Source: Candidatus Hydrogenedentota bacterium
Lineage (GTDB): Bacteria; UBA8481; J006
Length of the DNA: 37,043 nt
NCBI GenBank assembly: GCA_003697085.1
Contig: RFFU01000011.1
Coordinates: 1-37,043 of the forward strand
Direction of reading: 5' to 3'
A program made the position numbers and the translations under genes. Numbering within the stretch: the stretch's first letter is position 1; every line of letters begins with the position of its first letter. This document shows positions 1 to 37,043 of the stretch, one piece after another. The notes under the pieces are model-generated. The model worked only from the letters and a program-made list of their open reading frames with translations. It was not told where the DNA came from and searched no databases.

Positions 1-11
1 CAATTGGCGGA

Positions 12-31
12 GGGCGACCGGCCGGTCGCCC
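12..31. repeat. 20-base perfect palindrome
   Basis: GGGCGACCGG is followed directly by its exact reverse complement. As RNA or single-stranded DNA it would form a strong GC-rich hairpin, or it could be a dyad binding site. It has no U-run behind it, so it is not a classical terminator. It is probably one copy of a dispersed intergenic palindrome; no second copy is present in this window. Confidence 0.7.
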
Positions 32-80
32 CTACAGTCCGCCATCGAATCCATCCCCCTCCTTTTCTCCACCGTTTTTC

Positions 81-186
81 GCAGACAAGAGTGTCTGCGT
101 TCCATATTTTCCTTTTTCCTTTTTCCTTTTGCCTTTTGACTTTTGCCTTTTTCCTTCTCCGTGTCTTCCGTGTGCTCCGTGGTTCC
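81..186 (+). repeat. Composite intergenic repeat: hairpin, pyrimidine tract, CCGTG block
   Basis: The hairpin at 81-98 has stem GCAGACA, loop AGAG and stem TGTCTGC, followed by GTTCCAT. It is followed by a pyrimidine-rich tract (about 104-160) and then by CCGTGTCTTCCGTG and CTCCGTGGTT units (about 158-186). The same three parts in the same order recur at 10151-10251, and the first two recur at 28824-28941. Confidence 0.7.
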
Positions 187-298
187 CCTTCCTTCCGCGC
201 GCTCCGTAGTTGCAGTTCCCGGTTGCGCCCGCCGTTCTTCCCTCTTAAACTTCGTTCTCTTGGTGGGCATTCGTTTCCCTCGAAAGGAGGAGTCAAGT

Positions 299-658
299 AT
301 GGCGCGAATTCTGGTGGTCGATGACGAAGAGAGTATCCGACTCCTTTATCAAGAAGAACTTACTGACGAGGGTTATGAAGTGGAGACGGCCGCCAATGGA
401 GAGGAAGCGCTGAGGAAGATCCAGGAATCGAAATTTGACATCGTCACTTTGGACATCAAGATGCCGGGAATGAGCGGCCTCGAGGTCCTGAAGAAGATTC
501 GGGAGGTCGATGTGGAACTTCCCGTGATTCTTTGCACGGCCTTCGACGCCTACCGGCAGGATTTCGACACGTGGGGTTCGGATTCCTATGTCACGAAATC
601 CGCCGATCTCGACGAATTGAAGAGTGAGGTACGAAGAATCCTTCAACGTTCCCGATGA
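299..658 (+). CDS. Single-domain response regulator (CheY-like receiver)
   Basis: The 119-residue protein is almost entirely a receiver domain. The N-terminal acidic pocket (VDDEES, near residues 7-12), the phospho-acceptor aspartate in VTLDIKMPGMSG (near residue 53) and the late conserved lysine in SYVTKSA are all present. The usual switch Thr/Ser is found in LCTAFDA. There is no output domain, so it would act by binding a partner protein, like CheY or Spo0F. The ATG at 299 was chosen over an upstream in-frame start because a strong Shine-Dalgarno (GAAAGGAGG, 282-290) lies 8 bases before it and the domain begins at once. No histidine kinase is adjacent. Confidence 0.93.
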   Translation: MARILVVDDEESIRLLYQEELTDEGYEVETAANGEEALRKIQESKFDIVTLDIKMPGMSGLEVLKKIREVDVELPVILCTAFDAYRQDFDTWGSDSYVTKSADLDELKSEVRRILQRSR

Positions 659-695
659 CCGTCTCCCTCATTCTTCGAGTCTTTCATTTTTTCAT

Positions 696-752
696 TTGCC
701 AAGACGGTTTTTCCGTTTTCTAATTGGAGTCACTGGGATAGATTGTTATGAT
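696..752 (+). promoter_or_regulatory. Candidate sigma-70-type promoters for the lipoprotein gene
   Basis: Two overlapping candidates are seen. The first is TTGCCA (696-701), 17 bases, then TCTAAT (719-724). The second is TTGGAG (724-729), 17 bases, then TATGAT (747-752), preceded by TG in the extended -10 position (TGT before TATGAT). Either would give a short leader before the ATG at 818. These are inferences from consensus only. Confidence 0.4.
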
Positions 753-817
753 TTTTGAGGGTCGCGGATGATGAGCCCGACGGAGGGTGCGGCCGAAGAA
801 CGGGGAGGAGAGTATCG

Positions 818-1279
818 ATGAAGGAAGATGGAAAAATGCGCTGGCCGGTGATCGGAACCTTGTTGATCCTGGTCCTAACGGGAACGGCGGGATGTCTCAA
901 GAACACAAAGAACGATCTGGGATTTCCCGAGGCCAACGATCCTGATTGGAAGGTTCTGCGCGAAAATGTCATCGCTTACGGCAAGGCGCGAGGGGCGGTC
1001 AATAACCACAACCTTCTCCTTGTCCAGAGCAACTTTCGTGTTCTAACGGAAAACCACACCGGCGATCGAATTGGAGACGAGGCGCTCTATTACGTTGGAA
1101 GAATCTATTACGATATACGGGACTATCACGACGCCCGCCGCATCTTTCGTGCTCACCGGGAACTGTATCCTTCCTCTCCCTTCGGCCCCACGATCGACGA
1201 GTTGGAAGCCGAAATGAAGGCTGATACAGAGCGGTACCACGAATGGCTCAATAAATCCCGAACGGTATCCGGACAGTAA
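818..1279 (+). CDS. Outer-membrane lipoprotein with TPR-like helices (BamD/YfiO-like)
   Basis: The 153-residue protein begins with a lipoprotein signal peptide: charged MKEDGKMRW, a hydrophobic stretch, and lipobox LTGTAGC. The mature part contains helix pairs such as DEALYYVGRIYYDIRDYHDARRIF followed by YPSSPF, which resemble the TPR units of BamD-type or YbgF-associated lipoproteins. It is shorter than BamD (about 245 residues), so it is named only as BamD-like. The start at 818 follows GGGGAGGAG (802-810); an earlier in-frame start at 755 would put about 20 unrelated residues before the signal peptide. The acyl-CoA synthetase gene begins 7 bases after its stop, so the two are probably co-transcribed. 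Confidence 0.8.
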   Translation: MKEDGKMRWPVIGTLLILVLTGTAGCLKNTKNDLGFPEANDPDWKVLRENVIAYGKARGAVNNHNLLLVQSNFRVLTENHTGDRIGDEALYYVGRIYYDIRDYHDARRIFRAHRELYPSSPFGPTIDELEAEMKADTERYHEWLNKSRTVSGQ

Positions 1280-1286
1280 ACGCAAT

Positions 1287-2774
1287 TTGAACTCTCATAA
1301 GGGAACGGCGGTCTGTAGCGTTCTATCCGAGTTGATCGACCGAAACACCGGTCCTTTTCTCGACAGACGGGATGGAACGAGTTATTCCTACGAAGAAGTT
1401 GCGGAGGAAGCGGCTCGCATTGGTTCATTTTTGAGAAAACATCGCATCCAACGCGGCGATACCGTCGCGTTGGCCATGGAAAACTCGCCGGAAGCCTGCA
1501 TCCTTTGGTTCGGACTGTTACGGGAAGGCGTGGCAATCGTGCCGCTCAATCCGATCCTGCCCGATGAAGAGATTTCCTATATCCTGCGGATGGCGGAGGT
1601 CAAAATGTTGGTCGCGGACACCCGCTTCGCCGATTCCGCTCGGAGGTGGTGCGAAGAGGTCCCCTCCCGGTGTGAAATGATTCTCGCCGGCGACGCACCA
1701 TGGAAGCGTTATTCCGCAGCGGACCGTTCCTACGTCGATCCCGACGATATCGCTGTTATCTTCTTCACCTCCGGAACCACGGGGCGACCCAAAGGGGCTA
1801 TGTTGACGCACAAGGCTCTTCTAGCGAATGTGCGGGGGTGCGCCGAGACCTTCGCTCTCGACTCCTCCGCCGCCTTCGCCTCGCCCATCCCCATCTTTCA
1901 TTCCTTCGCGGCCACCGTCTGCCTCTTTCTCCCGGCCTTTCTCGGAGGCCGTGTCTTTTTTCACTCCCCGCGAGAATTGGACGCCTTCCTCCAGGGCCTC
2001 TCCTCCCTCGAATCCCCCCGCATCGTCGTGGCCGTTCCCAGTCTTCTGGAGGGAATTTTCTCCGCGATACCGGCTCTTCCCAACTGCCGTTTCATCGTCT
2101 CCGGAGGAGCCGCACTGCTGCCGGAACTGCGCCGAAAGATCGAGGATGGAGGAAACACGATCTTCGAGGGGTACGGAACAACCGAATGCGGTCCGGTCAT
2201 CGCCTCGCAGAATCCCTCCGCTCCGGGAAGGCCCGGAAGTGTCGGCAAACCCATTTCCGGAGTAAAGGTTTCGATTCGTTCCAGTTCTGACGACGAACTC
2301 CCCGCGGGAACCACGGGGGAAATCGTAGTGCAAACGCCGGCGCTGATGGCGGGCTATTATGACCTTGCCCAGGCCACCCGCGCCAGTATCAAAGGGGGGT
2401 GGTTCCACACAGGGGACCTCGGTTACATCAATGACACGGGGGAACTTTTCATCGTTGATCGCTTGACCGACGTCGTTACCGTCAAGGGAATTTCCGTACT
2501 TCCTCAGACCGTCGAGGCGGTTCTGCTCAAACATCCAGCGGTTGCCGAGGCCGCCGTAGTTGGTATCCCTGACGGCGCCGGAGGGGAAATTCCTTGGGCC
2601 TTCGCCCGGGCTAAAGAAAAAGAAACGACAACAGATCCCTCCGAAATTCTCTCCTTCTGTCGCGAACATCTTCCGATCTATGCGGTTCCCCGCGGACTCG
2701 AATTCCGCGATTCCTTGCCGAAAACGATCACCGGAAAGGTGCTCAAACGAACCCTCCGGCAAAAGTGGCTCTGA
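1287..2774 (+). CDS. AMP-forming acyl-CoA synthetase / AMP-dependent ligase
   Basis: The 495-residue protein is a complete ANL-superfamily adenylating enzyme. It has the phosphate-binding loop FTSGTTGRPKG (about 160-170), the GYGTTE adenine motif (295-300), GWFHTGDLGY (371-380), the hinge region DRLTDVV (391-397) and the C-terminal catalytic lysine in ITGKVLKR (K484). These enzymes activate a carboxylic acid, often a fatty acid, as acyl-AMP and then acyl-CoA; the substrate cannot be read from sequence. The start is a TTG at 1287, 7 bases after the lipoprotein stop, and no strong ribosome site is visible, so the first residues are uncertain. The last 10 bases overlap the next gene. Confidence 0.9.
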   Translation: MNSHKGTAVCSVLSELIDRNTGPFLDRRDGTSYSYEEVAEEAARIGSFLRKHRIQRGDTVALAMENSPEACILWFGLLREGVAIVPLNPILPDEEISYILRMAEVKMLVADTRFADSARRWCEEVPSRCEMILAGDAPWKRYSAADRSYVDPDDIAVIFFTSGTTGRPKGAMLTHKALLANVRGCAETFALDSSAAFASPIPIFHSFAATVCLFLPAFLGGRVFFHSPRELDAFLQGLSSLESPRIVVAVPSLLEGIFSAIPALPNCRFIVSGGAALLPELRRKIEDGGNTIFEGYGTTECGPVIASQNPSAPGRPGSVGKPISGVKVSIRSSSDDELPAGTTGEIVVQTPALMAGYYDLAQATRASIKGGWFHTGDLGYINDTGELFIVDRLTDVVTVKGISVLPQTVEAVLLKHPAVAEAAVVGIPDGAGGEIPWAFARAKEKETTTDPSEILSFCREHLPIYAVPRGLEFRDSLPKTITGKVLKRTLRQKWL

Positions 2775-4024
2775 GTTCCCGCTATCGAACCGAACGAACA
2801 AAGCGAAGCAGGATTTCCGCCCACCTCTCCCCCCCCTCCGAATTTGAAGTTGAAAAAATCGTCGCCAATGGCTACGGCTTGATTCGAACCTTCCGCGGAG
2901 TCATTCTCTGCCGTGCTGTGATACCCGGCGAAACCGTACGAATCCATACGGTCAGACGCGCCGGTGGCGTTTTGTGGGGCGAGGAGTTCGAGATTCTTTC
3001 TCCTTCTCCCCGGCGCATCGACTCCCCGTGTCCCTATTTTCCTCTCTGCGGAGGTTGCGACTTTCTCCATCTCTCATCCGACGAACATCCCCCGTTCAAA
3101 AATGCCGTCGCCGCCGAAACCTTTCGAAGGATTCTTGGATTTCCAGTGGACGTGGTGGGACCCTTCGAAGCCAAGACGCGGTCCGGACTGGGATATCGCC
3201 ATACAATCCGCCTTCAAGGAGGCGCGGGATACCTCGGCTACTGCCGAAAATCCTCCCACGACATTATTGATATCGAGGATTGCCTCGTTGCCGCCGAACC
3301 GCTCCGCGGGGAACTGCGTCGCTGGAAACGAACCTCCTCCTTCCCCGCGCGCCACCTTATGATTCGTTGTGGGAATATCGACGAGACGGAATTAACCGTG
3401 GTGGCGACGCGACGTGGAGAGACGCGCATTCGAGGCGACGCCGTTCATTACCGTTTCGGAGAAACCCGCCTCCGCGTCTCCGCACGCTCCTTTTTCCAAA
3501 ACAATCCTTTCGCAACCCAGATGATCCTCTCCGATCTCACTCGTCTTCTCCCGGACGCGAGGCGTTTCATCGATCTCTTCGCGGGGGTCGGCACCTTTGC
3601 ATTAACCGTCGGCCGGCGCTTCCCTCACGCCGAGGCCTATGAGATTTCTCGGGACGCTCTCCGTGACCTTGAAGAAAACGCGGCGGGTCTTTCGGAGGTT
3701 TCCTTCCAGAAATGGGACGCCGCCCGAGGACTCCGTTCCGCGCTGGACAGCGGAGATATCGTCTTCGTCGATCCCCCGCGCACCGGCCTTCCCCCCCGCA
3801 CTCTGAACGATCTCTCTCGTTCTTCGCCGCGTCTGCTGGTTTACCTTTCCTGTGACGTCGCTACAATGGCACGGGACCTTAAGACACTTTTGGCTTCGGG
3901 CTTCCATCTCGATCGGCCGATAAGACTTTACGAGATGTTTCCGCAAACGGCCCATATGGAGGCATTGGCATTTTTGAAAAGGTCCGCGGGCGGACCGCGG
4001 AGAAAGGAAGGAACAATACGGTGA
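2765..4024 (+). CDS. 23S rRNA/tRNA (uracil-5-)-methyltransferase, RumA/TrmA family
   Basis: The 419-residue protein has the layout of RlmD/RlmC (RumA/RumB) enzymes: an N-terminal TRAM-like OB domain (about 23-80), an iron-sulfur cysteine set (C89, C95, C98 in CPYFPLCGGC, and C173 in IEDCLVA), and a C-terminal SAM-dependent domain. The latter shows FFQNNPFAT, the SAM loop DLFAGVGTFAL, VDPPRTGL, the catalytic cysteine motif YLSCDVATMARDL, and the closing FPQTAHMEALAFL. These enzymes make 5-methyluridine in rRNA or tRNA; the exact target is not determinable here. The GTG start at 2765 overlaps the preceding gene by 10 bases, and the stop overlaps the next GTG by 4 bases. Confidence 0.92.
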   Translation: MALSSRYRTERTKRSRISAHLSPPSEFEVEKIVANGYGLIRTFRGVILCRAVIPGETVRIHTVRRAGGVLWGEEFEILSPSPRRIDSPCPYFPLCGGCDFLHLSSDEHPPFKNAVAAETFRRILGFPVDVVGPFEAKTRSGLGYRHTIRLQGGAGYLGYCRKSSHDIIDIEDCLVAAEPLRGELRRWKRTSSFPARHLMIRCGNIDETELTVVATRRGETRIRGDAVHYRFGETRLRVSARSFFQNNPFATQMILSDLTRLLPDARRFIDLFAGVGTFALTVGRRFPHAEAYEISRDALRDLEENAAGLSEVSFQKWDAARGLRSALDSGDIVFVDPPRTGLPPRTLNDLSRSSPRLLVYLSCDVATMARDLKTLLASGFHLDRPIRLYEMFPQTAHMEALAFLKRSAGGPRRKEGTIR

Positions 4025-4839
4025 AGAATCCCATCCTCGACCTCGCCTCTCTCTCGTTGTTCCGCCAATGGCATCCAAGAGCACTTCCCCTCTCCTTTTC
4101 CGTTCCCCTTGTCGCCGCATTCTCCGGGCTCCTTCTCTTTTCCTCGGGATATGCCGGCGCGGAACGGCCGTTTCAGTCGGAGGATCCCTATCCGGTGGGA
4201 CTCTACCGCTGGGAAACATCGGGGGGGATCGCGGTGGCCACGGGAAGCTGGGATGATATACCCAACCGCTCCCTTGTCACCCTCAAAGGGGGCTTCGAAT
4301 ACGGCGTAACGGAATTCGGGGAAGCCGGTCTTCACTGGAATTTCTACCACTTTCAGGATCCCGGCTCCGACGGAACCGGCGATGCTTTCCTCCATTACAA
4401 ATACCAATTTCTGACCGCGACGCCGTCTTGGCCGGATATGGCCGTGGATGCCGAGGTCAAGTTGCCGCTGGCGTCCTCCAGCAGCGGGCTCGGAAGCGGG
4501 AAGGCCGATCTCTTGCTTCGCCTCCTGATGGGGTGGAAACTCGAACGCTGGACGAACACTCTCCACTTCGGCACGGGTTTATCCGGAGCGCGGGACGGGG
4601 GGTCGCTTTTCGAATTCGGATTCGCCTCCCGCTATCGCCTCGAAGATCGTCTCGATCTGCTCGGTGAACTCACGACCCGTTCCGCGAGGATCCCCGGGAG
4701 GAAGACGATCACCGAAGCCGTCGGCGGATTCGCTTATCGCATGACACCTCAAACCACACTCGACCTCTCCGTTCGAACGGGCCTTTCCTCCTCCTCCCCC
4801 GATGTAACCGTCGCCGCCGGATTCCGCTCCGTTCTTTGA
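4021..4839 (+). CDS. Predicted outer-membrane beta-barrel protein
   Basis: The 272-residue protein starts with a long N-region, a hydrophobic segment (about 22-41) and a likely signal-peptidase site after GYAGA. The rest alternates short amphipathic strands with glycine-rich turns, for example SLVTLKGGFEYGV, EAGLHWNFYHF, AFLHYKYQF, NTLHFGTGLSG and LFEFGFASRYRL. This resembles transporter-like barrels of the MetA/phenol-degradation (PF13557) type, an inference from pattern only. It ends in FRSVL rather than the usual terminal phenylalanine. The GTG start overlaps the preceding stop as GTGA, and its own stop overlaps the next gene's TTG as TTGA, so it is probably translated by coupling within an operon. 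Confidence 0.7.
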   Translation: MKNPILDLASLSLFRQWHPRALPLSFSVPLVAAFSGLLLFSSGYAGAERPFQSEDPYPVGLYRWETSGGIAVATGSWDDIPNRSLVTLKGGFEYGVTEFGEAGLHWNFYHFQDPGSDGTGDAFLHYKYQFLTATPSWPDMAVDAEVKLPLASSSSGLGSGKADLLLRLLMGWKLERWTNTLHFGTGLSGARDGGSLFEFGFASRYRLEDRLDLLGELTTRSARIPGRKTITEAVGGFAYRMTPQTTLDLSVRTGLSSSSPDVTVAAGFRSVL

Positions 4840-5600
4840 ACCGATCCGCTCTCTCGGAAGAAAACGAACACCTTACCGGGAGAAAAGCCGACAGAGACGC
4901 AATTCGAACCTTCTACGATTCTCTCTGGAAGGTCTCCCCCCGTCACACCGACGCTCTCCGAAGAATCGAGGCCGATACCGACGTCTTCCGCACCTTGCCC
5001 CCGGCGGACCATGCCAAGAGCAGAGTTCTTGACGCGGCCTGCGGAACCGGTGTCTCTCTTCCCTTTCTCGAGAAACGCGGTTACCGTCCCGTCGCGCTCG
5101 ATCTTTCCCGAGAAGCCCTTCTGCACATTCGACGATCCCAGCCCCGAATACCTCTCGTTCAGGGGGACATCGAGGCTCTGCCGTTTCGCAGCCACTCGTT
5201 CGATCACGCGCTCGTCTTCTCTGCCTTGATGTTCGTCGATCCTCGTCGCACTTGGACGGAACTCCTTCGCGTCGTTCGGCCCCACGGCACGATTCAGGGG
5301 GTGGAGCCGCTTGCGGGGAATCCTTTCTGGGGCCTCTATCGACTCCTCCGGAGAAAATACCGTTCCCTTCCGCGTTATCTCTCCTGGAACGCCTTTCTCG
5401 AAAGTCTTCCCCCCGGGCTCCCTCCTCCCGAGATCAAAGGATATTATCTTTTTCCCGTTACCATCCTCTTGAAGGGACGTCTTCGTTCGTTCTTCTTCTC
5501 CTGCGAACAAACACTCCTCACGGTATTCCCCTTCCTTTCGCGATTCTGCTGGATGCTGCGCTTTCGGATCTTCACCTCTCCCCCCTCTCCTCACTCTTGA
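4836..5600 (+). CDS. Class I SAM-dependent methyltransferase (UbiE-like)
   Basis: The 254-residue protein has a Methyltransf_11-type domain: motif I VLDAACGTG (64-72), the acidic end of strand 2 in PVALDLS, motif II-like QGDIEALPFRSHSFDHAL, and the following helix of FVDPRRTWTELLRVVRPHGTI. A hydrophobic, arginine-rich C-terminal part (about 190-254) could associate with the membrane. The substrate is unknown; lipid or quinone methylation would fit a membrane-bound class, but this is inference. The TTG start (4836) overlaps the preceding stop as TTGA. It closes the run of overlapping genes that begins at 1287. Confidence 0.85.
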   Translation: MNRSALSEENEHLTGRKADRDAIRTFYDSLWKVSPRHTDALRRIEADTDVFRTLPPADHAKSRVLDAACGTGVSLPFLEKRGYRPVALDLSREALLHIRRSQPRIPLVQGDIEALPFRSHSFDHALVFSALMFVDPRRTWTELLRVVRPHGTIQGVEPLAGNPFWGLYRLLRRKYRSLPRYLSWNAFLESLPPGLPPPEIKGYYLFPVTILLKGRLRSFFFSCEQTLLTVFPFLSRFCWMLRFRIFTSPPSPHS

Positions 5601-5631
5601 GAAGGAACGTCCCGTCGCGTAGAATCCCGTC

Positions 5632-6606
5632 ATGGTCGAGAAACGAAAGGAATCTTCCAGCCGCGGAAAAGCGCTTGTCATCGGCGGAAGCGGTTTTGTC
5701 GGCAGCCACATCGCGGATGCTCTCACCGCCGCGGGTTACGGCGTTCGTATCTTTGACCTTCGAGAGTCGCCGTATCGGACGCCGGATCAGGAATTCGTCC
5801 GCGGCGACATTATGGATCTCGAGGCGTTAACGGAGGCGGCGAAGGGGTGTCGTTACGTCTATAACTTCGCCGGAATGGCCGATCTCGAGGAGGCCAAGGA
5901 CAATCCGATCGGAGCCGCCCGGCTCAACGTCCTCGGGAACGTCCACGCCCTCGAGGCCGCCCGGCGGGCCGAAGCGGAACGCTTCATTTATGCCTCGACC
6001 GTTTACGTCTATTCCGGCGCGGGAGCGTTCTATCGGGCAAGCAAGCAGGCCGCCGAACATTTCGTCGAAACCTACCACGAACGCTTCGGTCTCTCCTTCA
6101 CCATCCTCAGATACGGTTCTCTCTACGGAAGGCGGGCCGGCTCCCAGAACGGCATCTACGATCTCCTCCGCCAAGCGCTGGAGCACAAAAAAATCCGTTA
6201 CGAAGGAGACGGCGAAGCGGTCCGGGAGTACATTCACGTCGAGGATGCCGCGCGTTTGAGCGTCAAGATTCTCGCCCCCGAGTTCGCCAACCGCCATCTG
6301 ATTCTTACCGGCCATGAACGCTGGAAGATCCGTGATCTGACCCGGATGATCGCCGAGATGTTGGAAGAGGACATCGAAGTGGAATTCGGGAATCTCCACG
6401 TCGACGGCCATTACGCGATGACTCCGTACGCGTTTCGACCGCGCTTGGGTCACAAACTCGTCGCAAATGATTTCGTCGATCTCGGCCAGGGACTTCTCGA
6501 TTGTATGTCGGAGATCCATGAGGAGTTGCGAGCCGGAAGGGAGCAAGCGGCATCCGGAAACACCGCAGAGACCACGAAGAACAAGGAGGAAAAAAAAGAG
6601 AAATAA
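5632..6606 (+). CDS. NAD-dependent epimerase/dehydratase (extended SDR)
   Basis: The 324-residue protein has the Rossmann signature GGSGFVGSH (18-26), the acidic FDLRE end of strand 2 that prefers NAD, RGDIMD, the NFAG motif (78-81), the catalytic Ser/Thr in YASTVYVYS and the YRASK active site (Y134, K138). ILRYGSLYGRR and the later REYIHVEDAA are typical of nucleotide-sugar epimerases and dehydratases. The last 25 residues are lysine- and glutamate-rich and probably disordered. It begins 31 bases after the methyltransferase gene. The likely job is nucleotide-sugar conversion for envelope polysaccharide, but the substrate cannot be assigned. Confidence 0.9.
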   Translation: MVEKRKESSSRGKALVIGGSGFVGSHIADALTAAGYGVRIFDLRESPYRTPDQEFVRGDIMDLEALTEAAKGCRYVYNFAGMADLEEAKDNPIGAARLNVLGNVHALEAARRAEAERFIYASTVYVYSGAGAFYRASKQAAEHFVETYHERFGLSFTILRYGSLYGRRAGSQNGIYDLLRQALEHKKIRYEGDGEAVREYIHVEDAARLSVKILAPEFANRHLILTGHERWKIRDLTRMIAEMLEEDIEVEFGNLHVDGHYAMTPYAFRPRLGHKLVANDFVDLGQGLLDCMSEIHEELRAGREQAASGNTAETTKNKEEKKEK

Positions 6607-6743
6607 AAGGATAGGCGGGAACCACGCCGGCCTTTTGACCCTCGAGGTTCGGCATTCATCGCTCGATGTTCAACATTGGTCGTTGATGCCCGGGATCCTT
6701 GCCCCATCTTGCCCTTTTCTCTCTTCTCACATAGATTTTTCGT

Positions 6744-7874
6744 ATGAAGCCCGTATGGATAGCCGGAGTAGGGATGACGCGTTTTGGGAAACGCGAGGAC
6801 TCCTTGGGGGAGATGATTCTCGACGCGGCCACCGCCGCCGTGGCCGACGCGGGATACGACGAATTCGATGCCGTTTACGTCGGAGCGATGAACCCGGAAG
6901 GGTTCCTCGATACGGCGAACATCGCTTCTGTGATCACCGATTATCTCGGCTTCGTTCCGGCTCCGACGCTGAGAATCGAAACCGCTTCTTCGACGGGAGC
7001 CGCTCTTTTCGCGGCGGGTTTTCATGCGGTTGCATCCGGAGATTGCCGGCGGGTTCTGATCGTTGCCGGCGAGGTAATGTCGCGCGTCTCGACTCCCGAG
7101 GCGACCGCGCTGATGGCTCAAGTGATCGACTCCGATGAACGGCGCCACGGCGCTACGATGCCCGGCCTCGCCGCCCTGGTGACCCGCCGTTATATGATGG
7201 AATACGGTCTGACGCGCGAAGAACTGGCGCTCGTTGCCGTGAAGAACCACCACAACGGGCTCCACAATCCCTACGCTCAATTCCAGAAGGAGATCACCGT
7301 CGAGGACGTATTGAACTCGCGAATGATCGCGGATCCTTTGCGCCTCTTCGACTGCAGTCCGATCACCGACGGCGCGGCCGCCGTCGTTCTTTCCGCCGGT
7401 CGAGGCCTTGCCCGGGTCCTCGGTATCGGCCAGGCGACGGACCTCGTGGCACTCCAGATGCGCAATGATCTGACCCACTTTCCCTCTACCCGTCTCGCCG
7501 CGGCAAAGGCTTTTCGGATGGCTGATCTCACTCCCACAGAGATCGATACAGCGGAAATCCACGATGCCTTTACTTCCTTCGAGTTGATCGGCGCCGAGGA
7601 CATCGGCCTCTTTCCCCACGGAGGCGCGCGTCGCGCCCTTCTCGACGGTGAGACGACGCCCGAGGGCCGCTACCCGATCAATTGTTCCGGAGGGCTCAAG
7701 GCCCGGGGACACCCCGTCGGCACCAGCGGCCTTGCTCAGATCGTCGAGATCGTGCTTCAATTGACCGGCCGAGCTCAGTATCCCTATCCCTCCCACGCCC
7801 GGATCGGGCTCACGAACTCCGTCGGAGGCCTCGCCACGAATAACCTCGTCACCCTGATCGGAGCCGCGGAATGA
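6744..7874 (+). CDS. Thiolase-superfamily protein with Ser at the nucleophile position
   Basis: The 376-residue protein has the thiolase fold of the acetyl-CoA acetyltransferase/SCP2-thiolase branch that pairs with DUF35 proteins. The start (KPVWIAGVGMTRFGKR), the dimer segment, the histidine motif EIHDAFTSFE and INCSGGLKARGHPVGTSG are all clear. The usual nucleophile segment (CASGG or CSSG) reads ETASSTGAA, so the cysteine position is S82, and the C-terminal catalytic cysteine region reads GLTNSVGGLATNN, also without cysteine. It may therefore not perform classical thiolysis. The start lacks an obvious ribosome site. Its stop overlaps the DUF35 start as ATGA, which strongly suggests one complex. 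The 137 bases upstream hold degenerate TTCGGCATTC-like repeats. Confidence 0.88.
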   Translation: MKPVWIAGVGMTRFGKREDSLGEMILDAATAAVADAGYDEFDAVYVGAMNPEGFLDTANIASVITDYLGFVPAPTLRIETASSTGAALFAAGFHAVASGDCRRVLIVAGEVMSRVSTPEATALMAQVIDSDERRHGATMPGLAALVTRRYMMEYGLTREELALVAVKNHHNGLHNPYAQFQKEITVEDVLNSRMIADPLRLFDCSPITDGAAAVVLSAGRGLARVLGIGQATDLVALQMRNDLTHFPSTRLAAAKAFRMADLTPTEIDTAEIHDAFTSFELIGAEDIGLFPHGGARRALLDGETTPEGRYPINCSGGLKARGHPVGTSGLAQIVEIVLQLTGRAQYPYPSHARIGLTNSVGGLATNNLVTLIGAAE

Positions 7875-8209
7875 AACGCCTCTCGCTTCCGCCTCCTCCA
7901 GAAAATCATCTCCGGGCCTTCAAATGCGCGTGCGGCTCCGCGACGCTTTTGGAACGTGTCTATTGTCCCCGCTGCCGCGACGTTCTCAAGCCGACAACCG
8001 TCCCGAACACCGGAGTTGTTTTGAGTTGGACGGTCATCGCCGTTCCCGCCCAAGGTTTCGAAACTCCCGTCGGGCTCGCGCTCGTCGGCCTCGACTGCGG
8101 CATCAACACCGTCGCGAATTTCGATCCCGAAGAAATCCCGAATCCCGGACAGTCCGTCCATATCCGCGTCGATTCCCAAACCGGCCGGCGTTGGATTTCT
8201 TTCCCTTGA
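7871..8209 (+). CDS. DUF35 zinc-ribbon/OB-fold acyl-CoA-associated protein
   Basis: The 112-residue protein has an N-terminal rubredoxin-like zinc ribbon (C19, C21, C32, C35) followed by an OB-fold with SWTVIAVPAQGFETPVGLALVGLD, characteristic of DUF35 (PF01796/PF12172). In known cases DUF35 partners bind thiolases and help channel or bind acyl-CoA. The first cysteine pair is CxC rather than the common CxxC. It overlaps the thiolase-like gene by 4 bases, so the two are most likely co-translated and form a complex. The substrate is unknown. Confidence 0.88.
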   Translation: MKRLSLPPPPENHLRAFKCACGSATLLERVYCPRCRDVLKPTTVPNTGVVLSWTVIAVPAQGFETPVGLALVGLDCGINTVANFDPEEIPNPGQSVHIRVDSQTGRRWISFP

Positions 8210-8267
8210 AGCCCTGCTTCCTCTCTTCGCCGGCCCAATACTTTTCGCGACCCCACCGCGCCGGGCG

Positions 8268-9461
8268 ATGAACAAGGCCGCGCTTCTCCAAAAACGCCTC
8301 TCCCTCCTCCTCTTCCTCGCCTTCCTCCTCGTTACTTTTACTTGGTTTCTTCTGATGACTGTCCCGGGAAGAATGCTTATCGGATTCTTCCGGGGAACTC
8401 AGAACATTCGGGTCGTCCTTCCCACCGCGAAGGGACTCGCCGTCGGAGCCCGGCCTCGCTTTGTCACCGATCGCCCTCCGCTACCGCCGGGAGGCCGGAT
8501 CACAGCAATCGAACCTTGCCCTTCCGGCGTTGAGGTCTCGATCCGTTTGCCGGTTGGATTTTCCGTCCCGCGCTACGCGGAAATCCGGTATGAACCCGAT
8601 GGCTCAGTTACCGGAGTTCCTCTTTCGATTCCGGTTTCTTTGTCCGCCGAGATAACAGCCGATACTCGTTCTTGCCCTGTCACGGTAGTCCGCCGACCGC
8701 GGAGCGACCTTCTCCCGCCTCCTCCCCCTTGGTTCCCCCTTTGCCCTTCGCATACGAAAAACAATATCATCCGCCGCCGGCTCAACCGCCGCTTCAACCC
8801 TTCCTCCCCGGAAGGGATCCTCGCCGCCGCAACCGCGGCGTGGAAGGAGGGAGCGCCGGGGCGAGCCGCCGTCCTCCTCCAACAACTCATCGCCTCTCCC
8901 CCCGACTCCAACACCGCCCGAAAAGCAACCTTCGGTCTCGCCTCCTGCTATCTCGCCCTTTATCTTCCTTCCCGCTCTCTCTCTCTTCTCGAAACCCACC
9001 CCGAGGCCTTCTCCGAATCCGATCGGGCCTTCCTTCGCGCACTGGTCTTCTATCAACGGGGGGACTACGATGCTTTACTCGACCTCACGAAAAACGGCTC
9101 TCGCGCTTCTTCTTCACGACTTTCGATGATCCGAGCGCTGGCCCTGGCGAAGAAAAATCGCTTTACAGAATCCCTGCGCCTCCTGGCGAAAATCCGCGAG
9201 GAAGATCCGATGGCGGATTACAATACCGCTGTCATCCTGGAACAACTCGAACGGTTCCCTGAGACGGTGATTCTGATGCGACGACTCGTTTCGCGTTTTC
9301 CCGATGTCTCTACCTTCCATTACCTCTTGGCGCGGAATCTCGAGAAACTCCGCGAATTTGAAATCGCAAGACAACACTATCTCGAGGCGGCACGGCTGGA
9401 AACGGATCCCTCTCTGGCCGCCGCCTACCGCAAAAACGCCCGGCTCCTGAAACAACGATAG
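8268..9461 (+). CDS. Membrane-anchored protein with MCE/MlaD-like domain and TPR repeats
   Basis: The 397-residue protein has one N-terminal membrane segment (about 11-31). Residues 46-121 follow the MCE/MlaD pattern: a GL.VGA..RF strand, a glycine-rich GGRITAIEP turn, VEVSIRLPVGFSVP and a final G....VPLSIP. This reading is inference, because the central motif is divergent. A proline-rich linker (about 148-162) leads to TPR-like helices (about 180-397), for example YNTAVILEQLERFPETVILMRRLV and YLLARNLEKLREFEIARQHYLEAARLE. MCE proteins act in lipid transport across the envelope, usually with an ABC transporter; none is adjacent. It starts 58 bases after the DUF35 gene and may be in the same transcript. 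Confidence 0.72.
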   Translation: MNKAALLQKRLSLLLFLAFLLVTFTWFLLMTVPGRMLIGFFRGTQNIRVVLPTAKGLAVGARPRFVTDRPPLPPGGRITAIEPCPSGVEVSIRLPVGFSVPRYAEIRYEPDGSVTGVPLSIPVSLSAEITADTRSCPVTVVRRPRSDLLPPPPPWFPLCPSHTKNNIIRRRLNRRFNPSSPEGILAAATAAWKEGAPGRAAVLLQQLIASPPDSNTARKATFGLASCYLALYLPSRSLSLLETHPEAFSESDRAFLRALVFYQRGDYDALLDLTKNGSRASSSRLSMIRALALAKKNRFTESLRLLAKIREEDPMADYNTAVILEQLERFPETVILMRRLVSRFPDVSTFHYLLARNLEKLREFEIARQHYLEAARLETDPSLAAAYRKNARLLKQR

Positions 9462-9591
9462 AGCGAAAAAAGGCGTGTCTCGAGAAGCCACTCATTCCCC
9501 CTTCTCTCCCTGCTCCCGTTCTTTCCTCTTTTTATTCAGACCTTCTTGCCGCTTCACATCCTTCCCTTTCGCGGGTCCGGCGATCTGCGTC

Positions 9592-9924
9592 TCATATTCC
9601 CGCAAGAATCAGGTAGAGCCAGTTGAGAACGATCGCGAAAAGAAGAAAGTAAAGCGCCGGGCGGGAAGACAAAAGTTTCTTCAACCAACCGGGAAAGCGC
9701 CTCTCGGCCAGATAAAACCCTCCGGCAAAGACACCATAGCCGCTCAAAAACAAGAGGGCCAAGACGAAGAGCGGTTGAAACCGGATGGCCTCCGCCAAAT
9801 CCCCTCCCAAGAGAGCCAGAACGGCTCGTGTCGTACCACAGGAAGGACACGGAAAACCCGTTACACGACGGAAAGTACAAGGCGGTAGAAACCGCGCGAG
9901 AAACACCCCGGCCCTTCTCAACAT
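9592..9924 (-). CDS. DUF2752 family small membrane protein
   Basis: The 110-residue protein carries the DUF2752 signature: PPCTFRRVTGFPCPSCGTTRA, with the CPSCG cysteine pair at the end of the first loop, followed by a run of hydrophobic helices (about 52-70 and 90-108). The function of the family is not established. It is alone on the minus strand between a convergent plus-strand gene and the repeat region downstream of rho. The ATG at 9924 is the first start that gives the whole domain; there is no striking ribosome site. Confidence 0.85.
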   Translation of the reverse strand: MLRRAGVFLARFLPPCTFRRVTGFPCPSCGTTRAVLALLGGDLAEAIRFQPLFVLALLFLSGYGVFAGGFYLAERRFPGWLKKLLSSRPALYFLLFAIVLNWLYLILAGI

Positions 9925-10254
9925 AGAGGCTGCTCAAAAAAAATTGAAAAGAAATTCAGCACGGCGCTTCGCCTCCCGCGCCTCCTTTCGATCCCCCCTC
10001 ACGCTCCCTCTCATCTTTCCCTTCTTCCCTTTCCCACCTTCCGTGTTTTCCAACTTTGATTCATGCCTCTCCCCCGCCCTTGCTCTTGCCCTCGTCCTTG
10101 GCTTATAGCCGATCCGACTTCGCAGGTTGGAGAACCTCCGCCCCATTCCTGCAGACAAGAGTGTCTGCGCTCCACATTGCCTTTTCCCTTTTGATTTTTG
10201 ACTTTTGTCTTTTTCTCTTCCGTGTCCTTCCGCGTGTTCCGTGGTTTTCCTTCC
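9925..10254. other. Non-coding gap between rho and the DUF2752 gene
   Basis: No gene is seen in these 330 bases. From left to right they hold an A-rich patch (9940-9950), pyrimidine-rich DNA (9965-10090) and hairpins at 10122-10139 and 10151-10168. A TTTTGCC/TTTTGAC tract (about 10177-10215) and CCGTG-type repeats (about 10218-10251) follow, ending next to the rho stop codon. Confidence 0.7.
10122..10251 (+). repeat. Composite intergenic repeat with two hairpins
   Basis: Hairpin one (10122-10139) has stem GCAGGTT, loop GGAG and stem AACCTCC with one mismatch. Hairpin two (10151-10168) has stem GCAGACA, loop AGAG and stem TGTCTGC, then GCTCCACA. A pyrimidine tract and CCGTGTCCTTCCGCG/TTCCGTGGTT units complete the block. 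The order matches the copy at 81-186. Confidence 0.75.
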
Positions 10255-11652
10255 TTAGAGGCGTGCCATTGCGTTCAAGAACTCTTCGTTCGTATCGGTC
10301 TGGACCATCTTCTCCTGCAACAATTCCATCGCCTCGACGACCGTCAGTGGAGCCAAAATCTTTCTCAGAGCCCATATTCGCGTCAGGGTCGCCTCATCCA
10401 AGAGAAGTTCCTCGCGGCGGGTTCCCGTCCTGTTCAGATCGATCGCGGGATAGATTCGGCGCTCCGCCAGTTTCCGATCGAGAATGATCTCCGAATTTCC
10501 GGTACCCTTGAACTCTTCGAAGATCACTTCATCCATCCGGCTGCCCGTCTCGATAAGCGCCGTTGCAATGATCGTCAGCGATCCTCCCTCCTCCAGATTC
10601 CTGGCGGCTCCGAAAAAGCGCTTCGGGCGATGCAGCGCATTCGAATCCACGCCGCCGGAGAGAACCTTCCCCGAGGCGGGGACGACCTGATTGTAGGCCC
10701 GAGCGAGACGCGTGATCGAATCGAGCAGAACCACGACATCACGCTTCGTCTCGGTCAAACGCTTCGCCTTCTCGATCACCATTTCCGCCACTTGAACGTG
10801 CCTCTGGGCCGGTTCGTCGAAGGTGGAAGCCACGACCTCGGCATTGACACTGCGCTGCATGTCCGTCACTTCCTCCGGACGCTCGTCGATCAAAAGGACG
10901 ATGATCGTTACTTCGGGGTGGTTCGCCGCGATGGCATTGGCGATCTCTTGGAGAAGAATCGTCTTTCCGGCCTTCGGAGGGGATGTAATCAGCGCTCTTT
11001 GGCCCTTGCCGATCGGAGAAAAGAGGTCAATGATGCGCATGGAAAGATCCTTTTGTCCCTTCACCTCGAGGGTGAAGCGCTGGTCGGGATAAAGCGGTGT
11101 CAGATTGTCGAAGAGAATCCGTTCGGCTGCGGTGCCGACGTCCTGGTGATTGATCGCCTCGACGCGCAACAGGGCGAAGAATTTCTCCCCCTCCTTCGGG
11201 CGCCTCACTTGACCCGCCACCGTGTCGCCCTTGCGCAAGCCGAAGCGGCGGATCTGCGACGGCGAAACATAGATATCGTCCGGACTCGAAAGATAATTGT
11301 AGTCCGGGGAACGGAGAAAACCGAAACCGTCCGGCAGAATTTCCAGGACCCCCGTGGCGAAGACGTGGCCGGAATTCTTCGCCTGCGCCTCGAGAATGGA
11401 GAAGATCAGGTCCTGCTTCTTCATCCCGGCCGGATTCTCGACGTTGACCTCCTTGGCGATCTTCGTCAGTTCGACGATCGACTTCTTCTGAAGCCCGGCG
11501 ACGTTCAACCGCGGTCCCGTCGCCTCAGGAATCGCATCCTCGACCTCGCTGTTCTCCGGAGGAATGAACTCCGCCGTCTCCTCTACCGTCGCGTTTCCGT
11601 TCCTCTCCTTCTTTTCCTTCTCCTTTACCGCCCCTCTTCGTCTCCTAGGCAT
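10255..11652 (-). CDS. rho: Transcription termination factor Rho
   Basis: The 465-residue protein is a full-length Rho. After a basic and acidic N-terminal extension (1-50) come the Rho_N helical domain (about 50-90), the cold-shock-like RNA-binding domain with DGFGFLR (108-114), the Walker A loop PPKAGKT (225-231), Walker [17 protein letters not shown], and the R-loop/Q-loop region ending [19 protein letters not shown]. Rho is the hexameric RNA helicase that ends transcription of untranslated RNA. It has a strong purine-rich ribosome site (AAGGAGAGGGAG) just before the ATG. Only the non-coding leader separates it from the DUF192 gene, so it might receive read-through from the Tad operon. Confidence 0.98.
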
Positions 11653-12038
11653 GACACTCCCTCTCCTTGAATCGATTTTCCCTCTTCTTGATTTTCTTCA
11701 TTCCCCTTACCGTTCCCCACCTCGTCGCGGCGCCGAATCGCTCCCCTTTTTCTCTCACTCTTTCTTTCGCTTGTTCTCCCTTCCCTCCTCTTCTCCTTGA
11801 ATTCCTTGACGAGTCGCCGCTCTCACGGCCAATTTTGGAATGAACTCCCGTGAACTCCGTTCGCCTCTCCACCGCGCTCCCCCCCGAAATCCTTGTCCCC
11901 TGTCCGAGGAACTTGATCCAGGAAAAAGAAGCACGCGGCGGGAAATCTCCGACTGAATTATGCCCCTCCATCCGCCCGCGGAACTCGACTCTCGCCGCAA
12001 CCGAACTTCGAATCATCGATCAGCCGTACTCTTGTATT
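11653..12038 (-). other. rho 5' leader, purine-rich, no gene
   Basis: These 386 bases between the DUF192 stop and the rho start contain no convincing gene. Read on the minus strand, the last 200 bases are strongly A/G-rich (GGAG, GAAAG and AAGGAGA runs), with the rho ribosome site at the end. rho mRNAs in other bacteria can have long regulated leaders; here that is only a possibility. No clear -35/-10 pair stands out. Confidence 0.5.
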
Positions 12039-12407
12039 CTAGCCCTTTTCGTATCCCGCGTCAACCTCCCTGATCTCCAACTCGTCCGCCGTTTTCGTCC
12101 CCGTCGCGGCCGCTGTTCCGGTCGGCACTTCCAGGACATCCCGCGCCCCACGAACCGCGGCCGAATCCCGCCAAGGACGGAGCCCTTCGTAAACTGCCAT
12201 AACACGCCCTTCCCCGTCGAGAAAGATCGCGTCGATCGGAAACCGCATCAGACACATATGAATCGCCCGCGTTCTCCTCAAGAGAAGGCCTTCCCCGGAA
12301 GCGAGATCGCGGCGGCCGATCAACCCGCGAAGGCGGGAGCGAAACGTCCTTGCTTCTTCAATGCGGTCCCCCAAGACCGTTCCTCGTGTCTTGTTTCGGA
12401 TCTTCAG
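12039..12407 (-). CDS. DUF192 family protein, probable CTG start
   Basis: The protein (122 residues from this start) is a recognisable DUF192 domain: KIRNKTRGTVLGDRIEEART, FRSRLRGLIGR, the IHMCLMRFPIDAIFLD core, VYEGLRPWR and the closing DVLEVPTGTA. No ATG, GTG or TTG lies early enough to keep the whole domain. A CTG at 12407 follows GGAGGAG at 5-base spacing and gives MKIRNKT, the expected beginning, so CTG is taken as the start; an upstream ATT or CTG near 12440 is the alternative. The gene begins 33 bases after the tadC stop and is probably the last gene of the Tad transcript. The biological role of DUF192 is unclear. Confidence 0.78.
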   Translation of the reverse strand: MKIRNKTRGTVLGDRIEEARTFRSRLRGLIGRRDLASGEGLLLRRTRAIHMCLMRFPIDAIFLDGEGRVMAVYEGLRPWRDSAAVRGARDVLEVPTGTAAATGTKTADELEIREVDAGYEKG

Positions 12408-12439
12408 GTATCTCCTCCGCGACGCCTTCGGCGCGCTAA

Positions 12440-13384
12440 TCAGAGCCCCCCCATCGTCCGGAAGACCTTCAAACCAATCGGCCCGAGCGTGACAATAAAG
12501 ATCGTCGGAAAGATGAAGAAGATCATCGGAAAGAGCATCTTGATCGGCAGTTTTTGCGCCATCTCCTCGACCATCTGGCGCCGCTTCGTTCGGAGTTGAT
12601 CCGACTGAATCCGCAGGATCTGGCCGATCGAGACGCCCAAAGCATCCGCCTGAATGACGGCGGAAATGAGCGTATCGAGTTCGGAAACCTGGCATCGCGC
12701 CGACATCGACTTCAACGCGTCCTTTCGCGCCTTCCCGATCTTCACCTCCTGAAGCATACGGTCAAACTCTTCCGGCAAGGGCCCCTCCATCCGCTCGACG
12801 ACTTTTTGTAACGCTTGGTCAAACCCGAGCCCGGCCTCGACGGAGACCGTCAAAAGATCCAACATATCCGGCAGCTGCTTGCGCATCTTTTTGCGGCGGA
12901 CGGTCACCTGACGCGCCAGCCAGAATTGCGGGGCCACGAATGACATCCCGGCCGCTACAGCCATAAAAATGATTCCGAAGAGAAAGGGAAGTATGCCGAT
13001 GAGCGTGAGAAACCCCATAAGCGAAACCGAAAGCATGGCCGCGAGAAGTTTGAGCGCTTTGAACTGTCCCGATGTCAGGTTCCCGGGGTTGCCCGCTTGA
13101 ATCAACAACGTCGCCACCGGATCCTCCTTTGAACCCGACTTCTTGAACTTGCCGGCCATCCGTTCCAAAATCGGTTGAATGACGCGTTCGAAGAACGGCT
13201 TCTCCAGTTGCTCCTCCTCAAAGGACCCGGCCAAAGCCTTCTTCTGCTCTTCCTTTCCGAAATTCTTCAACTCCAGGAGCCGCTCCCGGGCCACGTCGCG
13301 CTTCGCACCCTTGACCATATACACGGCCAGTCCGATCCCCGCCAGGATCAGTACCGTGATGATCGCGACGATCAGCCCCAGCAT
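12440..13384 (-). CDS. tadC: Tad inner-membrane platform protein TadC
   Basis: The 314-residue protein is a type II secretion F-domain (T2SSF) protein. It has an N-terminal membrane segment (about 3-23), a cytoplasmic region, a hydrophobic pair (about 110-155), the F-domain with RKKMRKQLPDMLDLLTVSVEAGLGFDQALQKV, and a closing membrane segment ending in KVFRTMGGL. TadB and TadC together form the inner-membrane platform on which the TadA ATPase works during pilus assembly. It starts 31 bases after tadB, in the usual tadA-tadB-tadC order apart from the inserted small gene. Confidence 0.93.
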   Translation of the reverse strand: MLGLIVAIITVLILAGIGLAVYMVKGAKRDVARERLLELKNFGKEEQKKALAGSFEEEQLEKPFFERVIQPILERMAGKFKKSGSKEDPVATLLIQAGNPGNLTSGQFKALKLLAAMLSVSLMGFLTLIGILPFLFGIIFMAVAAGMSFVAPQFWLARQVTVRRKKMRKQLPDMLDLLTVSVEAGLGFDQALQKVVERMEGPLPEEFDRMLQEVKIGKARKDALKSMSARCQVSELDTLISAVIQADALGVSIGQILRIQSDQLRTKRRQMVEEMAQKLPIKMLFPMIFFIFPTIFIVTLGPIGLKVFRTMGGL

Positions 13385-13415
13385 CGCACGCGCTCCCCTT
13401 CCTCGTTCCCCCCGG

Positions 13416-14429
13416 TCACAACTCCACCTTCAACATATTTATAATCACAAACGCCCCCAAGGACTGCATAATCAAACCGATGATGATCAAGACCCATCCC
13501 AATTTGTCCTTGAAAAGCATTCCCATGACATCGGGATTGAGAAGATACATGATCCCAAAAAGACCGAAGGGCAGTCCCGTGATCACCATTCCCCCCATCT
13601 TTCCCTGTGCCGTCAATGCGTTGATTGTTCCGATCAATTTGATCCGTTCCCGAATCGTCGCGGCAATATTGTCGAGGATTTCAGCGAGGTTTCCTCCGAT
13701 CTGCCGCTGGATCAATACGACGGTGACGGTGAGGTTGAAGTCCTCCGATTCGAGCCGCTGGGCCATCGCCTCCATCGCCTCGTCTATCGGGAGCCCCAAC
13801 TGATTCTCCTTGATCAAACGCTGGAATTCCTCGTTCGTAGGATAGGGCGCTTCCCGGGAAACCATCTCGACCGCCTGAAGAAAGGAATAACCGGCCTTGA
13901 GAGAATTTGAGATCAGCCCCAGAGTATCCACCAACTGGTCCTGGAACGCCTTCTGGCGAGCCTTCTTCTTCATACTGACGACCAAGGAAGGGATCCAGAA
14001 GCCTAATAGACCACAAGGAATCGCCGCCAAAAGCGGATTGTCCCAAAGGATCTTCCCCAACGCGAACCCGAAAAAGAAACTGAAAACCGCTACGCCCAAC
14101 ATCAGCGTTAGATACTCGCTTGCCCGCCATTTCATTCCCGCCTGCGCCAAGCGCAACGCCAGCGATTGGCGATATCCTTCGAAAAGAACAACCCGCTCCA
14201 AGATGCTTCCGACTTTCGAAAGCAGAGTGGGTTCCTTCTCTTTTTGGAGCCCCATCGCCTCTTGCTGAGCTTCCAACTCTTCCAACTTCTGAAAGTACTC
14301 CCGATCAATATAGGGAGCCAACGTGCTCGTCAGCCGGTTTTCTTCCTCCCCCCGCCGAATCTTCCTTACCAGAAGTAGCATAACAATGACACAAACCAGG
14401 AGAAAGAGCACGGCGATCAGGATCTTCAC
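13416..14429 (-). CDS. tadB: Tad inner-membrane platform protein TadB
   Basis: The 337-residue protein has an N-terminal membrane segment (about 2-21), a paired hydrophobic region (about 107-147), the F-domain core QDQLVDTLGLISNSLKAGYSFLQAVEMVSREAP and IQRQIGGNLAEILDNIAATIRERIKLIGTI, and two C-terminal membrane segments. This is the TadB partner of TadC. The start is GTG at 14429, preceded by a long GGAGGAGAGGAGG run that lies inside the end of the upstream small gene, and it overlaps that gene's stop as GTGA, so translation is probably coupled. Confidence 0.93.
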   Translation of the reverse strand: MKILIAVLFLLVCVIVMLLLVRKIRRGEEENRLTSTLAPYIDREYFQKLEELEAQQEAMGLQKEKEPTLLSKVGSILERVVLFEGYRQSLALRLAQAGMKWRASEYLTLMLGVAVFSFFFGFALGKILWDNPLLAAIPCGLLGFWIPSLVVSMKKKARQKAFQDQLVDTLGLISNSLKAGYSFLQAVEMVSREAPYPTNEEFQRLIKENQLGLPIDEAMEAMAQRLESEDFNLTVTVVLIQRQIGGNLAEILDNIAATIRERIKLIGTINALTAQGKMGGMVITGLPFGLFGIMYLLNPDVMGMLFKDKLGWVLIIIGLIMQSLGAFVIINMLKVEL

Positions 14430-14647
14430 TCTCTTTCCTCCTCTCCTCCCGCACTTCCTTCCGGACAGGTTGAACGTCCCTCTTTGTCGGGAACGGATCT
14501 GGACTCCTGACTTCTCACCAAGAAATTCATCTCCCCTTCTTTCACCATTTTATCATACTTTTCGGCTTCCCGTGCCTCCACCCGTACTGAAAAATCGTCG
14601 TCGTGGTAAAGAGTCCCGGTCCCTTCGGCCCCCCGTCCCTCGCCCAT
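14426..14647 (-). CDS. Small unknown protein between tadA and tadB (73 residues)
   Basis: I do not recognise this protein. The frame runs from an ATG that shares one base with the tadA stop (TGATG) to a TGA that overlaps the tadB GTG start (GTGA), so both junctions are tightly coupled. It exactly fills the 217 bases that would otherwise be a gap in a tightly packed operon. The product is hydrophilic, with no membrane segment. It has a charged central part (TLYHDDDFSVRV, EAREAEKYDKMVKEGEMNFLV) and a low-complexity Ser/Gly/Glu tail. The tail may exist mainly because the DNA there forms the tadB ribosome site. A role in regulating or bridging TadA and TadB is a guess from position. Confidence 0.65.
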   Translation of the reverse strand: MGEGRGAEGTGTLYHDDDFSVRVEAREAEKYDKMVKEGEMNFLVRSQESRSVPDKEGRSTCPEGSAGGEEERE

Positions 14648-16128
14648 CAGTGCCCCGCTTTCGCCTCCGAGAAGTCGATCGGAGCATCCGGCGCCGTCAG
14701 GCGCTCCACAAGGTCCGGCTTGCGCCGGATTTCCTCCTTCAAGTTCTCCTCGACCCATTCCTTCGCTTCTTCCGGGGTATATCCGAAAATCGTCAGAGGA
14801 ATAATGATACCGTTTCGGAGATACTGCTTGTAAAAGGTCGGGATATGATGGCACGGTTGATGAGAACCGATGATCTTCCCGTCATCATCGACGCCCGTTT
14901 GAACAAATCGGAAGATATCGGCCATCTGGACCTCGTTTCCATCGAATCCAAGACTCTGCGTTACGTAGGTTATCTTCCTCGAACCATCGGGAAGCCGTGT
15001 CTGCTGAACGATCAGGTGAATCGCGGACCCCATCTGCTCTCGAATCGCCCGGGATGGAAGATCGACCCCGGACATCAAGACCATCGTCTCGATACGCCGC
15101 ATCGCGTCCGACGGTGTATTAGCATGGAGCGTTGTGAGAGAGCCGTCATGTCCCGTGTTCATCGCCTGAAGCATGTCCAGCGTCTCTCCGCCACGACACT
15201 CCCCGACGATGACACGATCGGGACGCATACGCAACGTGTTTCGGATGAGATCCCTCATCGTGACGGCGCCTTTCCCCTCGACATTGGCCGCCTTCGTCTC
15301 CAGACGCACCCAGTGTGGCTGAAGAATCTGAATCTCCGCCGCATCCTCGACGGTACAAATCCGCTCCCCCGGATCGATAAATGAGGAGAGGGCGTTCAAG
15401 AGAGTCGTCTTTCCCGAACCGGTTCCTCCGGAGACGACGATGTTCTTCGCGATCATCACGCTGGCTCGGAGGAAATCCGCGATCGTCTGCGTCAGTGCTC
15501 CAAACCGGATCAAATCCGGCACGCGCAACGGATTTTTCTTGAATTTCCGGATCGTGATCGTCGAACCATTCAGCGCCAGCGGCGGGATCACGGCGTTGAC
15601 ACGGGAACCGTCCTTGAGACGAGCGTCCACATAAGGCATCGATTCATCACACCGGCGCCCCAGCGGCGAAATAATCTTGTTGATAACCGCCCGGACGGCC
15701 TCGTCATCCTTGAATTTCACGTCCGTCAAAACCAGCTTCCCCCCGCGTTCCACGTACACCTGATTCGGACCGTTTACCATAATTTCCGAGATTTCCTCAT
15801 CGTCGACCAACGGCTGGATGGGGCCCAAGCCGAGGATGTCATCGAGGAGTTCCTTGATGACCTCTTCGTGTTCCCGTTTCGTCAGAGTGATTCCGGCCTC
15901 ACCACCGACAATAGCGATGTTCTCCTCGATGCGCGCCCGTAACAGACTTCGCTTGATTTCCGGATCCGGTTGCGCCAGGATCGAAGCATCCAACTCGTTG
16001 ATGAGTTTGTTCTGGACACGCTTCTTCAACTGGTCGCGCGGAGTGATCTCGACCTTTGCGGCCGCACCGGCGGCTCCCGGCTTGGCCGACTTCTTCTTCA
16101 TCGATTCCAAGCGTTCTAACAGCGACAT
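14647..16128 (-). CDS. tadA: Tad pilus assembly/secretion ATPase TadA (CpaF)
   Basis: The 493-residue protein is a PilT/VirB11-type secretion ATPase of the CpaF/TadA family. It has an N-terminal domain with GLGPIQPLVDDEEISEIMVNGP, the Walker A loop GGTGSGKT (234-241), the Asp box region TVEDAAEIQI, Walker B VIVGECRGGE and the His box LTTLHANTPSDAMRRIE. The C-terminal tail (about 385-493) is longer than in many CpaF proteins. It powers pilus subunit assembly with TadB and TadC. The ATG at 16128 gives the familiar MSLLERL start, but no Shine-Dalgarno is visible. The 145-base gap before it is the largest inside the operon and could hold an internal promoter (TAAAAT 7 bases before the ATG). Confidence 0.96.
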   Translation of the reverse strand: MSLLERLESMKKKSAKPGAAGAAAKVEITPRDQLKKRVQNKLINELDASILAQPDPEIKRSLLRARIEENIAIVGGEAGITLTKREHEEVIKELLDDILGLGPIQPLVDDEEISEIMVNGPNQVYVERGGKLVLTDVKFKDDEAVRAVINKIISPLGRRCDESMPYVDARLKDGSRVNAVIPPLALNGSTITIRKFKKNPLRVPDLIRFGALTQTIADFLRASVMIAKNIVVSGGTGSGKTTLLNALSSFIDPGERICTVEDAAEIQILQPHWVRLETKAANVEGKGAVTMRDLIRNTLRMRPDRVIVGECRGGETLDMLQAMNTGHDGSLTTLHANTPSDAMRRIETMVLMSGVDLPSRAIREQMGSAIHLIVQQTRLPDGSRKITYVTQSLGFDGNEVQMADIFRFVQTGVDDDGKIIGSHQPCHHIPTFYKQYLRNGIIIPLTIFGYTPEEAKEWVEENLKEEIRRKPDLVERLTAPDAPIDFSEAKAGH

Positions 16129-16273
16129 AGCAGTATTTTAGGAGAGTTTCTTCTCATTTCCAGAAAAAAAGAGAGGCGATCCCTTCTTATCCCCAAAACA
16201 AGCAAATCACCGGACCCACCCTTTCCCGCGACAGCGCGGACGGGCTCAATCTCCCCCGGTGCCGGATTACCCC

Positions 16274-17542
16274 CTATTTCTTCTTTCCAAAAAGGCCCAT
16301 CAAGCCGCCCTTCTTCTTCGGTGCTTCCCCCTCACCGGCCGCCTCTTCGATCATCTCCGCCTCCTCGCCCGCAACGATCTTGACGATCTCGCGGATCGAT
16401 TCCGCGATCTTCGAGTCGGGACTCCGCAAATAGAAGGGCTCACACTCGTTCACCGAAGGCATCACCACGGCTCCTTCCGAAGGAATCGTCGCGATCACCT
16501 CGGCCTCCAGCGTCTCCTCGATCTCCTTCTTCTTAAAGGCTCCCGTGGTCGCCTCACGGTTCATAATAACCTTCACCTTCTCCTCCGTGTATCCGAAGGT
16601 TTGCATAATCTCCATCATCAACTTCCCATCCTTGATCGTCGGCAACTCCATCGTCAAGAGAAGAAGGATCTGGTCGGCCAACTCCAGTGCGGTGAGGACG
16701 GTGTCCGAAAGATAGGAAGGCGTGTCAATGACGATGTAATGAAATTTTTCTTTCAGCTGACGTAGAATTTGATCCACGTGATTTCCCTTCACCAAATCCG
16801 CCTCGTCGGGACGAATCGGCGCACAAAGCACGGAAACCCCGCTTTCTTCGTGCGTCACAAGATGCCCCATCAAGATTTCCGGGTCCAATTCACCCGCGTC
16901 GGCGATCTCGCGGGCCAAGGCAGAGATCGTCACCTTCGTCGGCAAATGCATCATAATGGCGATATCGCCGAATTGGAGGTCGAGATCGACCAAACAGACC
17001 TTCTTGCCGGTCATCTTCTTCAAAGCCACGGCCAGATTGATGGCCAGAAGTGTCCGTCCGACTCCCCCCTTCGTCGAGAAGATCGTGATCATCTTCGATT
17101 CGACGACTTCTTCTTCCTTTGTTCCGATGATCGCCGCCATCGCCTCGCGCTTCTTTTCCGCAATCTCGGCGACCAAACGAACCACCGCCACAAGATCGGA
17201 AGCATCGTAGGGTTTCGGAAGCACCTGGCGGACCCCGCTGAGCATCGCCTTTCGCATAAAGAGGTTGTCCGCACCTTCCTCGGCCACCATCACGATATCG
17301 CTCTTGGGCGCCTGCACCGATATCTGCTCCGCGGCCAGCAAACCGTCCGGCTGATCCCCGCCCAGCTTTGCGTCCATCACGATGACCGTGGGAGCCTTCT
17401 CCTTGGCCATCTTCAAGGCTTCCTCGGCGTTGTCCGTTTCCCCGACGACTTCGAGATCCTGTTCAACAAGAAAGGCTTTCTTCAGATTGACGCGCTCTTC
17501 GACTTCACCTGAAACAAGGAGAATGGTGATCGCGGCCGCCAT
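16274..17542 (-). CDS. tadZ: TadZ/CpaE: receiver-like domain fused to MinD-type ATPase
   Basis: The 422-residue protein has an N-terminal receiver-like domain (about 5-125) and a MinD/ParA-type ATPase domain (about 150-370), the layout of CpaE/TadZ proteins that place the Tad machine at the pole. The receiver keeps D57 and K110, but the acidic pair is replaced (VSGEVEE) and the switch Thr is Ala (IVMVAEEG), so phosphorylation is doubtful. The deviant Walker A is KGGVGRT (158-164): the signature lysine is kept but the P-loop lysine is Arg, a change also known in other TadZ proteins. The tail is acidic, then lysine-rich (GLMGLFGKKK). It starts 3 bases after the secretin stop. Confidence 0.93.
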   Translation of the reverse strand: MAAAITILLVSGEVEERVNLKKAFLVEQDLEVVGETDNAEEALKMAKEKAPTVIVMDAKLGGDQPDGLLAAEQISVQAPKSDIVMVAEEGADNLFMRKAMLSGVRQVLPKPYDASDLVAVVRLVAEIAEKKREAMAAIIGTKEEEVVESKMITIFSTKGGVGRTLLAINLAVALKKMTGKKVCLVDLDLQFGDIAIMMHLPTKVTISALAREIADAGELDPEILMGHLVTHEESGVSVLCAPIRPDEADLVKGNHVDQILRQLKEKFHYIVIDTPSYLSDTVLTALELADQILLLLTMELPTIKDGKLMMEIMQTFGYTEEKVKVIMNREATTGAFKKKEIEETLEAEVIATIPSEGAVVMPSVNECEPFYLRSPDSKIAESIREIVKIVAGEEAEMIEEAAGEGEAPKKKGGLMGLFGKKK

Positions 17543-17545
17543 GAT

Positions 17546-20500
17546 TCAGGAGGCGTCTGCGTTGGAGGATCCGGACGGCGTGAGCGGCTTCGTATAGGGG
17601 GAGGGATTCGGAATGGACCGCCGCGGCGGCGCGACCTCCGTCTCCATCGCGCTCAAGGTCCCGTCCGCCGGCACGACACGCGCCGTCAGAAAGATCAACA
17701 GTTCAACCGTTTCGTCCGTCTCCTTCTTCGAGCGAAAGAGATGGCCGATGATCGGCAACGAACCCAGAATCGGTATTTTGTCCTCGTTCACGTGCTTCTC
17801 CTTCGTCTGAAGACCACCGATCACCAACGGAAGGCCTGAACGGACCATAACCCGCGTCTGGGAATTCTGCTCGCCGATCACGTTGATGATCGCTTCGTTT
17901 CCCGCCGCGGCCGAACCAAAGGTCAAGGTCTCCAGCACCTTCGAGACGACCGCCTCGAGGTCCAGCGTGATCATGCCGTCCTCGCCGATCGTGGGGGTGA
18001 CGTCCAGCGTGATCCCGACCTCCTTTTCCGTCGTTTCCGTCGAAAAGGTAACCTGACCCAACGAATCCACAAAGCGGTTCGTGTAAACATCATAGACACG
18101 CTTGATATTCTGAAGCCGTGCCGATTTGTTGTTCAAAGTCATCACCCGCGGAGAAGAAAGGACGGTCACATCGCCGTTGGATTCCAGGGCCGAAATCAGC
18201 ATGTCCACGTTCGTGTAACGAAGCCCTCCGAAACTAAAGCCACTGCCGCCCAACATCCCCAGAAGCAAACCGGCGTTTCCGCTGACGTTGAATGTCTGGT
18301 TCCGCCCCGTCTGAATCTCCGGCTCGGGTTGCCCGGAAACCGTTCGGGAATTCGTCGTCCCAAAACCCGCAAACGGCTTGTTTCCGGCATTCGACTGAGA
18401 TGAAAAAGCCCACTGGACGCCGAGTTGATTCAAGAGACTCCTGTCAATCTCCACGAATTTCGCTTCGATCAAAACCTGTTTCGTCGTCTCGCGGTCCAAA
18501 TCGTGCACAAACTTGATGATCTCGGTGATCTTCTTCAACCGGTCGCGCACAATCAGACTGTTGCTGGCGGCGTCCAGGCTGAGATTGGCCGAGGTCGTAT
18601 CCGTTGACTCCTCGGTGGTGAAGGATATATCCGCTCCCAAAGAGGAATAGAAGACCTGCTGGACCAACGGAAGAATCTCGGAAACGTTTCGCGAAACAAC
18701 CTTGACGATCTTCGTCACGAGTTCGTCCTGCCCTTCATCGTTGACTTCAACAACGACTCCGCGGATCATCTTGATCGTCTGTCCCGGATACCGGTAGGTC
18801 CAGATCGCCGTTCCGGCCTTGTTGAACTCCACCGTCGTAAAACTCGGCGGGGTCCCTTTGTAGATTCGGGTCACATCCGACATCGTCATTCCCGGAACCA
18901 CGATTCCCTCTTTCAGTAAGCGTTGTTGCTCCTCTCGAGGAAGACGCACATACATATTCCCCAAGGCGCTGGGCATTACGTCCCCGGAGACAATCACCGA
19001 AGCCTCGGCGGAGGGAACAAACCCCTCGAGACGATCCCGGATGAAATACGCCTCGCCGGAAGGAAACTTGTACCGCGCCTCCTTTTCCTCGTACTCCCGC
19101 CCCGCCTCCGGAACGGGTATGAGTTCTCCCTTTTCCCCCAAAACATCCTCGAGTTGTTTCAATGTCAGCCCCCAAATCACCATCCTGTTCCTCTTCGCCG
19201 CCTCGAGATCTTTCTCCTTCGGCAATGTGAGGATCTGATAGAGCTGATCGTTACGGAAACGCAGGAGAACATTGGGGTATTCATATTCCCAGAGGAGTCC
19301 CGAAGATGAGTTGATGGAACGAGGCGGTCTGAGCGCCTTGGTTCCCAACGCCGCCTCGACTTGTGCGAGAGTCATTCCCGTCACCAAACCGCCGTTCTGG
19401 ATCGTGCGTTCTATATCGTCGTTGGAAAGACCGACGAAGTTCTGCGAGAGATAACTGGTGAGAACATCGAGTATCCCCGGCGGGCCGATCATCACGACCG
19501 TGTTCGCGTTCACGTTGTCCACGACAAAGAACCAGGGCGGACGATCCGGAGGAGACCAGGGCCAGACATACTTGACAAGAAGCCGATCCGCCAACGTCTG
19601 CAAGCCATCCACGATCTTTTTGCGCGTCTGGTCATCCACAAACGTTCCCAAATGGACCAGAACAATCTCCTTCGACATCACAACATCGCCGGACGTCCTG
19701 TCCTTGCCCGTGCCGTCAATGTATTTCGTACGCATAATCGATATCCCGTTGTCGTAACGAGGAGCATCGATCAAACGCATCAACTGGTCGATCGTGGCGA
19801 CGGCCGAGGGAATATCCTTGACGACAACAAGGCGAAGATACTCCTGAGTGACAATCGTGCCCTGCTCCGTAAGGAAATGGCGCACGAGTGGAATGACCTC
19901 CTGCGCCTCCGCGTACCGCAAACGATACACCTTCGTCTGTATCGTGTCCCCGCTCGATGAGGTCCCTTCCAGCGTGACGTTTTCGATCTCACGATTCGTT
20001 TTTGGAGAAACATAAGTCGAGATATCCGTGACGCGCCCGTTGGTCAGCGTAATGACTCCGTCACGGTAATGGTACTCCTCGATCTTGTGTGTCTGGCCGC
20101 TTTCGTCCTTCTCGATCCGAACCTCCGGAGGTACCGCCGGTTCCCCCTTGGCCTGAATCATCTCGTCCCGGGTCATTTCACGAAGAACCTGTCCCTTCTT
20201 GATCGCATCTTCGATCGTCTCGGCATCGATCGATCTCTGATTAATCTCCGCCACGATGTCATCGACGAGTGTCACGGAAAGATCGCGGTAAAAGAGCCGT
20301 TCGACCTTGGCCATCCGGCCGTTCTTCTGCTCCATCATATCCAGGATCGGTTCTTCCAAAGGCTCACCCAACGCCGCGATGACATCCTCCCGCGTCATGC
20401 CGCGGAGAACGATATGGCGCGATATCGCCTCTTGGGCCGTGGCGCGATCGAGACGGTTCAACTGTTTCGCGACATCGATGAGTTCCATTCGATTCTCGAT

Positions 20501-21085
20501 CTTGATTCCAGCGGCGCGCAGAGTCTCGAGTTGAAGTTCAACATATTGGGCGTTCTTCATCACCCCGTACAGAACCACCTTGTCCGGCTCCACGTCCATC
20601 CGCGTGACACCGTCCGGAAAGGCCTTTTCGTCGTTGTTCTCGATCACCACCACGCGATAGACATAGCGTTTCTTCCCAGACCAAACGTAAAGATGAGATT
20701 GGCCGATATTGATAATTCCGTCGCCCTCGCGAGCCACTTCCGGGCGGCCCTGAACGAGAACCTCGGTGGGGGAAACGACGTTGGCGATGATGGCTCGCGG
20801 ATTTCCCACGGCGACACGCGTAAGGTTCGGCACCGATACGACGAAGGAATTGTTCGTCGCGACATAAACGTCCGGGATTCCGGGCGATTTTTCCTTCTCG
20901 GAAGTCTGCGCTTCCTTCGAAGGCGACTTTTCCGCGGAAGCGGTAGCCCTCGCGGACGCGGTTGCATCCGACGCTTTCGTCGGTACGGTATCCGCCGCTT
21001 CTCCGGCGATCAATGTCATAAGAAGCAGAAGGCCCGACAGGGCGAACCGGAATAATGAGCGGTTTTCAAAGAGCGTTCGTCGCAT
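17546..21085 (-). CDS. cpaC: Very large Tad secretin (CpaC/RcpA) with five BamE/SmpA-like modules
   Basis: The 1,179-residue outer-membrane secretin is about twice the usual CpaC length. In order: signal peptide (1-30, ending near GEA); Ala/Ser/Lys linker (31-68); pilus-secretin N-terminal domain (78-150); BON-like segment (160-203); modules 1 and 2 (218-283, 293-357); a secretin N domain (382-443); a second N-like segment (470-555); modules 3, 4 and 5 (557-620, 627-691, 720-782); an N domain (788-864); and the C-terminal secretin barrel (868-1140) with VTVLSSPRVMTLNN and VRSGLPLVIGGLQT. Modules share the pattern GMT...(V/L)...LG.P, an aromatic W.Y or Y.Y, then a strand and V..I, like BamE/SmpA. 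The ATG at 21085 shares a base with the cpaB stop (TGATG). Confidence 0.93.
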   Translation of the reverse strand: MRRTLFENRSLFRFALSGLLLLMTLIAGEAADTVPTKASDATASARATASAEKSPSKEAQTSEKEKSPGIPDVYVATNNSFVVSVPNLTRVAVGNPRAIIANVVSPTEVLVQGRPEVAREGDGIINIGQSHLYVWSGKKRYVYRVVVIENNDEKAFPDGVTRMDVEPDKVVLYGVMKNAQYVELQLETLRAAGIKIENRMELIDVAKQLNRLDRATAQEAISRHIVLRGMTREDVIAALGEPLEEPILDMMEQKNGRMAKVERLFYRDLSVTLVDDIVAEINQRSIDAETIEDAIKKGQVLREMTRDEMIQAKGEPAVPPEVRIEKDESGQTHKIEEYHYRDGVITLTNGRVTDISTYVSPKTNREIENVTLEGTSSSGDTIQTKVYRLRYAEAQEVIPLVRHFLTEQGTIVTQEYLRLVVVKDIPSAVATIDQLMRLIDAPRYDNGISIMRTKYIDGTGKDRTSGDVVMSKEIVLVHLGTFVDDQTRKKIVDGLQTLADRLLVKYVWPWSPPDRPPWFFVVDNVNANTVVMIGPPGILDVLTSYLSQNFVGLSNDDIERTIQNGGLVTGMTLAQVEAALGTKALRPPRSINSSSGLLWEYEYPNVLLRFRNDQLYQILTLPKEKDLEAAKRNRMVIWGLTLKQLEDVLGEKGELIPVPEAGREYEEKEARYKFPSGEAYFIRDRLEGFVPSAEASVIVSGDVMPSALGNMYVRLPREEQQRLLKEGIVVPGMTMSDVTRIYKGTPPSFTTVEFNKAGTAIWTYRYPGQTIKMIRGVVVEVNDEGQDELVTKIVKVVSRNVSEILPLVQQVFYSSLGADISFTTEESTDTTSANLSLDAASNSLIVRDRLKKITEIIKFVHDLDRETTKQVLIEAKFVEIDRSLLNQLGVQWAFSSQSNAGNKPFAGFGTTNSRTVSGQPEPEIQTGRNQTFNVSGNAGLLLGMLGGSGFSFGGLRYTNVDMLISALESNGDVTVLSSPRVMTLNNKSARLQNIKRVYDVYTNRFVDSLGQVTFSTETTEKEVGITLDVTPTIGEDGMITLDLEAVVSKVLETLTFGSAAAGNEAIINVIGEQNSQTRVMVRSGLPLVIGGLQTKEKHVNEDKIPILGSLPIIGHLFRSKKETDETVELLIFLTARVVPADGTLSAMETEVAPPRRSIPNPSPYTKPLTPSGSSNADAS

Positions 21086-22281
21086 CAACGGTTGCCTCCA
21101 AAGAAGAGATCGAAGAGGCCCGGAGTCCGTTTTTTCGGCTCCGGGGAAGAAGTGACCCGGAGCGTCGTGTCGTAAGAAGGCCTGGGAATCTCGGCGCCGG
21201 CCGCCCATCCCTTGTCCTCGTCGTCCAGAGTCGTTTGATTTTCATAACTCGGAACGACACCGTCGATCCTCGGCAACCCGCGCCGTTGCGCCCCGTCCGG
21301 CTCGAACCTCACAACCGCACTGTGCACGCCTCCCACGTATACCTCGACCGTCCGCGCTTCATTCAATAATGTCCTGTTGAAAACACTCTCTTCCGTCGTG
21401 CCGGGCGTGCGGGCCAAGACATCGTTCACCGGCGCACGCAAGGCCATATGGAGGGTCGCGCCGCCGTAATTCTCCGCCCAGACGAGCCGTTCCGCCTCAT
21501 GAGGATAGACCGCCAGTGTGACTCCCGAGGGGGGAGGAAGTTCCGCTGCCGTGGTATCATTCGGCTCCGGAGGCATAAACATCTGACCAATCGCTACCAC
21601 GCGCGCGTTCTGAATAATCGTCTTGGCATAATCCATCGTCCCGCCTTCGCGACGATTGATGCTGAATCTTCCGATGATATCAACCAAATCTCCCAGTTCG
21701 ATGAGCCCGGTTACCGCCGATAACTCGTCATAACGGATCGAGACCGCCCGCTTATATTTCGGAACAAGATAGGACAACTGCGGCCGCCCCGTGTAAATCA
21801 TCGCGTCCAAAATAAAATCGTTCTGTTTGATATCCACCGCGCTGATATGACCGAGGACGCGGTCCTTTTCGGACTCGAGGATGGCGGCTTCCGGCGCCGC
21901 TCCGACCGCAGGCACCTCCTTAATCAGAATCAGATCGTCCTTCAGAAGCGTGTTCGCCGGAATGTCCGTCCGTGCAACCAAGACCTTCTTGTGTGAACCG
22001 GGATACCGCGTCGGGTCGTTCGGATCGGTTCCCGCGGCCTGCTCATCCAAATCCGGATAGCCGTCGTTGTCGGAATCCACTTGCGCCGCCTGCCGCGCCA
22101 ACTCCTCCTCCGACGGCCCCGTCTTTCGAAAAAGGAAGAAATAAGCCGCTACCGAACCGATGACCAAAACAACAATCACAACGGCGGCTATGATTAAAAT
22201 TCGTGGATCCACTTGGCCGGCCGTCCGGTTTTCCTCTCGTCCTCCCCGGCCGACGAACTTCCTTCGCATCATTATCCCCAT
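21085..22281 (-). CDS. cpaB: Pilus assembly protein CpaB/RcpC with TSP3-like calcium motif
   Basis: The 398-residue protein has one membrane segment (about 28-50), then a thrombospondin-type-3-like motif DSDNDGYPDLDE (69-80) followed by GTDPNDPTRYP, then a SAF domain (about 99-165, VARTDIPANTLLKDDL) and the RcpC/CpaB domain (RAVSIRYDELSAVTGLIELGDLVDIIGRF onward). CpaB is a periplasmic component of the Tad machine thought to work with the secretin. The calcium-type motif between the membrane segment and the SAF domain is not a usual part of CpaB. Three in-frame ATGs lie within the first five codons (22281, 22272, 22269); the first is used here. It begins 5 bases after the TadE/G-like gene. Confidence 0.93.
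   Translation of the reverse strand: MGIMMRRKFVGRGGREENRTAGQVDPRILIIAAVVIVVLVIGSVAAYFFLFRKTGPSEEELARQAAQVDSDNDGYPDLDEQAAGTDPNDPTRYPGSHKKVLVARTDIPANTLLKDDLILIKEVPAVGAAPEAAILESEKDRVLGHISAVDIKQNDFILDAMIYTGRPQLSYLVPKYKRAVSIRYDELSAVTGLIELGDLVDIIGRFSINRREGGTMDYAKTIIQNARVVAIGQMFMPPEPNDTTAAELPPPSGVTLAVYPHEAERLVWAENYGGATLHMALRAPVNDVLARTPGTTEESVFNRTLLNEARTVEVYVGGVHSAVVRFEPDGAQRRGLPRIDGVVPSYENQTTLDDEDKGWAAGAEIPRPSYDTTLRVTSSPEPKKRTPGLFDLFFGGNR
22000..22077 (-). other. TSP3-like calcium-binding motif inside CpaB
   Basis: The segment encodes a D.D.DG..D..E loop followed by GTDPNDP, the classic pattern of thrombospondin type 3 repeats, at residues 69-94 of CpaB. It sits in the periplasmic linker just outside the membrane, where calcium is available. 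A single repeat is present. Confidence 0.8.
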
Positions 22282-22286
22282 CTCTA

Positions 22287-23126
22287 CTAGCGCACCACCT
22301 TGACCTTCATACGGGAAACCCCGCCACGCCAGACGCCGAAATCATGAGCCGCCCCCAGCCTATTCTCTTCCTCCCCCTCCAGACGCTTCTTCACCGTCCG
22401 GCAGACCAGTCGTCCCTTTTCATCCACAATCGAGGCGTCAATTGCCGCAAACCCCACCACGGTTCCGACCATTTCCTCCCCGTCGGATTCTGGTTCAAAT
22501 ATAACCACGATTTGCCCCGACTTTGAAGAAAATTTTGCCAGATTCTCCTCCAGTGCCAATTCCACCTCCTCGCCGACCCGCAAAAATCGCGGGCCCGAGA
22601 CCCGAAACGCCTTCACTGCATATCCCGGAACATCCCCGCTCGCTGAAGGCCATACAACGATCTCCTGCCCCACGCGAAAGGAATCGTATCTCCTCAACGC
22701 AAATGCAATATCGCTTCTTTCCAACTCCGATACCGGCCCGCCTCCCTCCACCACCACCTCGCCACGAGCCAACGCCGTGAACTTCAATTTTGGAGCCCCG
22801 ACGAGCCAGGCGAAATAGGCGCGCACCTCGGAACGAATCGATACGTCGATCGTTTTGCCATCCTTCCCCACCACCACACTCGTCGGCCCCGGCTTCAATC
22901 CGCGCTTCCGCAAGGCATCCAGCCCGGCTTCCACGGCTTGCCGCGGACGAAACGGAAGGAAAGCCCCCGCCTCCTTCGCGGCCGCAACGACATCGTGCTC
23001 TAAACTCTTTCGGACAGCGTACGTCCGCCAGATGTCGAAAAAGAGTCCCAGCAAAATCACGAGAACCACAACTCCCGTGATCAACCAGGAGAGCCGCACT
23101 TCCTTGAGTAACCTTTTTATTTGCAA
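22287..23126 (-). CDS. TadE/TadG-like minor pseudopilin, first gene of the Tad operon
   Basis: The 279-residue protein has one N-terminal membrane segment (about 14-33) followed by the helix FFDIWRTYAVRKSLEHDVVAAAKEAGAFLP. That matches the TadE/TadG pattern, in which the helix spans the membrane and carries on into the periplasm. The rest is a beta-rich domain with no named motif (VVVGKDGKTIDVSIRSEVRAYF and similar), so the TadE/G name is inference. The start is a TTG at 23126 with GAGG 7 bases before it; a GTG nine codons later is possible. The intergenic region to the divergent Memo gene should hold the operon's promoter, but no clear -35/-10 pair stands out. Confidence 0.72.
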   Translation of the reverse strand: MQIKRLLKEVRLSWLITGVVVLVILLGLFFDIWRTYAVRKSLEHDVVAAAKEAGAFLPFRPRQAVEAGLDALRKRGLKPGPTSVVVGKDGKTIDVSIRSEVRAYFAWLVGAPKLKFTALARGEVVVEGGGPVSELERSDIAFALRRYDSFRVGQEIVVWPSASGDVPGYAVKAFRVSGPRFLRVGEEVELALEENLAKFSSKSGQIVVIFEPESDGEEMVGTVVGFAAIDASIVDEKGRLVCRTVKKRLEGEEENRLGAAHDFGVWRGGVSRMKVKVVR

Positions 23127-23335
23127 TCCCTTGCCTCGTCATCAAAATATTTATCGGTCTATTTCCTCATACTCTAGTGGAAAAGTTGTGGAAAAATCAA
23201 GCCCCTTTCTTCCCCTCTTTCAGTTTTGTCCCTTTTTGTATAAAATTTTTATGGTGGATTGTACTCGGAAATTCAGTCGCGGAGGCCGCAAGGCCCTTCT
23301 TTGACTCAATTTTTTATTTCCGGAGGAGAAAAACG

Positions 23336-24244
23336 ATGAGACACGGGGTTTTCGCGGGAACGTGGTATCCTGATGATTCCTCGACGACGAAAAGAACTCT
23401 TCGCGAATTCGAAACGCTCGTTCCTCCAACCCGTCAAGCTTCCGAAGCCTCGACAGTCATCCTTCCTCATGCCGGTTGGTTTTTTTCCGGACCGACGGCT
23501 TGGGCGACGCTTCGTTCCATCTCCGATGCCTGGTCCCCCGAAATCGTTCTTCTCTTCGGAGGTCATCTCGGACCGGCAAGCCAGCCGACGGTGGCCAAAA
23601 CCGACGGATGGATACTCGGCTCGCTCAAACTCGAATCGGACAGAGAATTGATCGAATCTTTGAGCGATTCTTCGGAACTCAACACCGATTCGGACTCCCG
23701 CTTCCGCCCGGACAATGGAATCGAATTGGCCTTGAGCGTTCTGGGACAGCGCTTCCCGAACGCGCGTTATGTCTGCATCGGAATACCGCCTTCCCGCGAC
23801 GCTCTCTCTTTGGGGAAAAAAATCGGAACGCTTGCCCGAACCCTCCATCCTTCCGCTGAAATTCTCACCGCCGGTTCAACGGACCTCACGCATTACGGCC
23901 CCTCCTATGGTTTCGCCCCAAAAGGCATCGGGGCCCAAGCGGAGGAGTGGGTCAAAACTGAAAATGATCCTTCCTTCCTTCAACCGCTTCTCTCCGGTCA
24001 ACTTCTGAAAGCGCTCGATGCGGCGGTTCAACGCGGCGCGGCTTGCTGTCCGGGCGCAGCCGTGGCGGCACTGGAAGCCGCGCGCGCCGTCGAAGAAAAC
24101 CCGGAACCTTCGCACCAAAAAAACAGGAAACAAGATTCTGATTCCTCGAAACCTGAAGGACGAATTATCGATTATCGAACGAGTCTTTGGAGAAAAGAGG
24201 GAAGAACGAACGATTTCGTCGGTTACGCGGGGATCCTTTTCTGA
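23336..24244 (+). CDS. Memo family protein (AmmeMemoRadiSam system protein B)
   Basis: The 302-residue protein matches the Memo family. It opens with FAGTWYP and keeps the putative metal/active-site residues: H45 in PHAGWFFSG, H77 in FGGHLG, D183 and H186 in TDLTHYGPSYGF, and a cysteine pair C237/C238 in AACCPGAAVAAL where Memo proteins have one cysteine. Members are often encoded with AMMECR1 and radical-SAM partners; neither is in the window. The biochemical role in bacteria is unsettled. The ATG at 23336 follows a good ribosome site (GGAGGAG, 23322-23328); earlier in-frame starts add low-complexity residues. It is divergent from the Tad operon and shares its upstream region. Confidence 0.85.
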   Translation: MRHGVFAGTWYPDDSSTTKRTLREFETLVPPTRQASEASTVILPHAGWFFSGPTAWATLRSISDAWSPEIVLLFGGHLGPASQPTVAKTDGWILGSLKLESDRELIESLSDSSELNTDSDSRFRPDNGIELALSVLGQRFPNARYVCIGIPPSRDALSLGKKIGTLARTLHPSAEILTAGSTDLTHYGPSYGFAPKGIGAQAEEWVKTENDPSFLQPLLSGQLLKALDAAVQRGAACCPGAAVAALEAARAVEENPEPSHQKNRKQDSDSSKPEGRIIDYRTSLWRKEGRTNDFVGYAGILF

Positions 24245-24350
24245 CCACGAAAGAGAAGGGAGCCGCGGACCACTCCGAACAACACGGAAGGGAACGTAAC
24301 CACCGACTACTCGGAACAACACGGATGAGAACGAAACCACGGAAAATGTC
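24243..24350 (-). repeat. ACCACGGA/ACACGGAAG short-repeat block
   Basis: Degenerate units (CCGCGGACCACTCCGAACA, ACACGGAAGGGAACGTAACC, AACAACACGGATGAGAACG, AACCACGGAAAATG) follow one another. Reverse-complement blocks of the same type are at 158-186 and 10218-10251, and forward ones at 30095-30115 and 30190-30230. The strand given is relative to the copies near 158-186. The units look like a degenerate tandem repeat rather than a gene. Confidence 0.6.
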
Positions 24351-24374
24351 GCGCAGGTTCTCCCTTCTGGGAAC

Positions 24375-24391
24375 GCAGGCGTCTTGCCTGC
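24375..24391. repeat. Intergenic hairpin GCAGGC-GTCTT-GCCTGC
   Basis: A 6-bp perfect stem with a 5-base loop, a divergent member of the hairpin family seen at 81-98, 10122-10139, 10151-10168, 24519-24538, 24564-24581, 24603-24621 and 28824-28841. Confidence 0.6.
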
Positions 24392-24461
24392 AGAAAGGGA
24401 GGACTGGTTTTCCAACATGCGGTGGACCGGGCGGCCATGGGGGATTCCTCGCCGGGCTGCT

Positions 24462-24481
24462 CCTGCCTGCCGGCAGGCAGG
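24462..24481. repeat. 20-base perfect palindrome
   Basis: CCTGCCTGCC is followed directly by its exact reverse complement. It lies in the repeat-rich gap between the Memo gene and the ATPase remnant. Like the palindrome at 12-31, it has no run of T after it. Confidence 0.7.
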
Positions 24482-24518
24482 CCCTCCTCGGAATGACACC
24501 AAGCGGCGATCGGGACGT

Positions 24519-24538
24519 CGCAGACTGGAGAGTCTGCG
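24519..24538. repeat. Intergenic hairpin CGCAGACT-GGAG-AGTCTGCG
   Basis: An 8-bp perfect stem with a GGAG loop, followed by CCGC. Compared with 24564-24581 (stem GCAGGTT/AACCTGC), stem bases differ but pairing is kept. Confidence 0.75.
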
Positions 24539-24563
24539 CCGCATTATAATGGAGGTATGGAGT

Positions 24564-24581
24564 GCAGGTTCTCCAACCTGC
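24564..24581. repeat. Intergenic hairpin GCAGGTT-CTCC-AACCTGC
   Basis: A 7-bp perfect stem. The loop CTCC is the complement of GGAG, so this copy is inverted relative to 24519-24538 and 10122-10139. Confidence 0.75.
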
Positions 24582-24602
24582 GGCGGGGCGATCGAACTGT
24601 TC

Positions 24603-24621
24603 GCAGACAGCAAGTGTCCGC
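24603..24621 (+). repeat. Intergenic hairpin GCAGACA-GCAAG-TGTCCGC
   Basis: The left arm matches the copies at 81 and 10151, and the right arm matches the copy at 28824, leaving a single A-C mismatch in the stem. It is followed by GCTCCACA, the same tail as the copy at 10151. Confidence 0.7.
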
Positions 24622-24711
24622 GCTCCACAATGAAATGGTAACGAAGCACGAACCCCGCAATCCGCGACGCAAAAAGTGAATTAGTGAACCTCCGTTCCTC
24701 GACTAATCTTA

Positions 24712-24740
24712 TTGACCGCGTTTAAAATTCCTTGAAAAAT
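24712..24740 (+). promoter_or_regulatory. Weak candidate promoter before the ATPase remnant
   Basis: TTGACC (24712-24717) and AAAAAT (24735-24740) are 17 bases apart. The -35 box is good and the -10 box is poor. The start codon of the remnant follows at 24747. Confidence 0.3.
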
Positions 24741-24746
24741 AGACGT

Positions 24747-25979
24747 ATGAGGGACACCTGGCATCAACGGTGACTCGAGCCGACGCTGATGCGTTCGGTT
24801 CGATACGCTCCGGTGGTGGTCGTGACCGGGGCCCGTCGCACCGGAAAGACATCGCTCGTCCGCCGCTCTTTTCCGCGCTGGTCCTATCGGAATCTGGACA
24901 GCGTCACGGAGCGCCTCGCGCTCGGCCGCCTCGAAACGGAACGCTTCCGTTCCGAACTCTGCCCGGCCATCCTCGACGAGATCCAGAAGGCCCCCCGCCT
25001 GCTCGACAAGGTGAAGTTCGCGGTCGATGAGGCGAAGAAGACGCGGTTCCTGATAACGGGTTCGGCGCAGATCCTCTTGATGAGGCGGATTCGCGAGAGT
25101 CTGGCGGGACGCGTCCGCCTGCTCGAACTCTTCCCGCTCGGCCTGGCGGAGCGGAGTGGTTTCGCTGACAAGCCTCTGCTGACGCGGCTCCTGGCGGGCC
25201 GGGCCCGTCCCGCGCGCTTACTCAAACCACTCCTCGGAAGCCGCCCCTTGCCGAAGACGGTTTCAGGCCGGGATGAGATGGAGGCCTGGGGCGGTATGCC
25301 CGAGGCTCTCCTTCTGCCGAAAATGCAGAAGAGATTGTGGCTCGAAGATTACGTGAAGACCTACTTGGAGCGCGATCTTGCCGACCTCGCCCGCCTGGAG
25401 GACATCACGACATTCTCCAACCTCCAGCGGCTGCTGGCCGCCGGACCCGCACAGGTCCTTTCTTTCAGCAGGCTGGCCCGTGATTGCGGAACCAGACCGC
25501 CCACGGTGAAACGCTACATCGGTTATCTCTCTCTTTCCTACCAGGCCTTCCTCCTTCGACCGTGGCTTTCCAATGTCCGAAAACGAGTCGTCAAATCGCC
25601 CCACCGACATCGGGATCCTGCGGAGCCTATCGGGACATTGGGGACTGCTGAACGGCCACGAGTACGAAAACTGGGTGATCGCGGAGGTTTACAAGATCGT
25701 CAAGACACTTCGCCTCGCTCGAGAACTCTTTTTCTATCGCTCCCACGCCGGACTCGAGGCCGATCTGGTGATTCCTCGCGGTGACCAAATCTTCGTGTTC
25801 GAAGTAAAACAGAGGGATCACGTTGAGCGCGGCGACATTCGAACCCTGCGTACCGTTGTAAGCGATTTTGGACCGCGTCGTGTGGCGCTGGCCGCCGTCG
25901 CGACCCGGGGCGGATCGCTCCGGCAAAAAAGCTCTGGCAGATACCGGCCGAGATTCTTCTGGGGCCAGCGGAAAAATGA
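24747..25979 (+). pseudogene. Broken AAA/DUF4143 ATPase gene
   Basis: The pieces spell a DUF4143-type ATPase: the P-loop VVVTGARRTGKTS, LDEIQKAPRLLDKVKFAVDE, FLITGSAQILLMRRIRESLAGR, a DUF4143 middle (YVKTYLERDLADLARLEDITTFSNLQRLLAA), then NGHEYENWVIAEVYK and FYRSHAGLEADLVI. Four regions are out of register. An ATG at 24747 is followed after eight codons by TGA (24771), then by in-frame LEPTLMRS. After VRKRVVKSP (about 25598-25605) the frame changes and several residues expected between KSP and TDIGILRSL are missing, so a small deletion is likely. At the A6 run (25925-25930) one A is missing, and adding it gives LWQIPAEILLG and a stop at 25977-25979. Such proteins are often encoded next to toxin or nuclease genes; none is seen here. 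Confidence 0.8.
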
Positions 25980-27562
25980 CGTCCCTTGGACGACCGGAAT
26001 TCCCCAAGGAACGCCGGCGACCCGTCGTGCCTCGAGCGGCCCACGCATTCTTCCCCCGGCTTTTCCCGCTCGGGACGTTCTTCCTCGCAACGGTCATCCT
26101 CCTAAATCTCCCGGATTCGGTTCGCGCGGACGAGGTGGTCGTGACGGTGCGGCGGGCGAATGTGCGGGCGGGAGGATCGCTGCGCGCCCGCGTCGTCGAT
26201 CGCATCGATTCCGGCTCACGCTTTACCCTCCTCGACGCGAAGAGAGGCTGGTACTTCGTCCAGTCCTTCTCGGGCCGGACGTTCTGGATCTCCGGCACGG
26301 TCAGTCGGCGAATCCGAGCGCGGGCCTGGCGAGAGGCCGAAATCGCACCCGGTGACTTCCTGCTCGTCAGGAAACCCGACGGCGGTGGGAACATAATCTA
26401 CACCGCGCTGGATACCCGAACCGTGCTCGATCCAGGCCGCTTCGCCGATTATCTCCGGTCGCCCCCCGTGATCGCGCTCGACATCGACCGCTTCGCGCGG
26501 ACGCTTCTTCCCGGCTCGCGCATAACCCTTCTTCACCGCAAATGCGATACTCCGACGCGTGAGCGGATCCGTGCTTTTCTTCTGGAAAGGATCGAGAAGG
26601 GGTTCACACCTTCGCCGAAGTTCGATGAGTTGCTGGAAGGCGGCGCACCACCCAGCCAGGCCCGTAGCCTCGACCTCTTCTTTCGAACGGCGGCCTTCGG
26701 CAAAGAGACGGCTCCGGTCGAGCCGACCATCGGCGCCGAGAAAGCGGCACACCGCTCGAAACGAAAGGAAACCGAAAACCATTCCGAACGCATCGGCCGC
26801 CCGCCGGGTTCTTCTTTCTTCTCCCCGGGCCCCGCGCGGCGCGCCGCACGGGAAGAAGTGACGGGGCGTCTCCCCGCCGGAGCCCGCGTGCTGGAATATC
26901 CCTTCCCGGAGGAAGAACGTCGCCTTCAAGCGTTTCTGGATCGGCTCGAACTCTCGGGTTCGTCGACGCCCGCAGCGGCACTCGAGAAAATAGCAAAAGC
27001 AGATCTTCTTGCCGGGTTAACGAGGCTCCCGGAATCGCCGGACACGGAGAAGACCCTTGTCCAAATCTCGTTCGGGCCGGAAGAAATATCATTCGGTAAC
27101 GCATCGCGAAACCTCGGAAGCCGGCTCGAAGCAATCAACCGGAAATTGCTCGAACACGACCTCTTCGTGGCGCTCTTTCCGGATAAAAAAGGCCTCTGGC
27201 AGGTGGACCTGCTGCGCGCCCGGTTCGCGCCCCTTTATGGAATCGACCTCTGGGTCGTCACGAAGAACGCCAACCCGCGGATCGATCTGGACGATCTGCC
27301 GCCGATGGTAACGATCAATGGACGGATCTTCGCGGTGCCGGATGCGATGCTGGTGTATCGCCGGTTGTTGCAAGCCGCCGCGCCCACGATCTGGAAAGAG
27401 TATGAAACGGGAATCCCGCACTTCGAGAAGATGGCGGTTGGTGACGTTTCCGAATACGGATGGAGTATCCTGGCCAACGCTCTCACGTTTCAGGCCTGGG
27501 GAATCGAGACCGCCATCCCGGCCATTGGCGCGGACGGCGAAGACAGGAGCGCAAAACAGTAG
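25976..27562 (+). CDS. Exported protein with an SH3b domain
   Basis: The 528-residue protein has a basic N-region, a hydrophobic core (about 29-46) and a likely cleavage after SVRA (51). Residues 55-112 form a bacterial SH3 domain (VTVRRANVRAGGSLRARVVDRI, GWYFVQSFSGRTFWISGTV). The remainder (about 130-528) is not recognised and includes a basic, low-complexity stretch (about 270-320) and a C-terminal region with YGIDLWVVTKNANPRIDLDDLPPMVTINGRIF. The ATG at 25976 overlaps the stop of the original ATPase frame as ATGA, which supports both boundaries and suggests past coupling. Bacterial SH3 domains often bind peptidoglycan, so an envelope role is plausible but unproven. Confidence 0.75.
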   Translation: MTSLGRPEFPKERRRPVVPRAAHAFFPRLFPLGTFFLATVILLNLPDSVRADEVVVTVRRANVRAGGSLRARVVDRIDSGSRFTLLDAKRGWYFVQSFSGRTFWISGTVSRRIRARAWREAEIAPGDFLLVRKPDGGGNIIYTALDTRTVLDPGRFADYLRSPPVIALDIDRFARTLLPGSRITLLHRKCDTPTRERIRAFLLERIEKGFTPSPKFDELLEGGAPPSQARSLDLFFRTAAFGKETAPVEPTIGAEKAAHRSKRKETENHSERIGRPPGSSFFSPGPARRAAREEVTGRLPAGARVLEYPFPEEERRLQAFLDRLELSGSSTPAAALEKIAKADLLAGLTRLPESPDTEKTLVQISFGPEEISFGNASRNLGSRLEAINRKLLEHDLFVALFPDKKGLWQVDLLRARFAPLYGIDLWVVTKNANPRIDLDDLPPMVTINGRIFAVPDAMLVYRRLLQAAAPTIWKEYETGIPHFEKMAVGDVSEYGWSILANALTFQAWGIETAIPAIGADGEDRSAKQ

Positions 27563-27575
27563 CGGAGTTCGGCGA

Positions 27576-28001
27576 TTGCGCGCACTCGAAGACTACGACC
27601 TCTCCGACCTCGTCGCCTTCGGCGGCGCCCACGAAGTGGCCCACCGCAATTTCGACGCGGATGAACGAACCGCGGTTCTTGCGGATATGGCCTTTGCGGA
27701 GAACCCGAGGCTGGAGTTCTTGTGGGCGGTGACGGCGCCCGAGCGGCACGCGATCCAATGGCGGAAGAGAAATGATTTGCGAAAAGAGTTGATCGCGGAA
27801 CTGGACACCTTCGTGCGGAAAAACGAAAAACGATTCAAGCAATGGAAGATCGAGCGCGGGAAGAGCATCGTGGGGCAACTGGGGACGGTCTCGCCGGAGT
27901 TCTTCGCCGCCTACGGCCGGTATCTGCTGGGCGAGCGGAAGGACCTGCGCCGCTGGTACGCGAAATTCCGGAAGCGGCTTCGTTCGGGAAAGAGGCGATG
28001 A
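27576..28001 (+). CDS. Small unknown protein in the SH3/lipoprotein cluster
   Basis: I do not recognise this 141-residue, arginine- and lysine-rich protein. It has no signal peptide or membrane segment. It shows acidic N-terminal helices (EDYDLSDLVAFGGAHEVAHR, DERTAVLADMAFAENPRLEF) and a highly basic C-terminus (FRKRLRSGKRR). The start is a TTG at 27576 with GGAG 8 bases before it; no ATG or GTG fits better. It begins 13 bases after the SH3 gene and its stop overlaps the next ATG as ATGA, so it belongs to the same coupled run. Confidence 0.65.
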   Translation: MRALEDYDLSDLVAFGGAHEVAHRNFDADERTAVLADMAFAENPRLEFLWAVTAPERHAIQWRKRNDLRKELIAELDTFVRKNEKRFKQWKIERGKSIVGQLGTVSPEFFAAYGRYLLGERKDLRRWYAKFRKRLRSGKRR

Positions 28002-28780
28002 GGCATCCCAGGCACTTCCGCATCGTGGCCGTCCCGTTGCTTCTGGCGGTCTCCTTGACGTCGTGCCTCCCTTCCGGAATGCCGTTCATCCGAACGGAGA
28101 GCCCGAACCTGCTCCAAGTCGACGTCGCGGCGCCGCCGGACTTGACCTACGAGGAGTTGAAGAAGGCGCTGGAGGAGGAGGAGATCGCACTCGAAGTCAC
28201 GCGGAATCGCGAACGGCAGATCGAGACGTCGTGGAAAGGGATCGCACAACCGATACCGAAAGGACCGATGGATCTCTCCGAATGGCTGGTGATGGCCGTT
28301 ATGTTTTTTATCGGTGGCTTTCTTCCCTCCCCCGCAAAAGCGCGAATGCAGGTGATTCCGGCCGGCGACGGAGCGAGCCGGATCGTGGGGTTGGTGTACA
28401 CGCGGGGCATAAAGAAGACGGGAAAGGAGCCGGAGGGGAAGGAGCCGGACGCGAAGGAGGAGTCGGATTCGCAACGGACGTCGGGGTTGAAGGAGAAGTC
28501 AGGCGCGCAAGTAGAGCCGGCCTCCGACACGGCAACCGTGCGGAGCGAGGAGGAGAAAACGGCGGAGGGAAAAAAAGGGCCGAGAGAAATTATCGAGATG
28601 GAAGCGGAGCCGGAGTTGTATCTCCACCAGTATTTCGTGAGACTTGCGGAGAAGGCGGCGGCGCGGGCCGAGCGGATCCAGCGCCGGCGATTGGCGATCG
28701 AGCGGGGGGAGATGATCGAGACGCGGTTCGGAGTCTCGCACAGGGAATGGCCCGCGGACCGCGTGGTGTTGGAGGAGTAG
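27998..28780 (+). CDS. Lipoprotein of unknown function
   Basis: The 260-residue protein has a lipoprotein signal peptide with lipobox VSLTSC (C23). A second hydrophobic segment (about 95-110, EWLVMAVMFFIGGFL) is unusual for a lipoprotein. A Lys/Glu-rich linker (about 139-200) leads to a basic C-terminal helix region (RLAEKAAARAERIQRRRLAIERG). No family is recognised. The start at 27998 overlaps the preceding stop as ATGA and follows an AAAGAGG ribosome site. It is the last gene of the run and ends before a repeat-bearing gap. Confidence 0.75.
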   Translation: MRHPRHFRIVAVPLLLAVSLTSCLPSGMPFIRTESPNLLQVDVAAPPDLTYEELKKALEEEEIALEVTRNRERQIETSWKGIAQPIPKGPMDLSEWLVMAVMFFIGGFLPSPAKARMQVIPAGDGASRIVGLVYTRGIKKTGKEPEGKEPDAKEESDSQRTSGLKEKSGAQVEPASDTATVRSEEEKTAEGKKGPREIIEMEAEPELYLHQYFVRLAEKAAARAERIQRRRLAIERGEMIETRFGVSHREWPADRVVLEE

Positions 28781-28823
28781 AGATGGATCCCGGGCCGGGA
28801 TAAAGCGTCCGCTCCATTCCTTC

Positions 28824-28941
28824 GCGGACAAGAGTGTCCGCGTTCCATTACGGCGGCCTGCACGCTGAACAACCCGCGCTCCGATTCCCTCTTCCCTTCT
28901 CCCTTTTGCCTTCTTCCTTTTTCCTTTTGCCTTTTGCCTTT
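28824..28941 (+). repeat. Composite intergenic repeat: hairpin plus pyrimidine tract
   Basis: The hairpin at 28824-28841 has stem GCGGACA, loop AGAG and stem TGTCCGC, then GTTCCAT. Compared with the copies at 81 and 10151, the third base pair changes from A-T to G-C on both arms, so pairing is kept. A TTTTCC/TTTTGCC tract (about 28885-28941) follows and runs into the stop codon of the convergent TPR gene. Confidence 0.75.
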
Positions 28942-30046
28942 AGAGAGATTCTCCTCGACCTCCGAGGCGCCGTAGATGAACCTTCACATCGCGGAAATCC
29001 GGTTGCTCCTCGGCAACCCTCCGGAAGTGGACTCGCGCCGCTTCCCGCCGCCCTTGCGCTTCGTAAACGACGCCCATCCAGTAATGCCCCTCAATCGAAT
29101 CAGGTTGTAATTGAAGGACGTCGTTAAGTTCTTCCTCGGCCTCCTCGAGCCGCCCCAGTTTCAAAAGGCTCCACCCCAAAGCAAGCGCACTTTGAAGCCG
29201 AATCGAAAGTTCTTCTTCTGAAAGGTCCTGGCGGGAAGAATAGAGTTCTTGGACCCTGCGAAAATAACTAATGGATCTCTCGGTTTCCCCCTTCTGTTTG
29301 TAGCAAAGCCCCAAGTTATAGGCGAGAACGGGATCCGAGGGAGCCAAGCGAGCAGCGCGAAAATAGTAGCGGATCGCGGTATCGATTTGGTTCCTCGCCA
29401 CCGCCTCGTTCCCAAGAAACGTCAGAGCCCGCGCCGATGTCACTCCCTCGGCGGCCGCGCGCGCCAGGAAACGAGCCGCAAACGGATACCCTTCCGGTCC
29501 CATTTGATAATACGCGGTTCCGGCGTCATACCAGTCCCGGCCGTCCAAGGTTCCCCCCAGAGCGATGACCTGGCGGTAGAGAACAACGGCCTTCTCGAAG
29601 AGGTTCCGTGACAACTCTCGTTCCCGCGCCACGTACCGCCGCCGAAAATCACGAAACCGCCGCCGTAACATTCGGCGCAATTCCGTCACATCCTCTCCCA
29701 TCCGCTCCCATTCCCTCAATCGATTCTCGAAGAAACGCACGAGTTGTGAGTCAGTCGTGAAATCGCCTTCAGGAAGATCATTTCGCGTTAGGGAAAGCCC
29801 CCACTGGAGATAGTACCGCGCCAGTTCGATCCGTTTCTCATGAGCCAACGGCTCTTCGGAAAGCGCTGACGAAATACGTTGAAGATCGAGTTTGACGCTC
29901 TTGTCCGTTTTCTCCGAAACACCGTGCCAATAAAGAAAGAACGCCACGGCAATCATAAGACCCGCCGCTATCCCTCCCACCAACAGGCCGCGCGTCGAAA
30001 AACCGTCCTCCCGATCTTCTTCCCGTTTCCGAAATATCCCGCTCAT
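28940..30046 (-). CDS. Membrane-anchored TPR protein
   Basis: The 368-residue protein has a charged cytoplasmic N-terminus, one membrane segment (about 19-40) and then mostly helical repeats. Clear TPR units include FLGNEAVARNQIDTAIRYYFRAARLAPSD, LAYNLGLCYKQKGETERSISYFRRVQEL, LGWSLLKLGRLEEAEEELNDVLQLQPDS and YWMGVVYEAQGRREAARVHFRRVAEEQPD. It probably acts as a periplasmic scaffold. The ATG at 30046 is preceded directly by AAAGG, which is too close for a normal ribosome site; a GTG seven codons upstream (30067) is an alternative. It lies convergent to the lipoprotein gene and divergent from the foldase gene. Confidence 0.8.
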   Translation of the reverse strand: MSGIFRKREEDREDGFSTRGLLVGGIAAGLMIAVAFFLYWHGVSEKTDKSVKLDLQRISSALSEEPLAHEKRIELARYYLQWGLSLTRNDLPEGDFTTDSQLVRFFENRLREWERMGEDVTELRRMLRRRFRDFRRRYVARERELSRNLFEKAVVLYRQVIALGGTLDGRDWYDAGTAYYQMGPEGYPFAARFLARAAAEGVTSARALTFLGNEAVARNQIDTAIRYYFRAARLAPSDPVLAYNLGLCYKQKGETERSISYFRRVQELYSSRQDLSEEELSIRLQSALALGWSLLKLGRLEEAEEELNDVLQLQPDSIEGHYWMGVVYEAQGRREAARVHFRRVAEEQPDFRDVKVHLRRLGGRGESL

Positions 30047-30408
30047 CCTTTCGTCATTCCTTACCACAACGCCATTTCCGGGAAAAGTGTTTTCCACGAA
30101 AAACCACGGAAGAAACGAAAAAAAGAAAGGCAAAAGGCAAAGGGAAAAAGGAAGGAAAGGAGTAAAAGAGGAAGGAACCCGGTGCGCCGTCGCCGGAAAA
30201 ACCACGGAATACACCGAACACACGGAATAAGATAGAAAGGCCCCCGTAGATCCCGTCTCCCCATTACAATTCGGATCGTGGAGTTTCCGGCGTTCCCTCC
30301 CGGACAGGAGTGGGCGGACGCTCGATCGCCCTTCGCGAGTCCCACCGTTTTCTCCGCGCCAACAAAAAAGTAGAACCACCGTTCATTTCTTGTTAGGCTC
30401 CGTCAACT
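30047..30408. other. Divergent intergenic region with short repeats
   Basis: No gene is seen. It holds ACCACGGAAG (30101-30115), a purine tract GAAAGGCAAAAGGCAAAGGG (about 30124-30165) that is the reverse complement of the pyrimidine tracts elsewhere, and ACCACGGAATACACCGAACACACGG (30192-30225). A diverged hairpin-like sequence (30300-30320) is also present. The promoters for the TPR gene and the foldase gene must lie here, but no boxes stand out. Confidence 0.6.
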
Positions 30409-31935
30409 ATGTTGAACTGGTTCACAAGGAAGCGGGCTCGCACCGTGAAATGGGTGATCATCGGTGTGGTCATCGCCTTCGTCGTTACGATCTTCGCCAG
30501 TTGGGGCGCGCAGATTTCGACTCAATCGCGGGCCCCGTTCGCTGTCAAGGTCAACGGCGAGAAGATCTCCTTCGACGCGCTCGATCGCGTCACGACGGCC
30601 CGCGAATCCCAAAACGAAGACCTCGACGATACGGGAAGAAGACGCATCTATCGAGAGGCCGTAAAGGACTTGATCCGGGATGTACTGGCCCAAAAGGAAG
30701 CGGAAGAGCGAAGATATACACCGGCAAAGAACGAATTGATCCGGGCGATTCAAACCTACTATTTTTCGACGCGAGACGGGCGCATCGACTACGCTCGATT
30801 CGAGAACGCCCGCCGGCAAGCGGGCACTTCCCAATGGCTTGCGATCGAACGGGATGTCCGACGGCGCGTGGAAATGGAGAAGATGGTCCGAAGTCTTACC
30901 TCGGCGATCGTCGTTCCCGAGGCGTCACTTCGCAATTATTTCGACGTACGATACCAACGAGCCAAACTCCGGCATATTCTGATTCGTCCCTCTCACTACG
31001 TGCCACGCACCGCCGCCAGGATCTTCTACGAAAGTCACCCGGATTCCTTCATCGTGGGGGAAAGAGTCCACGGCCGCCACATTCTCTTCCCTCTTCCGCC
31101 CAATCCGACCGAGCAGGATCGAAGGGTCAGCCGGGGACGTGCCGAGGCTTTGGTGATCCAACTTCAGTCCGGAATCCCGTTTGACCGTCTCTTTCGCCGA
31201 TACCAGGCCGATACCTCGGGAACCGTGATCGCCGAGGACCTCGGTTGGTTCGGACGCGGCCGAATGGTCCCCGCCTTCGACACGTACGCCTTCAACTGGC
31301 CTGTGGGAAAACCGACGGAAATCATTCGTACCCGCTTCGGATACCACGTCGCTCTCTTCGATGCAAGAGAACCGGCGCACCGGAAAGCCTTTGAGGAAGT
31401 CGAAGACCAGATTCGCGCCGCGTTGGCCGGCGACTCCGAGATCGAATCAGCGCGACGGCAGGCGGAGCGGCTCCATAGACTTTTGGAAGAGAAAGGACCG
31501 GATGCCTTTCCCGAAGTCGCTCGAAAGTATTCCGATGGTGAATCCGCAGAGGACGGCGGGCTCCTCGGGTTCGTCACCCCCGGTGAGATGACAAACATCC
31601 TTTATCCGGATTCTTCCGTTCTGAAGAAGATCGCGCTCGAAATCGGCGTTCCCAGAGGGAACCAAATCATCGTTGATCCGGAGATCACCCGCCAGATCTT
31701 TGATCTTCCAATCGGAACACTTTCTCCGGTCGTTCGATCCGCTCATGGCTTCCACATTCTTCGCATCGAGGAACGAAAGCCGGCCGATCCCGAACTCTGG
31801 GATGAACTCAAGACCGATCTCGCCAACGAATACCGCCAGCTGCTCGGTAACGAAATCTACAGGAATTGGCTCGATTCTCGAATGAAGAATGCGGATATCG
31901 AATACAGTCGCACTGTCAAGAGGCAGATGGAATGA
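30409..31935 (+). CDS. SurA/PpiD-type periplasmic foldase with two parvulin domains
   Basis: The 508-residue protein has an N-terminal membrane anchor (about 14-34), a SurA-like N domain (about 44-190), a first parvulin domain (about 218-318, VHGRHILFPLP, DLGWFGRGRMVPAFDTYAF, RTRFGYHVALFDARE) and a second (about 366-458, ARKYSDGESAEDGGLLGFVTPGEM, LPIGTLSPVVRSAHGFHILRIEER). The second lacks the usual ARHIL opening and has an insertion (398-428). It would help fold outer-membrane proteins in the periplasm. The membrane anchor is PpiD-like, while two parvulin domains are SurA-like. The ATG at 30409 lacks a strong ribosome site. Confidence 0.88.
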   Translation: MLNWFTRKRARTVKWVIIGVVIAFVVTIFASWGAQISTQSRAPFAVKVNGEKISFDALDRVTTARESQNEDLDDTGRRRIYREAVKDLIRDVLAQKEAEERRYTPAKNELIRAIQTYYFSTRDGRIDYARFENARRQAGTSQWLAIERDVRRRVEMEKMVRSLTSAIVVPEASLRNYFDVRYQRAKLRHILIRPSHYVPRTAARIFYESHPDSFIVGERVHGRHILFPLPPNPTEQDRRVSRGRAEALVIQLQSGIPFDRLFRRYQADTSGTVIAEDLGWFGRGRMVPAFDTYAFNWPVGKPTEIIRTRFGYHVALFDAREPAHRKAFEEVEDQIRAALAGDSEIESARRQAERLHRLLEEKGPDAFPEVARKYSDGESAEDGGLLGFVTPGEMTNILYPDSSVLKKIALEIGVPRGNQIIVDPEITRQIFDLPIGTLSPVVRSAHGFHILRIEERKPADPELWDELKTDLANEYRQLLGNEIYRNWLDSRMKNADIEYSRTVKRQME

Positions 31936-32005
31936 GAAGGTTTCCCCCGCCGCGGCTTACGGGAAGAGAAACGTCTTCCAATGAAGGAAGCCGGCTTCTC
32001 GAACG

Positions 32006-32656
32006 ATGACTCAATCCTCCCATCAAAAGAGACGGTTGGACAGGACCGAGTCGGCACCGGTGGTGGAGCAAGCCGTTCGCTGGGAGGAGATCGACATTGC
32101 CAAACGCCATCCTTCAATTCTGAAGAAAAACAGCGCCGTCTTTCTTGCCGTTGATCTCCAGGAAAAACTTCTTCCCACAATGGAGCGGCGTTTTGAGATT
32201 GTCACCCGGTGCCGCCTTCTCGTCGAAGCGCTGCGTATCTTGGAAATCCCCCTCCTCTGGACGGAACAATATCCCAAAGGTCTCGGAAGAACCGACCCGC
32301 GCACCGGGATCGACCGCGAAACGGACAGCATCTTCGAGAAGACCTCCTTCTCGGCCATCGGCTCACTGAATTTGATGGAACGACTCAAGGAATCGAAGCG
32401 AAGCCAGATCATTCTTTGTGGAATCGAGGCTCACGTTTGTGTCGCTCAAACGGCACTCGATCTCTCCTCCGCGGGATTTCAGGTTACGCTCTGTTGCGAC
32501 GCCGTTTCTTCCCGCCGAAAGATCGATCGAACAACCGCCTTACGCCGCCTCGAACATTCCGGAATCGTCCTGTCGACCGTCGAGGCGGTCCTCTTCGAAC
32601 TTCTGGAACGCGCGGGCACGGAGGAATTCAAAAAGATTCTTCGGCTCGTCAAATAA
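32006..32656 (+). CDS. Isochorismatase-like cysteine hydrolase
   Basis: The 216-residue protein has the family's catalytic set: Asp50 in LAVDLQEK, Lys112 in FEKTSFSA and Cys145 in GIEAHVCVAQTA. The family includes nicotinamidases, isochorismatases and ureido hydrolases; the closest pattern is the short YcaC-like group, and the substrate is unknown. About 40 residues before the fold are charged and possibly disordered, so a later start is possible. It lies 70 bases after the foldase gene and converges on rodA. Confidence 0.88.
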   Translation: MTQSSHQKRRLDRTESAPVVEQAVRWEEIDIAKRHPSILKKNSAVFLAVDLQEKLLPTMERRFEIVTRCRLLVEALRILEIPLLWTEQYPKGLGRTDPRTGIDRETDSIFEKTSFSAIGSLNLMERLKESKRSQIILCGIEAHVCVAQTALDLSSAGFQVTLCCDAVSSRRKIDRTTALRRLEHSGIVLSTVEAVLFELLERAGTEEFKKILRLVK

Positions 32657-32710
32657 CGTCAAAGAACACTGTTCGCAAGTCCTCTCTTCCAACTTCCACC
32701 CCCTCCGCCC

Positions 32711-34132
32711 TTATCCCCGCACCGAGCCTCGGCCCTTCCAACTCCATAAACCGCGGATTTCTTGAACGCGAACCTTCTCCCGCTCGGTACAAGCCTCGAC
32801 CATACCTAGAAGAATCCCCAATCCCAAAAAAGCGCTTCCTCCATAAGAGGCGAACGGCAACGGAATCCCCATCACCGGAAAGACACCCATCACCATTCCG
32901 GTATTGACGGCGATGTGAACAGTGAGAATCGTCGCCGCGCCGACGGCGACGAGACGGCCGAACCTGTCTTGCGTCCACCGTCCCCTCTGAAGAATCCGCA
33001 GGACGAGCCATCCCAAAGCGAAGAGAACGAGCGCGGCTCCGAGAAAACCGAAGACCTCTCCGATCACGCCGAAGATGAAATCCGTCTGCCGCTCAGGTAG
33101 GAATCCCAGCGTGGATTGCGTGGCCCCTCGCATTCCCCGCCCCAACCATCCCCCCGAGCCGAAAGCGATCTGGGATTGGAGCACGTTGTAGCCGGAACCC
33201 TTCGGATCGCTTTGAGGAGAAAGAAACGCGAGAAGGCGGAGGCGTTGGTACGGTTTGAGTCGATGCTCGATCCAGAAGGAGGCCGCCAGAGCCGCCCACG
33301 GAAGATGAGTGCAGAAGAGCAGAAATCTTCCCCCACGGAGGTGAAAGCGCCGCATCAAGAGCGCCGTCACGATTCCGAGCCCTCCCAGCAAGCCCCACCC
33401 CACTAAAACCCCCTGAGGTGTTACGAAAGACGGCCCCAGCCACCCCCAAAGTCCGACACCGGTGATTCCCGAACCGATCCCCGCCAACAACCGCCACATG
33501 GCAAGAAGAAGGGAAAGAGCAAAAACCAACGGATACCTCACGGGAATGCCGGCGGCGAAGGGAACGGTGGCCAGAAGGGCCAGATACACCAAAGCGGTTC
33601 CTGTGTCGGGTTGGAGAATGATCAGAAGTGCGGGCAGAACGACGGCGGAAACGGCGAGGAACAACCGCCGAATGCCGACATTCTTCGAGTTTCGATCCGA
33701 AGCGAGGATGCGCGCCAGGGCCAACACGGTGACAGCCTTCCCCAATTCAGACGGTTGAAAACGCAGTGCGGAGATACCAAGCCATGCCCGAATCCCCCGA
33801 ACCTTGATCCCGGCCGCCAAAACCAGTACGAGCGTCACGACGAAAATAAGAAACGCGGGAAAGGAAAACCGCTCATATTGTTCCCGCGAAAAACCCGCAA
33901 AAAGAAGAAACGCTCCAACGGCGATCCCCCCCCACATGAGATGTTTCGTAAACGCCGTTGGACCGCGCAGCCCCATCGTCTGGCGAATCTCGACGGCTAT
34001 GGGGTGATACGCGATCGTGTAGATGGCCGCGAGGGAAATTCCCCAGACGGACAAGACGGGAAGAATCATCTGAAGATCCCATTTTCGCGAAAGCCGGAGG
34101 ACGACGTCCTTCACGGAAGTACTCGCGCTCAT
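32711..34132 (-). CDS. rodA: Rod shape-determining peptidoglycan polymerase RodA
   Basis: The 473-residue SEDS-family membrane protein polymerises glycan strands in the elongation machine, paired with PBP2. It has about ten membrane segments and the SEDS signatures FQPSELGK, LQPDTGTALVYL, GYNVLQSQIAFGSGGWLGRG, FLPERQTDFIFGVIGEVFGF and NTGMVMGVFPVMGIPLPFASYGGS. It is longer than E. coli RodA (370 residues), with an extended periplasmic loop region (about 205-290). The ATG at 34132 overlaps the mrdA stop as ATGA; an upstream in-frame ATG (34153) lies inside mrdA. It ends 54 bases from the convergent hydrolase gene, with no clear terminator. Confidence 0.96.
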   Translation of the reverse strand: MSASTSVKDVVLRLSRKWDLQMILPVLSVWGISLAAIYTIAYHPIAVEIRQTMGLRGPTAFTKHLMWGGIAVGAFLLFAGFSREQYERFSFPAFLIFVVTLVLVLAAGIKVRGIRAWLGISALRFQPSELGKAVTVLALARILASDRNSKNVGIRRLFLAVSAVVLPALLIILQPDTGTALVYLALLATVPFAAGIPVRYPLVFALSLLLAMWRLLAGIGSGITGVGLWGWLGPSFVTPQGVLVGWGLLGGLGIVTALLMRRFHLRGGRFLLFCTHLPWAALAASFWIEHRLKPYQRLRLLAFLSPQSDPKGSGYNVLQSQIAFGSGGWLGRGMRGATQSTLGFLPERQTDFIFGVIGEVFGFLGAALVLFALGWLVLRILQRGRWTQDRFGRLVAVGAATILTVHIAVNTGMVMGVFPVMGIPLPFASYGGSAFLGLGILLGMVEACTEREKVRVQEIRGLWSWKGRGSVRG

Positions 34133-35895
34133 TCCAGCCCGCCTTCTTCCCAATACCGTTCAAAGATTCGCTTTGCTCGCGGAGCCGCCGCGCGTCCCCC
34201 TCCATGCCCCGCCGATTCGACAAGAACCGCCAACGCGAGGCGAGGGGCCTCGATGGGTGCCGCCGCGATGAACCAGGCGTGATCCGGACCGTAAGCGCTT
34301 TGAGCCGTACCCGTTTTTCCGCCAATCGCAACCTTCGCGCTCCACGCTCGCCGGGCCGTTCCGTACCGAACAACATTGCTCAGCGCCGTTCGGACGAATT
34401 CCGCCTCTTTCGGATTCAACGAGATTCGCGCGAGCGGTTCGGTTTCCCCACGTGACATCTGCACCGAGGGGACACCATCGGAAAAGAGTCGCAGTCTCCT
34501 TCGCAGGCCTCCCTCGACAGCCGTTGCCACGACAACAGCCATTTGGAGAGGAGTTGTCTGGAGATACCCCTGACCGATCGCCATATTTCTCAGATCTCCC
34601 AAACCCCAATGTTCGCCGTCGGGACCGGGCACGTTCCGCCGTTCCCATTCCGGCGAAGGAAGCACTCCCGGATTTTCCCGAAACGTTCCGGCCGGCAGAA
34701 GCCTTTCACCCAATCCGAAGGTGCGAGCGGTTCCGACGAGAGTTTCCGTCCCCACGCGCTCTCCCGCCTGGTAAAAATAGACGTTGCAGGATTGGGCGAG
34801 TGCCGAGGAGAGCGCCAACGTCCCATGTCCCTCTTTTTTCCAGCAACCCATCCCCTCGTATTCACCCGCACACCGAAAGGTCGTTCCGGGAGTCAGCCGC
34901 CCGGAAGCGAGTCCCGCGATCATCGTCACGATCTTGAAGGTCGAACCGGGGGGATAGGTGGCCTGAAGAGCGCGGTTGAAGAGCGGACGCCGCGGATCCA
35001 ACAAAAGAGAGCGCCGTTGGTCGGAGCGGCGCGGGTCGACAAACACCTCCGGATCGTAGGAAGGCGTCGAGACGAGGGAAAGAATTTCGCCCGAAGAAGG
35101 TTCGATCGCCACCACGGCTCCCGCGCTTTCCCCCATCGCCTCATAGGCGATCTCCTGCAATTGTGCATCGATCGTCAAACGAACATTGCGGCCGGGACGG
35201 GGTTCCTTCAAAACCCTTTTTTCGATCCTGTCTCCCTTCGACGTCAAATCCCACTGAGCCAATCCCTTCTCGCCCCGAAGGATTCTCTCGAGGAACCCCT
35301 CCGCACCGGCCCGCCCCTTCTTATCTCCCGGTTCGTACCACGGGTCCGCGACCAGCTCCCGCCGCGTCACTTCTCCAAGATACCCCGTCACCGCGGCCGC
35401 GACGGGTCCGAGCGGATACGTTCTTCTCGCGCGTACAACGATCCGAACTCCCGGCAGGTCCTCCTCGCGCTCCTTCACGCGGGCCACAATGACGCGTTCC
35501 ACGCTCCGGCGCAGCAAAAAGGGTTTCAACGGTCTCCGGCGGGAATTCCATAACGCGTTCCGTTCCGCCGTGGCGAGGGGCCCGAGGATTTCTCCCAGCC
35601 GTTGTTCGATGACCGGAAAGGAATCGACGGGGCAGAGGCGGGGAAGAAAGACGAGATCGAAGACGGCATTGTCGATGGCCAACGGCCGGCCCCGCCGATC
35701 AAGAATCGCCCCCCGCACCGACGGTAATCGCTCTTCCTTCCGCGCGTTCGATTGCGCCAAAAGCCGAAAATAACGTCTTCCAAGAACCTGCAGGGAAAAT
35801 GCTCTGCAAAAGAGTCCCAAGAAAAGAAGCGCTGTTACGAAGGACAGCAAGCGGACACGGTATTCGGAAGCGCCCGCCTCACGATTCCCGATCAC
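34129..35895 (-). CDS. mrdA: Penicillin-binding protein 2 (MrdA)
   Basis: The 588-residue class B penicillin-binding protein has one N-terminal membrane segment (about 15-33), the dimerisation domain starting RGAILDRRGRPLA, and a transpeptidase domain with all three active-site motifs: STFK (S318-K321), SCN (369-371) and KTGT (527-530). It crosslinks peptidoglycan during side-wall growth with RodA. The start is GTG at 35895, overlapping the mreD stop as GTGA. The length is near the family norm (about 600). Confidence 0.97.
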   Translation of the reverse strand: MIGNREAGASEYRVRLLSFVTALLFLGLFCRAFSLQVLGRRYFRLLAQSNARKEERLPSVRGAILDRRGRPLAIDNAVFDLVFLPRLCPVDSFPVIEQRLGEILGPLATAERNALWNSRRRPLKPFLLRRSVERVIVARVKEREEDLPGVRIVVRARRTYPLGPVAAAVTGYLGEVTRRELVADPWYEPGDKKGRAGAEGFLERILRGEKGLAQWDLTSKGDRIEKRVLKEPRPGRNVRLTIDAQLQEIAYEAMGESAGAVVAIEPSSGEILSLVSTPSYDPEVFVDPRRSDQRRSLLLDPRRPLFNRALQATYPPGSTFKIVTMIAGLASGRLTPGTTFRCAGEYEGMGCWKKEGHGTLALSSALAQSCNVYFYQAGERVGTETLVGTARTFGLGERLLPAGTFRENPGVLPSPEWERRNVPGPDGEHWGLGDLRNMAIGQGYLQTTPLQMAVVVATAVEGGLRRRLRLFSDGVPSVQMSRGETEPLARISLNPKEAEFVRTALSNVVRYGTARRAWSAKVAIGGKTGTAQSAYGPDHAWFIAAAPIEAPRLALAVLVESAGHGGGRAAAPRAKRIFERYWEEGGLE

Positions 35896-36392
35896 ACGTC
35901 CAGTATTCTTCGCCGCCGAACGCGAATCGAAAGAATGAGATCGACGGAGAAAAGCAAAAGGATATAGATCGCGGTGGATTTATTCCCCTCACGCCCGAGC
36001 ATTTCTTGGAAAAGAAAGACGAATTGGAGGGAAACGACAGCCGCAGGAAGGCGAAAGAGGATTTTGTAGGGATACCATGCCGTCTCGAAACGGTTCGCGA
36101 TGGTTGCCAGAAGCGTGCTCCAGACAAGACAACCTGTCATCAAAATCCCCATTCGGCGCGAAAGCAGAAGATCCGCCACCAATCCCACGAGAATTCCTGC
36201 GGGAATCAATTTATCGGGACGAGCAAAAGCGGAAAAGACGAGGAGCGATACGAAAGGAAAAAAGACCTCGAGCCCGCGTGAGGGGAACAACGGTTCCAAG
36301 ACAATCGCGGGAACCACGCCGCCGATGCAGGCGAAAAGAAGCCTGTTCCACTCCTTCCCGGTCCTCGTTTCGGAGGGAATACGGCGAATCAT
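35892..36392 (-). CDS. mreD: Rod shape-determining membrane protein MreD
   Basis: The 166-residue protein is very hydrophobic with about five membrane segments (RLLFACIGGVVPAIVLEPL, VFFPFVSLLVFSAF, KLIPAGILVGLVADLLLS, MGILMTGCLVWSTLLATIA and others). MreD is poorly conserved, so the name rests on size, topology and its place between mreC and mrdA. The ATG at 36392 overlaps the mreC stop as ATGA, and the stop overlaps the mrdA GTG as GTGA. Confidence 0.88.
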   Translation of the reverse strand: MIRRIPSETRTGKEWNRLLFACIGGVVPAIVLEPLFPSRGLEVFFPFVSLLVFSAFARPDKLIPAGILVGLVADLLLSRRMGILMTGCLVWSTLLATIANRFETAWYPYKILFRLPAAVVSLQFVFLFQEMLGREGNKSTAIYILLLFSVDLILSIRVRRRRILDV

Positions 36393-37043
36393 CGCCGGGA
36401 AACCCAAAGATATTCGAGGACTTGAGGGGACAGCCGGGGGGCCAGAAGGACCTTCTGGAAAATTCCCGCGGCTTCGATCTCCTTGACCGTACCGAGAAAA
36501 AGTCCTCCCGGAACAAAACCACTGGCCGAGGAGGTAAAGACCTTTGTCTCTCGTGAAAGAAGACGGTGAGCCGGAACGAAGAGGAGTTCCGGAGAAGGCC
36601 AGCCTCCCCGAAAGACGTACTCCTCTTCTCCTCCTTCCACTCGCGCCGCCCACCGCGTCCTTTCGCTCCATTGAGTACGGATCACCGCGAGGTTCTCCGC
36701 GGTTTCTTCGACCGTGCCGAGGAGAAGAACCGTATCCGCGGTCAGGGCGAACGCCAAGTCGCCCGGAGCGGTTCGGTTTCCTTCACCGATCTCCACAAGA
36801 AATTCCGCGGGAAAGTTTCTTGCCGAGGTTCTCAGAACACGTGCGGGAAAACCTGGAGGAAGCGTTTTCGACTCGAGCGCATAGAACGATTCAAGGGCGG
36901 CGACGCGGCGGCGATAACGTTCGATTTCGCGACGGAGCGCAGGCGCAAAGGCCCCGGCTCCCGCGCTTCGAAGGTAAGTCTCGCGCCTTCCGACGGTCTT
37001 CACGGCCGTAACAACCTCTGAAACGGCACTCGAAATCCTTCCG
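36389..37043 (-). CDS. mreC: Rod shape-determining protein MreC (5' end outside the window)
   Basis: The frame is open to the end of the window, so only the C-terminal 217 residues or so are seen. The visible part has the MreC layout: a helical coil (REIERYRRRVAALESFYALES), then beta-rich repeats (ARVLRTSARNFPAEFLVEIGEG, NLAVIRTQWSERTRWAARVEGG, FVPAHRLLSRETKVFTSSASGFVPGGLFLGTVKEIE). The motif SSASGFVPGGLFLGTV is typical of MreC. The GTG at 37003 is not the true start, because coding sequence continues upstream (AVSEVVTAVK). MreC links MreB inside the cell to the periplasmic enzymes. Confidence 0.92.
   Translation of the reverse strand, partial: GRISSAVSEVVTAVKTVGRRETYLRSAGAGAFAPALRREIERYRRRVAALESFYALESKTLPPGFPARVLRTSARNFPAEFLVEIGEGNRTAPGDLAFALTADTVLLLGTVEETAENLAVIRTQWSERTRWAARVEGGEEEYVFRGGWPSPELLFVPAHRLLSRETKVFTSSASGFVPGGLFLGTVKEIEAAGIFQKVLLAPRLSPQVLEYLWVSRR

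Follow-up and report, generated by a model that had tools for sequence, protein, structure and literature searches.

A Tad secretin encoded in a 3.2 Mb Candidatus Hydrogenedentota genome carries five repeated modules among its N domains. Judging from sequence profiles and structure prediction, their fold is that of the BLIP/BamE superfamily, with a topology closer to BLIP; for modules M1 and M2 the assignment comes from a confident model, and for M3 to M5 from sequence together with predicted secondary structure. We see an even chance that the five modules, along with two extra N domains, lengthen the periplasmic part of the secretin and act as spacers for reach. Descriptions of secretin periplasmic parts draw on few domain types (N0-N3, AMIN and VirB9-like), and a secretin in which a different envelope fold occurs five times would indicate that the vestibule can be made from other parts. 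Such a protein would also be a natural test of whether fused BamE-type domains aid the assembly of oligomeric outer-membrane proteins. We regard it as a probable variant of the known Tad secretin, and the roles discussed for its modules are proposed ones.

The secretin gene, its operon and its domains

The gene occupies positions 17546-21085, minus strand, of the 37,043-nucleotide stretch analysed here (the window), and encodes a CpaC/RcpA-type protein of 1,179 amino acids from the ATG at 21085. Pfam places it well above the cut-off for Secretin (PF00263, E 6.8e-39, 133.6 bits versus 27.5) and also finds Secretin_N (E 3e-15). Its Tad operon neighbours, identified by Pfam, are RcpC/CpaB, a CpaE-like REC+ParA protein, T2SSE and two T2SSF proteins. 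The operon runs in the order TadE/G-like protein, CpaB/RcpC, secretin, CpaE, CpaF, TadB, TadC, where the first reading frame, which has no Pfam match, is one that we take to be TadE/G-like. CpaB carries a TSP3-type repeat close to its N-terminal membrane helix (window 21085-22281, minus strand), as does its counterpart in the relative introduced below. TSP3-type repeats usually bind calcium. Outside the operon, on the plus strand at 803-1279, the window has a gene for a small TPR protein carrying a lipobox-like signal, which could be a pilotin or a BamD-like protein.

The only other genome of the phylum among those searched, Ca. Hydrogenedentes bacterium CG07_land_8_20_14_0_80_42_17 (the relative), belongs to a second family and encodes a secretin that is 38% identical and contains all five modules in the same order. 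Its locus likewise runs CpaB, secretin, CpaE-like gene, and the three reading frames that follow have sizes fitting CpaF, TadB and TadC. The features of the window locus are as follows.

21085..22281, minus strand: CpaB/RcpC, Tad alignment-complex protein (Pfam RcpC E 4e-20, SAF E 1.5e-6)
17546..21085, minus strand: Tad (CpaC/RcpA-type) secretin, 1,179 amino acids (Pfam Secretin and Secretin_N, operon context, relative)
20636..20887, minus strand: pil_N/VirB9-like N domain, residues 67-150, presumed CpaB/RcpC-binding end, 66% identical in the relative (Pfam, relative)
20225..20449, minus strand: module M1, BLIP/BamE-like, residues 213-287 (48.7 bits leave-one-out; Pfam BamE E 7e-4; AlphaFold2 M1-M2 pLDDT 88)
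20009..20230, minus strand: module M2, BLIP/BamE-like, residues 286-359 (40.9 bits leave-one-out; AlphaFold2 helix-helix-four strands)
19757..19939, minus strand: N-a, secretin N domain (Secretin_N), residues 383-443 (Pfam, hhalign)
19430..19750, minus strand: N-b, probable second N domain, residues ~446-552 (low-confidence full-length model alone)
19211..19429, minus strand: module M3, BLIP/BamE-like, residues 553-625 (38.7 bits leave-one-out; helix-helix-four strands in the low-confidence model)
18989..19222, minus strand: module M4, BLIP/BamE-like, the most diverged, residues 622-699 (19.3 bits leave-one-out; helix-helix-four strands in the low-confidence model)
18725..18943, minus strand: module M5, BLIP/BamE-like, residues 715-787 (27.3 bits leave-one-out; helix-helix-four strands in the low-confidence model)
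18488..18718, minus strand: N3 domain, residues 790-866 (sequence comparison; strand-helix-strand-strand-helix in the low-confidence model)
17651..18487, minus strand: secretin barrel, residues 867-1145, 56% identical in the relative (Pfam, relative)
12440..17542, minus strand: CpaE, CpaF, TadB and TadC, remainder of the Tad operon (Pfam)

The modules form two clusters, M1-M2 and M3-M5, placed between the pil_N/VirB9-like domain, two N domains and N3. The match to T2SS-T3SS_pil_N (PF13629, E 0.0018, 18.4 bits) falls below its cut-off of 23, as it does in the relative's secretin, and the location of the domain and its 66% conservation agree with the assignment as a VirB9-like N domain. Residues 151-212, which have no Pfam match, look by eye like a degenerate BON domain of the kind found in some CpaC proteins, and we presume them to be one. 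In the low-confidence full-length model, N-b consists of a strand, a helix (485-501), three strands and a second helix (536-549), and the linkers joining adjacent elements are mostly 3-12 residues long, with ~25 between M4 and M5.

The locus resembles those of RcpA/CpaC in Pseudomonas and Caulobacter in its operon context, barrel and probable VirB9-like N domain, and N3 is present in CpaC and other homologues (PMC10499894, PMC13170226). In contrast, BLIP/BamE modules are undescribed there, and the 20-residue linker between the N domain and secretin domain of P. aeruginosa RcpA (PMC10499894) compares with ~720 residues in the window protein.

Fold and history of the repeated modules

The five repeats are real. 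Scored with profiles that omit the position tested, the window modules gave 19.3-48.7 bits, while 1000 shuffles of each reached at most 8 bits; the relative's modules gave 10.2-37.6 bits, again unequalled by any shuffle. A profile made from the relative's five modules alone recovers each module of the window protein at its known location, and the window modules recover those of the relative in turn. The original prediction had described the reading frame, its length and five repeated segments as we find them, and the module limits have since been refined; the shared GMT opening that it proposed is less uniform, being present in M1, M3 and M5 and replaced by EMT in M2 and GLT in M4. M3 and M5 each find their best cross-species match at their own position, and M4 has diverged too far for its counterpart to be placed. 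Since M1 and M2 of the window are mutually most alike (score 114, versus 85 for the best cross-species pair), their sequences suggest a later duplication or gene conversion.

The modules had been called BamE/SmpA-like, and this stands at the level of the superfamily, on the evidence of profiles, hhalign and AlphaFold2, while membership in the BamE family does not; the topology is nearer to BLIP. The best Pfam BamE (PF04355) match, to M1, lies below the cut-off (E 7e-4, 19.7 bits versus 23.2, 18 of 71 positions), as does that to the relative's module 2; both span only ~20 positions of the opening helix, and a PF04355 search of the genomes returned nothing above the cut-off. The modules are thus outside the BamE family on two counts, scoring below the gathering cut-off and lying inside a secretin without cysteine rather than forming a separate lipoprotein of the BAM complex. 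What they share with BamE/SmpA-OmlA is the GMT..QV...LG opening and the general fold.

When the module profile was compared with all PDB sequences, nine BLIP sequences came first (best E 0.0033) and BamE after them (E 0.08 to 0.19), separated by a single unrelated reductase. Against the same profile, E. coli BamE, its letters verified against the PDB, obtained an hhalign score of 30.4, compared with 17.4 for the best of 300 shuffles and 8.5 for the reversed sequence. We take this comparison as the independent test of the fold because a further hhalign result of 97.5% is partly circular, five of the six rows in that alignment having been found with the module profile.

AlphaFold2 modelled M1-M2 from six sequences with a mean pLDDT of 88.1 and a pTM of 0.68, and each module consists of two helices followed by four strands, which is the BLIP topology. 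The sheet under the helix-loop-helix has four strands in BLIP and three in BamE. The full-length model, built from two sequences, has a mean pLDDT of only 37.7, so we used its secondary structure alone and read no ring geometry from it; all five modules appear there as helix-helix-four strands, and N3 (790-866) as strand-helix-strand-strand-helix.

These results bear on whether the modules could be strongly diverged ordinary secretin N domains, which they resemble in length and among which they are located. We find that hardly credible: hhalign gives a 0.4% probability of similarity to N domains, as opposed to the score to E. coli BamE that exceeds all 300 shuffles, and helix-helix-four strands is found in all five modules in place of strand-helix-strand-strand-helix. 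Neither a lack of SmpA/BamE similarity nor an ordinary secretin N-domain fold, the two outcomes that the original prediction had set against itself, was observed.

In a structure comparison of the M1-M2 model with VIA-align, the best matches included BamE (7txx; Z 6.0, rmsd 2.9, 53 aligned), E. coli BamE (5.2), BLIP-type proteins (5.5 and 5.2) and OsmE (5.3). All of these lie below Z 8, and with values this modest the weight rests on their agreement with the sequence profiles. Foldseek against the PDB was uninformative (galectins first at E about 0.1, none below 0.001), leaving VIA-align and the sequence profiles to carry the fold claim. BLIP itself consists of tandem domains of ~76 residues, each a helix-loop-helix on a four-stranded antiparallel sheet, joined by a three-residue linker (PMC8363833), and the window modules, whose profile finds it as the best PDB match, are likewise in tandem with 3-5 residue linkers. 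It differs in being a secreted inhibitor and perhaps in how its two units are arranged, as 3d4e aligns over both M1-M2 units only at rmsd 9.6. The 74-residue spacing had suggested a rigid BLIP-like M1-M2 didomain; with 3d4e the sole two-unit match, we do not claim one.

Proposed roles of the modules

The chain runs from a VirB9-like N domain through a possibly BON-like stretch, M1-M2, N-a, N-b and M3-M4-M5 to N3 and the barrel. If the modules are spacers, they would be compact structural elements that make the periplasmic vestibule taller or give it more outer wall. The pilus tunnel would probably be longer through them, and the lengthened vestibule would let the conserved N-terminal end reach the CpaB ring at the inner membrane with the barrel in the outer membrane. 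Both the stacking of the modules in or on the ring and reach as its purpose are what we infer. Identity between the two species is 18-38% over residues 151-866, compared with 66% in pil_N and 56% in the barrel, and a fast-diverging middle between conserved ends is what a structural extension would show, which favours a spacer that lengthens the vestibule. The modules themselves (26-38% identical) diverge near the rate of the adjacent N domains, as expected of structural elements and not of a fixed binding site.

On the other hand, BLIP and BamE are protein-binding folds and could equally point to a binding role, which counts against spacers, and we know of no ring built of BLIP folds. Known systems speak for a spacer. 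In P. aeruginosa, the RcpA N domain binds RcpC, whose ring lies in the periplasm and is anchored to the inner membrane (PMC12307814), and in Thermus thermophilus PilQ stacked added N domains form a long periplasmic tube, with six rings in all (PMC5745081). PilQ is, however, expanded mainly by the usual strand-helix-strand-strand-helix N domains and not by BLIP/BamE modules.

The main rival to a spacer is a peripheral binding platform, in which modules projecting from the ring would hold a peptidoglycan-bound protein, a lipoprotein or a neighbouring subunit and so do the work proposed for CpaD or CpaI in Caulobacter. We consider this possible though not probable. BLIP works by binding protein (PMC8363833), and the structural matches include TpgA, through its N-terminal domain complexed with the membrane domain of an adhesin (9vnj, Z 4.3); TpgA binds that adhesin and also peptidoglycan (PMC8151025). 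Against this, the modules are not specially conserved, their identity being close to that of their N-domain neighbours. A search of both Hydrogenedentes genomes found no CpaD above the cut-off, which is weak evidence for a substitute since other Tad systems also lack CpaD (PMC13170226).

A minor rival, and one of the two roles originally proposed, is a built-in pilotin or assembly element, with modules helping their own secretin to reach or enter the outer membrane. BamE is an established outer-membrane assembly factor and none of the Tad operon genes could be recognised as a pilotin, yet several observations make such a role distinctly unlikely. TadD, the pilotin known from Tad systems, is a TPR lipoprotein and folds differently (PMC10499894); the secretin has no cysteine anywhere, and hence no lipidation cysteine; modules are absent from the other secretins of both genomes; and elsewhere the window encodes the TPR protein mentioned above, with its lipobox-like signal (803-1279). 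Extra rings, the other original proposal, or a vestibule spacer fit the data better. The modules might also be ring-building or self-chaperoning elements, in which case secretins would have another type of ring domain besides the N domain, or the protein would unite an assembly factor with its client; this strikes us as rather doubtful.

Distribution and other secretins of the lineage

The architecture is represented by two sequences. Of 386 genomes, just the two Hydrogenedentes ones had several modules in one reading frame, and no third was found with the module profile, whose limited sensitivity may let distant cases escape; matches elsewhere were single, and those inspected were mostly exported proteins or lipoproteins. 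The single-module exported proteins share the 'AIxxGxIxxGMT' opening, including the preceding helix, and differ in having one copy that is not within a secretin. Examples of such a lone BamE/BLIP-like module, with an 'AIxxGxIxxGMTxxQV'-type opening, occur in varied exported proteins of other genomes (L070, L071, L072, L073, L074). We found no description of secretins with BamE, SmpA or OmlA domains among open-access papers, in keeping with the earlier remark that the architecture was unfamiliar.

With the module profile, the other secretins of both Hydrogenedentes genomes contained no modules. Long periplasmic parts recur in the lineage, as the same genome encodes a 2,779-amino-acid secretin whose N region is much enlarged (L031:1880-10219, contig C88, minus strand; barrel at 2137-2298). 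Pfam recognises seven Secretin_N stretches in it, and more are likely present; at its C-terminus are four helix-hairpin-helix units resembling ComEA or T2SS protein K, a layout matched by a secretin of the relative (L034:3116-7684). Another secretin of the same genome, of 1,542 amino acids (L032:4922-9550, contig C106, plus strand), extends ~800 residues past its barrel in what look like repeated Ig-like domains.
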